In this document: piece by piece, positions 1 through 64,000 of the stretch
How the letters are laid out: every line of letters starts with the position of its first letter
Position numbering within the stretch: position 1 is the stretch's first letter
Origin: a candidate division FCPU426 bacterium
GTDB taxonomy: Bacteria > Oederibacteriota > Muellerivitia > Muellerivitales > DAHXKG01
NCBI GenBank assembly: GCA_027366525.1
Contig: DAHXKG010000005.1
Location: 1-64,000 of the forward strand
DNA length: 64,000 nt
Direction: 5' to 3'
Made by a program: the position numbers and the translations under genes
The notes under the pieces: model-generated
What the model saw: the letters and a program-made list of their open reading frames with translations, nothing else
Databases searched by the model: none
What the model was told of the DNA's origin: nothing

Positions 1-2
1 CG

Positions 3-182
3 ACGAACACACCCACGACTACGCCCACCAACACCTCGACGAACACACCCACGACTACGCCAAACAACACCCCGACGAATACACCCACCACTACACCTTC
101 GAATACTCCTGCGAATACGCAGACACCTACTCCAGTCATTACACCAGGTGTTACACTAACGAGTACTCCTGCGATTACGAGT
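3..182 (+). repeat. Thr-Pro linker repeat (TPTN/TPTT type)
   Basis: Near-periodic codons with a 12-nt unit encode T-P-T-x tetrads, mainly ACG/ACC/ACA and CCC/CCG. The stretch is in frame with the downstream FlgD-like modules, so it is a coding linker and not a CRISPR or a non-coding satellite. Confidence 0.8.
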
Positions 183-788
183 CTTGCTAAAATGTTTGTA
201 AGTATTTATGATGAAAGTGGCGAACTAGTAAAAACAGAGTTGGTGGACTTAGATATCTCTATTTCTTCAAATGAAAATCTAACAATCTCAAAATTTTCTC
301 CGTCTAGTCAGTTGGAGGGAGGATTTGTGACTATTTATCTTAATAACACGGCTGTTGCCGTATGGGATTGTACCAATCAACAAAATAATTTAGTTGAAAA
401 TGGTGTTTACCAAATAGTGGTTCAACTTTTAGATTCTACTAGTGAGGAACTTTGGTTTTCTAAAAATGTATTTGTATCTCCATGGCGAGGAATAACAGGA
501 ATTTCATTTGCAGCTAGACCGAATTTATCAATGAATGATGAACAAATTTCTTTTTATCTAACTAGCTCTAATAAAATACTTTTTTCTAATTTTAAAATTG
601 AAATTTTTGATGTGGCTGGTGAAGTAATTCAAACATTACCTATTAATTCTTCAGGTGAAGCTGTTTGGAACTTAGACAATAGTTTGCAACAGCAAGTTTC
701 TTCAGGTATTTATTTGGTTGTATTGACCGGAATGAATTCACTTGGCTTGAAAATTACAAAGGTAATTAAGGTTGGTGTGTTGAAATAA
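3..788 (+). CDS. C-terminal part of a Thr-Pro-linker surface protein with FlgD-like modules (5' truncated)
   Basis: The reading frame is open from the left edge: about 55 codons of Thr/Pro/Asn-rich linker (TPT repeats) run into two FlgD/Ig-like modules. The first carries YDESGELVKT near position 215 and the second carries FDVAGEVIQTL near position 607. An internal ATG at 192 would discard the linker, so it is not the true start. The last module begins with a PN dipeptide, has a GIYLVV strand and ends K-V-I-K-V-G-V-L-K. This is the same plan as the C-termini of the large exported proteins at 40-55 kb. It is probably an outer-surface or secreted protein whose catalytic or binding part lies outside the window. 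The N-terminal function cannot be known from here. Confidence 0.85.
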   Translation, partial: TNTPTTTPTNTSTNTPTTTPNNTPTNTPTTTPSNTPANTQTPTPVITPGVTLTSTPAITSLAKMFVSIYDESGELVKTELVDLDISISSNENLTISKFSPSSQLEGGFVTIYLNNTAVAVWDCTNQQNNLVENGVYQIVVQLLDSTSEELWFSKNVFVSPWRGITGISFAARPNLSMNDEQISFYLTSSNKILFSNFKIEIFDVAGEVIQTLPINSSGEAVWNLDNSLQQQVSSGIYLVVLTGMNSLGLKITKVIKVGVLK

Positions 789-1443
789 AACAGATAAATG
801 GGAATGAATTTTTGTGATTGTCAAAATTATTTATATATTAAAGAGATGTCAAATTAAATGAGATACAACTTCAAGTCTATTTCTTTTTGGGTTTTCAAAA
901 AAAACAAAATGATTTACATAAAATCTAAGGTTTATTTAATTTGGGTGGTTTTAAAATGATTTAATCTGAAAGGCAAGATGCAAGTGGAGCAATCCTATTA
1001 AAACTATGGAATATTCCTGTGGATGAGAAATTGCTATTTCATTCAGCTGTGAATTGTTGCAAAATAAAAATCATTTCTTGTCAATAAAAAAACTATAAAG
1101 CCAAGCAAAAGTGTATCCAACTTGTTAATGATTTTCGTTCATAATTTAAATAATATCTTTCTATCTGATGAGATTCACATGGATTCAAAAGATTTAGCAC
1201 TTTTTGAAATGTGGATCAAAAGCTTCAATTAGTATGCAGTATGGTGTGAAATATATTTTCGAAAAGAAATTTGAGAAAATAAAAAGCTTTCGAAATAAAT
1301 ATTTTTGAACAAAAAAATCAGGTCTAGGCAATCAATAGTGAACCACTATTCCGAATTTAAAAGCAAAAGTTTGAATATGATTTGAAATTATTAAGGATTA
1401 AATCTCATTATTGTTTATTTAGCAACTGTTGTTTTTAATTTTT
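789..1443. other. AT-rich intergenic stretch, no gene seen
   Basis: About 650 bases with frequent stops in all frames and no recognisable RNA, repeat or terminator. It separates the surface-protein gene from the MFS gene. The only regulatory candidate is the promoter at its right end (1444-1473). Confidence 0.6.
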
Positions 1444-1473
1444 TTGACGTCATACATCAATTTATTGTAAGAT
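1444..1473 (+). promoter_or_regulatory. Candidate sigma-70 promoter of the MFS gene
   Basis: TTGACG (1444-1449), an 18-base spacer and TAAGAT (1468-1473). The predicted transcription start is near 1480, a short distance ahead of the possible MFS start codons at 1500, 1509 and 1530. Confidence 0.5.
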
Positions 1474-1529
1474 AACGGCCATTAAAAATTTTTTAAACTG
1501 TGAAATGGATGTTAAAAAGTGGGGGAGAA

Positions 1530-2768
1530 ATGGAAGAACAGCATTTGAAATTGGATTCATATCGCTGGGTTGTTCTTGCTGTGTTTATGTTGATCAATAT
1601 TATGGTGCAGGTCTTATGGATTTGTTATGCACCAGTTGCAATGTTAGCGGCTGCAGCTTATAAGGTGCGGCGAGAGGATATTGATCTTTTAGCGAATATG
1701 TTCATGCTGATTTATCTTGTTGTTTCCATCCCGGCATCGTGGGCGATTGATACCTATGGATTTAAAAAAGCAGTTGGATTTGGAGCCGTGTTGATGGGTA
1801 CTTTTGGGATGCTTCGTGCGTTATTTCCAACAAATTATACGATGGCGATTGTGGGATCGATAGGTATCTCGATTGGCCAGCCTTTCCTCTTAAATGCATT
1901 TACTAAATTTGCTGCAGTTTGGTTTCCTCCAAAACAGCGAGCTACCATTACAGGTGTGATATTTCTTGCCCTGTTTTTGGGTATTGGACTTGGTGAAGTA
2001 CTTGGGCCTGGTTTGGTTGCTACCTATGGTTTTGATGGTATGCAACTGATCTATGGTATTGCGTCAGCGATATCTGCTCTTTTATTTGTGGTTTTGGCTC
2101 GAGCGAAACCATTGGTACCTGCAAGTCCCCCGGGTGAGGAAGTTCGGGCACTGGTGCTTGACAGTTTGAAACAAATTCTGAAGGACAGAAATGTTTATGT
2201 TCTTTCTCTTGCGTTATTTTTGGCCAGCGGCATTGTAAATGGGGTGTTCACATTAATCAATGGATTGGGTATGGAGCTTTCGTTAACGGTGAATCAGAGT
2301 ATGTTATTGACTGCTTTGTTGCTTCTGGGTGGAATAGTAGGGAGTATTGTGATCCCCTTAATTTCGGACATGTTGGAACGTCGTAAGATAATTTTGCTTA
2401 TTTCAGTTTTTTTAGCCGTACCAGCCACGCTGGGAATAGTGTTGGGAAGAGGACTTATTATTGACACTATTTGTTTCTTTATCATGGGTTTTGCGGTTAC
2501 GGGAGTGACGCCAGTGGCCTATCAATACGGGGCCGAAATTACTTTTCCAGCTCCTGAAGGGACGAGTAATGGAATTTTTGCCCTAGTTGTACAGGCCTCT
2601 GGTTTTCTTATTGTCCTTATGGATGCGCTTCGAGGAACGTTTCATCATTCCTATATACCATCGTTTGTAGGGCTTGCAGTTTTGTTGGCGGGAGCAGCTT
2701 TTTTGATGATGATGTTTCTTTCGGAGTCTCCCAAGATGACTCGATCATCTAAGTCCTCCCAAGCCTAG
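1530..2768 (+). CDS. MFS transporter, FLVCR-like
   Basis: Polytopic inner-membrane transporter of about 412 residues with roughly 12 hydrophobic segments, the usual size for the major facilitator superfamily. The segment after helix 1 reads WICYAPVAM, and the helix 2-3 loop reads SWAIDTYGFKKAV. These resemble the FLVCR/MFSD7 branch, which carries haem or other small organic solutes in eukaryotes; the bacterial substrate is unknown. The start is uncertain: the frame is open from a GTG at 1500 and an ATG at 1509, but only the ATG at 1530 has a G-rich Shine-Dalgarno (GGGGGAG) just ahead, and that is rather close. The gene stands alone with its own promoter. Confidence 0.85.
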   Translation: MEEQHLKLDSYRWVVLAVFMLINIMVQVLWICYAPVAMLAAAAYKVRREDIDLLANMFMLIYLVVSIPASWAIDTYGFKKAVGFGAVLMGTFGMLRALFPTNYTMAIVGSIGISIGQPFLLNAFTKFAAVWFPPKQRATITGVIFLALFLGIGLGEVLGPGLVATYGFDGMQLIYGIASAISALLFVVLARAKPLVPASPPGEEVRALVLDSLKQILKDRNVYVLSLALFLASGIVNGVFTLINGLGMELSLTVNQSMLLTALLLLGGIVGSIVIPLISDMLERRKIILLISVFLAVPATLGIVLGRGLIIDTICFFIMGFAVTGVTPVAYQYGAEITFPAPEGTSNGIFALVVQASGFLIVLMDALRGTFHHSYIPSFVGLAVLLAGAAFLMMMFLSESPKMTRSSKSSQA

Positions 2769-4576
2769 TTCAAGTTAGGTATAGTATACAAAGGGAGCAG
2801 GATGATGTAAGTCGTTTGGATGGTAGTCTGATTTAGATCTCACTTAAATTGAACAGCATAAAATTACTTAGTTTGGATTTTCATGTTGAACCTCTTTTGC
2901 TGATATAAATAAGACATCTTAGAGTCGCATAAACAAAAAAAATTAAAATGCTTGAAGCTGAAAGCGGAGACCTCAATGGATGGAAGGATTTTAGATGGAC
3001 TGTGAAGACTTTTAACATTGGATTCAAGATCCAATTTAGAAGTGCAAAAGTGGTTTTCGACGCAACTTAATTTCCACCATGAATTTGATGAAATTTTCAG
3101 ATTAGCCTAATCTATCCTACTTGATCGTCATATGGCAAGAATACATAATTTGTGATGATTTCCCTATTGTACCAAGTCATCTTTAGTCGTCGGACTGGTT
3201 ATGATAATGACAACGACGAAAAATGTTAATTTGAGATACCGCCATGCAAAAACAGTTGGAGAAAGAACTAAAAATCAACCAGCAGATTTAATGAACCAGA
3301 TGGATATTTCAAGATAAATGTCCTTTAGATACATGAGAATTTTTTGAAAAGATGGGTATTAAAAAATCGAGTGACCAAGTTAAATTTCAGTTAACTGTTA
3401 AGACGAAGACAGGGGGTGGAAAGCAAAAGCTGCATGGATCAAGATAAACGATTGAGCGAGTGAACTTCTTGAGATTAAAGTAATCTAAGTCATGCAGTTC
3501 AATCATATTACGGGACGATGAGTCATCTCGATTGCATGTATTCCTACCCACCGTTTCAATACGCGAAAGGAATCCAAACAGGATTTAATGAAGGGGTTGA
3601 ATTACCCGGAAGCAGTAGGGGATTTGAGTTCAAGGTGGAAATGAAACGAAGTATTGTTTTTTAATGGAACAGAAGCGGACGTATTTTAAAAAAGAGAACG
3701 AAGGAGTGGCGAGAAGCCAACCATGAAAGCGATGCGAAACACAAGTTGATGATGGATGGCGGTGGGTTAATGTGTGGAGGACGCGTGAAAGCACAAAGTC
3801 CAACGCTGGTTTCAACGGTGACGAATTCGGCGGATGACATGAGTGTGGGATGCTTGGGCATGGCGGTGAGTTTGGCGAGGAAACTCGAATTGAACTATGA
3901 AGTAGTGTGAGTAAGAGTCCGAGTTTGAATGGCGTTTCAGCTTTGTTGGGGATGGAATTTTACCCAACAAGTTGAGGAACATACTCGAGAGTGTCTAGAT
4001 CAGTCTAGAATTGTTTTGACTTGATCTTGGGTCAATGAAAAGGATGATGACTTCTGGTCGGATAGAAATTTGCTCTATTTATTTTTGAATTTTCTCATCC
4101 ACGTCTAGAAGTAGAGTGAATGTTGTTGTGAGAAGAAGAAACTAGGCTTAGGGTATTGTCATTAGAAAGAGGTGAAAGAAAATTAAAGATATTTATTGTA
4201 CAGGTCGCTTCGTAATTGAAAAATCGATAGAATGCTAGCATGCGTTATTGAAATTTAGAGATGCAATAATGAATATATTTAAAGGCAGTAAAAACATTCA
4301 AGATTGCGTGACGGTTGCGATACATCCCAAGTTGCGTGCACGATGTATCAGATCATCCTAATAAAATGGATGAAGGAAATTGAAATTAAAAGAGATGATG
4401 TAGAACAAAGAAACCAACTTTAGTTTTTAAAATTTAAAGATCCGAGAGATGAGGACTAAGAATTATGAAATTTCATTTTAATAGTGCATAAATTCCAGGG
4501 TGTGATTAACGATTTTAAATATGAAGAACGATTCAAGTTTGAAAATTTCATGGAATTCATATGTACTAACGAAATA
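2769..4576. other. Large non-coding desert with one gene-relic signal
   Basis: About 1.8 kb without a convincing gene. Open frames at 3630-3861 on the minus strand have no homology I recognise and poor starts. GC content rises locally around 3660-3900, which suggests degraded coding DNA. A 24-base stretch at 3354-3377 matches 22 of 24 bases in the other desert at 44346-44369. Translated in the same frame, both give G-(I/F)-KKSSDQ-(V/I), with mostly synonymous or conservative changes, so both may be remains of one gene family. No tRNA, CRISPR or IS end is visible. Confidence 0.5.
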
Positions 4577-4615
4577 GCTATGCTATAATTTCAGGCATTT
4601 ATGATCAAGCATAGC
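4577..4615 (+). promoter_or_regulatory. Extended -10 promoter and inverted repeat upstream of glutamine synthetase
   Basis: TGCTATAAT at 4581-4589 is an extended -10 element (TG, one base, TATAAT) with no good -35. It is overlapped by the left arm of an inverted repeat: GCTATGCT (4577-4584) and AGCATAGC (4608-4615) are exact reverse complements 23 bases apart. Transcription would start near 4596, leaving a leader of about 140 bases before the glnA start. The repeat could be a repressor operator or the foot of an RNA hairpin. Which one is not shown by the sequence. Confidence 0.5.
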
Positions 4616-4735
4616 ATCCGATTTCTGTTTTTGATTTTCAAAAAATAATATGGGTTTAAATGTGAGACTCAATCGAAGAACTATAAATGAATCAAACATG
4701 GATTAAAATATTTTTAAATTTTAAGGAGGAGCACT

Positions 4736-6904
4736 ATGGAGGTATTGCGTAGAAAAGTAGCATTGACCTTAGGACAAAAACAAGGGCCGTTGGAGGAATA
4801 TAAAGCAGAACCTGCTCAAGAAATTTATGGATCACTCGTTTTTAACGATGTGGCGCAAAGAAAATTTTTATCGAAAGATATTTATAAAAAACTTCGTTCA
4901 ACCACTTTGAGTGGGGAACCCTTGGATGCATCGATTGCAGATCAGGTGGCCCAAGGGATGAAGGAATGGGCATTATCACATGGTGCATCGCATTACACGC
5001 ATTGGTTTATTCCAATGACGGGGTTGACGGCTGAGAAACATGATACATTTCTAGAACCAGGTTCAGATGGTGCGGCGCTAGCTGAATTTGATGGAAAGAC
5101 CTTAATTAAAGGCGAACCTGACGCATCCTCGTTTCCATCAGGTGGGACGCGTTCTACTTTTGAGGCTCGCGGATATACGACATGGGATCCCACGTCGCCA
5201 GCTTTTATTCAAAAGGAAGTAAACGGAGCCACCTTAACAATCCCAACCGCTTTTGTTAGTTATACCGAAGAAGCATTGGATTTCAAAATTCCACTTTTAA
5301 GATCCATTGAGGCGTTATCGACGCAAGCGATTCGTCTGCTTCGAATTTTTGGCAATAAGAGCACCAAGCGTGTTTTTACAACGATGGGTCCGGAACAGGA
5401 ATATTTTTTAATTGATCGGAATTATTTCGAATTGCGTCCGGATTTGATTGCTTGTGGACGGACTCTTTTTGGGGCGCATCCCTATCGGGGTCAAGAATTG
5501 GAAGATCATTATTTTGGGGCTATTCGTGAACGTATTTTGGCTTATATGATGGATTTGGATCGGGAACTTTGGCGTTTGGGTATTCCGGCTAAAACGAGAC
5601 ATAATGAAGTGGCTCCCGCTCAATTTGAATTAGCACCTATTTTTGAAAAATCATCGATTGCGGCGGATCATAATATGATCGTGATGGAGCTTTTGCGTCG
5701 TGTAGCATTGCGCCATGGTTTGGTTTGTCTTTTGCATGAAAAGCCATTCGCTGGTATCAATGGGAATGGCAAACACAACAATTGGTCTATGGCTACAAAT
5801 GAGGGAGAAAATCTGCTGGATCCAGGTCATACGCCGCATGAGAATGCACAATTTTTAACCTTTTTAGTGGCGGTGATTGCTGCGGTTGACAAATATGCTG
5901 AATTACTTCGAATTAGTGTTTCAGGTCCAGGCAATGATCATCGATTAGGTGCCAATGAAGCTCCACCAGCTATTATTTCAGTATTTTTAGGCGAACAACT
6001 TGAAGATATTGTTAACCAACTTGAAAAAGGAAAAGTTTCAAGCAGTCGTAAGGGTGGCATATTAGAGTTGGAAATTCCTACATTGCCTCCTTTGCCGAAA
6101 GATAGTACGGACAGGAATCGAACTTCACCATTTGCTTTTACTGGGAATAAGTTTGAATTTCGTGCGGTTGGATCAACTGCACCCATTTATTGGCCCAATA
6201 CGGTTTTAAATACGATTGTAGCGGAATCTATTGATCGTATTGCCAGCGAACTTGAAAAGGGAAAAGGAGATTTAAAGCCACTTGCTGATATCCTGATGAA
6301 AGAGATCAAGGAGCATAAAAAAGTACTTTTTAGTGGTAATGGGTATAGTTCGGAATGGCATGAAGAGGCTCGCAAAAGAGGATTACCAAACTTGAAAACC
6401 ACGGTGGATTGCTTAACGGTCATGCCTAAAAAGGAATATAGGGAATTATTTAAACGATATAAAGTTTTGAGCGGGAAGGAGTACGAAAGTCGCGAGGAAA
6501 TTATGTGGGAGCGTTATGTCAAGATTTTGAATATTGAAGCTAACGCCACCGTCGATATTGCAAGGAACCAGATTTTACCCGTGGTTCTTTCCTATCAAAA
6601 CAAATTAGCATCAACTATTCAAGCCACCCAATCAGTTGTTGAAGTTCATCAACGAGGACAAGTTGCCTTGCTTGAGAAATTGGTCGAGGAGGCCAGCCAG
6701 CTATATGAGGCGGTACAATCACTGGACAAATCAATTGAAAAAGCCAATCAATTCAGTTCGCTACATCAAATGGCGGCTGCATTTAAGGATGGTGTGATTC
6801 CGGAAATGGATAAGGTTCGAAAAATTGTGGATGGACTCGAAGAGCAGATTGATGATGCGCTTTGGCCACTTCCTAAATATCGAGAGATGCTTTTTCAATA
6901 TTAA
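4736..6904 (+). CDS. glnA: Glutamine synthetase type III
   Basis: ATP-dependent ligation of ammonia to glutamate in the cytoplasm; a main route of nitrogen assimilation. The 722-residue length and the motifs are those of GSIII, not the 450-470 residue GSI. They include [10 protein letters not shown] (glutamate/metal site, near residue 222), the [10 protein letters not shown] block, [10 protein letters not shown] (ATP/glutamate site, near residue 341) and [15 protein letters not shown]-terminal extension rich in Glu and Lys (residues 620-720) is typical of the type. The start ATG at 4736 follows AAGGAGG at good spacing. The gene is monocistronic, with an upstream promoter and a strong terminator directly after it. 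Confidence 0.96.
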
Positions 6905-6911
6905 AAATTAA

Positions 6912-6993
6912 CCGATTGAAATTTTCCAAATGTATGAAAGGGGCCCTGAAAAGAGGGTTCCTTTCAGCCTTTGGAAATCGGGTGTTTTTTTTT
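6912..6993 (+). terminator. Strong rho-independent terminator after glnA
   Basis: The inner stem at 6936-6947 pairs with 6954-6965 over 12 base pairs (two G-U) around a 6-base loop. Outer arms CCAAA (6926-6930)/TTTGG (6970-6974) and CCGATT (6912-6917)/AATCGG (6976-6981) extend it. A run of T starts at 6985. Confidence 0.9.
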
Positions 6994-7002
6994 AAAAAGG
7001 AC

Positions 7003-7031
7003 TTGTAATTATTTTAGAATATTAGTATTAT
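7003..7031 (+). promoter_or_regulatory. Candidate promoter of the arsR-trx cassette
   Basis: TTGTAA (7003-7008), a 17-base spacer and TATTAT (7026-7031). The -10 lies within an imperfect dyad (AATATTAGTATT, 7019-7030), which could be an autoregulatory site. The predicted start is only about 10 bases before the ATG at 7049. Confidence 0.5.
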
Positions 7032-7048
7032 CTGATTAAAGGATGGTT

Positions 7049-7339
7049 ATGGAAAAGCTTGCAGCTCAAACTCAACATACCGCTTATTGTATCAAGGCGA
7101 TTGCTCATCCGGTGCGGTTGTCGATTTTAATGGCCTTATCTGAACATGAGAAAAACGTTCAGGAATTAACCCAGACCATTGGAACCACTCAATCCAACAT
7201 CTCACAACATCTTTTCCAGATGAAAGCCAGAGATGTCTTGATCGCTCGACGGGAGGGCAATATGACATATTACTCGATCCGGAACTCTAAAGTGATCAAG
7301 CTGGTTGAGTTGATGAAAGAGATTTTCTGTAATCAATAG
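7049..7339 (+). CDS. ArsR-family transcriptional regulator
   Basis: A 96-residue winged-helix repressor: AHPVRLSILMAL (helix 2), a recognition helix around TTQSNISQHL, then the wing VLIARREGNMTYY. This is the full length of the family. Only two cysteines are seen, one near the start of helix 1 (AYCIKA) and one at the extreme C-terminus (IFCNQ). There is no ELCVCDL-type metal site, so thiol sensing is a better guess than metal sensing. The start at 7049 is preferred over 7043 because AAAGG lies 6 bases upstream. It heads a cassette with thioredoxin and a DUF2892 membrane protein, comparable in outline to ygaV-ygaP, and probably represses it. Confidence 0.9.
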   Translation: MEKLAAQTQHTAYCIKAIAHPVRLSILMALSEHEKNVQELTQTIGTTQSNISQHLFQMKARDVLIARREGNMTYYSIRNSKVIKLVELMKEIFCNQ

Positions 7340-7357
7340 TTTTTTTAAAAAGTTATA

Positions 7358-7385
7358 ATATAAGCATTTGATAATAATCTTATAT
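7358..7385. promoter_or_regulatory. Inverted repeat between arsR and trxA
   Basis: ATATAAG (7358-7364) and CTTATAT (7379-7385) form a perfect 7-base dyad with a 14-base spacer, directly upstream of the trxA ribosome binding site. The position fits an operator for the neighbouring ArsR protein. A short hairpin is the alternative. Confidence 0.4.
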
Positions 7386-7398
7386 AAAGGAGAAAAAA

Positions 7399-7713
7399 AT
7401 GACAAAGGAATTTACAACGTCGAATTGGCAAACCGATGTTTTAGAATCAACGAAGCCTGTTTTGGTGGATGTGTGGGCGCCGTGGTGTGGACCTTGCCGT
7501 ATGCAAGGACCGATTGTTGAAAAAATTTCTGAGGAAGTAGGTGCGGAAGCGATCGTTGGGAAGTTAAACAGCGATGATTACCCGGAGATTGCTGCCCAAT
7601 ATGGGATCCGCGGTATTCCGACGTTAATGATTTTTAATAAGGGAAAACTTCAAAAAACATTTGTTGGGGTAACAGGACCCGACGTTTTGAAGTCTGCTTT
7701 GCTAAAAAAGTAA
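7399..7713 (+). CDS. trxA: Thioredoxin
   Basis: Cytoplasmic thiol-disulfide reductase of 104 residues, the normal length. The active site is WAPWCGPCR near residue 30, and the cis-proline loop RGIPTLMIF lies near residue 72. The start ATG follows AAAGGAG at good spacing. It sits between an ArsR regulator and a DUF2892 protein, so it is probably a dedicated thioredoxin acting on a persulfide or oxidised-thiol substrate (inference); the general one could be elsewhere. Confidence 0.95.
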   Translation: MTKEFTTSNWQTDVLESTKPVLVDVWAPWCGPCRMQGPIVEKISEEVGAEAIVGKLNSDDYPEIAAQYGIRGIPTLMIFNKGKLQKTFVGVTGPDVLKSALLKK

Positions 7714-7737
7714 TAACGATCTATCTGGGAGAAAGGC

Positions 7738-7944
7738 ATGACCATGAAAATCAATATTCAACGATGGGAACGAGCTGGGAGAATTATTGTAGGCTTGGTG
7801 CTGATTAGTTTTGTGTTTTGGGGTCCCCACAGTAATTGGTTTTGGCTAGGCTTAATACCGCTGATGACAGGATTTGTGGGTGTGTGTCCACTCTACTCGG
7901 TTTGTCGCATGAACACGAGCAGTCGCAATCCCGCTAAAAAGTAG
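7738..7944 (+). CDS. DUF2892 (YgaP-like transmembrane) protein
   Basis: A 68-residue inner-membrane protein with two hydrophobic segments joined by a short loop (WGPHSNW). The second reads GLIPLMTGFVGVCPLYSV; the G-x-CPLY signature is that of DUF2892, the membrane half of YgaP-type rhodaneses. A possible later start is the ATG at 7744; GGAGAAAGG lies just upstream of both. It lies 24 bases after trxA, suggesting co-transcription. Its likely role is membrane-associated sulfur or thiol handling with the thioredoxin, by analogy only. Confidence 0.85.
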   Translation: MTMKINIQRWERAGRIIVGLVLISFVFWGPHSNWFWLGLIPLMTGFVGVCPLYSVCRMNTSSRNPAKK

Positions 7945-8116
7945 TGCGGTCAAACACAAGACATTGGGTGACTTGCCAACGAAAAATTTGGGCGTAGTCG
8001 AAGGCGTCACTCAATGAACCTGGGGTGGCCTATTCAAAAAGTTTTTGAAAGATTTGAACCCACATGTGATACAATGCCTGCCAACAGTTGGAGACTCGTC
8101 ATTAAAAAAGGATGGC

Positions 8117-8899
8117 ATGAGCAACGCACCCAATAATCCCCCGTTACACCTTGTAATTGGGACGCCTTGTTATGGCGGGCAAGTCACCACGATTTTTACA
8201 CGATCGCTGTTGAAATTACAAAATGCATGTTTTCAAAAAAGAATTATTCTAAGTACAAAACTATTGTGGGGCGATGCACTCATTACGAGAGCGCGCCAGA
8301 ATATTGTGGGACATTTTTTAGAAGATGCGACGGCAACCCATCTGTTGTTTGTCGATGCCGATATCGGATTTGAGCCGGATCAGGTTTTTCGATTGATGGA
8401 ATTCAATGAGCCAGTTACGGCAGCTATTTATCCAACCAAACGGATTGACTGGGATCGGTTACGCGTGCTTGCTTCAGCGGGCTATAAAGACTTAGAATCG
8501 ATCTCGTTAGCTTATGTGATTGAATTTGAGGATCCTAAAAATGTGATCCGAAAAAATGGATTTGCCCAAGTTAAATATGTGGGAACCGGGTTTTTAATGA
8601 TTCAACGAAATGCCTTGATTCAGATGATTCAAAAATATCCTGAATTGCATTATACGCGGGAACATCGAGCTTTGGATGAGTTGCAGGCAAGTCCATGGCG
8701 GTCGGCTATTTTTAATTGTATGATTGATGAACACGGGTTTTACTTAAGTGAAGATTATAGTTTTTGCCGCCGCTGGACGGATATGGGCGGGAAAATTTGG
8801 GCGGATTTACACAGTCGTCTCGTTCATTTTGGATCGATGAGTTTTAAAGGCGATTTAGCAACACAAATTTCCGATAATTCCAATCTTCCGGTATCTTGA
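8117..8899 (+). CDS. GT-A-fold glycosyltransferase-like protein
   Basis: About 260 residues. An N-terminal Rossmann-like strand reads LVIGTPCYGG, and a metal-binding acidic motif LLFVDADIGFEP lies near residue 80, as in family 2-like glycosyltransferases. Later come a SEDYSFCRRW segment, as in the acceptor/base region of such enzymes, and a conserved final His (LVHFGS). The frame opens at a TTG (8045), but the ATG at 8117 has AAAAAAGGA a few bases upstream and starts just before the first strand, so it is chosen. No membrane helix, so cytoplasmic. The sugar donor and acceptor cannot be told. Confidence 0.75.
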   Translation: MSNAPNNPPLHLVIGTPCYGGQVTTIFTRSLLKLQNACFQKRIILSTKLLWGDALITRARQNIVGHFLEDATATHLLFVDADIGFEPDQVFRLMEFNEPVTAAIYPTKRIDWDRLRVLASAGYKDLESISLAYVIEFEDPKNVIRKNGFAQVKYVGTGFLMIQRNALIQMIQKYPELHYTREHRALDELQASPWRSAIFNCMIDEHGFYLSEDYSFCRRWTDMGGKIWADLHSRLVHFGSMSFKGDLATQISDNSNLPVS

Positions 8900-8967
8900 A
8901 ATAGGGCGGACGATGATCCGCGGACGCTTGGAAAATTCAGAAAAATACAGCGAGCATGTCTATTCAC

Positions 8968-8997
8968 TTGACAAAACTCGACCACTCTCTCTAAAAT
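8968..8997 (+). promoter_or_regulatory. Sigma-70 promoter of the rpsP operon
   Basis: TTGACA (8968-8973), an 18-base spacer and TAAAAT (8992-8997). The roughly 75-base leader contains an AGCTTT/AAAGCT hairpin (9007-9012 with 9024-9029) before the rpsP ribosome binding site. It drives the ribosomal and tRNA-modification block that follows. Confidence 0.7.
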
Positions 8998-9078
8998 CAA
9001 CCTCTTAGCTTTGATAAGGGTTTAAAGCTTTGGGCCAAGAGCCATAAATTAAATTATTATCTAAGGAGAATGAGCGCG

Positions 9079-9321
9079 GTGTCCGTTAAAATCCGATTGA
9101 AACGCATGGGCAATAGCAAACGACCAATTTATCGAATTATTGTAATTGATTCGCGATTTTCTGGCAAGGGTCGCCGAGTGGATGATTTAGGAACCTATAA
9201 TCCACGTCGATCTGATCAGCCGGTGATTAATTTCAAAAAAGAGTCCGTTCTGGAATGGATCAAAAAAGGGGCGATCCCATCCGAATCGGTACGGACACTC
9301 TTGAAAAATTCCAAAGTTTAA
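9079..9321 (+). CDS. rpsP: 30S ribosomal protein S16
   Basis: Primary 16S-binding protein of the small subunit, 80 residues. It opens MSVKIRLKRMGNSKRP-YRI and contains DSRFSGKGR and LGTYNP, all standard S16. The GTG at 9079 is preferred over the ATG at 9070. It gives the canonical N-terminus, and AAGGAG (9063-9068) is 10 bases upstream of the GTG but only 1 base from the ATG. First gene of the rpsP-khpA-rimM-trmD-rplS operon. Confidence 0.96.
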   Translation: MSVKIRLKRMGNSKRPIYRIIVIDSRFSGKGRRVDDLGTYNPRRSDQPVINFKKESVLEWIKKGAIPSESVRTLLKNSKV

Positions 9322-9348
9322 AATTTTAACAATGATCGAGGTTGGAGG

Positions 9349-9579
9349 ATGAAGTTATTAATTGAATTTGTCACCAAATCATTGGTGGACAAACCCGAAG
9401 AAGTAGTGATTCAAGAACGCATGGAAGGGACGATGAAAATATTGGAGTTGCGTGTTGCCAAGGATGATTATGGCAAGATTATTGGGAAACAGGGACAGAC
9501 GGTCAAAGCCATGCGAACACTGTTATCAGCCGCTTGCAATAAAAATGGTTTGAAATATACCTTGGAAGTCGTTGAATAA
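9349..9579 (+). CDS. khpA: KH-domain RNA-binding protein KhpA
   Basis: A 76-residue single KH domain with the GxxG loop as IIGKQGQTVKAM near residue 44. Its place between rpsP and rimM is the usual one for KhpA (YlqC), an RNA chaperone that partners KhpB and affects cell division and envelope gene expression in Gram-positives. Start ATG with GGTTGGAGG just upstream. Its end overlaps the proposed rimM start by 8 bases. Confidence 0.93.
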   Translation: MKLLIEFVTKSLVDKPEEVVIQERMEGTMKILELRVAKDDYGKIIGKQGQTVKAMRTLLSAACNKNGLKYTLEVVE

Positions 9580-10102
9580 TTCGCTTCCCGAAGGATATGT
9601 CGCATTAGCTCAGGTGATGAGGCCTCAAGGGTTGAAAGGGGATCTCAAGATTCACTTGTTGTGTTCGGGTATTGAACGTCTTCAAGCTTGTGCGGATCTG
9701 AAAATATTTCATTCCACCCAAGGGTTGATTTCTGTGGCAATGACCACGGCGGCGGTTCGTCCGGATGGATATGGCGTGATTCATTTAAAGGAAGTCACCA
9801 ATCGATCCGAGGCTGAAAAACTTCGAGAGGCTTTTCTCGTCATCCAAGCAGACCAGACAGTTTCGCTTGCAGCCGATACCTTTTTTATCCATGATTTATT
9901 GGGATTGCAAGTTGAAACGATTCAGGGCGAAGATTTAGGAATCGTAACCGAGATGCTTGAATTGCCCGCGAATTGGGTATTTCTTGTTCAAAAAGGGAAT
10001 CAAGAAACACTGATCCCCAGTTTGAAATCGATGATTCGACACGTGGATTTGAAAAAAAGAAAAATGATTGTCGCATTGCCCGAATTTTTAGAGGCTCAGT
10101 AG
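9572..10102 (+). CDS. rimM: 16S rRNA processing protein RimM
   Basis: Assembly factor for the 30S head that binds S19. About 176 residues: an N-terminal RimM barrel (GYVALAQVMRPQGLKGDLKI) and a C-terminal PRC barrel (DLLGLQVETIQGEDLGIV, then ETLIPSLKSMI). The frame has no early ATG. The TTG at 9572 overlaps the end of khpA and is preceded by GGAAG, giving a normal N-terminus, so translation is probably coupled to khpA. Confidence 0.93.
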   Translation: MNNSLPEGYVALAQVMRPQGLKGDLKIHLLCSGIERLQACADLKIFHSTQGLISVAMTTAAVRPDGYGVIHLKEVTNRSEAEKLREAFLVIQADQTVSLAADTFFIHDLLGLQVETIQGEDLGIVTEMLELPANWVFLVQKGNQETLIPSLKSMIRHVDLKKRKMIVALPEFLEAQ

Positions 10103-10112
10103 GAGCGGGAGG

Positions 10113-10832
10113 ATGGCACTTCGGATTGATATTTTGACGCTGTTTCCCGATTATTTTTCAAGCCCTTTTTCGGTCAGTTTAATTAAACGGGCGATTGAAA
10201 AAAATTTGATTGATATTCGAACCCATAATTTGCGACAATACTGTTTGGACAAGCATCAAACGGCAGATGATGTTTCTTATGGTGGCGGAGCCGGGATGGT
10301 GTTGAAACCCGAGCCAATGGCTAGGGCGATACGACAGATTATAAAAAAACGAAAAACGACCGTGATTTACTTGTCCCCGCAAGGGCAGGTTTTTAATCAT
10401 GCGTGGGCGATGGAACTATCAAGGCGCCGATCGATGTTCTTGATTTGTGGGCATTATGAAGGAATCGATGAGCGGATCGTTGATAAATATGTGGATGAGG
10501 AGATAAGTTTAGGTGATTTTGTGATGACCGGAGGAGAACCTGCGGCCGCTGCTATTGTCGATGCGGTCGTTCGTTTGCGGCCGGGTGTGGTCCAATCGGT
10601 TGAATCGATCGAAAAAGACAGTTTTTATGATGGTGGGTTGGACTATCCCCATTATACGAAACCAAGACAATTTGAAAAAATGGACGTTCCGTCGGTGCTT
10701 CTTTCAGGGAACCATCTACAAATCCAACAATGGAGAAGAAAGGCAGCTTTGAAGAAGACCCAAAGTCGTCGACCAGATCTTTTTCAAAAGATGATGTTAT
10801 CGGACGAAGATCGAAAATTATTAAGTGAATAG
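10113..10832 (+). CDS. trmD: tRNA (guanine37-N1)-methyltransferase TrmD
   Basis: SAM-dependent methylation of G37 next to the anticodon, preventing +1 frameshifts. 239 residues, normal length, SPOUT fold with trefoil knot. Visible motifs are RIDILTLFPDYF at the N-terminus, YGGGAGMVLKPEP, FLICGHYEGIDERI and SLGDFVMTGGEPAAAA-IVDAV (the SAM-binding knot). Start ATG at 10113 with GGGAGG directly upstream. Operon position between rimM and rplS is canonical. Confidence 0.97.
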   Translation: MALRIDILTLFPDYFSSPFSVSLIKRAIEKNLIDIRTHNLRQYCLDKHQTADDVSYGGGAGMVLKPEPMARAIRQIIKKRKTTVIYLSPQGQVFNHAWAMELSRRRSMFLICGHYEGIDERIVDKYVDEEISLGDFVMTGGEPAAAAIVDAVVRLRPGVVQSVESIEKDSFYDGGLDYPHYTKPRQFEKMDVPSVLLSGNHLQIQQWRRKAALKKTQSRRPDLFQKMMLSDEDRKLLSE

Positions 10833-10874
10833 TTAGGCCAGACAGTCAACTGATATTTGAAGGGGGAATAGGTT

Positions 10875-11357
10875 ATGAATAGTGTTGTTCAGGCATTTGA
10901 GAATTCAAAAATAATTCGAGCGGAAGTTCCGTTTCGAATTGGAGATACGGTTAAAGTTTCGCTCCGAATCAAGGAAGGCGAAAAAGAACGAATTCAGATT
11001 TTCGAAGGTGTAGTCATTGCCATCAAAGGTAAAGGTGGTTCCATGCGCTTTACCGTTCGAAAAATTTCCTATGGTGTTGGAGCTGAGAAAAGCTTTTTTT
11101 ATCAATCCCCCATGATTAAGGATATTAAGGTCATTCGATCGGGGAAAATTCGTCGAGCCAAATTGTTCTATTTGCGTGAAAAGACGAGTAAAAAAGATAT
11201 CCGCATTGAAGAAAGTAAGAAAACCGGATTCAAATCGGCTCCGGGGGCTCCATCCAATACATCGGAATCATCAGAAGTGATTTCAACGCCTATCCCTGAA
11301 ACTCCCACGGTCGACGCCACATCGGCTCCTGCTCCCTCCGATCCTCCCAAGGCTTAG
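10875..11357 (+). CDS. rplS: 50S ribosomal protein L19 with a long Ser/Thr/Pro tail
   Basis: Residues 1-115 are ordinary L19, at the interface of the subunits: FRIGDTVKVSLRIKEG, QIFEGVVIAIKG, RFTVRKISYGVGAEKSF, RRAKLFYLREK. The 160-residue total is about 40 longer than usual. The extra tail after KKDIRIEES is low-complexity Ser/Thr/Pro/Ala with acidic residues, predicted disordered. The frame and codon use continue without a break, so it is a real extension and not a read-through artefact. Start ATG after AAGGGGGAATAGG. Confidence 0.95.
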   Translation: MNSVVQAFENSKIIRAEVPFRIGDTVKVSLRIKEGEKERIQIFEGVVIAIKGKGGSMRFTVRKISYGVGAEKSFFYQSPMIKDIKVIRSGKIRRAKLFYLREKTSKKDIRIEESKKTGFKSAPGAPSNTSESSEVISTPIPETPTVDATSAPAPSDPPKA

Positions 11358-11433
11358 TTCGCATCCTGTATTGATTAGGACTGCTGAGCAACTTGGGAAG
11401 GGTGGTTGATAAAATTTAGTGGGTAGGTTCAAG

Positions 11434-13035
11434 ATGGGCTTTCAAAAGCCGTGGAGAAAATTAATCGTCAACTTTTCTATTCTTTTCATCACCCTTTTGG
11501 GCTTGGAATGGGGGTGTACAGGCTCAGGCGCCATTAACCCACTTTCGCCTCAAGCCGCCACCATTACGGCAGCCTCTTCGACATCTTCCGGCTCTGCTCA
11601 AATTCATTGGAGTTCGGTTCCGGTTTTTCCCACCACGACGCAAACATTGAATGGTGTCTTTATGTTAAGCTCGCAAGACGGGTGGGCATGTGGAAATAAT
11701 GGCGTGATTTTACGATACAATGGAACCTCGTGGGCTAAACAAACATTGCCGTTCCCGGATCCGGGAAATTTATTTTCGATTTCATTTGCGGATAGTCAGG
11801 ATGGATTTGCGGTGGGTTCCAATGGCGTGATTCTATATTATCATGATGGGACTTGGGCCGAAGAACAATCCCCAACCCAAAATACCTTATATGCCATTAC
11901 TGTAACGCCTGAAATGACGGCTTGGGCTGTGGGAGCGGAAGGGACTGTTTTGAATTTTAATGGCTCGACCTGGCAACAAGTGACCATTCCCAATGTAACC
12001 CAAAATTTGTATGGCGTGAGTTTATCGAGTTTAAGCAATGGATTGATTGTGGGAAGCCAGGGAACAATTTTGAGATACAATGGCCAAGAGTGGAGTTTAT
12101 TTGGATCCAATGTTTCAACAGAACGATTAAATGCAGTCTATACCACAAGTGATTCAGAGGCCTGGGCCGTCGGCGCCTTTGGAACGATTTTGGAGTTTAA
12201 TGGCACCACGTGGAGTTCACAACTAACTCCTGCGACCGGCACGGATCTTTTGGATGTCTATGTGCCCAACAGTTCAGAAGGATGGGCGGTAGGAACGCAG
12301 GGTCAGTTTCTATACTTTGATGGCGATCGGTGGATTCTGGAAGAAGCCGCTAAAAATCGTCCAACACTTAATGCAATCAGTTTTACTCGGGGCAATACAG
12401 GATTTACCGTTGGCCAAACTGGGTCGGTTTTTAAATACTATAGTCATTTAACAAAACGGTATAAATTAACCTTAGTTGGAAAGGTTTTAAAAAAAGAATT
12501 AAAACCGTTTGTTGCATGGAAAATCCAATACACGATTCAAAATATTGGAAACCAAAATTCACCGGAATTTACGTATCAGGTGAAACTGCCATTTCAATTA
12601 TCTCCGTTGCAAATTCCTACTCCAACCCCGACGCCCTTGCTCAATACAACCATGAGTGAAAAGATTGTTCATTTTATTTCCAATAAATTGGATCTAAACC
12701 ACCCCACCGTAACACCAACTCCTGTGGTCATGCAAGCACGTCAAAACTGGAATTATTCGAATCGCCAATTGGTTTGGCCCCTGTCTATTCTGAAGCCCGG
12801 TGGCGTAGTGCAATTAAACTTGCTGTTGAAAGATACCCGGCCTGTGACCATCAAAAAGATTGCCTCTTTAAAAGCCATATTGATGATTCACCAAAAAGCG
12901 AAGATCCAAGCGCCGATTTTGTTTTTAATTCCACCCAAAATTAAAAAGCAAGCTTTGAGACGTTCCATTCAAATCAAAGCCTTGCGTCAACAGGAACAGG
13001 ATATTTTAAATGCCATCCCATCGCCCTCTGAATGA
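11434..13035 (+). CDS. Exported YCF48/BNR-type beta-propeller protein
   Basis: About 533 residues. An N-terminal hydrophobic segment (residues 10-25) ends in GLEWGC; the Cys suggests a lipoprotein, though the lipobox is weak. Residues 40-340 hold about seven repeats of the form W(A/T)VG-x-x-G-x-I-L-x-(Y/F)-N-G-(T/S)-x-W, the YCF48/photosynthesis-assembly-like propeller. A C-terminal beta-rich part (residues 345-535) includes two short Pro/Thr linkers and a basic tail. The frame also opens at a GTG (11419); the ATG at 11434 has AGG 6 bases upstream. It intrudes between rplS and rnhB and overlaps rnhB by 26 bases. Function unknown; extracellular or periplasmic binding is likely. Confidence 0.8.
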   Translation: MGFQKPWRKLIVNFSILFITLLGLEWGCTGSGAINPLSPQAATITAASSTSSGSAQIHWSSVPVFPTTTQTLNGVFMLSSQDGWACGNNGVILRYNGTSWAKQTLPFPDPGNLFSISFADSQDGFAVGSNGVILYYHDGTWAEEQSPTQNTLYAITVTPEMTAWAVGAEGTVLNFNGSTWQQVTIPNVTQNLYGVSLSSLSNGLIVGSQGTILRYNGQEWSLFGSNVSTERLNAVYTTSDSEAWAVGAFGTILEFNGTTWSSQLTPATGTDLLDVYVPNSSEGWAVGTQGQFLYFDGDRWILEEAAKNRPTLNAISFTRGNTGFTVGQTGSVFKYYSHLTKRYKLTLVGKVLKKELKPFVAWKIQYTIQNIGNQNSPEFTYQVKLPFQLSPLQIPTPTPTPLLNTTMSEKIVHFISNKLDLNHPTVTPTPVVMQARQNWNYSNRQLVWPLSILKPGGVVQLNLLLKDTRPVTIKKIASLKAILMIHQKAKIQAPILFLIPPKIKKQALRRSIQIKALRQQEQDILNAIPSPSE

Positions 13036-13807
13036 AATTCAGAAGCAAATTTTTCTGGAACCTCGAACGATGGAAAATTATCAAAAACTCGTAGATCAAT
13101 TTCACAACGATCCCCGTCGGGGTGTTCAAACGAGCTTGGAACGATTTAAACGCGAAATGGATTACCAGGATCGAGAAAAACATCGAATTCAAAAAATGCT
13201 TGAAATCGAAAAAACATTGATAGCGAAGGGAGTGCAGGGCATTGCCGGAATTGATGAAGCCGGTCGCGGACCCTGGGTGGGTCCGGTGGTTGCCGCCGCG
13301 GTTGTTCTGCCCGCGGTTTTCCATTGGGACGGACTCAACGATTCCAAAAAAGTTTCTCAAGCACGGCGGGAAGATTTGTTTTTGAAAATTACATCTCAGG
13401 CTTTAGATTTTGGTGTGGGAAGTGCCAGTGCCGCTGAAATTGATCAAGTCAATATCTATCGAGCCACTCAAATCGCTATGGAGCGGGCCGTTCAAGCCAT
13501 GCATCAGCCACCCCAATATTTATTAATTGATGCCATGAACATTCCCAATCTGGCGTGGATTCCTCAAAAAAACATCATTCATGGGGATGCTTGCTCAGCC
13601 AGTATTGCGGCAGCCTCCATTGTAGCTAAAGTGACACGCGATCATTGGATGGAACAGTTGGATCTGGTTTATCCTCAATATGCATTTAAGCAACACAAGG
13701 GCTATGGAACTACTCGCCATTGGCAGGCCATACAAAAATATGGAATTTGTCCGGAACACCGGCGTTCATTTTCTCCCATTGCCCAGTGGAGTGGAATTGA
13801 AAATTAA
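13010..13807 (+). CDS. rnhB: Ribonuclease HII
   Basis: Removes ribonucleotides and RNA primers from RNA-DNA hybrids. Catalytic motif GIDEAGRGPWVGPVVAAAV near residue 80; the later acidic residues lie in LLIDAMN and in SIAAASIVAKVTRD. The 265-residue length with about 75 residues ahead of the catalytic core resembles the longer Bacillus-type RnhB. The start at 13010 overlaps the previous gene by 26 bases; the ATG at 13070 would give a shorter extension. The rplS-rnhB neighbourhood is common. Confidence 0.95.
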   Translation: MPSHRPLNEIQKQIFLEPRTMENYQKLVDQFHNDPRRGVQTSLERFKREMDYQDREKHRIQKMLEIEKTLIAKGVQGIAGIDEAGRGPWVGPVVAAAVVLPAVFHWDGLNDSKKVSQARREDLFLKITSQALDFGVGSASAAEIDQVNIYRATQIAMERAVQAMHQPPQYLLIDAMNIPNLAWIPQKNIIHGDACSASIAAASIVAKVTRDHWMEQLDLVYPQYAFKQHKGYGTTRHWQAIQKYGICPEHRRSFSPIAQWSGIEN

Positions 13808-13896
13808 ATTCATGTCCTGAATGTGAAAACAAATTTAAAAGTACCGACATCTCAATCGATGCAAATATCGATTGAAAATACGAGGAGCCGTAGGGC

Positions 13897-13932
13897 ATGC
13901 ATAAAAAACAGGTTTTGAAAAAAACTCAATGA
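13897..13932 (+). CDS. Possible 11-codon leader peptide coupled to cca
   Basis: A minute frame encoding MHKKQVLKKTQ has a strong ribosome binding site (GAGGAG, 13882-13887). Its TGA overlaps the cca start as ATGA (13929-13932). The cca start itself has no Shine-Dalgarno, so ribosomes finishing this peptide could reinitiate on cca. The sequence is Lys-rich with no known family. It may instead be the decayed 5' end of a former gene such as yraN, or chance. Confidence 0.45.
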   Translation: MHKKQVLKKTQ

Positions 13933-15194
13933 CCCCACCCAATCAGATGATCCGATATTCAATTTTGGAGTTTCCACAATCCATTGGTCATCTCATTCGA
14001 ACGATTGAGAAAATTTCCAAAGAGAGAAAAGAAAACTGTTATTTGGTTGGTGGATTCGTTCGTGATTGGATTTTAAAGGTTCCCAATGCCGATTTGGATA
14101 TTGCCGTTGAAGGCGATGGCAATGCCTTTGCTCGTGAGCTGGCGCTTCAAACCCAGGCCACACTTAAATGTTTTGAACGGTTTGAAACGTCGACGTTGGG
14201 CATCCAGGGAGGGGGCAAGCTAGATGTTTCAACTTGTCGAAGCGAGGTTTATGATTCCGAGGGTGAATTACCAAGAGTCACCCGGAGTAATATTCAGGGT
14301 GATTTATTTCGACGGGATTTTACCGTTAATGCGATGGCTTTGAAAATTCAGAGCAGGCATTTTTTGGAGTTGATAGATCCGTTTCATGGGAAGCAGGATT
14401 TAAAATCTAAAATACTTCGGGCGCTTCACGCCAAAAGTTTTTTGGAGGATCCAACACGTATTTTTCGGGCATCACGATTCCAGGCTCGATGGCATGGAAA
14501 AATTCATCCTCAAACACAACGATGGATTCTGGATGCTGTTCAAACTGGGTGTTTGACGCGCGTTTCTGCCTTTCGAATTTGGAAGGAACTGCATCTGATT
14601 TGGAACGAGCCGTACCCTTCAAAAATTCTTGATCAATTACAAGCATGGAAGACTTTCAAGCCATGGAACATTCGGTATTCAGGACAAATCTTTCCTAGCA
14701 AGGTTCGCCAGTGGGTAAAATTTTTTAATCAAAAATTCAACCAAACGATTGATCCAAGAGATTTGTATTTTCTTGATTTTTTTTCAGGGTGGACCTCGCA
14801 ACAAATGATTCAATGGGAAAATCAATTTCCGCTGTCTCGGTTGGAAAAACGACTGTTAAATCAGTGGATCCGAATTCGGGAAGACTTCCAACATGGGGCC
14901 ACGATGTCCTGGAGCCAAAAAGATCGTGTTTTAAAAAAAATACATCCGGCAATGCAGGCATTTTTGTGTCTGTGTGAGTCGGAACCTTTTCAGCCTTACG
15001 TGGTCCACTATTTTCGAAAAATAACTTCGTTGACACCGTGGATTCAAATGAAGGATTTGGTTCGGGATAATCGATTTATACCGAGTCAATATACTGAAAT
15101 TTTGTCAGAAGCATTGGGAAAACAAGTCGAAAAAAAATTCCCAAATCAGGAACAACTGCTAAAATGGCTTCATCAAAGGTATGGATCGAAATAA
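13929..15194 (+). CDS. cca: CCA/A-adding tRNA nucleotidyltransferase (class II)
   Basis: Adds or repairs the tRNA 3' CCA end. The 421-residue protein has the class II head: YLVGGFVRDWIL (nucleotide-binding GG-RD, near residue 40), the DLDIAVEGD catalytic Asp pair, and RRDFTVNAMAL near residue 137. An RNA-binding helix block follows (DPTRIFRASRFQARW). The C-terminal 200 residues are helical and less conserved. Whether it adds all of CCA or only A cannot be judged by eye. The start has no Shine-Dalgarno and overlaps a short upstream frame as ATGA, suggesting translational coupling. Confidence 0.92.
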   Translation: MTPPNQMIRYSILEFPQSIGHLIRTIEKISKERKENCYLVGGFVRDWILKVPNADLDIAVEGDGNAFARELALQTQATLKCFERFETSTLGIQGGGKLDVSTCRSEVYDSEGELPRVTRSNIQGDLFRRDFTVNAMALKIQSRHFLELIDPFHGKQDLKSKILRALHAKSFLEDPTRIFRASRFQARWHGKIHPQTQRWILDAVQTGCLTRVSAFRIWKELHLIWNEPYPSKILDQLQAWKTFKPWNIRYSGQIFPSKVRQWVKFFNQKFNQTIDPRDLYFLDFFSGWTSQQMIQWENQFPLSRLEKRLLNQWIRIREDFQHGATMSWSQKDRVLKKIHPAMQAFLCLCESEPFQPYVVHYFRKITSLTPWIQMKDLVRDNRFIPSQYTEILSEALGKQVEKKFPNQEQLLKWLHQRYGSK

Positions 15195-15324
15195 AGCAGT
15201 TGAAATGGAATGTGAGTTTCCTTAATAATTAATTTTAAACATCGGCAAGGATGTGTGAATGAGGGATGCCTTGAAAGCATTCAAGTAAAAGGATTATTAG
15301 TTTGGTGAATAGGGGGAGTTAACG

Positions 15325-16008
15325 ATGTCGACTGCGAATATTGTGAAAATTTTTATTGAATTGGGCATATTGATTTTTTCATTATCGTTGCATGAATTTG
15401 GCCATGCGATTGCCGCCAATCGGCTGGGCGATCCGACGGCAAAAATGTTGGGACGGATGACCTTGAATCCATTGGCACATGCTGATTTTTTTGGAACCTT
15501 TTTGTTTCCATTGATTATGTTCATGTTACCGGGATCGTATATTTTTGGATGGGCTAAACCGGTTCCTGTGACCGCACAAAATTTCAAAAATCCTCGGCGG
15601 GATATGGCTCTGGTGGCCTTGGCTGGGCCCATGATGAATTTTCTCCTGTCCTTCCTTTCCGTCGTGGTGTTAAGTGTGATGGATGGAACCACTTTTTTTC
15701 AAGTCAATCCGGTTACGGCAGGGTTAACCATCAGTTTTTTTCTTTTTTTCTTCTGGATCAATTTTTTATTGGGTGTTTTTAACTTAATTCCCATTTTTCC
15801 CTTGGATGGATCATGGATTTTAAAGGCCATTTTACCACCACGGGCATCCGCCGCAGTCAGTCGATTGGATCCCTATGGATTCATCATTTTAATCGTTCTT
15901 TTAATTTCAAATATTCTTAATTATTGTCTTGCCCCCGCAATGTTGATCCTTTTTTTAGTATTGCATTACTTAGGGTTGGACCATGTAGCTCAGCTACTTC
16001 AAACCTGA
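15325..16008 (+). CDS. Site-2-type M50 metalloprotease (rhomboid-like small form)
   Basis: Intramembrane zinc protease of 227 residues without a PDZ domain, like the YwhC/Rip-type small M50 members. The zinc motif HEFGH is at residues 23-27 in the first helix. The third ligand motif is NLIPIFPLDGSWIL near residue 150, and WAKPVPV lies between. About five to six hydrophobic segments. Start ATG after AGGGGGAG. It lies 10 bases before trpS. The substrate is unknown; anti-sigma factors are the usual ones for larger relatives. Confidence 0.92.
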   Translation: MSTANIVKIFIELGILIFSLSLHEFGHAIAANRLGDPTAKMLGRMTLNPLAHADFFGTFLFPLIMFMLPGSYIFGWAKPVPVTAQNFKNPRRDMALVALAGPMMNFLLSFLSVVVLSVMDGTTFFQVNPVTAGLTISFFLFFFWINFLLGVFNLIPIFPLDGSWILKAILPPRASAAVSRLDPYGFIILIVLLISNILNYCLAPAMLILFLVLHYLGLDHVAQLLQT

Positions 16009-16017
16009 AAGGCCAGT

Positions 16018-17034
16018 ATGGCAGAATCATCAACTACAACCCGTCAACCCATGCGATATCTCTCAGGGGTGCAATCGAGTGGCCGGCTTCATTTGGGAAA
16101 TTATTTTGGAGCGGTTCAGCACCATATTAATCTCCAAACCCAGGGCGAATGTCTTTATTTTATTGCCAACTATCATTCCTTAACGACCATTCATGATGGA
16201 GAGCAACTCAGGAAATTTACGTTTGATATTGCAGCCGACTATTTGGCACTTGGGTTGGATCCTCAACATGCGTTGTTATTTCGACAAAGTGATATTCCTG
16301 CGGTAACAGAATTATCATGGATTCTAAGTTCCGTGACCGGCATGGGATTATTAGAACGGGCGCATTCCTATAAAGATAAATTAACCAAGGGGATTGTGCC
16401 GAATGTGGGATTATTTACCTATCCGATTTTAATGGCGGCGGATATTTTAATTTATCAGAGCGACAAAGTTCCTGTGGGAATGGATCAAGTTCAGCATGTT
16501 GAAATGGCGCGGGATATTGCCGGTTACTTTAATCAGCAATTTCAAAAAACGGTTTTTAAGCTTCCGGAAACACTATTGAGTTCTACGCCCAAGGTTGTTG
16601 GATTAACTGGCGGGAAAATGAGTAAAAGTGATGATAAAAGTGTTTTGCCGATTTTGGGTGATTCGTCGGAAATTAAGAAGAGAATTATGAGTATTGTTAC
16701 GGATTCCAAAGGGGTACACGATCCTAAAGATCCAGATCAAAATCCTATTTTCTTATTATATCAGTTACTGGCGACGCCGGTTGAAGTTCAGGAGATGCGT
16801 GCAGGGTTTGAACATGGAGGCCTGGGATATGGTGAGGCGAAACAACGTCTTTTTTTGAAAATGGAAGAGATATTTGGAGGCTCCATCCGGACTCGTCGCG
16901 CGGAACTCGAAAAGCATCCGGATTGGGTGGAAGATGTGCTTGTGGAATCAGCTAAAAAAGCGGACCTCATTGCACGGGCAACCATGGAACAAGTTTATCA
17001 GGTCACGGGACTTCGATCCTGGAAGATCAAGTAG
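16018..17034 (+). CDS. trpS: Tryptophanyl-tRNA synthetase
   Basis: Class I aminoacyl-tRNA synthetase charging tRNA-Trp. 338 residues, normal length. The HIGH-like motif is HLGN at residues 25-28, after SGVQSSG, and the KMSKS loop is GGKMSKSDD near residue 200. DQVQHVEMARDIA and PILMAADILIY are standard for the family. Start ATG at 16018 follows AAAGG. It heads the trpS-scpA-scpB-rluB run. Confidence 0.97.
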   Translation: MAESSTTTRQPMRYLSGVQSSGRLHLGNYFGAVQHHINLQTQGECLYFIANYHSLTTIHDGEQLRKFTFDIAADYLALGLDPQHALLFRQSDIPAVTELSWILSSVTGMGLLERAHSYKDKLTKGIVPNVGLFTYPILMAADILIYQSDKVPVGMDQVQHVEMARDIAGYFNQQFQKTVFKLPETLLSSTPKVVGLTGGKMSKSDDKSVLPILGDSSEIKKRIMSIVTDSKGVHDPKDPDQNPIFLLYQLLATPVEVQEMRAGFEHGGLGYGEAKQRLFLKMEEIFGGSIRTRRAELEKHPDWVEDVLVESAKKADLIARATMEQVYQVTGLRSWKIK

Positions 17035-17050
17035 CCCATCCCTGTAAGAA

Positions 17051-17929
17051 ATGAGAAATGATATGCTTGAAAATTCCCAGAATGAATTAACAAAACTAGA
17101 GACGACCTATGAGTCCATATCTGTCCAGCTTCGGGAAATTCTCAATCCAGAAGATCAGCGGTGGACGTATCAAATTACGATGCCTGCTTTTGATGGACCG
17201 ATGGAATTATTATTGCTCTTGATTCGGGAACATAAGTTGGATATTTATGATATTCCAATATCCAAAATTACCCAAGAATATATCGCGATTTTGGATGCAC
17301 TTCAAAAGTTCAATATGGAGGTAGCGGGTGATTTTTTAGTCATGGCGGCCACGTTGATGCAAATTAAAAGCCGGATGATTCTTCATCAGGAAACCGAAGA
17401 TGCCAATGAGGAAACTGAAGATCCACGTGCCGAATTGGTTCGACGGCTTTTAGAATATAAACGATTCAAGGAGGCGGCCGCTCAACTTTGGGAATTGGAA
17501 AAAAACACACGCTTGTTATTTCCAAGACAGGTTCCACCTGAACTCAAAGTCATTTCCAAAGAAGAACATTTAGTTGAAATAACCTTGTTTGGTCTTTTAT
17601 CGGCCTTTAAGGATGTTTTGATTCACGCGCAGGAAAATTTTACGACTGAATTAATTCGTCCGGAAATTACCGTAACGCAAAAGATCAATGATCTCATGGA
17701 TCTTCTTCAAAAGGAGAATAAACTGGCCATTATGGAACTCATGAAGTCTTTTCCCAGTAAGTTGGAAAAAATTGTAACCTTCTTGGCTCTTTTGGAACTC
17801 GTTCGATTGAAATTGGTGAGGGTTTATCAAACCAATGTTTTTGAAGAATTCTATTTGGAGTTGATTCTGGTGTCGGAAGCGTCAGTAGAAAAAAGTATTG
17901 AAGCTTCCCATGATGCATTATTAAATTAG
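17051..17929 (+). CDS. scpA: Segregation and condensation protein A
   Basis: Kleisin subunit of the SMC-ScpAB condensin. 292 residues, slightly long. The N-terminal SMC-binding region shows FDGPMELLLLLIREHKLDIY and DIPISKITQEYI near residues 45-75, preceded by a roughly 40-residue charged extension. The winged-helix C-terminus reads VVTFLALLELVRLKLV-like (residues 240-265). Two starts are possible (17051 or 17063), neither with a clear Shine-Dalgarno. Followed 10 bases later by scpB. Confidence 0.94.
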   Translation: MRNDMLENSQNELTKLETTYESISVQLREILNPEDQRWTYQITMPAFDGPMELLLLLIREHKLDIYDIPISKITQEYIAILDALQKFNMEVAGDFLVMAATLMQIKSRMILHQETEDANEETEDPRAELVRRLLEYKRFKEAAAQLWELEKNTRLLFPRQVPPELKVISKEEHLVEITLFGLLSAFKDVLIHAQENFTTELIRPEITVTQKINDLMDLLQKENKLAIMELMKSFPSKLEKIVTFLALLELVRLKLVRVYQTNVFEEFYLELILVSEASVEKSIEASHDALLN

Positions 17930-17939
17930 GAGACCTGGT

Positions 17940-18629
17940 GTGGAAATCAATGAATTAAAAAAAATTATCGAAAGTCTTTTGTTTGTTAGCGAGGTTCCAT
18001 TACCCATTAAACAAATTACATGGATTATTCATGAATCAACGCCGGACGAAGTTCATCAAGCTCTGTTGATTCTTCAAGAAGAATTGAATGGTTTGAATCG
18101 AAGTTTTCAATTGGTAGAAATCGCCGAGGGTTTTCAACTCGTGACACGGCCGGATTATCATAAATGGGCTAAGGAACTTTATAAAACGGTTACCACCACC
18201 CGGATTTCCCGGGCGGCGTTAGAGGCTTTAGCCATTATTGCCTATAAACAACCAGTTACACGGACGGAAATTGAAGCCATTCGCGGCGTGGATGTTAGTA
18301 ATTTGATCCAATCCTTGTTGGAGAAAAAAATGATCAGAATCCTGGGGCGCGCGGAAGTTGTTGGGAGACCGCTGCTCTATGGTACCTCTCAAGAATTTTT
18401 AGTGCATTTTGGATTAAAAAGCCTTTTGGATCTTCCGCGGGTTTCTGAAATCCAGGAATTGGCAGGCGATAAATTGACGCCCGAGTTAATGAAAGAGATG
18501 GAAGGCGAACTTCGACGCCGAGAAGCCAAGCTGGGGATTGCTCCAGAGCAACCCGTGACGGAATCGGCCAATCCGGAGACTTCATCTCCATCGATGGAAG
18601 CGCCATCCACATTTGAGGAGCCAACATGA
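17940..18629 (+). CDS. scpB: Segregation and condensation protein B
   Basis: Dimeric winged-helix partner of ScpA in the SMC complex. 229 residues. ELKKIIESLLFVSEVPL opens the protein, and ALEALAIIAYKQPVTRTEIE near residue 95 is the second winged helix. The last 30 residues are a Pro/Glu/Ser-rich tail. The GTG start follows GGAGACCTG. The stop overlaps the start of the pseudouridine synthase gene as ATGA. Confidence 0.95.
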   Translation: MEINELKKIIESLLFVSEVPLPIKQITWIIHESTPDEVHQALLILQEELNGLNRSFQLVEIAEGFQLVTRPDYHKWAKELYKTVTTTRISRAALEALAIIAYKQPVTRTEIEAIRGVDVSNLIQSLLEKKMIRILGRAEVVGRPLLYGTSQEFLVHFGLKSLLDLPRVSEIQELAGDKLTPELMKEMEGELRRREAKLGIAPEQPVTESANPETSSPSMEAPSTFEEPT

Positions 18630-19378
18630 GATTAAATCAATTTTTATCCCGGGCTGGCGTAACTTCCCGACGAGGGGCAGATCGTTTGATCCAGTCAGGA
18701 CAAGTTTCAGTAAATGCCAAGACAATAACGGAATTGGGCACCCAGATTAATCCGGAAAAAGATCGAGTTAAAGTTTCTGGAAAACGTGTTCAACTGGAGG
18801 AATTTAAATATTTTATTTTTCATAAGCCGCAGGGCATGATTAGCACTCTGAAAGATCCTCAGGAACGGCAAAGTTTTGAAACCATTGTGGAATCCGTGGG
18901 AACGCGTGTAGTTCCAGTAGGACGTTTGGATTACAATACGGAAGGATTGATCCTTCTAACGAATGATGGGGAGTTGGTTCACCGTTTTTTGCATCCTAAA
19001 TTTCAAGTCCCACGTAAATACCATGTTAAAGTCAAAGGAATTTTAACTCCAGAAGAATTTGAAAAAATTAAAAAGGGAATTCATTTGGAAGATGGAAAGG
19101 TTTATGCGGAAGTCAAACCGCTTCATAAACTGGAAAAAAATTCAGAATTGGAAGTAGTTGTTCGCGAGGGACGGAATCATTTGATTCGCCGATTGATGCT
19201 TGCCTTGGGACACCCGGTCATTAAATTAACTCGCATTGGATTGGGTCCTCTGGTCTTGGGAGCACTCCCGAAAGGACAGTATCGACGATTATATCCCGAT
19301 GAAGTCAAATTATTAAAAGCGTGGGTCGTTAAGAATACTCAAAAATCCAAGCAAAATTCAACCTCCAAACTTAGTTGA
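18626..19378 (+). CDS. rluB: RluB-type rRNA pseudouridine synthase
   Basis: Isomerises uridine in 23S rRNA, or in 16S rRNA if closer to RsuA. An S4 RNA-binding domain at residues 1-48 (RLNQFLSRAGVTSRRGADRL) is followed by the RsuA/RluB/E/F catalytic domain with GRLDYNTEGLILLTNDGEL. The catalytic Asp is D102. EVVVREGRNHLIRRL is the later signature. 250 residues with a Lys-rich tail. Its ATGA overlap with scpB is a very common arrangement. Confidence 0.94.
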   Translation: MRLNQFLSRAGVTSRRGADRLIQSGQVSVNAKTITELGTQINPEKDRVKVSGKRVQLEEFKYFIFHKPQGMISTLKDPQERQSFETIVESVGTRVVPVGRLDYNTEGLILLTNDGELVHRFLHPKFQVPRKYHVKVKGILTPEEFEKIKKGIHLEDGKVYAEVKPLHKLEKNSELEVVVREGRNHLIRRLMLALGHPVIKLTRIGLGPLVLGALPKGQYRRLYPDEVKLLKAWVVKNTQKSKQNSTSKLS

Positions 19379-19506
19379 ATTGGTTGAGTATAAAGACAAA
19401 ATTGGGTGATACCCCTGTGTTGAAGGTAAAGGCTTTTTATTTTATTAAAACAGCATTTCCAAGTCGTAAACTACCAAAAAAATATTTTAAAGAGATAGAG
19501 CAATGA
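19375..19506 (+). pseudogene. 3' remnant of a toxin gene (RelE/BECR-like tail)
   Basis: An open frame of about 43 codons lacks a proper start and ends TGA at 19504-19506. Its end reads FYFIKTAFPSRKLPKKYFKE. A motif of this kind (F-x-K-T-A-(F/Y)-P-x-R) is typical of the extreme C-terminus of RelE/BECR-fold toxin nucleases. Its stop overlaps the ATG of the antitoxin relic as ATGA, the usual toxin-antitoxin coupling. The body of the toxin is missing. Confidence 0.5.
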
Positions 19507-19769
19507 AAAACAATCATGCTTAAACCAAGAAGAAAAAGAAATTATGGAAGCTATTGAACAAGAGGAGTATATGTCAGTGACTGGGTTAGAGTTAAGAAAA
19601 AAGGAGGATGCATTAACTGCCTGCAAGAAAGAAATGACATTTACGATTTGAGTTTATCACAAAGGTATTAATCGGATAAAAAATGACCCAGAAGCACAAA
19701 ATTCCTTATCAAAGCTATGTTTTTGAAGTCATTCATAGAGTGCGAAAGGGCTTGAACTGCAGGATCTGA
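19503..19769 (+). pseudogene. Decayed CopG-type antitoxin gene
   Basis: ATG at 19503, then MKNNHA and a stop. Restoring one missing T near 19520 continues as LNQEEKEIMEAIEQEEY-MSV, the typical opening of CopG-like antitoxins (x-EE-x-EI-x-x-x-(F/I)-E-x-x-E). After a stop near 19650 and another frame change, HKIPYQSYVFEVIHRVRKG corresponds to the family's GIPYQT-x-x-x-x-x-LHK-Y block. At least two frameshifts and a stop make it non-functional. The assignment rests on remembered family motifs, not an alignment. Confidence 0.6.
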
Positions 19770-19914
19770 ACCGATTTGAAAAGTATTTATTACGGCTATC
19801 GGTTTATTGGCATTTTAAGGATATTATGAAAAACCATTTTTTTATTCTATAATAGTACAAGTTCGGTATTGCTGAAATTTTTAAAGTCGTAAGACGAGGA
19901 GACAATCCATCTAT

Positions 19915-21171
19915 ATGGCGAATGATGAAAAATCCACCATGGTCAAAATGGCAATGATTTATAGTCAAAATGAAGAGTGGTATAAGGCTATCGAAGAATA
20001 TAAAAAATTATTGACGTTGGAGCCAGAGAATGCTCATATTTTTAATGTCATGGGTGATGCGTTTTTTAAAAAAGGCGATGACCAGGATGCCATGGACTGC
20101 TATTTAAAGTCTAAACATCTTTATACTGATCAAAGTCAGCAAGCTAAAGTAGCTTCACTCAATGCCAAAATCGCCAAACTTTCTGAATCTAAATTGGACG
20201 TCCTCCATCGTCGGCAATATAATGGGATTTGTAAAATCGCTCTAGCCGATAAGTTGGCTCGAGAGGATAAACTATCGGAAGCCGTTGAAGTCTATCAACA
20301 ATTGATTGCAGCAGAACCCATTAATTACACCTATCGAGAACAACTAGCTCATTTTTACTTGGACCATGCGCAAGTTTATGAAGCGCTGGATCAATGGAAG
20401 TTTCTTGCAAACGAATTTCTTGCCCAGCAGCAGTTCGAGCAAGCACAATACTATGCTCAAAAAATGAAAGAGATTGATTCGGAAAGCCTTGAGGTGCTGG
20501 AAATCATGACGGGTATTCAACTTCAATCTGGAGGGTCGGTTCCGGCTTCGAGTTGGATCCAAATGGCTAAAAAGGCTTTTGAAGTTAAGCAGTTTGAAAA
20601 GTCCAAGCAGGCTTTGGATCGGTTGGCTTCCCCGCTAGAGCTAGATATCCGATTACTTCAGATTCAAGTGTTGATGGCGTTAAAGCTCTATAGTGAAGCA
20701 CGCAAATCCTTAATGCAGTTTGAAACGCTCCAGGAGCATCCAGAGTTGATACTGTTTTTAATTGAGATCGATGAAGCATTGAAAGAGTGGGCGGCGATGG
20801 TGGAACATATTAAGGAATTTCTAAAACATCATCCGGACGATATCAAGATGCGTGTCAAGGAAGCTCGAGCCCAAATTCAATTAGGACGAAGTGATTTGGC
20901 ACTTGCTATTTATTCTCAATTGGTTCAAGAAGCTTTGGCTAAAAACCAAGTGGATAGTGCCCTTTCTTATTTGGAATCCATACTGGCTTTTCAGCCCGAT
21001 CATATTGAAACGTTGAAGAAGAAAGCCGAACTTTGCTTGAAACAAAACAAACATCCCCAAATGTTAGCGACGTATAAAGAAATGATTCAAATTTTAAAAA
21101 ACAAAAATATGCATGACGATGCTCGAAAAATACAAATGGTTGTTGATCGTTTGTCACGATTGGTGAAATGA
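19915..21171 (+). CDS. TPR-repeat protein
   Basis: 418 residues, no signal peptide, so cytoplasmic or peripheral. Tandem tetratricopeptide units start at once (EWYKAIEEYKKLLTLEPENA, then VMGDAFFKKGDDQDAMDCYL) and recur at residues 110-175, 225-330 and 340-410. These are scaffolds for protein-protein contact. GAGGAG lies 13 bases upstream of the start, which is long. The zinc-ribbon membrane gene begins 1 base after its stop, so the two are probably translated together. The specific partner is unknown. Confidence 0.85.
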   Translation: MANDEKSTMVKMAMIYSQNEEWYKAIEEYKKLLTLEPENAHIFNVMGDAFFKKGDDQDAMDCYLKSKHLYTDQSQQAKVASLNAKIAKLSESKLDVLHRRQYNGICKIALADKLAREDKLSEAVEVYQQLIAAEPINYTYREQLAHFYLDHAQVYEALDQWKFLANEFLAQQQFEQAQYYAQKMKEIDSESLEVLEIMTGIQLQSGGSVPASSWIQMAKKAFEVKQFEKSKQALDRLASPLELDIRLLQIQVLMALKLYSEARKSLMQFETLQEHPELILFLIEIDEALKEWAAMVEHIKEFLKHHPDDIKMRVKEARAQIQLGRSDLALAIYSQLVQEALAKNQVDSALSYLESILAFQPDHIETLKKKAELCLKQNKHPQMLATYKEMIQILKNKNMHDDARKIQMVVDRLSRLVK

Positions 21172-21172
21172 T

Positions 21173-21460
21173 ATGGAAAAAGATCCCAATACTCCTTGGC
21201 GCGGTGGCGATATACAATGTTTGCGGTGTCGATCGTGGAATATCCCGGATAATCATATTTGTGGGAACTGCGGGGCAAGCTTGCCAGTTCTATATGATGA
21301 GGAGGGTCACCCTCGCTTTTCCATGGAGCCCCGTCGGGTTGCAGCAAGATATTTGGTTCAACAATCCAATACCCGGTTTATAAAGATTCGGATTTTTTTA
21401 AGCCTTATTTTAATCGTTTTTATAATTATTTTATTGATGGTGGTTCTAGGTCATCTATAA
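21173..21460 (+). CDS. Small zinc-ribbon membrane protein
   Basis: 95 residues. Two C-x-x-C knuckles (CLRC at residues 16-19, CGNC at residues 30-33) form a zinc ribbon, followed by a polar linker and one C-terminal transmembrane helix (residues 72-93). Topology: ribbon in the cytoplasm, tail anchored. It is coupled to the upstream TPR gene. Function unknown; such ribbon-plus-helix proteins often recruit partners to the membrane. Confidence 0.75.
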   Translation: MEKDPNTPWRGGDIQCLRCRSWNIPDNHICGNCGASLPVLYDEEGHPRFSMEPRRVAARYLVQQSNTRFIKIRIFLSLILIVFIIILLMVVLGHL

Positions 21461-21587
21461 CGCACGGCCTATGCCAAATCTTTTGCGATATATTGCTAGG
21501 GCAGTCAGTCAAGGTTAGATAGATTGAAATCGGGGTTGAAAATGAATAAAATTAATGAACTTATTTTGAATTGAGGACGATATCAAT

Positions 21588-22946
21588 ATGAGTGGAAACA
21601 GCGATGCTCCGGAAATCTTGGCCTTGCCAGCCCAAAAGGTGTTTTTAGAAACCTTAGGATGCCAATCAAATGTTCTGGAATCCGATCATATCAAAGGCCT
21701 TTTAAAAAAAGAAAATTTTATCCTGACCAACAATCCCGATGAGGCCGACGTAATGTTATTTAATACATGTTCCATTCGTCAACATGCTGAAGATAAAATT
21801 TTTTCAAGATTAGGGGAACTTCAAGCGTGGAAAAAATCCAACCATCGTCGACGCATTGGGGTTTTGGGATGTATGGCTTCGAGTTATAAAGAGGTCTTGA
21901 TCCAACGCATGCCGCATTTGGATATGGTTTTGGGACCCGATCAATATGCTAAGTTACCAGCACTTCTTAAAGGGAAAGCACTTCCAACTGTTTGGACTGA
22001 TTTTGATCCAAGTTTTTTTGCACAAAATGATATCGAACAGTGGACCGGTTCTCATAAAGCGTTTGTAGAAATCATGAAGGGATGCGATAAGTTTTGCACG
22101 TACTGTGTTGTTCCTTTTACTCGGGGACGAGAAATTTCTCGTCCGTGGGAAACGATTCGGGAAGAAATCCAAGCTTTAATCGATGTAGGAGTCAAGGAAA
22201 TCACGTTATTAGGTCAAAATGTCAACTCGTATGGGCAAGATATGAGTAAAGATCCTATCTCTTTTGCCGCTTTATTAGAGAAGATTGCACAACTTTCAGG
22301 ATTGCATCGATTACGATTTATGACTTCGCATCCAATGGATCTTTCCGATGAGTTGATTCAGGTCATGGCCGATTATGCTGTCATTTGTCACTTTTTACAT
22401 TTACCCGTTCAGTCGGGATCGGATGTGGTTTTAAAACGCATGAACCGGAAATACACCATTCAGCATTATCGGGAACGAGTGGCCACATTACGAAAATTAA
22501 TACCCGATGTGGCTTTATCGACAGATCTCATTGTGGGATTTCCGGGTGAAACTGAACTTGAATTCAGAAAAACATTGGAACTGCTGGATGAGATTCAGTA
22601 TGATTCGGTTTTTAGCTTTAAGTACTCAGATCGCGAAGGCACGCCATCGGCACGGATGCTGGATAAAGTCACGGAAGAGATCAAGGATCAACATTTAAAA
22701 CAATTGAATGAAAAGGCCTATCATTATGCTGCTCTTAAACATCAGGCTCGGATTGGACAACAGGAGGAAGTACTGATTGATGGACCGGCCGATAAAACTC
22801 CGGGTGCATGGTATGGAAAATCATATCACTATAAAACAGTTGTTTTTCATGCTCCGGAATCGTCCCGTCTTCAGGCTGGCGATTTTGCTAAAGTATTAGT
22901 TCAGTCATCAAAAATTGCAACGCTTTATGGAACAAAGGTGAATTAA
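21588..22946 (+). CDS. miaB: tRNA-2-methylthio-N6-dimethylallyladenosine synthase MiaB
   Basis: Radical-SAM methylthiotransferase modifying A37 of tRNAs reading U-starting codons. 452 residues. N-terminal UPF0004 domain with the three cluster cysteines (LGCQSN, NTCSIR, LGCMAS). The radical-SAM motif GCDKFCTYCVVPFTRG lies near residue 165, and a C-terminal TRAM domain covers residues 380-450. Start ATG after GAGGACG. The next gene begins directly at its stop. Confidence 0.95.
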   Translation: MSGNSDAPEILALPAQKVFLETLGCQSNVLESDHIKGLLKKENFILTNNPDEADVMLFNTCSIRQHAEDKIFSRLGELQAWKKSNHRRRIGVLGCMASSYKEVLIQRMPHLDMVLGPDQYAKLPALLKGKALPTVWTDFDPSFFAQNDIEQWTGSHKAFVEIMKGCDKFCTYCVVPFTRGREISRPWETIREEIQALIDVGVKEITLLGQNVNSYGQDMSKDPISFAALLEKIAQLSGLHRLRFMTSHPMDLSDELIQVMADYAVICHFLHLPVQSGSDVVLKRMNRKYTIQHYRERVATLRKLIPDVALSTDLIVGFPGETELEFRKTLELLDEIQYDSVFSFKYSDREGTPSARMLDKVTEEIKDQHLKQLNEKAYHYAALKHQARIGQQEEVLIDGPADKTPGAWYGKSYHYKTVVFHAPESSRLQAGDFAKVLVQSSKIATLYGTKVN

Positions 22947-24107
22947 ATGAAAAAAAATATTTGGAATGGATTGTTGCTGGGACTAGGACTGAGTCTTGTG
23001 GGATCCGGATTGTGGGGCGCGACGCTTTCTGGATCAATGCAAGCTCAACAATTATTTTTGAAAGGGAAAAAGGCGTTCGAATTGCGGTTTGATGATGAAG
23101 CGGGACAGTACTTAACGACCTTGATTACGAAGTATCCAAGAGCCCCTCAAGTTCCAGAAGCTCGACTGATGTTGGCAGAGTTAGAAATTAATTTGAACCA
23201 AGCAATTGGCCAGCTTAAAATATTGGCACACGAATATCAGGGTCGGCGCGTGGGAGAGCAAGCCTTGCTTCAAGTTGCAAGCCGATATTATTTATCTAAG
23301 CAATATTTTTCAGCGGCACGATCCTATCAAAAGTTTATTCGTCAGTATCCGGTTTTAGAGCGCGAAGATCGGTTGATGGAAGACTACGACTGGCTTGGAA
23401 ATTGCTATTATTATTTGAAAAAATATGATCGAGCACAACAAACCTATCAGGCGATTCTTAAACAATTACCCACTTCTTCTTGGGCTCCAAGAGCTTTATG
23501 GGGCGAAGGCATGATTGCAATGACTCAAAAAAAATGGAAGCAATCGATCCGGTTGTTTTTGATGATTTTGAACCATTACCCAGCCTATAGTCAAATGGAT
23601 TTGGTTTATTGGGAGTTAGGTCAATCGTATGCCGCTAAAAATAAAATCAACCATGCCCATGCGGCTTATTTAACTCTGGTGGATCGATATCCTCGATCTC
23701 CTTTAAAATCCAAGGCCGAAGTTCAGTTAAAGATGTTGGAACATCTGAAACCAAGTTTAAAAAATGCACCTACACCGATTCAGGCGATCGCCACCCCTGT
23801 TCCAACAACGACGCCATCCCAAGCCTTATTGACCCAAGTTGTACCAACTCCAACAGTCTGGCCTCAGAAAGAGCATTATTATCTTCAAGCCGGAGTATTT
23901 AAAACCCTAAGTTTTGCCCAACGACTGGTTAAAAAATTAAATCATGAAAAATTTTCGGCGGTTTTAGTTCGATTCCGAATGAAGGCTTCCAAGATACCAT
24001 TTTGGAAAGTGTTAGTCGGCAACTACTCAAGTATTCGCCAAGCGAAACAAGCACTCCATCAATTTCAACGTCAAACTCACGTCGCTGCATTTGTGATCAA
24101 AGGTTAA
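22947..24107 (+). CDS. Exported TPR protein with C-terminal SPOR domain
   Basis: 386 residues. Signal peptide at residues 1-25 (LLLGLGLSLVGSGLWGA). TPR-like helical repeats occupy residues 30-265, in the style of YbgF/CpoB and BamD (tracts such as ALLQVASRYYLSKQYFSAA). A Pro/Thr linker (residues 275-305) leads to a SPOR domain (residues 310-385, starting YYLQAGVFKTLSFAQRL). SPOR domains bind denuded peptidoglycan at division sites, so a periplasmic cell-wall or division role is likely. It abuts miaB with no gap. Confidence 0.85.
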   Translation: MKKNIWNGLLLGLGLSLVGSGLWGATLSGSMQAQQLFLKGKKAFELRFDDEAGQYLTTLITKYPRAPQVPEARLMLAELEINLNQAIGQLKILAHEYQGRRVGEQALLQVASRYYLSKQYFSAARSYQKFIRQYPVLEREDRLMEDYDWLGNCYYYLKKYDRAQQTYQAILKQLPTSSWAPRALWGEGMIAMTQKKWKQSIRLFLMILNHYPAYSQMDLVYWELGQSYAAKNKINHAHAAYLTLVDRYPRSPLKSKAEVQLKMLEHLKPSLKNAPTPIQAIATPVPTTTPSQALLTQVVPTPTVWPQKEHYYLQAGVFKTLSFAQRLVKKLNHEKFSAVLVRFRMKASKIPFWKVLVGNYSSIRQAKQALHQFQRQTHVAAFVIKG

Positions 24108-24159
24108 TAAAGTTCTTGAAATTTCGAATGGTTCCATATTTTGATTTAAACGGTGATGC

Positions 24160-26808
24160 ATGATGTTAGATACGACTCCCATGATGCGGCAGTATAAAGA
24201 GTTGAAAAAAGCGCATCCGAATGAAATTTTATTTTTCCGGTTGGGTGATTTTTATGAAATGTTCTTTGATGATGCTCAAACCGCTTCTCGCGTATTGCAT
24301 TTAACCTTGACCTCGCGGGAGGGAGGACAAGGTCATCGGGTTCCGATGGCCGGTATTCCTTATCACATGGCCGATAATTATATTGCGCGGTTGGTTAAAA
24401 ATGGATTTTCAATTGCCATTTGTGATCAAACCGAGGATCCGGCAGTTGCCAAAGGGTTGGTCAAGCGGGAGATCGTTCGGGTAATCACGCCGGGAACGAT
24501 TCTCTCGGAAACCCTGCTGGAACACAAAGTCAATAACTATTTAGTGGGATTGATTTGCTCCGAGTCGCAAATCGGAGTTGCTTGGGCCGATGTTTCGACA
24601 GGGGAATTCAAGGCTTTTGAAATATCAACCGAGAATCGCGCTTTAATCGTGACGGCAGAAATCTCCAAATTCAATCCATCCGAAATCCTATTTCCAATGA
24701 ACTCAAGCTTTCAAAAGGATTTGGAATCTATGGTGAAAACTGCTTCTAATGCTAAGCTCACGAAATGGGAAGATTGGAAGTTTAATTTTGATGATACACA
24801 ACAAGCCTTAAAAGATCATTTCCAAGTTCAAACGCTGGAGGGTATGGGATTATCCGCCCATCGATTAGCCATTCAAGCGGCTGGTGCAGTCTTGAAGTAC
24901 CTTAAAGAAACTACGCATAGCGATTTGGCTCACATCAATACCTTGATACTGGATCATCCAGGGGAAGGAATGATTTTAGATACAGCAACCCAACGCAACC
25001 TTGAAATTTTAAAAACGATGCGAGATGATGAGAAACAAGGCAGCCTTTTATCCGTGATGGATCAAACCATAACTTCCATGGGTGGAAGAGAATTGCGGCG
25101 TTGGTTGGTGAATCCACTCACCACGGTACCCCAAATTCGTGAGCGTCAAGATGCAATTGAAGAAGGCTTGATTCAGCGAGATTCCCGGGAACAAATCCGA
25201 AAAATATTCAAGGAAATTGCCGATCTTGAACGATTGATTGGACGCATTGGATGTGCATCGGCTAATGCCAGGGATTTGATCGCATTGAGAAATACGATAC
25301 GATATTTTCCCGCTCTTCAAGTGATCCAAGCTGGGTTTAAATCAGACCTTTTACGTCGGCAATTTGAAACGTGGGACAATCTCAAAGAGGTTTTACAGCT
25401 ACTTGAGCAATCATTGATGGATGAACCCCCGTTAACTCTAAAGGAAGGAGGGTTGATTAAGCCGGGTTATCATGACGAATTAGATCGTCTTCGAAAAGAT
25501 GCCCATGAGGGGAAAAGCTTTATTACCACTTTGGAGGGAAAAGAACGCCAAAGAACCGGTATTCATTCTTTAAAAGTGCGTTATACGTCCGTGTTTGGGT
25601 ATTATATTGAAGTTTCTAAGACCCATTTGAATAAAATTCCACCCGATTATTTCCGGAAACAAACGTTGGTCAATGCAGACCGATTTGTTACGGCAGAACT
25701 CAAAGAGGCCGAAGGCAAAGTATTGGGGGCGCAGGATCGTGCCGATCAACTGGAATATGAAATTTTTCAGGCCATTCGGTCACAAATTTCAAAAGATATG
25801 GCGCGTATTCAACGCATGGCGAGGCATCTTGCAGGTTTGGATGTTTATATGAGTCTGGCCGATTTGGCTGAAAAAAACCACTATAGCCGCCCGGAGATTG
25901 AAAATACGTCAGAGTTAATGATTGAAGAAGGAAAACATCCGGTTTTGAGCCAGTTGATTGCAACTGATCAATTTATTCCCAATGATACTTGCTTAGGCTC
26001 AGAAGAGGCTCGCATCATGTTGTTAACCGGACCGAATATGGCGGGGAAAAGTACATACATTCGTCAAGTTGCGCTTTTGGTTTTGATGGCCCAAATGGGT
26101 TCCTTTGTTCCAGCCAAATATATGAAATTGGGGTTGGTGGATCGTATTTTTTCACGAGTAGGTGCTTCGGATAATTTAGTGCAGGGTCAAAGTACTTTTA
26201 TGGTCGAAATGATTGAAACTGCGAATATTTTAAACTATGCGACAAACAAAAGTTTGGTTATTCTAGATGAAATTGGTCGTGGAACATCCACCTATGATGG
26301 GATTGCGATTGCGTGGGCTGTTGTAGAATATTTATCTCAAAACATCCAGGCCCGAACGTTATTTGCTACGCACTATCATGAGTTAACCCAACTTTCCAAG
26401 GAATTTAAAAATATTAAAAATTTCAATGTAGCCGTTCGAGAATGGAATGATCAAATTTTATTCTTGAGAAAGATTGTTGAAGGAGGAACGGATAAGAGTT
26501 ATGGGATTCATGTTGCACGATTGGCGGGCGTGCCCAAATGGGTCATTGAACGTTCTAAAAAGATATTAATATTGTTGGAATCAACGAATTCGTTAGCGAG
26601 CCAGTTAGAACAGAAAGATCGCGAGGTGACAAATCTTGAAGAACCTGAAGTGAAACGGTCGCAGCTTCCTTTATTTGAATCTAAAATGCAACATCCGATT
26701 ATCCAGGAATTAGAACGCATTCAGATTAATGAGATTACACCATTAATGGCGTTGAACTTAATTGAACAATGGAAAAGCAAAATATGGGATTTTAAAAATG
26801 ATGCCTAA
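24160..26808 (+). CDS. mutS: DNA mismatch repair protein MutS
   Basis: Recognises mismatches and small loops, starting methyl- or nick-directed repair. 882 residues, normal length. The mismatch-binding Phe-x-Glu motif is FFRLGDFYEMFF near residue 24. Walker A GPNMAGKSTYIRQ lies near residue 622, followed by the LVILDEIGRGTSTYDG Walker B/signature region and TLFATHYHEL. Starts at ATG 24160 or 24163. No mutL in the window. The giant HicB-propeller gene begins 26 bases downstream. Confidence 0.97.
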   Translation: MMLDTTPMMRQYKELKKAHPNEILFFRLGDFYEMFFDDAQTASRVLHLTLTSREGGQGHRVPMAGIPYHMADNYIARLVKNGFSIAICDQTEDPAVAKGLVKREIVRVITPGTILSETLLEHKVNNYLVGLICSESQIGVAWADVSTGEFKAFEISTENRALIVTAEISKFNPSEILFPMNSSFQKDLESMVKTASNAKLTKWEDWKFNFDDTQQALKDHFQVQTLEGMGLSAHRLAIQAAGAVLKYLKETTHSDLAHINTLILDHPGEGMILDTATQRNLEILKTMRDDEKQGSLLSVMDQTITSMGGRELRRWLVNPLTTVPQIRERQDAIEEGLIQRDSREQIRKIFKEIADLERLIGRIGCASANARDLIALRNTIRYFPALQVIQAGFKSDLLRRQFETWDNLKEVLQLLEQSLMDEPPLTLKEGGLIKPGYHDELDRLRKDAHEGKSFITTLEGKERQRTGIHSLKVRYTSVFGYYIEVSKTHLNKIPPDYFRKQTLVNADRFVTAELKEAEGKVLGAQDRADQLEYEIFQAIRSQISKDMARIQRMARHLAGLDVYMSLADLAEKNHYSRPEIENTSELMIEEGKHPVLSQLIATDQFIPNDTCLGSEEARIMLLTGPNMAGKSTYIRQVALLVLMAQMGSFVPAKYMKLGLVDRIFSRVGASDNLVQGQSTFMVEMIETANILNYATNKSLVILDEIGRGTSTYDGIAIAWAVVEYLSQNIQARTLFATHYHELTQLSKEFKNIKNFNVAVREWNDQILFLRKIVEGGTDKSYGIHVARLAGVPKWVIERSKKILILLESTNSLASQLEQKDREVTNLEEPEVKRSQLPLFESKMQHPIIQELERIQINEITPLMALNLIEQWKSKIWDFKNDA

Positions 26809-26834
26809 ACGACAAGAATCATAAACGAGTACTC

Positions 26835-29800
26835 ATGTTACGAAAAAAAAACAAACAACAGAAAAAAAAGCTTCTGTATGACTTCCAAGTTGAACTCGAA
26901 ACGATCAATACGGAAACGGTGGTTGCTCGGGCTCTGCTTTTGCCAGGGTGTCAAGCTCAGGGAAAAAATGAACGTGAAGCGCTTGATCGTTTAAAAAGTG
27001 CCATTGAACTTTATCTTTTAGAATCAAAATCGTTTAGTTTTCGAAGCATTGAAGAGTTTCAGGATATTCCCATTATCTATGCCTTGGTGGAATTCCGGGG
27101 ATTTTTATTTGCCGCAACGAATCGGGATATGATTCTTAAATCCAAAAATACGTTTTTAGGATCTTGGATTCGAGTCGAACTAACTCAATCTCCCTCTAAA
27201 TTTTTTAATCCTCACCGAACCGGTAAAAGTGATGCAGAAGGGGATTATGTTACTCAAATTTATACCTTGGGTAAATTTTCTCCAGTGGGCAAACCTTTGC
27301 ATCTCTATGCTGGAACCAATTTGAATGGGACAGCTTATCAAACAGAGGATGGAGAAAAGTGGGAAGAGGCTTTTTGTACCAACGAGGACCGCATTCATTG
27401 CTTGGTTCCATTTCGAGGAAAATTATATATTGGAACCAGTTCACAAGGAAAAATTTATGCATTTGATGGTTCAGTTTTAAAGCCAGCGGGAAGTTTAAAT
27501 GAAACAGCCATAACGTGTATGGCTATCTATCACCAACAACTTTATATCGGAACTTATTCAAATGGGAATATTTATGCCTCGCCGGATGGCCATGTTTGGA
27601 AATTGGTTGCTTCAACTGAGCAAACGTTTATTCAATGTTTGAAAGAATACCAAGGGGATCTTTATGCTGGAACTTCAAGTACGAAAGGCGTGGGTATTTT
27701 TAAGACGTCGAATGGCAAGGATTGGATGAAAGTTTATGAAAATCCTCAATTTCTCAATATCTATTCCATGGAAGTCTTTGGAAATGCGCTTTATGTGGGT
27801 TTAGGAAGTTCAAGTCGAATTCTAAGAACGGAAGATGGCATGAATTGGCAAACTGTTTATGCAGCGGATGAAGAAGGTGTAAGAGCATTTTGCCAGTTTG
27901 ATGATTATCTATATGCAACGACGGAATTAAAAGGGAAGATCATCCGTTCAACTTTTGATAGCGGGTCGATTCCAGAAATTCGCGATGTTCAGATCGATGT
28001 TCAATCATCCAGTGAAGTGATTATTACCTGGAATACGAATATTCCGTCGACCTCCACCATTTATTATCGCGAGAAAAAAGAAAAAGAACCCGTTTATGAT
28101 TTTGAATGGAAAATCAATCAATTGGATCGTGTGGAAAAACATGAAATGCGGATTTCAAATTTGAAAGCAGATCAGGAATATGAATGTCAGCTTATCAGCG
28201 CTAATCGGGAATCATCGGTCTCTAGCAAGATGGGTTTGAATTTCAAAACGAAACCCATTTTTCCGCCTCAAATTTCATCAACCACCCACCCTTCAAACCA
28301 GTGGAGTAATCAATCAAAAGCGGTATTCCAATTGGAATTTCCAGACGGGATTCAAGAATGTTGCTATTGCTTCAATCAAAGCCCGGATGTTCTTTGGGAT
28401 CAAATTGAATCCTTAATGACATCTGAAAAAACATTGGTTTTTGACACACCCCTGCAGGGAGTTTGGTATTTGCATGTAATGGGTGTTGATGGCATCGGAA
28501 ATCGAGGAGTTCAGACAACAGCGTATCGGTTTCAAGTCGATCTGGAAGCTTGGCCCCCGAGTGATGTTTCCTCACCCACGCATCCAAATGCTCAGCAGTG
28601 GATTTCCAATGATAAACCCGTAATTCAATGGGTGCCTCCGGAAGATTTTTCAGGTATTAAAGGGTATTATTTAAAAGTTGATCAACTTGAATATACGATT
28701 CCGACCTCTGAAACAGGCGAATGGACAGAATCCAATTGTGTATCGCTGGGCTCCTTAGCAGATGGGATTTGGTATGCGCATGTGATTACGGAAGATCAAT
28801 CAGGCAATTTGGGAAATACCGCAGCTCATTTTCAATTTAAAATTGATACCCACGTATCGGCACCTGAAATTATTTCCATGACCCATCCAAGTAGCGATGT
28901 GTGGTATGCATCAAATCAAGTACAATTTCAGTGGCTGGAACCTCAAGATTTTTCAGGCATTGCCAAATATTATTATCAATTTGATTCTGATTCTGAAAGT
29001 GAGGTGATTCCAAACCAGGAAAACGCCATAACGAAAAACCATTTTGAAATGAAAGACATTTCAGATGGTTTTTGGTATTTTCATTTGCGATCCCAAGATC
29101 AAGCTGGGAATATTTCCAAAACGACCAGTCATTTTAAAGTTTGTATTGATACATATGCTGCATCGCCAGTCATTACTTCTCGGTCTCATCCACAGTCTCT
29201 GCACTGGAGTAATCAACCGCAAGCTGTTTTTCAATGGGAAGCGCCAACCGATGATTCAGGCGTTAAAGGATATTTCTTTATTTTGGATCAAAATTCAAAA
29301 ACTCGACCCGATGAAAAAACAGGTATATGGACTGAACAACGTGAGTTGTCGATTCAAGTCATGGAAGATGGAATATGGTTTTTTCACTTGGTGATGAAAG
29401 ACGCGGCAGGCAATCTCAGTGAACCAGATCATTATGAACTTCGAGTGGATACGCAAATTGCTCAACCTCAAATTCAATCGACCAGTCATCCCGATGAAAA
29501 TAAATGGTACACGGTAACTCAAGCTGTTTTTCAATTGATTCCGCCGCCCGATTTATCGGGTATTGTTGGATTTTATTACCAATTGGATACATCATCTGAA
29601 AATTTTGATGTGGATCAATCTAGTTTTTCAGAAGCTCCCAAAATTCAAATTCCCATTCAAGAAGAGGGTATTTATTTTCTAAAAGTAGTTTGTAGGGATG
29701 CAGCTGGCAATAGGGGAAGCGTTCCCGCGTTATACCGAATCCAGTCTGATTTGAGAGTTCTTACTCCAATACTCCATTCGCCAAGTCATCCGGATCCTCA

Positions 29801-32411
29801 AAAATGGTATCGGTCTAAAAGCGTTCAAATCGTGATAGATGCTCCACCCGATTTATCAGGCATTTGGGGATATTATGTCAAATTTGATCAAAATGAAGCT
29901 TATGAGTTTAATGAGACCCAAATGGAGTTTGTTCAGAAATCGGATTTTGAAATTGAGGTTTCAGGTGAAGGGATTGGATTTATTCATGTTGTGGCACGCG
30001 ATCAAGCGGGGAATATCAGCTCTGTCATTCACTTTAAAGTTCAAATTGCAATGGAAATTCTGCCACCTCAAGTTAAAAGTCCAACCCATCCGTTAGAACA
30101 CTGGTCGAATCATCAATCGCCTATTTTCCAGTGGGAACCCCAAACTTCTTTATCAGAAGTTGAAGGATATTATTTTTTTATTGATTCTCAAGAAACAACG
30201 ATACCTCAACCGGATCAAGCTCAATGGACAACAGAACTGCAATACAAATCGAATCCCTTACCGGAAGGGAAACATTATTTCCATATTATTGCGAAGGATC
30301 GTGTGGGGAATCTAAGCATAAAAGCTTCCCACTATCCTATTTGGATCGATATTACGCCCCCTCATTCTAAAATGAATCCATTATCTCTATTTTCCAATCA
30401 ATCCGAAATTCAGGTTTCTTGGGAAGCTGAAGATCCCTTCAGTGGTGTTGTGAATTATGATATCCAAGTAAAAGAAGGAATGAATGGAGTATGGCGAGAT
30501 TGGTTAACGACCACGACTCAAACTTCTAGTACTTATTTGGCAGAATCTGGGAAAAAAACATTTTTCCGATGTCGTGCCCGAGATGGTGTCGGCAATGTCG
30601 GTGAATTTTCAAGTCAAGAAATCATTTCAACCACAGTGGATCTGACTCCACCTCCACCAGTGATTGAATTAAAGGCCACAGCACAACCATTAGGAAAAAT
30701 TTTACTTCAATTTACTCCGGTTACTGATGAAATTTCAGGTACCGCTTTTTATCGAATTTATCGCTGGACACAAGTAGAAAACGATAAAAAACTTATTTCA
30801 ACAGATGGTATGAATGTGCCAGAATATCTCGATTCGGATGAACAACTTAAGGATGGAACGACTTATTTTTATTGTGTTCAACCCGTGGATCATGTCGGGA
30901 ATGAACAAATACAAGGCAACGCAACGGCGTCGGCAATTTCAGATCATTATGCTTTAACACCAATTGTGACAAGCACAACGCATGTTTTGGGGGCTTGGAG
31001 TTCTAATCCGGTGGTGACCTTAAACTGGATGCCAGTTTTGGATGCATCAGGTATTTATGGATACTACTATATTTTAGATCAAAATGCGCAGACGGTAGTA
31101 GATCCAAAGAAAGCGCAATTTACAAAAGATCTAACATTTACAATGGGACCGCTGAAAAGTGGGCAATGGTTTTTTCATTTAATCATGCAAGATCGTGCCG
31201 GAAATTTAAGTCCTATAGCTCATAGTTGTATCAAGATTGATTCAGATCAACCGCAATCTCCGACCATTGTCTGCCTGACTCATCCAAACTCAAATCAGTG
31301 GTACACCAATGCTTCAGTTGAGTTTGAAATCATTCTTCCTGAAAAGCTTTCAGGCTGGGATGGTTATTATTATGTTTGGACACAAGAGAGCCGCACAGAA
31401 TTGAATTCTCAAAATTCTACACGAAGTATTGAAAAGAAGTTAACGTTGAATATGGATAAAATTGGGAAATGGTATTTGAAAATCATGGGACGAGATTTGG
31501 CAGGGAATTTTTCTAATGCTGTTCAATATGAAGTAAGCTACTCAGGACATTTTGGATCTCCTCCATCTATTTTTTGTTCAACGCATCCTCGGGAATCTAA
31601 GATTGAAACCAATAATTCTCCAGTGTTTATTTGGGAAGATAAGAAAACGGATCATTGGGTACCTTCAGGCTATGTATATAAGTTGAGCAAAAATGAATCT
31701 GAAATATTATCTATGCAGGATTCTTTCACTAAGGAAAAAACCATTAAATTTGAATCCTTGGAAGATGGCGTCTGGTTTTTCCATTTATCAACTGTGGATC
31801 AAAATGGAACTTTAAGTCCTTTGATTGCTAAGAAAAAAATAAGCATCCAACAAGCGATTTCTATTTCTGGAAAATTTTTGTCTAAAAATGGTGTTCAGGG
31901 TATAGCTGGCATTCGCATAGAATGGTTACAGAATGACAAAGTGATAGGTACGATTGAAACGAATGCTAACGGGGAATTTTCTATTTTATTAACCTCTTCA
32001 GGAAAGCACGATTTGAAATTTTATGAACCCAATTTTCCGGTACTATGGTTAAAGAATATATTGATCACATTGGATTCAATTACTGATCAATGGGTATTTT
32101 CAGAAGATCTTGGAATTTTTCCTGCTGTAGTGGATTCTGGTCCGGTTCAATTTTACTATTTTCTAAAAGAAGATTGCAATGTGGTGATTGAAGTTTTTGA
32201 TTCGAAAGGTGTTTTAATTCATAAATTAGAAGAGAAAAAATCCGGTGGATGTTATAACTATTCTATTTGGGATGCGAGTCCTTATACTACAGGTGAATAT
32301 CTTTATAAATTGACAGCCAAAAGTATTTTAAAGGGATCGATGTCGAGGTTTAATATTAAAAAGTTTAAAATTAATAAAAAACAAAAAATGATGATTGAAG
32401 CAATGAAGTGA
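26835..32411 (+). CDS. Giant HicB-like / seven-bladed propeller / Ig-repeat protein
   Basis: 1858 residues. Residues 14-62 match HicB-like antitoxin domains (ALLLPGCQAQGKNEREALDR, then LKSAIELYL). Residues 75-395 form seven propeller blades of the type LYIGTSSQGKIYAFDG. An FN3 domain (397-490) is followed by ten roughly 100-residue repeats starting (S/T)-x-(T/S)HP-x-x-x-x-W. Each repeat contains D-x-SGI-x-GYY and ends D-x-AGN-x-S. Seven cover 479-1170 and three cover 1380-1665, interrupted by an Ig and an FN3 domain. A carboxypeptidase-regulatory-like domain and a FlgD-like end close the protein. No signal peptide is visible, and mutS ends 26 bases upstream, leaving little room for one. Function unknown. 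Confidence 0.85.
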   Translation: MLRKKNKQQKKKLLYDFQVELETINTETVVARALLLPGCQAQGKNEREALDRLKSAIELYLLESKSFSFRSIEEFQDIPIIYALVEFRGFLFAATNRDMILKSKNTFLGSWIRVELTQSPSKFFNPHRTGKSDAEGDYVTQIYTLGKFSPVGKPLHLYAGTNLNGTAYQTEDGEKWEEAFCTNEDRIHCLVPFRGKLYIGTSSQGKIYAFDGSVLKPAGSLNETAITCMAIYHQQLYIGTYSNGNIYASPDGHVWKLVASTEQTFIQCLKEYQGDLYAGTSSTKGVGIFKTSNGKDWMKVYENPQFLNIYSMEVFGNALYVGLGSSSRILRTEDGMNWQTVYAADEEGVRAFCQFDDYLYATTELKGKIIRSTFDSGSIPEIRDVQIDVQSSSEVIITWNTNIPSTSTIYYREKKEKEPVYDFEWKINQLDRVEKHEMRISNLKADQEYECQLISANRESSVSSKMGLNFKTKPIFPPQISSTTHPSNQWSNQSKAVFQLEFPDGIQECCYCFNQSPDVLWDQIESLMTSEKTLVFDTPLQGVWYLHVMGVDGIGNRGVQTTAYRFQVDLEAWPPSDVSSPTHPNAQQWISNDKPVIQWVPPEDFSGIKGYYLKVDQLEYTIPTSETGEWTESNCVSLGSLADGIWYAHVITEDQSGNLGNTAAHFQFKIDTHVSAPEIISMTHPSSDVWYASNQVQFQWLEPQDFSGIAKYYYQFDSDSESEVIPNQENAITKNHFEMKDISDGFWYFHLRSQDQAGNISKTTSHFKVCIDTYAASPVITSRSHPQSLHWSNQPQAVFQWEAPTDDSGVKGYFFILDQNSKTRPDEKTGIWTEQRELSIQVMEDGIWFFHLVMKDAAGNLSEPDHYELRVDTQIAQPQIQSTSHPDENKWYTVTQAVFQLIPPPDLSGIVGFYYQLDTSSENFDVDQSSFSEAPKIQIPIQEEGIYFLKVVCRDAAGNRGSVPALYRIQSDLRVLTPILHSPSHPDPQKWYRSKSVQIVIDAPPDLSGIWGYYVKFDQNEAYEFNETQMEFVQKSDFEIEVSGEGIGFIHVVARDQAGNISSVIHFKVQIAMEILPPQVKSPTHPLEHWSNHQSPIFQWEPQTSLSEVEGYYFFIDSQETTIPQPDQAQWTTELQYKSNPLPEGKHYFHIIAKDRVGNLSIKASHYPIWIDITPPHSKMNPLSLFSNQSEIQVSWEAEDPFSGVVNYDIQVKEGMNGVWRDWLTTTTQTSSTYLAESGKKTFFRCRARDGVGNVGEFSSQEIISTTVDLTPPPPVIELKATAQPLGKILLQFTPVTDEISGTAFYRIYRWTQVENDKKLISTDGMNVPEYLDSDEQLKDGTTYFYCVQPVDHVGNEQIQGNATASAISDHYALTPIVTSTTHVLGAWSSNPVVTLNWMPVLDASGIYGYYYILDQNAQTVVDPKKAQFTKDLTFTMGPLKSGQWFFHLIMQDRAGNLSPIAHSCIKIDSDQPQSPTIVCLTHPNSNQWYTNASVEFEIILPEKLSGWDGYYYVWTQESRTELNSQNSTRSIEKKLTLNMDKIGKWYLKIMGRDLAGNFSNAVQYEVSYSGHFGSPPSIFCSTHPRESKIETNNSPVFIWEDKKTDHWVPSGYVYKLSKNESEILSMQDSFTKEKTIKFESLEDGVWFFHLSTVDQNGTLSPLIAKKKISIQQAISISGKFLSKNGVQGIAGIRIEWLQNDKVIGTIETNANGEFSILLTSSGKHDLKFYEPNFPVLWLKNILITLDSITDQWVFSEDLGIFPAVVDSGPVQFYYFLKEDCNVVIEVFDSKGVLIHKLEEKKSGGCYNYSIWDASPYTTGEYLYKLTAKSILKGSMSRFNIKKFKINKKQKMMIEAMK

Positions 32412-32441
32412 TCATTTATATATAGTATATAGTAATGTTGG

Positions 32442-32470
32442 TTGACTAATGGTAATGTTATTTGTACTAT
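32442..32470 (+). promoter_or_regulatory. Promoter of tRNA-Asp
   Basis: TTGACT (32442-32447), exactly 17 bases, TACTAT (32465-32470), with the tRNA starting 14 bases further on. Confidence 0.75.
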
Positions 32471-32483
32471 AAGCGTCTTAAAT

Positions 32484-32561
32484 GGGGTTGTAGCTCAGCT
32501 TGGTTAGAGCGCCTGCCTGTCACGCAGGAGGTCGCGGGTTCGAGCCCCGTCAACCCCGCCA
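32484..32561 (+). tRNA. tRNA-Asp (GTC)
   Basis: Acceptor GGGGTTG (32484-32490) pairs with CAACCCC (32551-32557). The anticodon stem is CCTGC/GCAGG with loop CTGTCAC, so the anticodon is GTC. The T arm CGGGTTCGAGCCCCG is normal. Discriminator G, and CCA is encoded (32559-32561). The gene is intact, and its 3' half is the insertion site of the island that follows. Confidence 0.97.
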
Positions 32562-32563
32562 TT
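32522..32563 (+). repeat. attL: 3' end of tRNA-Asp used as integration site
   Basis: The 42 bases from the anticodon arm to just past CCA recur at 40123-40164 with 7 mismatches, in the same orientation. A copy of a tRNA 3' end at the far side is the classical mark of tyrosine-recombinase integration. Confidence 0.75.
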
Positions 32564-32877
32564 ACAAATTTAAGCTGTCCCCAGCAGTCTCTAAAGGTCT
32601 TTGCCTGTAAGGGTTTCGCAGCCCGGAGCAGGTAAAGGCCTTTTTTTGTTCCGGTGGTCAGCGGGGATCAAAGGGGGGAAAAGGGGGTTGGGAATGACAT
32701 CATAAGACTCCTATAAGACACCGGGCCGATACCCCTGCAATCTCCTGCCATTTAGAGGCGACCTCCTCCGGTTGGGCTACCCGGTTTTGACCCCCTCCCC
32801 GGCCTCCTCCGGAATATGACACAAGCGCCATAGGCTTTTGGGGTATAAAGGGCCAGTGGTTGACAAAAGGCTATATT
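32562..32877. other. GC-rich gene-free start of the island
   Basis: Apart from the terminator at 32593-32647, this stretch is G/C-rich with poly-G/poly-C tracts and no credible frame. An integrase would be expected here beside the tRNA; none is visible, which suggests deletion. Confidence 0.5.
32593..32647 (+). terminator. Rho-independent terminator after tRNA-Asp
   Basis: Arms 32593-32607 and 32629-32643 pair over 15 bases (two G-T wobbles) around a 21-base loop, followed by seven T (32641-32647). It ends tRNA-Asp transcription before the island genes. Confidence 0.85.
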
Positions 32878-32925
32878 TGGATAAATATGTATATAGAAAT
32901 GAATAACTATAGGCATATTTATCCA
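32860..32925 (+). promoter_or_regulatory. Promoter and 12-bp inverted-repeat operator of the AbiE operon
   Basis: TTGACA (32860-32865) with a -10-like TAAATA (32882-32887, spacer 16). A perfect 12-base inverted repeat, TGGATAAATATG (32878-32889) and CATATTTATCCA (32914-32925), covers the -10, and its right arm reaches the A of the abiEi ATG. AbiEi antitoxins of studied systems repress their own promoter by binding inverted repeats, so this is the probable autoregulatory site. No Shine-Dalgarno precedes the start. Confidence 0.65.
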
Positions 32926-33545
32926 TGAATACGGCGACCAAAGCAAAAACCTATGAAAGGGCCATCAAGGTCTTCAAGACCCATGGAGGGCTCCTGTCCT
33001 CGACAGAGGCCATTCAGGCGGGCATCCATCCAAGGGACCTTTACGCCATGAGGGATGCCAAACTGCTCGAACAGATGAGCCGGGGGCTTTACCGCCTTTC
33101 GGATATGCCTTCCCTCGAAAACCCAGACCTTGTGACGGTAGCCAAGCGAGTGCCAAAGGGGGTCCTTTGCCTGATCTCGGCTCTTGCCCTTCATGAGCTG
33201 ACCACCCAAATACCCCATGAGGTTTATGTGGCGCTCAAGATGGGGGCGAGAATCCACCGGCTGGAAAACCTGCCTCTTCGGATTTTTCATTTTTCCGGTA
33301 AGGCTTTTACGGAAGGGATTGAGGAACGAAAGGTGGATGGGGTGGCCTTCCGGGTTTATTCCAAGGAAAAAACCCTAGCAGATTGTTTCAAATATCGGAA
33401 TGTCGTTGGGATGGATACGGCGCTGGAGGCCCTCCGTAATTATTGGAAGAGCCGGGGGAAGAATATGGATAAGCTTACCCATTTTTCGAAAATCTGCCGT
33501 GTCGAAAACGTCATGCGGCCTTATTTGGAGACCATTCAAGAATGA
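32925..33545 (+). CDS. abiEi: AbiEi-like type IV antitoxin / repressor
   Basis: 206 residues. N-terminal winged helix (FKTHGGLLSSTEAIQAGIHP, then DLYAMRDAKLLEQMSRGLYRL) and an AbiEi C-terminal domain (GVLCLISALALHELT near residue 78; VYSKEKTLADCFKYRN near residue 145). In the family, the N-terminus binds DNA and the C-terminus neutralises the nucleotidyltransferase toxin without stable complex formation. It overlaps the toxin gene by 4 bases (ATGA). Codon use is GC-rich, marking it as imported. Confidence 0.9.
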   Translation: MNTATKAKTYERAIKVFKTHGGLLSSTEAIQAGIHPRDLYAMRDAKLLEQMSRGLYRLSDMPSLENPDLVTVAKRVPKGVLCLISALALHELTTQIPHEVYVALKMGARIHRLENLPLRIFHFSGKAFTEGIEERKVDGVAFRVYSKEKTLADCFKYRNVVGMDTALEALRNYWKSRGKNMDKLTHFSKICRVENVMRPYLETIQE

Positions 33546-34468
33546 AAAAACCCATCGTCAATATGGCGGCCTCGGTCCACCAGCGGCTCCTGAACATGGC
33601 CCAAAAGACAAAGCGGCCTTTCAATGAGCTACTTCAGTATTACGCCATGGAGAGATTTCTCTATCGCCTTTCCAAGTCCAAATATTCGAATAGCTTCATC
33701 CTGAAAGGGGCCCTTCTGTTCAAAGCCTGGGAAGTAGCCGATTCCAGGGCCACCATAGACATCGATCTTCTCGGAAGGTTGAAGAATGAAACGAAACATA
33801 TTGCCCAAGTCGTAAAGGAGATTTGTTCCCGTGATGATGATCATGATGATGGTCTTCGTTTTGACCCTGCCACGGTAAAGGCTTCAAGAATCGTGGAGGG
33901 CGCGGATTATCATGGCGTCAGGGTGAAGTTTCGCGGCTACTTGGGCAATGCTCAAATACCCATGCAGATCGACATAGGATTTGGGGACCTCATAATGGCT
34001 GGACCTATTCCGTTGGTATATCCCACACTCTTGGATCTTCCGGCGCCCCATCTCAAAGGCTACAGGCCGGAAAACACGATTGCCGAAAAATTCGAGACCA
34101 TGTGCAAGAGGGGAACGGCCAATAGCCGAATGAAGGACTTTTTCGATATTTGGCTTTTGGCTAGAAGGTTTAACTTTGATGGGACCAAGCTGTCCAGGGC
34201 CATTAAGGAAACCTTTGAGAACCGCCACATGGAAATCCCAATGGAGCCCCTAGCTTTGAGCACAGATTTTTCGCGGGACAAGACTAAAGCAACACAATGG
34301 AAAGCTTTCGTGAAAAAGAGCCGGTTACCCCATGCGCCTTCCAGCTTTACCCTGATAGTAAAGGTGCTAAGAAGTTTTTTGGGACCGATTGCAAAGACCC
34401 TGAACGTGAAGAAGAACTTCACTGGAAGGTGGAAAGCATCAGGCCCCTGGAAGGGTTTAAAGAAATGA
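33542..34468 (+). CDS. abiEii: AbiEii/AbiGii nucleotidyltransferase toxin
   Basis: 308 residues of the DNA-polymerase-beta-like nucleotidyltransferase fold. Family motifs: FILKGALLFKAW (motif I), ATIDIDLLGR (metal-binding Asp pair, near residue 77), QIDIGFGD, and AEKFETMCKRGTANSRMKDF with DIWLLAR (motif IV, near residue 190). It ends with the usual GPW. Studied relatives transfer nucleotides to tRNA acceptor ends or act as GTP-dependent growth inhibitors, giving abortive infection. All motifs look intact. Translationally coupled to abiEi. Confidence 0.9.
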   Translation: MKKPIVNMAASVHQRLLNMAQKTKRPFNELLQYYAMERFLYRLSKSKYSNSFILKGALLFKAWEVADSRATIDIDLLGRLKNETKHIAQVVKEICSRDDDHDDGLRFDPATVKASRIVEGADYHGVRVKFRGYLGNAQIPMQIDIGFGDLIMAGPIPLVYPTLLDLPAPHLKGYRPENTIAEKFETMCKRGTANSRMKDFFDIWLLARRFNFDGTKLSRAIKETFENRHMEIPMEPLALSTDFSRDKTKATQWKAFVKKSRLPHAPSSFTLIVKVLRSFLGPIAKTLNVKKNFTGRWKASGPWKGLKK

Positions 34469-34590
34469 GAAAATCAAAAGAGTTCAGCCAAAGCCTTAAA
34501 GAAGGTCTTAAGTTTGCTCAAGGCAAGAAGGCGAAAGTTAAGGTTGAAAGACTTCTCGTAAAGCGCAAACCCTCCAAGCTGAAAAAGTAA
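34465..34590 (+). CDS. 41-residue basic protein coupled to abiEii
   Basis: Its ATG overlaps the abiEii TGA as ATGA. The peptide is strongly basic (15 Lys/Arg in the second half), starting MRKSKEFSQSLKEGLKFAQG and ending in a Lys-rich tail. The first half resembles the N-terminal helix of HigA/NadS-type antitoxins, so it may be a truncated antitoxin relic or a small third component. No homologue is recognised. Confidence 0.5.
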   Translation: MRKSKEFSQSLKEGLKFAQGKKAKVKVERLLVKRKPSKLKK

Positions 34591-34604
34591 ATCTCTGATT
34601 TTGC

Positions 34605-34680
34605 GGGGAAAGCCTTCCCCCTGGCCTCGGCTACCTTCGGTGATCCTCGGCACACCCCCTTCTTCTGGGGCTTTGCCCCA
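34605..34680 (+). terminator. Two GC-rich hairpins after the AbiE operon
   Basis: GGGGAA/TTCCCC (34605-34610, 34615-34620) and TGGGGC/GCCCCA (34666-34671, 34675-34680). No T-run follows, so rho-independent termination is doubtful; they may be part of a foreign intergenic element. Confidence 0.35.
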
Positions 34681-34752
34681 AGCCCTTTAAATCATCTAAA
34701 CCCAATGTAGAAATGACTTAAAGTTTGAATCTTTTTGTAATTAAAAAAGTCC

Positions 34753-34792
34753 TTGAATTTATAGGAAATTAGTAATACGCTAATCAGCGGAT
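34753..34792 (+). promoter_or_regulatory. Promoter and 18-bp operator of the XRE gene (copy 1)
   Basis: TTGAAT (34753-34758), a 17-base spacer and a weak -10 TACGCT (34776-34781). The -10 lies inside ATACGCTAATCAGCGGAT (34775-34792), a dyad with CGCT/AGCG arms. The same 18 bases with the same spacing from a -35 occur at 35903-35920. Confidence 0.7.
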
Positions 34793-34821
34793 TTATAGAA
34801 TCCTAGAAATAGGTGATAAAA

Positions 34822-35133
34822 ATGACATTTGGAGAATTTGTAGCCACTAAGCGGAAGGAAAGGAAACTTACCCAGAAGGATTTGGCGGCGAAGATTTTGA
34901 AAGAAGACGGCAATGCCATAACGGCCCAATATCTCAATGATATTGAGCACGATAGGCGAAATCCCCCGGCTGGCCAGTTGCTTGAACAGTTTGCGAAAAT
35001 GTTAGATATCCCGGTGGATGCTTTGTACGTCTTGGCTGGCAAAATGCCAGATAATCTTTTGAAAAGTAAAGATGTTGATGTTCAAAAACTTGAAGTCGCC
35101 TTTCAAGCGTTTAGAAAAAAACTTAAGGAATAA
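34822..35133 (+). CDS. XRE-family transcriptional repressor
   Basis: 103 residues. A cro/C1-type helix-turn-helix at residues 3-70 (FVATKRKERKLTQKDLAAKI, then ITAQYLNDIEHDRRNPP) and a short C-terminal helical part. The ATG at 34822 has AGGTGA 5 bases upstream; the in-frame GTG at 34813 is part of that site. It is followed 2 bases later by an ImmA/IrrE protease, the arrangement of phage/ICE repressor-antirepressor pairs. It probably binds the operators at 34775 and 35903. Confidence 0.9.
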   Translation: MTFGEFVATKRKERKLTQKDLAAKILKEDGNAITAQYLNDIEHDRRNPPAGQLLEQFAKMLDIPVDALYVLAGKMPDNLLKSKDVDVQKLEVAFQAFRKKLKE

Positions 35134-35135
35134 TT

Positions 35136-35855
35136 TTGAAATACGTTCGCGACATTTCGGGAATCCTAAGAACCAGACCTCACTTGCAACCTGTCGAAAT
35201 CGACAGGAAGTGCGAGCAAATCATCCGCGAATTTATGGAGCTTGAATGCGGTGGGTTTGTTGTGCCAATTCCGACCAGTGCTTTGACGCGGTTGATTGAA
35301 CGTGATGCAGATGACCTGGATTTGTACGCTGATCTTTCAAAGGACGGCCAGGGCATTGATGGTGTAACCGATTTTGTGAAAGACAAGCGGCCACGGGTTA
35401 GGATTTCAAAGGAGCTTTCGGAGGCAAAAAACGAACATCGCTTACGTACGACCTTGACCCACGAATATGGGCATGTGAAATTTCATGCTCCGTTGGTAGC
35501 CGCCGAGGCTCTCGATCAAGACCTATTTGGTCCTGGTGCCACGAAAACCCCGCATCACTGTAACAGGGAGCGTATTTATTCAAAAAACACTTCAAATTGG
35601 ATGGAATGGCAAGCTGGTTATGTTTGCGGGTCACTATTGATGCCGTTGACGATTTTCAAGGAGTTCGTTTTGGAATTTTTTAAACGTGAAAATACCCACG
35701 CCCCTCTGAAAATTTGTACCCCGCTGGCAGAAAAACTTTTGGCAGAAATCTCTCAAAAGTTTCATGTTTCCAGGGACGCTGCCAAAGTGCGGCTTTTCTA
35801 TGTTGGAAATGGGTCTTATCTGACGGATGGGGATCCCCACCCAACCATGCTTTAA
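35136..35855 (+). CDS. ImmA/IrrE-family metallopeptidase
   Basis: 239 residues. Zinc motif HEYGH (near residue 108) in TTLTHEYGHVKFH, and the downstream ligand region WMEWQAGYVCGSLLMP, as in ImmA/IrrE proteins (E-x-QA-x-x-F/V-A-x-x-LLMP). In ICEBs1 and Deinococcus, such proteases cleave the partner repressor on DNA damage or other signals. The start is a TTG at 35136 with AAGGA 6 bases upstream, 2 bases after the XRE stop. Cytoplasmic; predicted to inactivate the XRE repressor and release the downstream operon. Confidence 0.88.
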   Translation: MKYVRDISGILRTRPHLQPVEIDRKCEQIIREFMELECGGFVVPIPTSALTRLIERDADDLDLYADLSKDGQGIDGVTDFVKDKRPRVRISKELSEAKNEHRLRTTLTHEYGHVKFHAPLVAAEALDQDLFGPGATKTPHHCNRERIYSKNTSNWMEWQAGYVCGSLLMPLTIFKEFVLEFFKRENTHAPLKICTPLAEKLLAEISQKFHVSRDAAKVRLFYVGNGSYLTDGDPHPTML

Positions 35856-35880
35856 TCTCCAAAATAATCGGTTCAAAACA

Positions 35881-35920
35881 TTGACAAGAACAACCTTTCG
35901 TGATACGCTAATCAGCGGAT
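35881..35920 (+). promoter_or_regulatory. Promoter and 18-bp operator of the TIR operon (copy 2)
   Basis: TTGACA (35881-35886), a 17-base spacer and TACGCT (35904-35909) inside ATACGCTAATCAGCGGAT (35903-35920). The 18-mer is identical to the one before the XRE gene, with the same -35 distance, so both promoters should answer to one regulator. Confidence 0.75.
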
Positions 35921-35973
35921 ACTCAAATAAGCTTATTTTTGTATAAAAAAATCAGCAGTGAAAGGAAAAGACG

Positions 35974-36261
35974 ATGGCAGAGCGAGTGGAAGTAAGTTGT
36001 ATCGACAAGCGGGACCGTCAGAATCCGCATGAACGGATTCAGGCCATTGGCGGTGTGCATGGTGGCCAGCGATGGAAGATGTCGGAAGAGAATGCAATCC
36101 AGAGCATTAAGGCTGGAAAATACGATTTTTACGTTACTCGAGGCGGTCGGACCGTGGACGTGATTATCGACACCCACAGCGGGCGTGAATATCTGAAAAC
36201 GGAAAATGACGGGTATAGCCCGGACAACCTTCTCAGTTTAGACGCATGCAGGGTAAATTAA
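35974..36261 (+). CDS. DUF3892 protein
   Basis: 95 residues, full length for DUF3892: CIDKRDRQNPHERIQAIGG, then RWKMSEENAIQSIKAG, YDFYVTRGGRTVDVII, REYLKT and DNLLSLDAC. The biochemical function of the family is unknown. Start ATG with AAAGGA upstream. It is the first gene of the operon controlled by the copy-2 operator and is followed by a zinc-ribbon/glycine-zipper gene and two TIR genes, which suggests a part in the defence system. Confidence 0.88.
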   Translation: MAERVEVSCIDKRDRQNPHERIQAIGGVHGGQRWKMSEENAIQSIKAGKYDFYVTRGGRTVDVIIDTHSGREYLKTENDGYSPDNLLSLDACRVN

Positions 36262-36321
36262 TGGGGACGGCCTGTCGGTGACGGCGGGTCGTTTTTTCAA
36301 AAAGACATAATGAGGTGCACA

Positions 36322-36558
36322 ATGCTCGTTTACTGTACTAATTGCAAAAAAGAACATGCTGACCCAGGTATGAACCTCCCGTGGTCATCCTGTCGGTTCT
36401 GCGGCGGAAACCTGGTTCGATCTGCAGGAGTTGGTCGTCTTGCCGGTGCTGGTGCAGGGGCGGCGCTTGGATCCCTTGGGGGACCTTTCGGCGCCGTTGT
36501 TGGTGGCGTCCTGGGATTTTTCCTTGGAAATACTGCAGAAAAAAACATCAAGAGGTGA
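36322..36558 (+). CDS. Zinc-ribbon / glycine-zipper membrane protein
   Basis: 78 residues. C-x-x-C (CTNC, residues 4-7) and C-x-x-C (CRFC, near residue 24) make a zinc ribbon. Residues 33-70 are a glycine-zipper membrane hairpin, GAGAGAALGSLGGPFGAVVG followed by GVLGFFLGN. That module is clearly related to the C-terminus of the next gene's TIR protein. The ATG at 36322 is preferred over 36310 because GAGGTG lies 4 bases upstream. It is 4 bases from the TIR gene. Glycine zippers form oligomeric membrane assemblies in other proteins; a membrane role is inferred. Confidence 0.75.
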   Translation: MLVYCTNCKKEHADPGMNLPWSSCRFCGGNLVRSAGVGRLAGAGAGAALGSLGGPFGAVVGGVLGFFLGNTAEKNIKR

Positions 36559-36562
36559 TGTA

Positions 36563-37153
36563 ATGGTACATAAGGTATTTTTTAGTTTTCATTATGAGCG
36601 GGATAACTGGCGTGCCGGACAGGTGCGTAATAGTGGAATCACCAAGTCCGACGTCGAATCCGCCGGGTTCATCGATGCAGTTGAGTGGGAGTCCATTCAA
36701 CGCGAAGGTGACAAAGCTATCGAATCGTGGATCGAGAAGCAGATGGAAGGGACGGCGGTTACGGTAGTCCTGATTGGGGCTCAAACGGCCAATCGGCGCT
36801 GGGTCTTGCACGAGATTAAGCGGAGTGCAGAAAAAGGCAATGGATTGCTTGGCATCTATATCCACAACGTCAAGGACATGGAGGGTAAAAAGGACTCCCA
36901 AGGGAAAAACCCATTTACAGAATGCGGTATCGAGGATGTTCCCATCTATGACTGGGCTGAAGACAACGGATACGAAAATTTCGGGAAATGGGTTGAAGCG
37001 GCATATCAGAAAGCTCTTCCGAAGGCAGGAAAAGCCGTTGGTGCTGGTGCAGGTGCCGCTATCGGTGCACCCTTTGGGCTCCTCGGAGTCGTTATAGGGG
37101 CGGCGGTTGGGTACCTTTTTGGAAATGAAGTCGATAAAGAAAGTAAGGGATAA
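36563..37153 (+). CDS. ThsB-like TIR protein (DUF1863) with C-terminal glycine zipper
   Basis: 196 residues. Residues 1-150 are a MTH538-type TIR domain as in Thoeris ThsB: VFFSFHYERDNWRAGQVRNS, EWES-x-x-x-x-GD, VTVVLIGAQTANRRWV, HEIKRS with the presumed catalytic Glu at 84, and GNGLLGIYIHNVKD. Residues 155-190 are a glycine zipper (GAGAGAAIGAPFGLLGVVIG), not found in ordinary ThsB, likely to tether it to a membrane. ThsB proteins make NAD-derived signals on phage infection. The true start is the ATG at 36563 with AGAGGTGA upstream; the frame upstream is a shadow of the previous gene. Confidence 0.88.
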   Translation: MVHKVFFSFHYERDNWRAGQVRNSGITKSDVESAGFIDAVEWESIQREGDKAIESWIEKQMEGTAVTVVLIGAQTANRRWVLHEIKRSAEKGNGLLGIYIHNVKDMEGKKDSQGKNPFTECGIEDVPIYDWAEDNGYENFGKWVEAAYQKALPKAGKAVGAGAGAAIGAPFGLLGVVIGAAVGYLFGNEVDKESKG

Positions 37154-37157
37154 TTAA

Positions 37158-37583
37158 ATGGGAAAAAAATTTAAACACCTAGAGTTTATCCAGGCAATTA
37201 TCAACCGAATGGCCGGCAACTCTTTCTTAATCAAAGGTTGGTCGGTAACGGTTCTTTCCCTTGTTACTGCATTCGTGCTAAATGATGGCGACCCTCGGTT
37301 GGTTCCTGTGGCTTACTTTCTTGTTCTGATGTTCTGGTTCCTTGATGCCTACTACCTAAAAATCGAAAAGAACTATCGGGAACTATACAAGGCTGTCTGC
37401 AAAACCGAGGAGAAGGCTATCGATTTCAACCTCGCTTCCAATGGCTACTCCAAAAAAGCGGGTAGCTATGGAGCCGTTCTATTCTCCACCACCCTGCTTT
37501 TGTTCTACGGGGCGTTGATTGTTTTTGTCGTCGTTGTTCATCTTATGACGGGAGTGTGTCATGGCACGTCGTGTATTTTTTAG
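37158..37583 (+). CDS. Three-helix membrane protein of the TIR operon
   Basis: 141 residues. Hydrophobic segments near residues 24-42, 46-67 and 105-131, with a cytoplasmic-type charged loop between (KIEKNYRELYKAVCKTEEKA). The start FIQAIINRMAGNSFLIKGWS resembles small membrane proteins I recall next to TIR-like genes, but no function is established. It lies between two TIR genes, overlapping the second by 23 bases, so it is a good candidate for the membrane effector of the system. Confidence 0.75.
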   Translation: MGKKFKHLEFIQAIINRMAGNSFLIKGWSVTVLSLVTAFVLNDGDPRLVPVAYFLVLMFWFLDAYYLKIEKNYRELYKAVCKTEEKAIDFNLASNGYSKKAGSYGAVLFSTTLLLFYGALIVFVVVVHLMTGVCHGTSCIF

Positions 37584-38016
37584 TTTTGATTATGATCGGG
37601 ACATTTGGCGGATTGGACAAATTCGAAATAGTGGTTTGACTAAACCGGACATTGAAACTGCTGGATTTGTTGATTCTGCATCCTGGGAATCCGTCAAACG
37701 TCAGACCGATGAAGCAATCGCACGATGGATAAATAATCAGCTTAATGGAACTTCAGTTACTGTAATTCTTATTGAGGTGGAAACGGTTCAAAACAGGTGG
37801 GTAAAGTATGAAATAGACCAAAGTATTTTGAGGGGGAACGGATTGCTTGGAATTTATATCCACAATGTTAAGAGCGCTTTAACTGGGCAAACCGATTATC
37901 AAGGTAAAAATCCTTTCGATGCTTTTGTGCTCACTTCAACCAATTTACCCCTCTCTCGCTATTACTACACGTATGACTGGGTTATGAATGACGGATACAA
38001 CAATTTTCCTGCTTGA
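37561..38016 (+). CDS. Second ThsB-like TIR protein, possibly truncated by a nonsense mutation
   Basis: 151 residues as read. VFFSFDYDRDIWRIGQIRNS, SWESVK, VTVILIEVETVQNRWV, YEIDQS (Glu 84) and GNGLLGIYIHNVKS match ThsB. It keeps the longer ThsB tail YDWVMNDGYNNF, closer to classical ThsB than the first TIR. The frame stops at TGA (38014-38016) exactly where the first TIR has Trp (GYENFGKW). Beyond it, ten codons (GELAAQRAGK) lead to TAA at 38047-38049. A single G-to-A change from TGG would explain this. GGGAG precedes the ATG. Lower GC than TIR 1. Confidence 0.85.
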   Translation: MARRVFFSFDYDRDIWRIGQIRNSGLTKPDIETAGFVDSASWESVKRQTDEAIARWINNQLNGTSVTVILIEVETVQNRWVKYEIDQSILRGNGLLGIYIHNVKSALTGQTDYQGKNPFDAFVLTSTNLPLSRYYYTYDWVMNDGYNNFPA

Positions 38017-38129
38017 GGGGAACTTGCGGCTCAACGAGCAGGTAAATAATAAATCGTCCCTTTAATAATTCCCCTAAGAAACATCCTGAAACTCATTTAG
38101 ATGGTTTTCTTCATTTCCGAGCGGCCTTA

Positions 38130-38310
38130 GCCACCAGTGGATCATTGAAATCTTTCAAATTTCACAACGCCGGGTCTGTCAAGTGATGGGTTTATCGAGA
38201 AATATATATCGGTATGCGCCTCCGGGTCGCTCGGAGGAACCGTCTTTGATAGCTCGAATGATCGAACCGGCATGTCTGTATGGACGCTATGCCCCATATG
38301 TCAGGATAGA
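38130..38310 (+). pseudogene. Remnant of an IS3-family transposase OrfB (N-terminus)
   Basis: The frame reads HQWIIEIFQISQRRVCQVMG, then LSRNIYRYAP and LYGRYAPYVRI, the N-terminal helix-turn-helix region of IS2/IS407-like OrfB proteins. No catalytic domain follows: the sequence is cut by the left end of another IS3 element at 38311. There is no start and the DDE core is lost. Confidence 0.7.
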
Positions 38311-38360
38311 TGTCGCTTTTAGAGATATACTTCTCACGGGGTCAAAAAGGAAAAGGACCG

Positions 38361-38857
38361 ATGGAACAGTTCAAATATTCAGAAGAATTCAAAAAGACAG
38401 CCGTTCAAAAGTTGTTGAATCGAGGTTCTCGTTTAGCGGAAGAAATCAGCAAGGAGCCAGGGGTTGCTTTGAGTACCTTGCACCGGTGGAAGACGGAGCT
38501 AGGCTACAAGGGAGAAATTAAAAGTACGAGTCCAAGGCCACAAGATAGAAATCCTGAAGAAATGCTGAGATTATTGATTGAATTTGAAAAAACACCTGAA
38601 GAAAAGAGGGGTTAGTTTTTGCGCATGAAAGGTTTACACACGCAAGAGATCGAGAACTGGCGAAACCAAATCAAAATGGCTTTAGGTCCAGGTGGTAAGA
38701 GGGTCGTGGATCGCAATGAACAAGTTAAAAATCGACTCCGGATTAAGGAACTGGAGAGGGATTTCGTGCGCAAGGACAAAGCTTTGGCCGAGGCCACCGC
38801 GCTTTTGATTCTTTAAAAAAAGCCGAATTGATTTGGGGAATCGAGGAGAACGAGTGA
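38361..38857 (+). pseudogene. IS3-family OrfA, broken
   Basis: MEQFKYSEEFKKTAVQKLLN opens a helix-turn-helix OrfA. A TAG at about 38612 interrupts EEKRG/FLRMKGLHTQEIENW, and a frame change in an A-run near 38815 separates ALLIL from KKAELIWGIEENE, the usual end. Two lesions make it inactive. Confidence 0.8.
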
Positions 38858-39905
38858 GCGCTGCCGATAGGACTCAGACCCAAGAGTTGATCGACGAAGC
38901 GGTTCGGGGGGGCCCATCAAGACAAAGCGGCTCACTAACTGGGCGTGTCGGTGAGAACTTTACAACGTTGGAAATTTCAACTGGAAAATGGGCGAAAAGG
39001 CCCCCAAACACCACCCTCCAATGCGCTGAGCTTACAAGAGCGCGCTCATGTGTTGTCAGTGGCCAATAGCGCGGAATTTGCGGATCTGTCGCCGTGGCAA
39101 ATCGTGCCGCGTCTTGCCGATCGTGGAGAATATCTGGCAAGTGAATCAAGCTTTTATCGGATTCTGAAAGCTGCCAATTGTTTGGCTCCTAGGTCAAGAT
39201 CCAAGCCCAAGCAGCGTCAAAAACCAGAGGCGCTGATAGCTGTCAGACCCAATCAGGTTTGGAGCTGGGATATTACCTATTTGAAGACTCGAATCCAGGG
39301 AATGTTCTTTTATCTTTACTTGCCCATGGATATTTTTTCTCGAAAGATTGTTTATTGGGAAGTGCATGAAAGTGAAAGCGCTGAACTGGCCAGTGGAATG
39401 ATGGCCAAGGCCTGTGAAGTGCAGACGATCGAACCTGGTCAAATCAAACTCCATTCGGATAATGGAGGCCCGATGAAGGGGGCGACAATGCTGGCAACGC
39501 TTCAGCGTTTAGGGGTTGCACCGTCCTTTAGCCGCCCGAGTGTGTCAAACGACAATCCTTATTTAGAGTCGTTTTTCAAAACACTGAAGTATTGCCCGAG
39601 TTATCCGACAAATGGTTGTTTTGATAGTATCGAAGTGACACGGGAGTGGGTTGAAAAATTCGTTTATTGGTATAACCACGTACATTTACACAGTGGCATT
39701 AACTGGGTGACACCCGATTCCCGTCACGAGAACCGTGATCAAGCCATCTTAAAAAAACCGTGAAAAGGTTTACAAGACGGCCCAGAGCCAAAAGCCCAAC
39801 CGATGGTCTCGATCAACGCGCGATTGGTCACGTCTAGGTGCCGTGGAATTAAATCCGGGTGGGAGTTCACAAAAAATTCAAAAAGAAGTTACTGAAGCTG
39901 CTTGA
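38854..39905 (+). pseudogene. IS3-family OrfB (DDE transposase), broken
   Basis: The start GTG (38854) overlaps the orfA stop as GTGA. VSAADRTQTQELIDEAVRGG loses frame in a run of G near 38908, then a TAA follows KAAH. From 38945 the frame is open: WSWDITYLKT (first Asp), LHSDNGG (second Asp), NPYLESFFKTLKY (Glu), so the DDE triad survives. A further frameshift in an A-run near 39755 separates the last 50 residues (REKVYKTAQSQKPNRWSRST to KEVTEAA). At least three lesions; inactive. Confidence 0.85.
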
Positions 39906-39950
39906 AAATTTAGGCGACATCTTTCTTGAAATTTTCGGGTAGCGTCCTAT

Positions 39951-40120
39951 ATGAACAAAGAAGATGTTGACAGAGCAATCAAGAACAGTAAAATTTTATA
40001 TGGATATCTCTTCATTACTACGAAGCTGTGGGTTTAGAGTTTCGGTTACAAAAAACCAAAGTCACCCTGGAACGATCTCTTAAGAGTTTATACTTGGAAT
40101 ACCTAGATCTTTATCGGATT
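39951..40120 (+). pseudogene. Internal fragment of an aldo/keto reductase gene
   Basis: Reads NKEDVDRAIKNSK, LFITTKLWV, a TAG, FGYKK, then after a one-base loss in an A-run TKVTLERSLKSLYLEYLDLY. These are the consecutive blocks of small-molecule aldo/keto reductases ((E)LFITTKLW-x-x-x-x-GYE, ERSL-x-x-L-x-LDYLDLY-x-IH). Both ends of the enzyme are missing, and the fragment stops at the attR copy. Not functional. Confidence 0.75.
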
Positions 40121-40122
40121 GC

Positions 40123-40164
40123 ATGCAGGAGGTTATGGGTTCAAGCCTCGTCAATCCCGCCATT
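40123..40164 (+). repeat. attR: decayed copy of the tRNA-Asp 3' end
   Basis: Aligns without gaps to 32522-32563, with 35 of 42 bases identical. All seven differences are C to T or G to A relative to the intact tRNA. It no longer forms a tRNA. It marks the right end of the island. Confidence 0.75.
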
Positions 40165-40350
40165 TTTTAGCATTTTTGGGTGTTACAGCTAGATTAGTTG
40201 ACCCAATTTTATGATTACGACAATCAAGGAACTTTAAACAATTCTTCAGAAAATGACTTTAGAATAACAGAATAATACCTATTTCCAGAAAGCATTTGTA
40301 AAACTTGACTATGAATTTAAAACCACTTGCAAAAAACAACAATACTTGAA

Positions 40351-43300
40351 TTATTGAAGAATAATAAGTTTAGTGATGAACCGACCGGATGAAGTATTCA
40401 CGACTAAATAATAGAGTCCATTGGCTAAAGGTACATGACTTATATCCAAAGGCGTAATCCGAATGATCGACGCGCCACTTGGGAAAGAACCAAAATCTTG
40501 ACTGAATATCTTTCGGAATGCGGTTGTGAATATCTGTATCGTTAAGGAATTAACAGACTGGGGTAAAGAAATTTGTACTTGAAGTGGACCATCACCAAGA
40601 TATGGATTTGGAAATGGAAGTGCAGACAAATGCTGGATCACAGGTGTGGGGCTTAAGGCATTTTGGAGGATGGGAGTTGGACTTAAAATGGGTGTCGGTG
40701 TGCTGGTTGATGTAAATATGGGAGTCATTGTTTGCGTGGGTGATGTTGTTAAGGTGGGTGTGAAGGTATTTATTTTAGTAAATGTTGGAGTTGGAGTCAA
40801 AGTATAGGTTGGTGTGGAAGTAGTAGTCAAGGTTGGGCTCCATGTAGGAGTGGGTGATAAGGTCAAGGTTACAGTTGGTGTGGGGGTTGTTGTATCGGTG
40901 AATGTGGGCGTAAAGGTAGTCGTATCTGTGGGGGTTAAAGTCAAAGTGTCAGTAGGAAACGGAGTTGATGTTAAGGTAGGTGAAAATGTCGAGGTTAGGG
41001 TAGGGGTGGTTGTCCAAGTCGGTGTTGACGTTTGAGTTGGAGATGAAGTGATGGTTGGAGTTAACGTTGAAGTTATTGTCCAAGTCGAGGTTGGGGTAGC
41101 TGTAAAAGTATTTGTGGGTGAAGAAGTCGGGGTTGAAGTAGGCGTGGAAGTGAGCGTGGGAGTATAGGTTAAGGTGGGGGTTGGAGTCTGAGTGGGAGAC
41201 GGAGTGGATGTTTCGGTTGAAGTAAAAGTGGCCGTTGAAGTCGGCGTCATGGTAGAAGAAGGCGTAGTGGTAGGCGTGCACTGAATATTATCGTTGACAA
41301 TTTCAATTCCAGTCACTTCCGCATTATCCTTGGTAGGAACTTCTAAGATATCAATGAGTTGATTGGTTACGGGAACGACAAAACTTCGATTATAGGCGGC
41401 ATATTGTCCAACTTCGGCATAAATATCTAAATTGGTAATGACAGTAACGCCGTTGATCATGACGCTAAAAATCCGATCATTGGAAGCCGTCCAATATTGC
41501 TCCACGAATCGAAGATTAACGGTATAGGTCCCATTGGTGGGAACGGTAAATTTATATTCAACTGGATTGCCGTATCGTTCTGTTTGATAAATCGTTGGAT
41601 TTTTGGTTCCGGAGATTGCATTGGTGATAGTGGCAGCTTGAGTATTGGTTCCTACATAGCCAAACCCACCCGTAGTATAAGCCTGATCGGGAGACCACGT
41701 TCGTCCGAGATTGTCGATATAACCAGTTGTTCCACCTAAACCACAATCAATTCGGATCATGGATTGAGCACAAGGATTTTCAGTGGGTGTAGGAGTGGGT
41801 GGAGGGGTTGGGGTGTTGGTGGGTGTAGGGGTGCACGTGTAGGGAGCACAAGGATTAGGAGCAGTATCATAAGCTTCTTTTACGGCCCATACGGTATTGG
41901 CACGCATATAATAATGTGCACGAACATTTTGAACACCTGAAGTCCAAGCTTCGGGTGTTCGAAACCAAAGTTGGGCGGTATTCCAAATGGTGTTATAAAG
42001 GCTATAGCCAATTTGAGTCGCTTGCGTATTCATGCCAAGTTGGATCATGCCAGCTACAACGCCCCAGGCGGTTCCCACCCAAGCTTCTTGTGTTTGTGAG
42101 GACGAGGTATCAATCGCACCTGCGGCGGTCATGACATTAACCACGCCGTCAGCTCCATTATCAAAAAGTTTATAGTTATTGTTATAAATCGTTTGAAAAG
42201 CACTGATGGCATCGGCGGTAGGAACAATGCTAGGGAGTCCGCAGGCTTCCGCATACCATTCGCCGCATAATTGATCATCCATAATACGGGTATCGGCTGG
42301 TGGCGTATTCGTTGTACTGTAGTCAATATCATAATAGGTGTTGTTCCACAAGAGCGACTGATAACTGGCTTGTCCGGTATTAAACCAGCTGGTATAGGAT
42401 GTGGCAGTGGTTGTATTCCCTTCGGCCGTTGCAATTTGTTCTGCCGCTTCACAGGCGGCGAGAAAGAGTCCACCACAGTAAGCGGTATCGCCGGTGAGCG
42501 ACATGTTGTCGTAGGTTTGATCAACTCCCGAGCTAATTGGAAGTCCGGTGGCATCACATTGACTATGGACTTTATTCATAGCGACTTGAACAGCCGGCCA
42601 GCAATAATTAAGAAAAGCCGTGTCGGTTTTTCCTGTAATTTCCCAATCCCGGTAAACCATGAGGACAAATTTGGAATTCAAATCTTTCCAAGTTGTGGTA
42701 TCGCGATAGGTATAAGCATTCCATTGAGTAAAGCAAGTATTGAGGTCACCCAAATCATGAGCGCAGGTTCCAATAGCAGCCGGATAGAAACTTTGAGAGT
42801 TAATTAAGCTATTGCTAAATTCTTTTACACATTGTTTATCCAAATTAGGCCAAAGCATAATTAAGGGCCAAGAACTATAAAATCGTACATCCGAGGTTTC
42901 ATAGTAGGGATAAATATAACTTTCCAAATGAGCAAACATATCATCACTGGGATTGGTGTTGGTGGGTTGACCTGAAGCACCACCGGCTTCCCACATGGTT
43001 CCGCTGGTAAAAAGTTCATAGAGTTCATTGAATAAATCGGTTTTTAACCAATCCGGATAAAGTCCATTATTTAGAATTTGATTCTGCCAGGTTGTGATGG
43101 AGGTGTCCCAAGTGGGGTAGTTATTAAGCGCATCATTGGCAATGGCCCACGAATTGCGTCCAGTTTGTCCATAATACCGAGTATATTCTCGGTACCATAA
43201 ATCCCCGGTCCCGCCATCAGCGGCAGCAGGTTCCGCTAACGGAATATCCCAAGACAAAACGATGGGCACCACAATGGATTGCCCAGCTGATAGAGTGGTG

Positions 43301-44103
43301 GTAAAGGCAATGCCCCCGATAGCATTATTCCCAACGGTATTGTTGAGCTGTCCGGTACTGATAAATTGACTTTGAAGAGTTTGAATTGTAGTCGCTGATT
43401 GGTATGTGATGGTTACCGAGGTACTGGATTGACTGGCTAAACAGAACTCACCTTGAGTTTGATCAGTGGCATTTCCCGTTCCAGTGCGTGTTAAGATCAG
43501 GCCCACGTTGTTATTGACTTGGGTAACGGCAGCTACGCCACCTCCAAAGGTATTGTCCCAAGTGAGCATAACGGATACGGTAGTTGGCAGAGAGGTGGGA
43601 TTGCTGATGGCCCATTTATAAATAGCAACCGGATAAGAGGAACGTTGATAATCATTGGGAATGATCGGACTAAATTGTGTGACTGTGGCAGGACATGAAA
43701 AAAGATTGCCAGTGTAAGTAACCCATGCTTTGGGGAACAGAGCATAATAAGTGGCTTGACCTGTGCCTAGCGTAGCCCCATTAAGTTTTTCAGCTGTGGG
43801 AGTTCCTCCTTGAGGTTGTTCAAACAAATAAAAATCACAATTGGTATCAACGGTTTGATTATTACTTCCAATATTTAATCGACCCAGATAAAAATCACCA
43901 CTGTACATCCAAGTGATTGTGCCTGCTCCAAATCCACCGATGGGGGCTCCATCATCGTAACCACTGGAACCAACATCTCGACTCCAAGCTTGGGAGGGAA
44001 TGACTTGAGCATGGAGGCGACTTGCGATTAATCCTGAAAGAATTAATAATAAAAAAATAATTTGAATACGAGCTGGAATTGAAAAAATTTTTTTTATTGT
44101 CAT
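40351..44103 (-). CDS. Secreted GH116 glycosidase with malectin domain and C-terminal sorting-like module
   Basis: About 1250 residues. Signal peptide (IIFLLLILSGLIASRLHAQ). GH116 (GBA2-like beta-glycosidase) domain to residue 750: GGFGAGTITWMYSGDFYLGR at the start, YETSDVRFYSSWPL (presumed nucleophile Glu near 402), SGVDQTYDNM (presumed acid/base Asp near 528) and GEWYAEACGL. A malectin-like sugar-binding domain spans residues 780-945, a Thr-Pro linker 950-1145, and a final module starting PFPNP and ending ITKLIILQ. The ATG at 44103 is preferred to a TTG at 44142 because it opens the signal peptide. Probably degrades plant-type or host glucosides. Confidence 0.88.
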   Translation of the reverse strand: MTIKKIFSIPARIQIIFLLLILSGLIASRLHAQVIPSQAWSRDVGSSGYDDGAPIGGFGAGTITWMYSGDFYLGRLNIGSNNQTVDTNCDFYLFEQPQGGTPTAEKLNGATLGTGQATYYALFPKAWVTYTGNLFSCPATVTQFSPIIPNDYQRSSYPVAIYKWAISNPTSLPTTVSVMLTWDNTFGGGVAAVTQVNNNVGLILTRTGTGNATDQTQGEFCLASQSSTSVTITYQSATTIQTLQSQFISTGQLNNTVGNNAIGGIAFTTTLSAGQSIVVPIVLSWDIPLAEPAAADGGTGDLWYREYTRYYGQTGRNSWAIANDALNNYPTWDTSITTWQNQILNNGLYPDWLKTDLFNELYELFTSGTMWEAGGASGQPTNTNPSDDMFAHLESYIYPYYETSDVRFYSSWPLIMLWPNLDKQCVKEFSNSLINSQSFYPAAIGTCAHDLGDLNTCFTQWNAYTYRDTTTWKDLNSKFVLMVYRDWEITGKTDTAFLNYCWPAVQVAMNKVHSQCDATGLPISSGVDQTYDNMSLTGDTAYCGGLFLAACEAAEQIATAEGNTTTATSYTSWFNTGQASYQSLLWNNTYYDIDYSTTNTPPADTRIMDDQLCGEWYAEACGLPSIVPTADAISAFQTIYNNNYKLFDNGADGVVNVMTAAGAIDTSSSQTQEAWVGTAWGVVAGMIQLGMNTQATQIGYSLYNTIWNTAQLWFRTPEAWTSGVQNVRAHYYMRANTVWAVKEAYDTAPNPCAPYTCTPTPTNTPTPPPTPTPTENPCAQSMIRIDCGLGGTTGYIDNLGRTWSPDQAYTTGGFGYVGTNTQAATITNAISGTKNPTIYQTERYGNPVEYKFTVPTNGTYTVNLRFVEQYWTASNDRIFSVMINGVTVITNLDIYAEVGQYAAYNRSFVVPVTNQLIDILEVPTKDNAEVTGIEIVNDNIQCTPTTTPSSTMTPTSTATFTSTETSTPSPTQTPTPTLTYTPTLTSTPTSTPTSSPTNTFTATPTSTWTITSTLTPTITSSPTQTSTPTWTTTPTLTSTFSPTLTSTPFPTDTLTLTPTDTTTFTPTFTDTTTPTPTVTLTLSPTPTWSPTLTTTSTPTYTLTPTPTFTKINTFTPTLTTSPTQTMTPIFTSTSTPTPILSPTPILQNALSPTPVIQHLSALPFPNPYLGDGPLQVQISLPQSVNSLTIQIFTTAFRKIFSQDFGSFPSGASIIRITPLDISHVPLANGLYYLVVNTSSGRFITKLIILQ
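40680..41275 (-). repeat. Thr-Pro linker repeat in the GH116 gene
   Basis: Coding repeat of T-P-T-x tetrads with Phe, Leu, Ser and Trp in the variable position. On the opposite strand the repeat leaves long Val-Gly-rich open frames that are artefacts. Confidence 0.85.
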
Positions 44104-45696
44104 TATTTTAATTTTATCATAAAGCAGAAAATTCAAAGACAAAATTGATTGAAGTGCTTTAACGATACACTAACTTAAAATTAAAGTTGGATCAGTTTCA
44201 AAAAAAAATTTTTTGAAGTGGTCAGTTGTTCAAAATAGCAGGACGATAAAAATCAAATACTAATGAATGAAAACGAAATCACAAAATAAAAGAAAACGAG
44301 TTCAAATAATTCATTTCAAAAATATTTTTCAGTACACGTTGAACTGGGTTTTAAAAAATCAAGTGACCAGATCCGTTCAAATGAGTACCGAAAATCAGAA
44401 AGGAATTGTTAAGGAAGTGTTGACTGAAATTTAATTCAAATATGAAATTTTGAATTAAATTTGGAGTTGGATCGTGGGTTCGGACGAGAGGATTTAATCC
44501 ATTTTCAATTTATGTGAACAGGGCATGAAAATAACATGATAGGAAAATGAAGTTTCGTGATTCATTTTTAAAAAGTTGATCGGGTATGAAAAAGTGAATA
44601 ATTAAGTGCAGGGAACGCATAGGAATTTATGACTTGCCGGCAGGGTTTTTTTGGTTTTTTAAACAAAGGACATCCAATACATTGATTCGTTTAGAGAAAT
44701 GAGTTGTGTAAAAATCAAATTCAATTTAGAAATTTTGAACATAAGTTTGATAATAAAATCAAGGGACGAGAATTCTAAAATTAAAGTCATTGATCGTGTC
44801 TTTTTTTAAAAAATTGGACCTCTCCTGATTTGAAATTTCTGAACCCAGCGTTAAATCCGTTGTTACGCCGGGCGAGAGGATTTCCCGTGAGTTGTGACCT
44901 GAATGGGCAATGCAGTATTCGTGTAATATCCTTGCATAACTTCACTAGAATATTCGCTCGATTGGGAAAAGAGGAATCAACCCAGAGTGCCTGTATCAAG
45001 AAGGCTAGGAGTTGCAGATAGGACGTTTCATTCATAAAGGAGATCAAAATTTTGGAGGTTAAGCCAAATTTCAAACTACCGTTCAGGGTAGGAAATCCTT
45101 CTAAAATTGATGAGTGGAATCATTGGGATGCGGGAATGGATCGAGAAATTTGATGATCGAAAAATTGTATCTTGGATGAATTTTTTTAAAAGAGGAATTA
45201 GTGGCGGGGTTGAGAGGCGTGAAGAACGGGGCCATAAAGTCAGGGGGCTTCATGAATACAATGCAAGAGTTTTTAAGGACGAATTTGATTGAACAGTTGG
45301 ATAGAACTTTGTGTAACGATAAAATACTTTGATCCATAGAAAATTCAAAGATCTTATTCAGTGATGCGATGCACGGATTCACTTCGATTTTAAAAATATC
45401 GCGGAAAGTTTTCAAAAAGAAAACCGGCAAGAAAAATTGCATTCATAAATCTTTTTGAGCACTCAAAAAAAGTCACATGAGGTTAACGGTTTCCTTGGAT
45501 TCAAGATCCACATGACGTGGTCAACGATTTCCTAATTTCACTAGTTCAGTTTATTCCAAAAACAGAGAACTATGATAATCTTCATATTGCAGTCATTATT
45601 TTTAAAAATAAATGCTCAAAGGATGTACATATAAACACGCATAAATTTGAGCAATGAATGGATGAATTTATAGTTTGATTTTGAATTAAGGTTGCT
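44104..45696. other. Large non-coding desert between divergent surface-protein genes
   Basis: About 1.6 kb, AT-rich, without a credible gene. It holds the second copy (44346-44369) of the G-(I/F)-KKSSDQ relic seen at 3354-3377. Frames at 44787-45442 on either strand have no recognisable family. The promoters of the divergent GH116 gene and the DUF11 gene must lie here, but I cannot pick them with confidence. Confidence 0.5.
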
Positions 45697-48600
45697 ATGC
45701 AAAAATTTTCAACATGGTCTAAGTTTTTTTCTGGTCCATTTTTTATGGTGTGTGTACTCTGTTTTTTTTTTCAACTTCGGTATAGTTATGCCCAGCAAGT
45801 TTGGCCCAATGGATGTTTCACGGATGACAATTTAACAGATTGGACATCCTCCATCAATGTCGGACCCAATGTTATATGCAATCCAGCGGTGAATGTGGTT
45901 GTTCCCGGCATTGCTCCCAATTCCAATGGACTTTTGAATATGGTGCCACCCGGTCAGACAAATTCCGTGCAACTTTTTTCGGGTCGCGGTGATGCGAATC
46001 ATGAAGATTATGCGCAAGTGTGTAGTACGACAACAGTGCCCACCAATGGCATGTGTTGCTTGCAATTCCTCGTTGCGGGTATTTTCGAAAATTACCATTA
46101 TGTGAATGATCCGGGAATACCGAATGATGATGCTTACTTTTTAATTCGAGTTTTTGTGGGAGGAGGCCAGTGTGGAGCCGGGGGACAATTAGTTTACAGC
46201 ATTCTCCTGAATTGGGAGTATTTGGTCGGCTCTAATTTGTTAGTGTTAGATGGATTAGTTGGAAATAATGCGGGAACCGTGGGAGCCACCCCCGGGGGGT
46301 GTCCAGTTGCCCCCTCAGACGGAACGAATTGGGGTGTTCTGCCTTGGACGCAGTACACCGTGAATATGTGTCAATATGCGGGCCAACAATGTACGCTGGT
46401 GGCGGATGAATATGATTGTGGAGAAGGAGGACACTATGGTTGGGGATATTTGGATTGTCCAACGTGGGTGGACTGTCCGAATCCAACGATTCAATTAACG
46501 AAGACCAATAGTCCGACGGGAACCATTAGTCCCGGTCAAGCCATTACGTATACACTATCCTATAAAAATACGAGTACGTATCCCATTGATGGTGTGGTCA
46601 TTAATGATACGATTCCGGCCGGAACCAATTTGCTGGGAGGATCAGTGACCAGTAGTCCCTATCAACCGGTCACCACTTTAGTTGGACAGGATCTCAGCTG
46701 GGATATTGGGTATTTGTCACCTGGAGCGGGCGGGACGCTTTCTTTTAGTGTCACATTTGATGCCATTCGATTGCCTCCAGGAGAATGTGCGGTCCAAATC
46801 CCCAATATTGCGGAAGAAGAAAATTTTGAAACCGATCCAGCGACTTTGCTGTCTAATGCCGTAACCAATTGGATGGGATTTACGTGTACACCTTCGCCCA
46901 CGAAAACCAATACACCGACGCCGACGTATACTCCTACGGTGACGCCCACCTTTACTCCCACCAACACGCCCACGCATACCCCGACCTTTACGGTTACCAA
47001 CACGCCCACGAATACCCCGACGTTTACTCCGACGTATACGCCTACGAATACGCCCACGCATACCCCGACCTTTACGGTTACCAATACGCCCACGCATACG
47101 CCCACCTTTACTCCCACCCACACCCCAACATTTACGCCGACGCATACGCCCACGTTTACGGTTACCAATACGCCGACCTATACCTCGACGTTTACTCCAA
47201 CTTACACGCCCACGAATACGCCGACTTATACCCCGACGTATACTCCCACGAACACCCGAACATATACGCCGACCTTTACGCCTACCGATACGTTTACCAA
47301 TACACCCACGAATACGGAAACATGGACACCCACAAATACGTTTACCCCCACCTTGACTCCCACCAATACGTGGACGCGAACACCAACCTGGACACCAACG
47401 AATACCCCCACCGTGACCTTAACCGATACCCCCACAGTCACTCCAACCCATACACCAACGCATACTCCCACGGCCACGCCTACACCCACCAGTACGTCAA
47501 CACCGGTTCCCACCCTTCAAATCACGAAGGTCGCTTCGATTTTATCGGCGGCCTCAGGGGATACGGAAGTCTATACGATTCAAGCGCATGTCTTGAATGC
47601 TACGGCATTTGACACGTTAGTTTGGGATACCATGCCGTCAAATTTGACTTTTGCAGGTGGTGTTTCACCCGTGGCCACGATTGTCCCGCTTCCAACTCCG
47701 GGAAGTTCTTCAAGTGGAACATTATTAATTTGGAATTTGGGAACTACGCCACCTGGGACGTATACCTTTCGCTATGATGCGGTTGTGAATAATTTATTGG
47801 TGGGGGGGACGGTGATTGATAATGTGGCATCGATGAACGATCAGGAAGTCTCCATTCCCATTACCGCGAGTGCTCCGGTAACGGTTCAAGGATCGTATAC
47901 CATTATCATTGCTGTCTATAACGAGTCGGGAGAAATTGTTAAGCATATTGCTATTACACATTTTTCCGAACCCATCAATAGTGCCCAAATTCAAGTCGGA
48001 TCAACGATTGCAAGTTTGGAACAAACGGTTGGAATTTACTTTGATGGTGTGCTGATCGGCACGTGGAATGGAACCAATGATCAAAATCAACCTGTAACGA
48101 ATGGTCAATATTATGTTCAAATTGATAACGTGGATCCGTTAGGGGCCGTGTCGACGGTAACAAAAGATGTGACGGTAGATCGAACCATTCAAACCATTCA
48201 AGTCATGGTTTATAACGAAGCGGGCGAAGTGGTGCGCCACTTATATACCCAGATGACGGATTATAACGTTGAAAATACCATCACAAGTGCTACCCTTTCG
48301 ACTAATGTGATTTCTCCTAGTTATGTCACGACCCCAACGGGGATTAAAGTGACCTGGTTTGGAAGCCGTGGCAATACCGTGGGCACAGCCGTTTGGAATG
48401 GTGAAAATGATAAGGGGAAAATTGTGACCAATGGACAGTATTTTATTGAAATCGTTTCGGAAGATGGATCCGGATCGAAATTAATTGTCACGAAATCCGT
48501 TACGGTTTTAAGCCTCGTGAACTTAGGCGTTATTAATGCAGAACCTAATATTTTAAATCAAGGTCAGACACTGTTAACCTTCCGCGTGGTTCCTCCGCCG

Positions 48601-48810
48601 GGAAGTGGTAATTGGACGATGGACAAGGTTCGCGTCTATGATACGGCAGGAGAATTGGTGGGACAAACCAATGGCAATCCAGGTATGAATGCAGCAGTTT
48701 ATAATGCGCAAGGACTGGCCAGCGGCTTGTATTTGGCAGTGGTTGATATTGTCGATAGTGAAGGTCATTTTATTGGAAGACAAGTTGTTAAGTTTGTGGT
48801 CATCCATTGA
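45697..48810 (+). CDS. Secreted DUF11 / Thr-Pro linker / FlgD-module surface protein 1
   Basis: 1037 residues. Signal peptide at residues 1-33 ending SYAQ. A Cys-rich N-terminal domain (35-260) with no family I recognise. A DUF11 domain at 265-395 ([20 protein letters not shown]), a Thr-Pro linker at 400-610, a second DUF11 ([20 protein letters not shown]), then three FlgD/Ig-like modules ([33 protein letters not shown]), ending [10 protein letters not shown]. It is a paralogue of the next gene, with the same order of parts. Likely an adhesin or matrix protein; no enzyme domain is seen. Confidence 0.88.
46890..47515 (+). repeat. Thr-Pro linker repeat in surface protein 1
   Basis: About 50 T-P-T-x tetrads. 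Longer blocks recur (for example [15 protein letters not shown], three times), suggesting recent internal duplication. All frames stay largely open because of the 12-base period. Confidence 0.85.
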
Positions 48811-48811
48811 G

Positions 48812-48827
48812 GATGACGGCAGTCATC
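48812..48827 (+). terminator. Possible weak terminator hairpin
   Basis: GATGAC (48812-48817) and GTCATC (48822-48827) around GGCA, followed by an interrupted T-rich stretch. Short stem, so doubtful. Confidence 0.35.
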
Positions 48828-48990
48828 ATTCATTTTGATTGGGTGACGCTGATAAATCCCAAAGATCAAACGGGTTAGAAACGATATTGAATTGCAGGGA
48901 AAAGTAAATTAAAATATTTTTCATCTTCAGAATTTTATTCCTATCAACCCTTAAATCCAACATCAGACTCTGAATCAGGAGCTCAATTAG

Positions 48991-51900
48991 TTGAAATCAA
49001 AACTAATCATTTGGTTGATATTTTTGTACTTGGGCTTAGCGGTTGTTTTATTGAGCTTTCCCGCCTTCGGTTGGGGCCAAAGTTGTTCTCCTGCAGTAGC
49101 TCAAATCTGCGTTGCGGTAGATGATTATGCGGAAGTGTATATCAATGGAATCTATATAGGGCAGGTTAACTATTGTAACTGGAATGGAGCTGGAACTTGT
49201 CCGCCAGGATGTTTGAACGTTCCGGTTTCGCTATTAACCGGAAGTGACGTGTGTATTGCAATTGAAGATCAAAATACAGCTCCTCAAGTGACTTATGCTT
49301 CTTGGGATTTGGATATCACCTGTTCCGGTGGATTGCATTCAGAAATTACATCCATGACGAATGATTATACGGGTTATTATGAACCCTCGGGCAATCCCGC
49401 TCCCACTCCATCCAATGATGCCAATGGAAATCCATGGTATTCTCCTAATTATACGGGAACAGGATTTACATCAACACCTGCAACGGTGACGGGATCAACT
49501 TGGGGACAAGCTATTTTTGATCCGGTGACGGGACAAGAAATTCCTTTTATCTCCAACAATAATACCGGGGATTATGGAAGTTCGGTTGGTGCAGTTTTTT
49601 GGAGACAATGCGTACCGATTCCGACACCACAACCACTCATTGGGGCTCCAGATATTAATATCACGAAATCACTAGCCGGGCCGGTTTCAATGTCAGGCGG
49701 CGATTTAACGGTGACTTTTAATGTCGCCGTTTGCGATTCAGGAGGTCCAGTGACAGATCCGGTAACGTTGACGGATTTTTTCCCTGTGTCCATGGGGTTT
49801 AATTTTATCAATTGGGGATACAACGGTGAGTATCCTTATAATAGTCAATATAATGGAGAATCGCCTATTCCTAAAGCGAATACCTTGGAATTTCCATTCG
49901 GGTTAGGCAATGGATGCGTAACCGTACAAGCCGTTGCTGAAAACTATGATTGGCCAGCAAATCAATGCCAGAATTTCGTCAATGAAGCGGCACTCGCGTA
50001 TAATACCAGCGTAAGTATTCTCTCAAACGCAGTAACAGTTTTAGTCCCTTGTTTTACACCCACCGGAACGTTAACTCCTTCAGCCACCCCTACCGTTACT
50101 AATACCTTTACACCCACCAACACGCCTACCAATACGCCAACCTTTACATCGACAAACACGCCCACCAACACGCCCACGGTGACCCCGACATTTACGCCAA
50201 CATGGACTCCAACCTTTACACCGACGAATACACCGACGAATACACCCACCAACACGCCTACGATGACTCCAACCTTTACGCCAACGTGGACTCCAACGTT
50301 TTCGCCAACCTTTACACCGACGAACACGTCTACCAACACACCCACGGTGACCCCTACGTTTACGCCAACATGGACTCCAACCTTTACGCCAACCTTTACA
50401 CCCACTTATACCCCGACGAATACGCCCACGTTTACGGCAACCTCGACGCCGACCAATACATTCACGCCCATCTTTACACCAACTCAGACACCCACATTCA
50501 CCGTTACGCCGACATGGACACCCTCCTTGACGCCAACGTGGACGATGTCACCGACGAATACGGCTACGCGTACGATGACGCCTACAGTGACCAATACACC
50601 CACGCCGTCCAATACGCCGACATGGACCTCCACGACAACGCCAACGAATACATGGACTCCAACGTCTACAGCGACGCCGACCTATACACCCACCCATACA
50701 CCGACTATTACGTCAACACCCACTCCAACTCAGACTCCGACCACGACTCCAACGGCTACAGCTACACCGACTCCCATCGTGACAGTTCAATTAGCTAAAA
50801 AGGCTTCCAATCTAAACCCGTCCTCAGGAGATGTGGTTACCTATACCATCATAGCCCAGGTTTCTAATAATCAAAGCCAGGATTCAATCCTGTGGGATAC
50901 AGTTCCAGCTAATTTGACTTATGTTGGAAATGCAACGCCTGTAGCCACTGTTCAAGCTTTGCCGACACCCGGAAGTACGGCAACAGGCACACTTTTGTCT
51001 TGGAACTTAGGAACGGTTTTACCAGGACAATATGTATTCCAATATCAAGCTTCGGTCAATCAATTAGTTCAAGGCGGCAGTGAAGTTATGAATCAAGCCA
51101 ATTGGATCGATTTCGAACATCCGACACCTGTCGTTGCAAGTGCCCCCATTACGATTGCTGGCGAATATCAAGTAAAAATTAATGTTTATAATGAGTCCGG
51201 GGAAGTCGTCAAACATATTTTGATCGCAACCTATTCGCAGCCATTAAACAATGTGGATATTCAAATTAATAACTTGATTTCAACGCTCAATGGAAAAATT
51301 GATATTTATTACAAAGGGATTCTTATTGGAAGTTGGAATGGAACCAATGATCAAAATCAGCCGGTAACCAATGGTCAGTATTATGTTGAAATTGCGAATA
51401 TTGATCCTTATGGGTCTGTAACCACCGAGACCAAGGATGTAACGGTCGATCGACTTGTTCAAACCTTAAACGTGTTAATTTATAACGAGGCCGGGGAAGT
51501 AGTTCGCCATTTATATCAACAAGCAACCAATTATAGTTTACAGAATGAAGTGGTGCAGATGATTGTTTCTTCTAATACCTTGAATCCCAATTACAGTATT
51601 AATACTCCAACCATACAAATTCAGTGGAGTAATAGTTCTGGAAATAAGATTGGATCAACCATATGGAATGGACGAAATGATTCCGGCACGATTGTTACGA
51701 ATGGGCAATATTTTATCGAAATTACTTCAAATACAACCAATGGAGCCGAAGAAGTAGTGACGCAAGAAGTAACGGTGTTGAGTAATGGACCGACGACGGG
51801 CTCCATTTATGCAGCACCCAATATTTTAAATCATGGCCAGACGAAGTTGGTCCTGAAAGTTAGTCCACCGCTAGGAGCCGGAAATTGGACCCTAAGCCAA

Positions 51901-52083
51901 GTTCGGCTGTATGACGTAGATGGAGAATTGGTTGCGCATTTTTCGGGATCTCCCAATACCAATTCAGCAAGCTATAATGTCGCTGGTTTAGCTAGTGGAT
52001 TGTATTTTGCAGTGGTCAGTCTGAAAGATGCTCAAGGAGATCAACTTGGCCGCCAGGTCGTAAAAGTGGTATTACTCCATTAG
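48991..52083 (+). CDS. Secreted DUF11 / Thr-Pro linker / FlgD-module surface protein 2
   Basis: 1030 residues, TTG start after CAGGAG. Signal peptide to about residue 30 (FPAFGWGQ). A unique Cys-containing N-terminal part ([20 protein letters not shown], about 30-215), a DUF11 domain ([20 protein letters not shown]), a Thr-Pro linker at 355-598, a second DUF11 ([20 protein letters not shown]) and three FlgD-like modules ending [10 protein letters not shown]. The C-terminal 430 residues are close to surface protein 1, so a tandem duplication with N-terminal replacement is likely. Confidence 0.88.
50060..50780 (+). repeat. Thr-Pro linker repeat in surface protein 2
   Basis: About 60 T-P-T-x tetrads, including repeated blocks such as [16 protein letters not shown]. 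Codons are almost wholly ACN and CCN. Off-frame open frames (for example 50202-50798) are by-products. Confidence 0.85.
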
Positions 52084-52186
52084 CCGTCATATTTAATTTT
52101 TCAAACTATGGTACAATTAACAGTTAAGGTTGTGTTTGGGAAATTTAAAACAACGTGGGATAACGAATAAGGGATTTTTCTAAAGC

Positions 52187-54931
52187 ATGAAGCGCCAAGT
52201 GATTCCATATAATAATGCTTTTAAAATCAAAAAAGCAGAGGGGCAACATGTACATGTGATTAAACTGCTTTTGTTTTTATTTTTGATTGGAAACGGTGGG
52301 TTTATTTCGTTTGCATGGGCTAATCCTCCTCAACTGAAAATTGTGGGAAATCAAATTGAAAATGCCTCTACGGGATGTACGGTTCGGTTAAAAGGAGTGG
52401 ATGTTTCAGGTTTAGAGTACAGTCCAACGGGCGATACAGGAACAGGTTATCCTACGACGGTTATCAATGGGATCACCATGACAAACTATGTTTCCATTAT
52501 TAATGAAGCAGTGAGTGTTTGGCATGCAAACTGCATTCGCTTCCCATTAAATCAGGATTTTTGGTTTGGGTGTTCCAATTCCAAGGGAACTCCTAATGAG
52601 ACCGCTTATCGTGATATGGTTCAATCAGTCGTCAACTATTGTGATCAAAATAATGTTTATATTGATTTGGATTTACATTGGTCGGGGACCTCCAATTCAA
52701 CAACCGTAGTTTCACCTTGTAGTAATTTAGGAACGGATTGGGGAACAGCTACAGGTCAACAAATAATGCCCGATGAAGATTCGGTGACTTTTTGGCAATC
52801 GGTGGCTTCAATCTATGCCAATAATCCAGCGGTCCTTTTTGATATGTATAACGAACCCTACAATGTCACTTGGGATGTTTGGAGAAATGGAGGATCAACG
52901 GGTGGGACTCCAGGATATACACCCGGATTACAAGGATTACTCAATGCCATTCGTGGGGTAGGGGCCAACAATATCGTTGTTGCCGGAGGATTAAATTGGG
53001 CATTTGATTTAACTCAGATTGCAAGTAGTGGTGTAAGCTGTAATGGTGGACCTTGTGGATTAACCGATACCGCAAGTGGCAATGGTGTTCTTTATTCTGC
53101 GCATTGTTATTCCAGCAAAGGATATACAGTAGGGAGTGGATGGGATCCATACGTAACCATTGCGACACCGAATAATGCGGTGATTATTGAAGAATTTGGA
53201 GCTCAAGCGACAGATCCCACAGGTTGGGATAATGCCGCGATTAGCTGGATTGATGGCAATAACGACAAAAATTATGTTTATTCAGCGATGGCATGGTGTT
53301 TTAGTTCCGATGTGACGCCCTCTTTGCTAACAAGCTTTGCAACGTATGCAACAACAAGTTATCATGGAGCACCCGTATCAACGTGGTTGGCAGATTTAAA
53401 TGAAACTCCCACTCCCAATTGTGGAGGAGCTGTAGCGACTTCAACGCCAACAAGTACATCAACGCCTACAGCGACATGGACGTTTACGCCGACACGAACG
53501 GCCACATGGACTAGTACTCCAACCGATACCCCGACAGCGACTCCCACTGCAACGGGGACGTTTACACCGACACGAACGGCCACATGGACGAGTACTCCAA
53601 CGGATACTTCGACAGCTACTTCTACAGCGACTTCTACGGCGACTAGGACGTTTACACCGACGCAAACCGCCACATGGACGAGTACTCCAACCAATACTTG
53701 GACAGCCACTTCCACAGCGACGGAGACGTTTACACCGACGCAAGTAGCAGTATTGACGAGTACTCCAACCGATACTCGGACAGCTACTCCTACAGCGACT
53801 TCAACAAGTATCAATACGTTAACACCTACGGCAACTACAACAAGCCCAGGGACACCAACGGTAACGAATACCCCCAATCCAACGGTATTGTTGACCGCTA
53901 CTTCAACGAGGACGGTTACTCCGGTAAGCACAGCAACATTTACCGTTACAGCCACGATGACTTATACGCCAACACCAACGTCAACGGTAACGCCATTAAA
54001 CACTCTAACAGGGACTCCAACCGCAACCCCCACTTCAACAATGACACTGACCGCAACAGCAACTCAAACGAGCACGGTAACACCAACACCTACGTTAACC
54101 AGCACACAAGTACCGACACAAACGATGACCGTTACAAGGACGATCACGCTCACTCCTACATGGACTCCAACGAGCACCCCTACATTTTCTCAAACACCGA
54201 CTGAAACATCGACGACAACCGTAACCCCAACGCCAACGGCTTTGGTCATGCTGAATCAGCAAACATCGAGTATTTCGACTTATCCCGGTGGCACCGAAAC
54301 CTATACGCTGGTTTTAACGGTTGGCGCATCATCAATTCATCAGGTTCAAATAATTGATCATGTGCCGTCTCAGGCCACGGCAGTCAGCTTGGGTTCGGAT
54401 ACCCTATCAGCTTCAGGTCAAATTTCTGGCAATCAGATTACTTGGAATATATCGAGTTTATTACCGGGCACATATAATGTTACATTTTCAGTTCTGATCA
54501 ATACTAATACACTGAACGACAGTCCCGTGATTAATAATGCTGGAGTAACCTACGCGGGTATGAGTCAAGGGCTCCAATCGTCAGTGACCGTTATTTCATT
54601 TGATTTAACGCCGACCCCAACACCCACTTCGAGCTTAAGTTTGATCAATCAGGCTTCTGATTCGTATCCTAATCCAACCGAATTAGGACTCGGAGTCAAG
54701 ATTCAAATTCAAATCAATGCTCCTTCGGTAGTTCAATATGCCGTATTTACGACCGATTATCGTGTTATTTTTGCATCATCCGTAGTCATGGATTCTTCAA
54801 GAGTGATTCAATGGGATCTCAGAGATGAAGAAGGACAACCCGTATCAAATGGACTTTACTATGTCCGGATTATTATTGAGAATGCATCGGGAAAATATCA
54901 GAAAATCGATAAAGTTATTGTTTTAAATTAG
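52187..54931 (+). CDS. Secreted GH5 cellulase with Thr-Pro linker and C-terminal sorting-like module
   Basis: 914 residues. A long n-region then a signal segment ([19 protein letters not shown]). GH5 (cellulase A) barrel to residue 405: [38 protein letters not shown] (acid/base Glu 223), [10 protein letters not shown] and VIIEEFGAQ (nucleophile Glu 336). A Thr-Pro linker (408-685) and a DUF11-like domain ([20 protein letters not shown]) follow. The final module starts SYPNP and ends KIDKVIVLN. Hydrolyses internal beta-1,4-glucan bonds outside the cell. No Shine-Dalgarno is clear. Confidence 0.9.
53430..54240 (+). repeat. Thr-Pro linker repeat in the GH5 gene
   Basis: T-P-T-x tetrads with blocks such as [17 protein letters not shown] repeated four times near 53470-53760. 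Less regular towards the end. Confidence 0.85.
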
Positions 54932-55131
54932 TAAAATTCAATAAAATTATGACGTAAATGATTTAAAATATTTTTTAAAAATGAATAAGCTGAAATCTTA
55001 ATTGCTGAGTATAATCAATCGACTAAAAAAAAATCAAAAAAAAATACTTTGAAAATTGATTTTTTTAAAAAAAATGTATATATTTCAACTCTGTAGTTTA
55101 AATATTAGGATGAGAGCGTGGAAATACAATT

Positions 55132-56076
55132 ATGATCGAAGTTAAAGAACTAGTCAAAAATTACGGGCTAATTTCTGCGGTCGATAAAATAACTTTTTCG
55201 GTTAAAAAGGGAACTATTCTTGGGTTGCTTGGTCCCAATGGAGCGGGTAAAACAACGACGATGAGAATTCTAACTACGGCGCTCCCTCCAACCGGAGGCA
55301 AAGCCATTGTGGCTGGATTTGACGTTGTGGATCAGTCCCTAGAGGTTCGTAAAAAAATTGGATATCTTCCAGAAATACCTCCTATTTATTTTGAGATGAC
55401 GTTAATGTCCTATCTTTCTTTTGTGGCCGATATCAAAGAAATTCCTTTATCTAAAAAAGTGAATCGAATTGGAGAAGTTTTGGAAATGTTAGCTCTGACG
55501 GATATGTCCAGACGATTGATCGGACATTTTTCATTAGGCTATCGTCAGCGGGTAGGATTGGCACAAGCATTATTGCACGACCCGGATATTTTAATTTTGG
55601 ATGAGCCAACAAGGGGTCTTGATCCTAAACAAATTCTTGAGATCCGGAAATTAATTAAATCCTTGAGTGGGCAGAAAACAATTATCCTTTCTACTCATAT
55701 TTTAGCTGAAGTTTCTTCAACCTGTGATGAGGTCGTGATTATTGATCAAGGGAGACTGGTGGTAGCGGATAGTGTGGAACATTTATCTCAACGATTGGCT
55801 GGTGGAAAAACCATTGAAATAGAAATAAAGGCTTCCTTTAATGAGATTGAAACCATATTTAAAAAAATTGATGGTGTTTTATCTGTAAAATCGATGGGGA
55901 AAGAAGCGCATGGCGTTTCAAAGCTAGAAGTAACAACGAATGGGGAAATTGAAGTGAGAGAAGAGCTGTTTCAATCGATTGTTAAAAATAAATGGATGTT
56001 GCATCAATTAACTCCTGTAGGTGCCAGCTTGGAAGAGGTCTTCTTGAAGTTAACTACCAAGGAGGGGAAAGAATGA
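55132..56076 (+). CDS. ABC transporter ATPase, GldA/ABC-2 type
   Basis: 314 residues. Walker A GPNGAGKTTTMRIL near residue 36, signature SLGYRQRVGLAQALL, Walker B ILILDEPTRGLDP, and the switch His in STHILAEVSSTCDEV. The C-terminal 90 residues are typical of ABC-2 exporter ATPases. It is the first of four overlapping or adjacent genes (ATPase, permease, GldG-like, DUF4340), a cluster widespread in bacteria and related to the gliding-motility GldA-GldF-GldG transporter. The stop overlaps the next start as ATGA. Confidence 0.93.
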   Translation: MIEVKELVKNYGLISAVDKITFSVKKGTILGLLGPNGAGKTTTMRILTTALPPTGGKAIVAGFDVVDQSLEVRKKIGYLPEIPPIYFEMTLMSYLSFVADIKEIPLSKKVNRIGEVLEMLALTDMSRRLIGHFSLGYRQRVGLAQALLHDPDILILDEPTRGLDPKQILEIRKLIKSLSGQKTIILSTHILAEVSSTCDEVVIIDQGRLVVADSVEHLSQRLAGGKTIEIEIKASFNEIETIFKKIDGVLSVKSMGKEAHGVSKLEVTTNGEIEVREELFQSIVKNKWMLHQLTPVGASLEEVFLKLTTKEGKE

Positions 56077-56786
56077 GCTGGAGAAAAGTTTCTGCAATCG
56101 CCAAAAAGGATCTGACACATTATTTTTCATCACCCATGGGCTATGTGGTTTTAGCTGTTTTTTTTCTAGTCACGGGATTTTTTTTCTATTTGATTGCAGG
56201 CAAGGCTAGAATGGCCAGCATGACACCTGTATTTCAAAATGCAATCATTTTGCTTTTGTTTTTAACGCCTATGATTACCATGCGACTTTGGTCTGAAGAA
56301 GAAAAATCAGGGACCGCTGAGCTTTTGAAAACTTCGCCGATCTCAACATGGGAAGTTGTACTTGGAAAATACTTGGCCGTTTGTGCTTTTGGAGGGGTTA
56401 TGCTTTCCGTCACGTTGGTTTATTTGTTGATTATGGTTGAGTACGGAAATCCAGATATGGGGCCAGTTTTAACGTGCTATATCGGTTTTATTTTAGGAGT
56501 CATGGCTTATTTTTCTTTAGGATTACTGGCATCGACATTTAGTGAAAATCAAATTATTTCTGCAGTCATTGCTTACGGCCTTTTATTGATGTTATGGGTC
56601 ATTGGAGCTGCGGGCAATAATGCCAATGGACCAATTGCTAAATTACTTAAGTATCTTTCTTTTTTTAGTCATACATCCGATTTTTTCAATGGAGTGATCA
56701 ATTCAACGCATATTGTTTATTTCGTGAGTCTGATTGTTGCAGGATTGTTTTTTTCAGTTAAAGTCTTAGAAAGCAAGCGGAGTTAA
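56073..56786 (+). CDS. ABC-2 permease, GldF-like
   Basis: 238 residues with six hydrophobic segments. It opens MSWRKVSAIAKKDLTHYFSS, with PMGYVVLAVFFLVTGFFFYL as helix 1, and has RLWSEEEKSGTAELLKTSPI, the cytoplasmic coupling loop of this family. The ATG at 56073 overlaps the ATPase stop and is preceded by GGAGGGG; the frame upstream to 55992 is a shadow of the ATPase gene. Membrane half of the transporter. Confidence 0.92.
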   Translation: MSWRKVSAIAKKDLTHYFSSPMGYVVLAVFFLVTGFFFYLIAGKARMASMTPVFQNAIILLLFLTPMITMRLWSEEEKSGTAELLKTSPISTWEVVLGKYLAVCAFGGVMLSVTLVYLLIMVEYGNPDMGPVLTCYIGFILGVMAYFSLGLLASTFSENQIISAVIAYGLLLMLWVIGAAGNNANGPIAKLLKYLSFFSHTSDFFNGVINSTHIVYFVSLIVAGLFFSVKVLESKRS

Positions 56787-56788
56787 AT

Positions 56789-58402
56789 GTGAAAAAAAAT
56801 TCTTTCTTATTACAGCTTCGGCAATACAATGTTGTTTGGCTCATTGGAAGCTTAGTATTGATGCTTGGTGGAATTTTTTTAATTTTAATTTTCAACCAAA
56901 CGTGGTGGAATACAATTTGTTTTAGCTTAGGAGTCTTAGGGTTAATTATATTTTTAATGATTAACCTCACCCAAGTCAAGGAAACTGGCAAACAGCGGAC
57001 GACGTTGGCTCGGGCGAATTTAACGCTTGTGGCAATTGCCTTCTTGGCCATTTTATGTGCGGTTAATTATATAGCCGCTCGTCATCCAATTCGTGCTGAT
57101 TTAACAGCCGATAAATTGTATACGCTTTCCAATGAAACCTTAAGGGTCCTCAAAAAATTGAAGGGACCAGTAATTATCAGTTTTTTTGGTACCAGTAATC
57201 CCAATCATAATCCTCCGCAAGTAGCTCAAGCGAAACAGCTTTTACGTGAATATCAAGAAGCATCTAATAAAATTCATCTCGATATTATTAATGTGGATAA
57301 AAATCCATCAATGGCTCAAGAATACGGCGTAACGCAATACAATACTGTGGTTTTTGAAAGCGGGGGACATCGGCAAACCGTTCAAGAAGCGAATTATTTA
57401 ACATATGCTTTCGACGGTGGTCGTCCCACTCCACAATTTAGTGGTGAAAGTGCATTTACAACGGCCTTGTTTAAATTGGAAAATACCAAAGTAAAAACAA
57501 TTTATTTTACAATTGGACATGGCGAAGAGGACATTATGAGTCCCGAGCCCAACGGCATGAATGCATTTCGTCAAGATTTACAAAATGAAAATTATGTTGT
57601 AAAAACCATTAATTTGCTAACGCAAAGCAAGATCCCTCAAAATGCGGCGGCGATTTTTATTGCCGGTCCCAGGAAGCCATTTCAATTTTCAGAGATCCAA
57701 TTATTGCAAAATTATTTGAAGCAGGGCGGAAAATTAATTTTATGCTTGGCTCCCCTGGTTCCCACAGCTGATTTTGAACCCATCCTTCGGGATTTTGGAA
57801 TTAAATATGGCAATAATGTTGTTGAAGATCCAACACGATTTGCTTACCCAGATATTCGGTCGATTATTCCTCAATATGAATACTCAAAAATTGTTAATAA
57901 GCTTTCAAATGGAAATATTTTTTCCATTTTACCTTTCACTCGGAGTGTCCAAACAGTGAAAGCCGCATGGCCAGGAGTGGTTCAAACTGTGTTTTTAGAG
58001 TCGACGATTCACGGCTGGGGTGATTCAACGCCAACCCATCCTACGGCAACATTCAGACCGGGGATTGATTTGAAGGGCCCGGTGCCAGTTGCGGTTTCTT
58101 GTAATTGGACGTCTCCTAAAAACGCGAAGATCAAAAGTCGTGTTGTTTTTTATGGTGGTTCTGATTTTTTAACGAATCAACTGTCACAGGCTCCCGGGAA
58201 TTTGAATTTAGCGATGAATACAGTTGATTGGGTAACGTTAAATCAAAGCAATATTTCGATTCGACCTAAAACCGAACAACCTCGAATGATGATGTTATCG
58301 AATCACGCCGAAAATGTTATTTATTATCTTTCAGTTTGGATTTTACCATTGTTGGTTTTGGCGTTCGGTGGTTGGGTATGGTATAAACGCAGGGCCATAT
58401 GA
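56789..58402 (+). CDS. GldG-like ABC auxiliary protein
   Basis: 537 residues, GTG start. Three N-terminal helices (about 14-33, 40-58, 70-92), then a large exposed domain opening RADLTADKLYTLSNETLRVL, then VIISFFGTSNPNHNPP and TIYFTIGHGEED. One C-terminal helix (510-532) precedes a basic tail. This is the GldG/DUF4350-like plan. The protein works with the adjacent ABC permease; the exported substrate is unknown. Its end overlaps the DUF4340 gene by 4 bases. Confidence 0.9.
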   Translation: MKKNSFLLQLRQYNVVWLIGSLVLMLGGIFLILIFNQTWWNTICFSLGVLGLIIFLMINLTQVKETGKQRTTLARANLTLVAIAFLAILCAVNYIAARHPIRADLTADKLYTLSNETLRVLKKLKGPVIISFFGTSNPNHNPPQVAQAKQLLREYQEASNKIHLDIINVDKNPSMAQEYGVTQYNTVVFESGGHRQTVQEANYLTYAFDGGRPTPQFSGESAFTTALFKLENTKVKTIYFTIGHGEEDIMSPEPNGMNAFRQDLQNENYVVKTINLLTQSKIPQNAAAIFIAGPRKPFQFSEIQLLQNYLKQGGKLILCLAPLVPTADFEPILRDFGIKYGNNVVEDPTRFAYPDIRSIIPQYEYSKIVNKLSNGNIFSILPFTRSVQTVKAAWPGVVQTVFLESTIHGWGDSTPTHPTATFRPGIDLKGPVPVAVSCNWTSPKNAKIKSRVVFYGGSDFLTNQLSQAPGNLNLAMNTVDWVTLNQSNISIRPKTEQPRMMMLSNHAENVIYYLSVWILPLLVLAFGGWVWYKRRAI

Positions 58403-59781
58403 AAAATTTTCGGTCAGCCTTCATCTATATAATTATTGCGTTGGTTTTAGGAGGTTATATTTATTTTTTTGAGCAAGGTCCTACGGCGCAACAAAAAAGC
58501 AAGACATATAAAATTTTTCATTTTGTGGCCGCTCAGGTGAATGGTCTAACCATCCAGCAGTTCCACCAGAAAAAGAAAATCAATAATCTTCCAATTGAAA
58601 TTACGGAAGTGCCGCCGGATCACTGGAAAATTATATCACCACGCAAACACAATGCTGATACGATAACGGTTCGTTCCATTTTAGGCCAATTGGGAAGTAT
58701 GCATCCGGACCTGAAAATTAAATTGATTAACCCCGCTTTGTTGGTGGAGGCAGGATTAAACTCTCCGACTGCCCGAATTAGCTATCACTTGGTCAATGGA
58801 ACCACTCAGGTTTTAACGATTGGGAATAAAAGTATTTCAGGATCGGATTACTATGTTGAAACCTCCGCCCAGAAAAAATTTATCTATTTAATGCCGACTT
58901 TTGTGATTCAAGATTCACTAAAAACCTTGAATAAACTTCGCAACCGTCATCTGATTAAGACCGATGCAGCATCTGCACGAAAATTTTTATTGGTTTATGC
59001 ACATCGACGCATTTTGATTTCCAAAAATCCCCAATTGCGTTCATGGGAAATTCTTGAACCGCATGAGTATCAGGCCGATGCGTCGAGTGTGAAAAGTATG
59101 TTGGATCAAGTGAATTTGCTTCGTGCCATCAGTATTGTCGCCGGTCATCCTGCCAATTTAGCAAGCTATGGCTTCAATCATCCCAAGGTTGAGTTTACCG
59201 TTTGGCCGTTACAGGGCAATGTAACGCAAGAAATTTTGATTGGAAGCAAAGTAAAAGGTGGAACAGATTATTATGCCAAGTTAAAGCATAAAAAAGCGGT
59301 CTATTTAATATCAAATTACTTTGTGAATGTTGTTTTGAACAAGACAGTTGATCATTTTCGAAATAAAAATATGATGCAATTCAACAGTGCCGATGCCCTT
59401 CGACTGACGATTCATTATCATCATAAAATTTTTGTTTATTCCAAAAATAAAAAAGGAAACTGGATTTGTATTCCCGGCCGTCCGAATTCAAATGAAGAAG
59501 CGGTGGCCCTGATTAGTGAGTTGTCCCAAACAACGGTAACGGGGTTTCCTGTTGTTTCAAAAGCAAGTTCGGATTTGGTACATCCACCGATGGTGGCTGA
59601 TGTGACTTTGATTGGGAATACCATGCGCAATTTTGAATTTGGAAAGGTCGTCGCCAATAATGTATATACGACTTCGTATGCGTTGAAACGGATATATTTG
59701 GTTTCAAATCGTCCCGTGAATTTGATGAACAGCTACTTTAAAACTCCTGTACCGACGCCTACGGTGCCTCCTAAAAAATAA
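58399..59781 (+). CDS. DUF4340 protein
   Basis: 460 residues. One N-terminal membrane helix (FIYIIIALVLGGYIYFF), then repeated beta-rich units of the DUF4340 family: WKIISPRKHNADTITVRSIL, near residue 75, and WEILEPHEYQADASSVKSML, near residue 220. The repeats suggest internal duplication. A Pro/Thr tail ends the protein. It is the usual last member of GldFG-type ABC clusters and is probably exposed on the outer face of the inner membrane. Confidence 0.9.
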   Translation: MKNFRSAFIYIIIALVLGGYIYFFEQGPTAQQKSKTYKIFHFVAAQVNGLTIQQFHQKKKINNLPIEITEVPPDHWKIISPRKHNADTITVRSILGQLGSMHPDLKIKLINPALLVEAGLNSPTARISYHLVNGTTQVLTIGNKSISGSDYYVETSAQKKFIYLMPTFVIQDSLKTLNKLRNRHLIKTDAASARKFLLVYAHRRILISKNPQLRSWEILEPHEYQADASSVKSMLDQVNLLRAISIVAGHPANLASYGFNHPKVEFTVWPLQGNVTQEILIGSKVKGGTDYYAKLKHKKAVYLISNYFVNVVLNKTVDHFRNKNMMQFNSADALRLTIHYHHKIFVYSKNKKGNWICIPGRPNSNEEAVALISELSQTTVTGFPVVSKASSDLVHPPMVADVTLIGNTMRNFEFGKVVANNVYTTSYALKRIYLVSNRPVNLMNSYFKTPVPTPTVPPKK

Positions 59782-59847
59782 ATTCACTCATTTCTGTTCG
59801 ATATGTTACATGGGTTAATATTCTGATATGGAAATTAGGTGAACATC

Positions 59848-60642
59848 ATGTCTGATTCCAAAGAAACCTCCGCTTCATCCGATCATGTGCCGGTGGCATC
59901 TTTTTCGGAGCATCTCATGGAGCTTCGAAAGGGATTAATTCGAAGCTTATTAGCTTGTTTAGTAGGATGGATTATTGCCTATTGGAAATCGGCCGATTTT
60001 TTTAAAGTTTTAATTCATCCGGTTCAACAAGCGTATGCTTATTTTCCTCAATTTAGCTCCCAACATGTTTTTTTGCAAACATTAGAACCTATTGAGGTTT
60101 TCATGATTAATTTGCGATTGATTTTTTTAGTTGGGATTCTTCTTGCTTCTCCGGTTTGGATTCGGGAAATATGGGTGTTTGCTTCTCCTGGTTTGAAATC
60201 CCATGAACGGGGTGTTGTATTTTGGATTTTTACAGCGGGAATGTTTTTTTTCCTTTTGGGAGCCAGTGGAGCTTATTTTTTTATTATTCCGGTCGCACTG
60301 CGATTTTTAATTCAATATAACATTGGGTATCATTTACTGCCACGATGGAGTTTGGGGAAATATTTTGATTTCTTAATTTCATTTCTCTTGGCGTTTGGAT
60401 GCGTATGCGAGCTTCCGCTTATTATGGCGGCACTTTCATTTTTTGGGTTAGTGCCTCCCACGTTTTATTCTTCCAAACGCAAGATTGCAATTTTAGGCAT
60501 TTTTATTTTAGCTGCTTTTTTAACGCCAACCGGCGATCCAGTCACCCAAACCATTCTTGCAATTCCTCTTTTGATTTTGTTTGAGTTGGGCATTCAGTTA
60601 TCTTTTTTGGCATTTCGACATCGCAAAACGATGGTCGGGTAG
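59848..60642 (+). CDS. tatC: Sec-independent translocase subunit TatC
   Basis: 264 residues with six transmembrane helices. SFSEHLMELRKGLIRSL is the conserved TatC N-terminus, with PIEVFMINLRL, WIREIWVFASPGLKSHER and FLTPTGDPVTQ following. It receives twin-arginine signal peptides. The ATG at 59848 is chosen over the GTG at 59839, which is part of the AGGTGA ribosome binding site. TatA/B are not in the window. Converges with the ABC genes on the minus strand, with a 1-base gap. Confidence 0.95.
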   Translation: MSDSKETSASSDHVPVASFSEHLMELRKGLIRSLLACLVGWIIAYWKSADFFKVLIHPVQQAYAYFPQFSSQHVFLQTLEPIEVFMINLRLIFLVGILLASPVWIREIWVFASPGLKSHERGVVFWIFTAGMFFFLLGASGAYFFIIPVALRFLIQYNIGYHLLPRWSLGKYFDFLISFLLAFGCVCELPLIMAALSFFGLVPPTFYSSKRKIAILGIFILAAFLTPTGDPVTQTILAIPLLILFELGIQLSFLAFRHRKTMVG

Positions 60643-60643
60643 G

Positions 60644-61426
60644 TCAAGTTCCAGTACTCTGATAATTTTTTAATCCCCAAGTCCATAATTGTTTTGCAAT
60701 CCATATCGAAAGAGCCGCAAAAACGGGAGCGATCCAAGCTCCAAAGAGTCCAAAGAGTTTGTGGAAGATAAAATTACCTGGTAAAAAATTAAATGCTCCA
60801 AATGGAATGAGGAATAACAGTAAATATTTCAACCAATTGGGATAAATACTAAGCGGATAACGACTTGCTTGTAATAAGCTATGAACAAAGTTTAAATTAT
60901 AGGTATAGGGACCAATAAACTTGAACGAGAGGCTGCAAATACAAACAAGCATTGAGGTGTAAATGATAGTTCCACAAAAACTCCACAGTGGCACCATCAT
61001 CCAGATATACCACGGTTCATGAAAATGGGATAGGCAATAAATGAGGAGCACCATTCCCGTTAAAAGATTGCCGAATGAATGGAGGACCGGGCTAGAGATT
61101 AATAAAAATGGCAACGGGGGCGTAGGGTAGATGAGTAAACGATCTAAATCACCCATGACGATATAGTAGGGTAACATCCAAATGTGATTAAATAAGAGTT
61201 CCGCAGTGCCAAGCGCAGTTGCTGAAATGCCAAAGAGGAACAACACTTCTTTTCCAGTCCATCCACCTAATAACGGCGATTGATGAATCACGACCCAAAG
61301 CAAGCCTAAGGCGGCTAATTGCAGCATAATGGAGGTAATCATGCCGATAAGAAAATCTAGCTTATATTCCATCTTAGCTTGTAAGGATGATTTAAAAACA
61401 CTCCAGTAAATTTTCAGTTCATTCAT
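60644..61426 (-). CDS. ABC-2 permease, COG3694 type
   Basis: 260 residues, six hydrophobic segments. The start reads YWSVFKSSLQAKMEYKLDFL. Family features include LFNHIWMLPYYIVMGDLDRL and LLIYPTPPLPFLLISSP, as in the DUF990/COG3694 permeases. It is third in an ATPase-permease-permease operon and starts 2 bases after the previous gene. The exporter is uncharacterised as a family; drug or envelope-component export has been suggested for relatives. Confidence 0.88.
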   Translation of the reverse strand: MNELKIYWSVFKSSLQAKMEYKLDFLIGMITSIMLQLAALGLLWVVIHQSPLLGGWTGKEVLFLFGISATALGTAELLFNHIWMLPYYIVMGDLDRLLIYPTPPLPFLLISSPVLHSFGNLLTGMVLLIYCLSHFHEPWYIWMMVPLWSFCGTIIYTSMLVCICSLSFKFIGPYTYNLNFVHSLLQASRYPLSIYPNWLKYLLLFLIPFGAFNFLPGNFIFHKLFGLFGAWIAPVFAALSIWIAKQLWTWGLKNYQSTGT

Positions 61427-61428
61427 AG

Positions 61429-62262
61429 TTATCCACCCTGAATTTCAATCGATCGAAGAGTCCATTTGAACACCCAGTAACCGAGTAGATACATTCCAAG
61501 AGCCCAAAGCATTTGGTGGACTAGTGCGGCTATAAGCGCAAGTCCATGATATTTCCCCATATAAATCGAGATGGGAACATAAATGATATTTTGAAATGGA
61601 AGCCATTCACCAATGTGCCGCAGAATTAAAGGATAAAGCGTCAAAGGGGCGGAAATACCTGAAAAAGTTAAATGAAGCGAAAGTCTGGAAGCACTAATTC
61701 CATAACTGCTATTCGTGTAGAAAATGCCCTGAATGAATAAAAATAAAACGGAAAATTGAATAATAAAAGCTAAAAAAACACTGACGAGAAAGGCCAAAAA
61801 GTCTTCCACACTTGCAGGGAATAGATTTCCTTTCAAAAGTAACACGGCAACGATAAAGACGCCTAAACTTAAAAAAAAATTAAAAAATGCGTCGCTAAGT
61901 GCTTGCATCATTTGTAAAAATTGAAAATCCAGTGGTTTTAAAAGGTCAGTGGCAATTAATCCAAGACGAATGCGTTGACCAATTCGAATATCAATATTAG
62001 TTGTGAGCGCGAAGTTTAAGCAAAAGGCAAGTGGAAGATAAACAAACATTGCGGTTCGTGAAATCGTAAGCCGTGGAGAGGGATGCGCATAAACATATCT
62101 CCAAATTAAAATAGTAAAACAATAACTGATAATGGAGGTGAGAAGTGCTAAAAATGCAGAAGAACGATAGGTGAAATTAGCCTGTAAAGCCCGATAAAGG
62201 AAGGAACAGTATCCCTTGAATCGATCCATCGGGGTCAGTGTTTGAAACACAGAATCACGCAT
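61429..62262 (-). CDS. ABC-2 permease, COG4587 type
   Basis: 277 residues, six hydrophobic segments, opening MRDSVFQTLTPMDRFKGYCS and YRSSAFLALLTSII. RIRLGLIATDLLKPLDFQFL is the conserved loop of the COG4587 family. The ATG at 62262 overlaps the ATPase stop by 8 bases; the frame upstream to 62337 is a shadow of the ATPase gene. Pairs with the COG3694 permease. Confidence 0.88.
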   Translation of the reverse strand: MRDSVFQTLTPMDRFKGYCSFLYRALQANFTYRSSAFLALLTSIISYCFTILIWRYVYAHPSPRLTISRTAMFVYLPLAFCLNFALTTNIDIRIGQRIRLGLIATDLLKPLDFQFLQMMQALSDAFFNFFLSLGVFIVAVLLLKGNLFPASVEDFLAFLVSVFLAFIIQFSVLFLFIQGIFYTNSSYGISASRLSLHLTFSGISAPLTLYPLILRHIGEWLPFQNIIYVPISIYMGKYHGLALIAALVHQMLWALGMYLLGYWVFKWTLRSIEIQGG

Positions 62263-63274
62263 GGGGAATTTCTTTTTTCTTGTAAATTTGTGTGACAAGA
62301 TTTTCAATATCCGGTTTTTCGAGGCTGAGGTCAACAACCGGTAATTTTTTTAAAAGCAGCTTAGTCAGTTCCGGAGTGCATTTAGCACTGAGATATTCAA
62401 AAACAAGCCGTTTCCCTTCGATTTCTAATAATTGGGCATTTAATTTTGCCAAGGCGGGTTTTAATTGTTGAATTTTGGCTGGAGCAGTCGGAGCTTTGGT
62501 TTCAATAATAATTCTTTTCTTTTGAGCAAATTGATTTTCAAACTGTTTCAGGGATCCATCAAAGAGCAGTGTTCCATGATCGAGTACAATTAAACGTTTA
62601 CAAATTTGAGTAATATCTTTGAGATCATGGGTCGTAATAATTAAGGTCGAATTGAATTTTTTATTAATCTCTTGAATAAATTCCCGAACTTGTTCTTTGA
62701 TGGAAACATCAAGACCAATGGTGGGTTCATCTAAAAATGCAATAGAGGGAGCATGCAGCAGTGCCGCAGCTAAATCACACCGCATACGCTGTCCTAACGA
62801 AAGAAGACGAACGGGAGTACTGAGCAAAGGTTCCAGATGTAACCGATGAAGCGCTTCATGAAGGACATAGTTAAAAGTCGAATCGGGAATACGATACATT
62901 GTTTTTAAAAGTTGAAAGGTTTCTCGAACGGGAATGTCCCATAACAATTGAGGACGTTGTCCAAAAACAACCCCAATGTTCAAAGCTAACTGTTGTCGCT
63001 CTTTCCAGGGAATCCTTCCAAGAACATTAATTTTTCCACTTTGAGGGACTAAAATGCCAGTCAGCATTTTCAATGTGGTTGATTTACCTGCTCCATTTTC
63101 GCCAATTAACCCTACGCGTTCTCCAGAGTTTATTTTAAAAGAGATATCTTTCACAGCGAAAACTTCGTTGGATTGACTAGAAACGAATGCAAGCAGCGAT
63201 CCCCACAGCCCTGGTTTTTTGATACGAATTTTGTAAGTTTTACATAAATGGTCAACATCAATTGCGGGGTTCAT
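62255..63274 (-). CDS. ABC transporter ATPase, COG4586 type
   Basis: 339 residues. Walker A GENGAGKSTTLKML near residue 57, signature SLGQRMRCDLAAALL, Walker B IAFLDEPTIGLDVSIKEQVR, and TTHDLKDITQICKRL. The long N-terminal insert (RIKKPGLWGSLLAFVSSQSN) and the WDIPVRETF block are typical of COG4586. First gene of the minus-strand operon with COG4587 and COG3694 permeases. Confidence 0.93.
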   Translation of the reverse strand: MNPAIDVDHLCKTYKIRIKKPGLWGSLLAFVSSQSNEVFAVKDISFKINSGERVGLIGENGAGKSTTLKMLTGILVPQSGKINVLGRIPWKERQQLALNIGVVFGQRPQLLWDIPVRETFQLLKTMYRIPDSTFNYVLHEALHRLHLEPLLSTPVRLLSLGQRMRCDLAAALLHAPSIAFLDEPTIGLDVSIKEQVREFIQEINKKFNSTLIITTHDLKDITQICKRLIVLDHGTLLFDGSLKQFENQFAQKKRIIIETKAPTAPAKIQQLKPALAKLNAQLLEIEGKRLVFEYLSAKCTPELTKLLLKKLPVVDLSLEKPDIENLVTQIYKKKEIPHA

Positions 63275-63753
63275 GAGGACTTATAATAAATCTAATTTAA
63301 TGTACTGTCAAACTTTTTGGAAAAAGCTTTGTTATATTTATGAAAACGATCTCATGATTATGCGATAAAACTGCAAATAAAGTTTGTTTTCAAGATCAGA
63401 AGCGAAGGCCAAAGAACGACGAAACTTGGAGTCGATGGAGTCGGTTAAAAAAATAGACGCACGATTTCCAGAAATTAGTTTCTTCATTTTTAAGATGCGA
63501 ATAATGGAGTTAATCCATCAGTTTAAATGGTTTTGAAAATGCGGGTTGAATCGCATTGTAAATCCAGTCGATTTTTCAATGCGGGATTTACCGCGTGAAA
63601 TCGTGAAACTTCAAATAACTGTTTTTTTTATCGAAGTTTGAGGCTATTTCTTGGATAATAGCCCCATCCCTAAAGTGTTTGAATAGTTATCGTGAATGGA
63701 TGTTTTTAAAACTGGGCACTGTTGAAAATGTATCAAACAAATGGAGGACGAGG
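63275..63753. other. Intergenic region between divergent genes
   Basis: About 480 bases. No gene or RNA recognised. It must contain the promoters of the minus-strand ABC operon and of the FKBP gene, but no good -35/-10 pair stands out. Repeated short words (TGCGGG, AATCG) near 63540-63600 may form a hairpin. Confidence 0.5.
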
Positions 63754-64000
63754 ATGAAACATATGTTCTTTTGGATTATGGTGGGCGTGATAGGTTTAGT
63801 GGGGTTGGGCTGTTCAACTAAATTAAAATCAACGGGAAAATGGATCAAGATATCGACCGGGCTCCATTATCAGATTCTTCAACATGGATCCGGAGCGATA
63901 GCGGCAAATGGTGATTTAGTAACCGTGAATTATACCGGCTGGCTCCCGAATGGGACTCAATTTGACAGTTCAGCCGATCATGGCAAACCTTTTCAATTTG
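63754..64000 (+). CDS. FKBP-type peptidyl-prolyl isomerase, probable lipoprotein (3' truncated)
   Basis: The first 82 residues are visible. A signal segment (FFWIMVGVIGLVGLGC) ends in Cys 20, a likely lipidation site. The FKBP domain begins TGLHYQILQHGSGAIAANGD, with VNYTGWLPNGTQFDSS, whose Tyr and Asp are the usual active-site residues. GGAGG precedes the ATG. Expected to help fold exported proteins in the periplasm. The rest lies beyond the window. Confidence 0.9.
   Translation, partial: MKHMFFWIMVGVIGLVGLGCSTKLKSTGKWIKISTGLHYQILQHGSGAIAANGDLVTVNYTGWLPNGTQFDSSADHGKPFQF

Follow-up and report, generated by a model that had tools for sequence, protein, structure and literature searches.

Does a single regulator hold both its own gene pair and a neighbouring immune-type operon in check? 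The question is raised by an 18-mer, ATACGCTAATCAGCGGAT, that lies over two promoters in the 64,000-nt stretch of a candidate division FCPU426 genome that we analysed (contig DAHXKG010000005.1; we call this stretch the window, and use its coordinates throughout). One copy (34775-34792) lies upstream of genes for an XRE-family candidate repressor and an ImmA/IrrE (M78) metallopeptidase, and the other (35903-35920) lies upstream of an operon encoding TIR-domain proteins. We consider it very likely that the locus is a CapH/CapP-like damage switch, in which an autoregulated XRE protein and an M78 protease control themselves and the adjacent TIR/PDC-M50 operon.

The two copies are exact, as the original prediction had it, and the shared promoter geometry it described also holds: at both promoters, the spacer between the -35 box (TTGAAT at 34753-34758 for the XRE-protease promoter; TTGACA at 35881-35886 for the TIR-operon promoter) and the -10 element TACGCT is exactly 17 bp, with the -10 formed by operator bases 2-7 (34776-34781 and 35904-35909). 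Both promoters are predicted from sequence, and the poor match of TACGCT to a -10 element is compatible with a regulated promoter. The original prediction was right about the pair of 18-mers but overlooked their dyad symmetry, AT-N-CGCT-N4-AGCG-N-AT (AT-A-CGCT-AATC-AGCG-G-AT in the window copies), and a second operator next to one of them. At the XRE promoter, the dyad comprises two 8-bp ATNNGCNN units; at the TIR-operon promoter, the identical dyad, which we call O1, is followed at an offset of +16 by a second, overlapping dyad, O2 (ATACTCAAATAAGCTTAT, 35919-35936), which supplies array units 3 and 4. O2, the weaker dyad, is present in the TIR promoter only (PWM score of 16.8; the corresponding position of the XRE promoter scores -28.7), such that the unit count is four at the TIR promoter and two at the XRE promoter. 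All of these elements, and the XRE, protease and TIR-operon genes described below, are on the forward (+) strand.

The operator is confined to these two places. We found no third copy of the 18-mer within the window when allowing up to 3 mismatches, and a shuffle control gave a mean of 0.03 matches, with two matches in 0/100 shuffles; the window operators score 29-31 bits by PWM. A genome-wide search, which the original prediction had proposed with an eye to many unrelated copies, returned the same two copies only and so did not refute it: the 2,022,204-bp genome (97.5% complete) has no further copy with up to 2 mismatches, and no match to the dyad pattern ATNCGCTNNNNAGCGNAT elsewhere with up to 1 mismatch. 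We reject a broad genomic regulon, since these searches found no other operator site.

The genes between and beyond the operators have the layout expected of a repressor-protease pair followed by an immune-type operon. The XRE-family candidate repressor (34822-35133; 103 aa; Pfam HTH_3, 7.6e-8), which is CapH/ImmR/DdrO-like, ends 2 bp before the start of the gene for the CapP-like M78 metallopeptidase (35136-35855; 239 aa; Pfam PF06114, 2.1e-6; PADLOC capP, 3.4e-8). The downstream operon begins with a DUF3892 protein (35974-36261; Pfam, 1.5e-16) and continues with a small protein that has cysteine pairs and a Gly-zipper membrane segment (36322-36558; Pfam Gly-zipper_Omp, 3.1e-5, just under the cut-off), a ThsB-type TIR protein with a C-terminal Gly-zipper segment (36563-37153; PADLOC ThsB, 6.9e-62; PDC-M50B, 3.5e-61), a PDC-M50A membrane protein of a candidate phage-defence family (37158-37583; PADLOC, 1.2e-44) and a second ThsB-type TIR protein (37561-38016; PDC-M50B, 3e-56). 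Directly upstream of the locus is an AbiEi/AbiEii type IV toxin-antitoxin pair (32925-34468; PADLOC, 2.4e-73 and 9.3e-100), making this a small defence island, and just 3' of the TIR operon there are fragmented IS3-like transposase reading frames (38310-39770), read from the ORFs alone. Only the source genome, among 45 genomes of the phylum, has a relative of the protease, suggesting that the unit was probably acquired horizontally.

The decisive evidence comes from comparing relatives of the locus. The first relatives that we found, on three plasmids and one viral contig at ~40% identity, keep the gene pair, with one operator upstream of the XRE gene and another upstream of a next gene set quite unlike that of the window. 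Scanning a protease alignment against GTDB genomes and IMG/VR yielded about 100 loci, many of them in MAGs, from at least ten nominal phyla as named in the record titles (Pseudomonadota, Chloroflexota, Acidobacteriota, Nitrospirota, Verrucomicrobiota, Planctomycetota, Gemmatimonadota, Bdellovibrionota, Dormibacterota and Patescibacteria), with one further locus labelled Actinomycetes. The XRE gene is immediately 5' of the protease gene in nearly all of them, and in most, a motif search recovered two operators, one ahead of the XRE gene and one 12-91 bp past the protease stop codon. For a stricter test, we used 66 loci whose proteases are <85% identical, and scored each promoter with a PWM built solely from the opposite promoter type, with the locus itself left out of the training set (leave-one-out). 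Fifty-seven of 61 XRE promoters scored above the 99% shuffle level (51 above 99.9%), as did 60 of 66 cargo promoters, i.e. those of the downstream gene sets (58 above 99.9%). Matches of at least 15 bits numbered 256 in ~22 kb of regulatory gaps, versus 10 in 703 kb elsewhere in the loci. Dozens of non-redundant relatives thus share the operator at both of these positions, and it is rare in the rest of their loci, which strongly supports the proposal, already made in the original prediction, that a single regulator governs the two promoters. The spacing of the -35 to the operator's -10 peaks at 17 bp for XRE promoters and 16 bp for cargo promoters; since -35 elements are enriched at these distances from a -10 that is inside the operator, a bound repressor would cover the -10.

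The relatives also clarify how the operator is built. Among their promoters, the best offsets for a second copy are +8 and +16, indicating an array of 8-bp ATNNGCNN units. The cargo array is longer than the XRE array in 26 of 46 paired loci, shorter in 12 and equal in 8 (sign test p=0.03), a modest statistical trend that may mean that the cargo is repressed more tightly than the regulators. In one locus (L046), overlapping operators lie 8 bp apart (1795 and 1803), and in the Rhodobacterales/IMG/VR loci (L034-L109) the XRE-promoter operator is often a variant, ATCCGCGAACAAGCGGAT.

The XRE protein has features of a DNA-binding repressor. Its AlphaFold model (pLDDT 93) has a five-helix HTH and a long C-terminal helix, and in a fold comparison it matches many XRE proteins, SinR, DdrO, ImmR and the N-terminal domain of CapH among them. 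The family shows hardly any variation in the recognition region, (I)SPQYLNDIEHDRR, as expected given that the operator itself is conserved. All 55 loci whose XRE has no more than 2 recognition-helix changes have an operator scoring >12 bits at one or both promoters, and a locus with 8 such changes (L081) has no operator at either promoter. Across all loci, we found no correlation between the number of helix changes and the operator score (Spearman -0.05), a covariation test that is uninformative because the recognition helix hardly varies. The PADLOC capH profile is matched by 49 of 58 family XREs at an E-value of 0.001; the window XRE does not reach that level, and matches PADLOC HTH_VI (1.3e-10). 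The HTH_VI profile is matched by all 58 family members, with a best E-value better than that for capH.

The proteolytic step is consistent with what is expected of the M78 family. The zinc-protease site is complete, with HEYGH (residues 109-113) and a distal glutamate, E157; H109, E110, H113 and E157 are invariant in 63 sequences. The best structural match to the protease model (pLDDT 90) is Thauera CapP (7t5t; VIA Z 14.6 over 177 residues), followed by PprI/IrrE and an M. tuberculosis regulator with Z of about 10-11, with unrelated structures at <5, and 65 of 66 family members match the PADLOC capP profile. At the sequence level, the relationship is distant: a search of PDB sequences with a 5-sequence protease profile gave no matches, and the best match to a 66-sequence profile was CapP with a very weak E-value of 0.21. 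This weak similarity to the solved CapP indicates that the protease family is a separate branch. We found no phages that carry the protease.

The cargo in the window differs from that of the relatives. The two TIR proteins have ThsB_TIR matches of 2.7e-26 and 6.5e-22, and as PDC-M50B proteins they adjoin the PDC-M50A membrane protein. We set aside an assignment to Thoeris, because the operon has no ThsA-type effector and its membrane gene is PDC-M50A; a search of the five cargo genes for ThsA-type effector domains, such as SIR2-SLOG, found none. The products of 36322-36558 and 36563-37153 both end in Gly-zipper membrane segments and are encoded beside PDC-M50A, giving the operon three membrane-directed parts. 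Among about 100 loci, TIR/PDC-M50 cargo under the operator occurs in the window only. Elsewhere in the phylum, PDC-M50A has one weak, broken match only, and no viral contigs encoding the same TIR protein were found.

In the relatives, the same cassette precedes operons of several other kinds: CBASS cargo (patatin, DncV-like cyclase, E1/E2 and JAB) in L022, L064, L066, L067, L074 and L084; Pycsar cargo in L078 (PycC, 1.8e-148); ubiquitin-like cargo operons with multiubiquitin, E2, ThiF and DUF6527 genes; and prophage-like operons, all of which points to a portable repressor-protease switch. On the protease tree, cargo switches at least 19 times (counting seven labels, including 'other'), suggesting that cargo is exchanged while the switch and operator stay together. 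The prophage-like cargo of the Rhodobacterales/IMG/VR loci is itself conserved, with 395-aa and 285-aa proteins of unknown function, a small HTH protein and AAA_24. In two Dehalococcoidia/Dehalococcoidales loci (L046 and L050), the cassette lies before genes that by eye are ABC-transporter-like, a possible non-defence target. DUF3892 or DUF2188 small proteins are among the first cargo genes in 24 of 106 loci, irrespective of cargo type (L005, L009, L029, L043, L052, L062 and others); hhalign detected no homology between DUF3892 and DUF2188 (probability 0.5).

We considered other explanations for the paired operators. The motif not only overlaps but contains the -10 at each promoter, which is what would be seen if it were an activator site or a promoter-class element, such as the signature of an alternative sigma factor or an extended -10, with the XRE protein acting as an activator. 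However, the dyad, and the array of multiple 8-bp units that extends past the start site, suit occupancy by dimers rather than a sigma element; a promoter-class element is also at odds with the motif travelling with the XRE gene across phyla, and the characterised relatives that are partnered with a protease (DdrO, ImmR and CapH) are repressors. We regard this explanation as improbable. The two 18-mers could instead be relics of a duplication or a mobile element with no regulatory role, and the IS3-like transposase remnants at 38310-39770 are the kind of neighbour that such an origin would predict, but the flanks of the two 18-mers are unrelated. We give a relic almost no credence, and reject duplication outright, given that dozens of non-redundant loci have kept the site in these same two places.

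The remaining explanations accept the switch and question its target. The XRE and protease might be a self-contained stress or toxin-antitoxin-like pair, with the TIR operon having merely gained a copy of the site without being the main target: ZnMP/HTH-Xre pairs have been annotated as toxin-antitoxin systems (PMC10538038), and PDC-M50 operons occur elsewhere without the pair. The pair was absent from all five of the plasmid PDC-M50 loci sampled, indicating that the PDC-M50 operon is generally independent of it. Nonetheless, almost all relatives have retained a second operator ahead of the downstream genes, which are often immune-type genes, and in the window it is the TIR promoter that has the longer array, so we think it doubtful that the pair acts for itself alone. 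A reading that we find unlikely, yet worth keeping in mind, is that the switch is real and its cargo is not antiphage, being a general damage-response or element-maintenance operon. The Rhodobacterales cassette fronts prophage-like genes, and Bub operons are without shown antiphage function according to the authors of the CapK/CapS work (PMC13373217); set against this, ThsB-type TIR proteins and PDC-M50A are listed as candidate phage defence, and in the window they are near an AbiE pair.

The CapH/CapP-like damage switch that we favour has parallels in several known systems. In CBASS-associated CapH and CapP, as in the window, the HTH gene is directly followed by the M78 protease gene and then an immune operon; no structure matches the window protease better than CapP, the capP and capH profiles match most family members, and relatives of the window pair precede CBASS and ubiquitin-like operons. 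The window pair differs in being distant in sequence (E-value of 0.21 for CapP; no capH match at 0.001 for the XRE) and in its TIR/PDC-M50 cargo. ImmR and ImmA of ICEBs1 and TnSmu1 are likewise a repressor and an M78 anti-repressor, and their control of mobile elements (PMC10233336) is paralleled by the Rhodobacterales relatives, which front prophage-like operons, but what the window pair would control is a TIR operon rather than conjugation genes. DdrO and IrrE/PprI of Deinococcus share the protease fold (Z of about 10), the XRE fold and derepression by proteolysis after damage; by contrast, they govern a dispersed DNA-repair regulon rather than two local operators, and IrrE/PprI is longer than the 239-aa window protease. 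CapK and CapS provide an example of one repressor acting at its own promoter and that of an immune operon, with the operator over the -10, and also occur upstream of Type IV Thoeris (PMC13373217), although these kinase and STAS-wHTH proteins are unrelated to XRE and M78 proteins, and their half-site is TTAA. Lastly, both components of PDC-M50, a PADLOC candidate system, are present in the window, i.e. the M50A membrane protein and the M50B TIR proteins; the window operon, however, has two TIR proteins, includes the DUF3892 and Gly-zipper genes, and lies under the XRE-protease switch.

We infer that the XRE protein binds the operators and is cleaved in response to an inducing signal, and that the cargo defends against phage. 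Without induction, an XRE dimer on the ATNCGCTN4AGCGNAT dyad would block RNA polymerase at both promoters, with two dimers, probably cooperating, on the four-unit TIR array and one dyad occupied at the XRE promoter. This difference between the arrays would keep toxic cargo tightly off, with the regulators made at a low level. CapP is an ssDNA-activated protease that cleaves the repressor CapH and controls adjacent immune operons (PMC13373217), PprI is activated by ssDNA (PMC10904395), and mobile elements are under the control of ImmR/ImmA (PMC10233336). On the model of CapP and PprI, damage, with ssDNA as the most likely signal, would activate the protease, which would then cut the XRE protein, probably near its C-terminal helix, freeing both promoters.

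This mode of control is known in kind. What is new, as far as can be tested, is the TIR/PDC-M50 cargo, together with a conserved 8-bp array that is common to defence and prophage-like operons, although the operator may be partly known from CapH; we found no literature that combines ImmA, XRE and Thoeris. We tentatively suggest, as an idea more speculative than the switch itself, that the gene pair and the ATNNGCNN array, whose first units provide the -10, are a transferable cassette with its own recognition code, such that promoters gaining the array come under damage control, and that DUF3892/DUF2188 proteins may be a third component. If true, this would explain how one switch comes to precede TIR/PDC-M50, CBASS, Pycsar, ubiquitin-like and prophage operons across many phyla.

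Our findings bear on how potentially lethal immune operons stay off until they are needed, and extend the known cargo of CapH/CapP-like switches to a TIR/PDC-M50 operon. Since the operator is recognisable in sequence and has been conserved in at least ten nominal phyla, operons under this switch can be found by scanning for the array, rather than by guessing from gene neighbourhood. The presence of the same array at both kinds of operon suggests that defence operons and prophage-like elements have one damage-sensing module in common.
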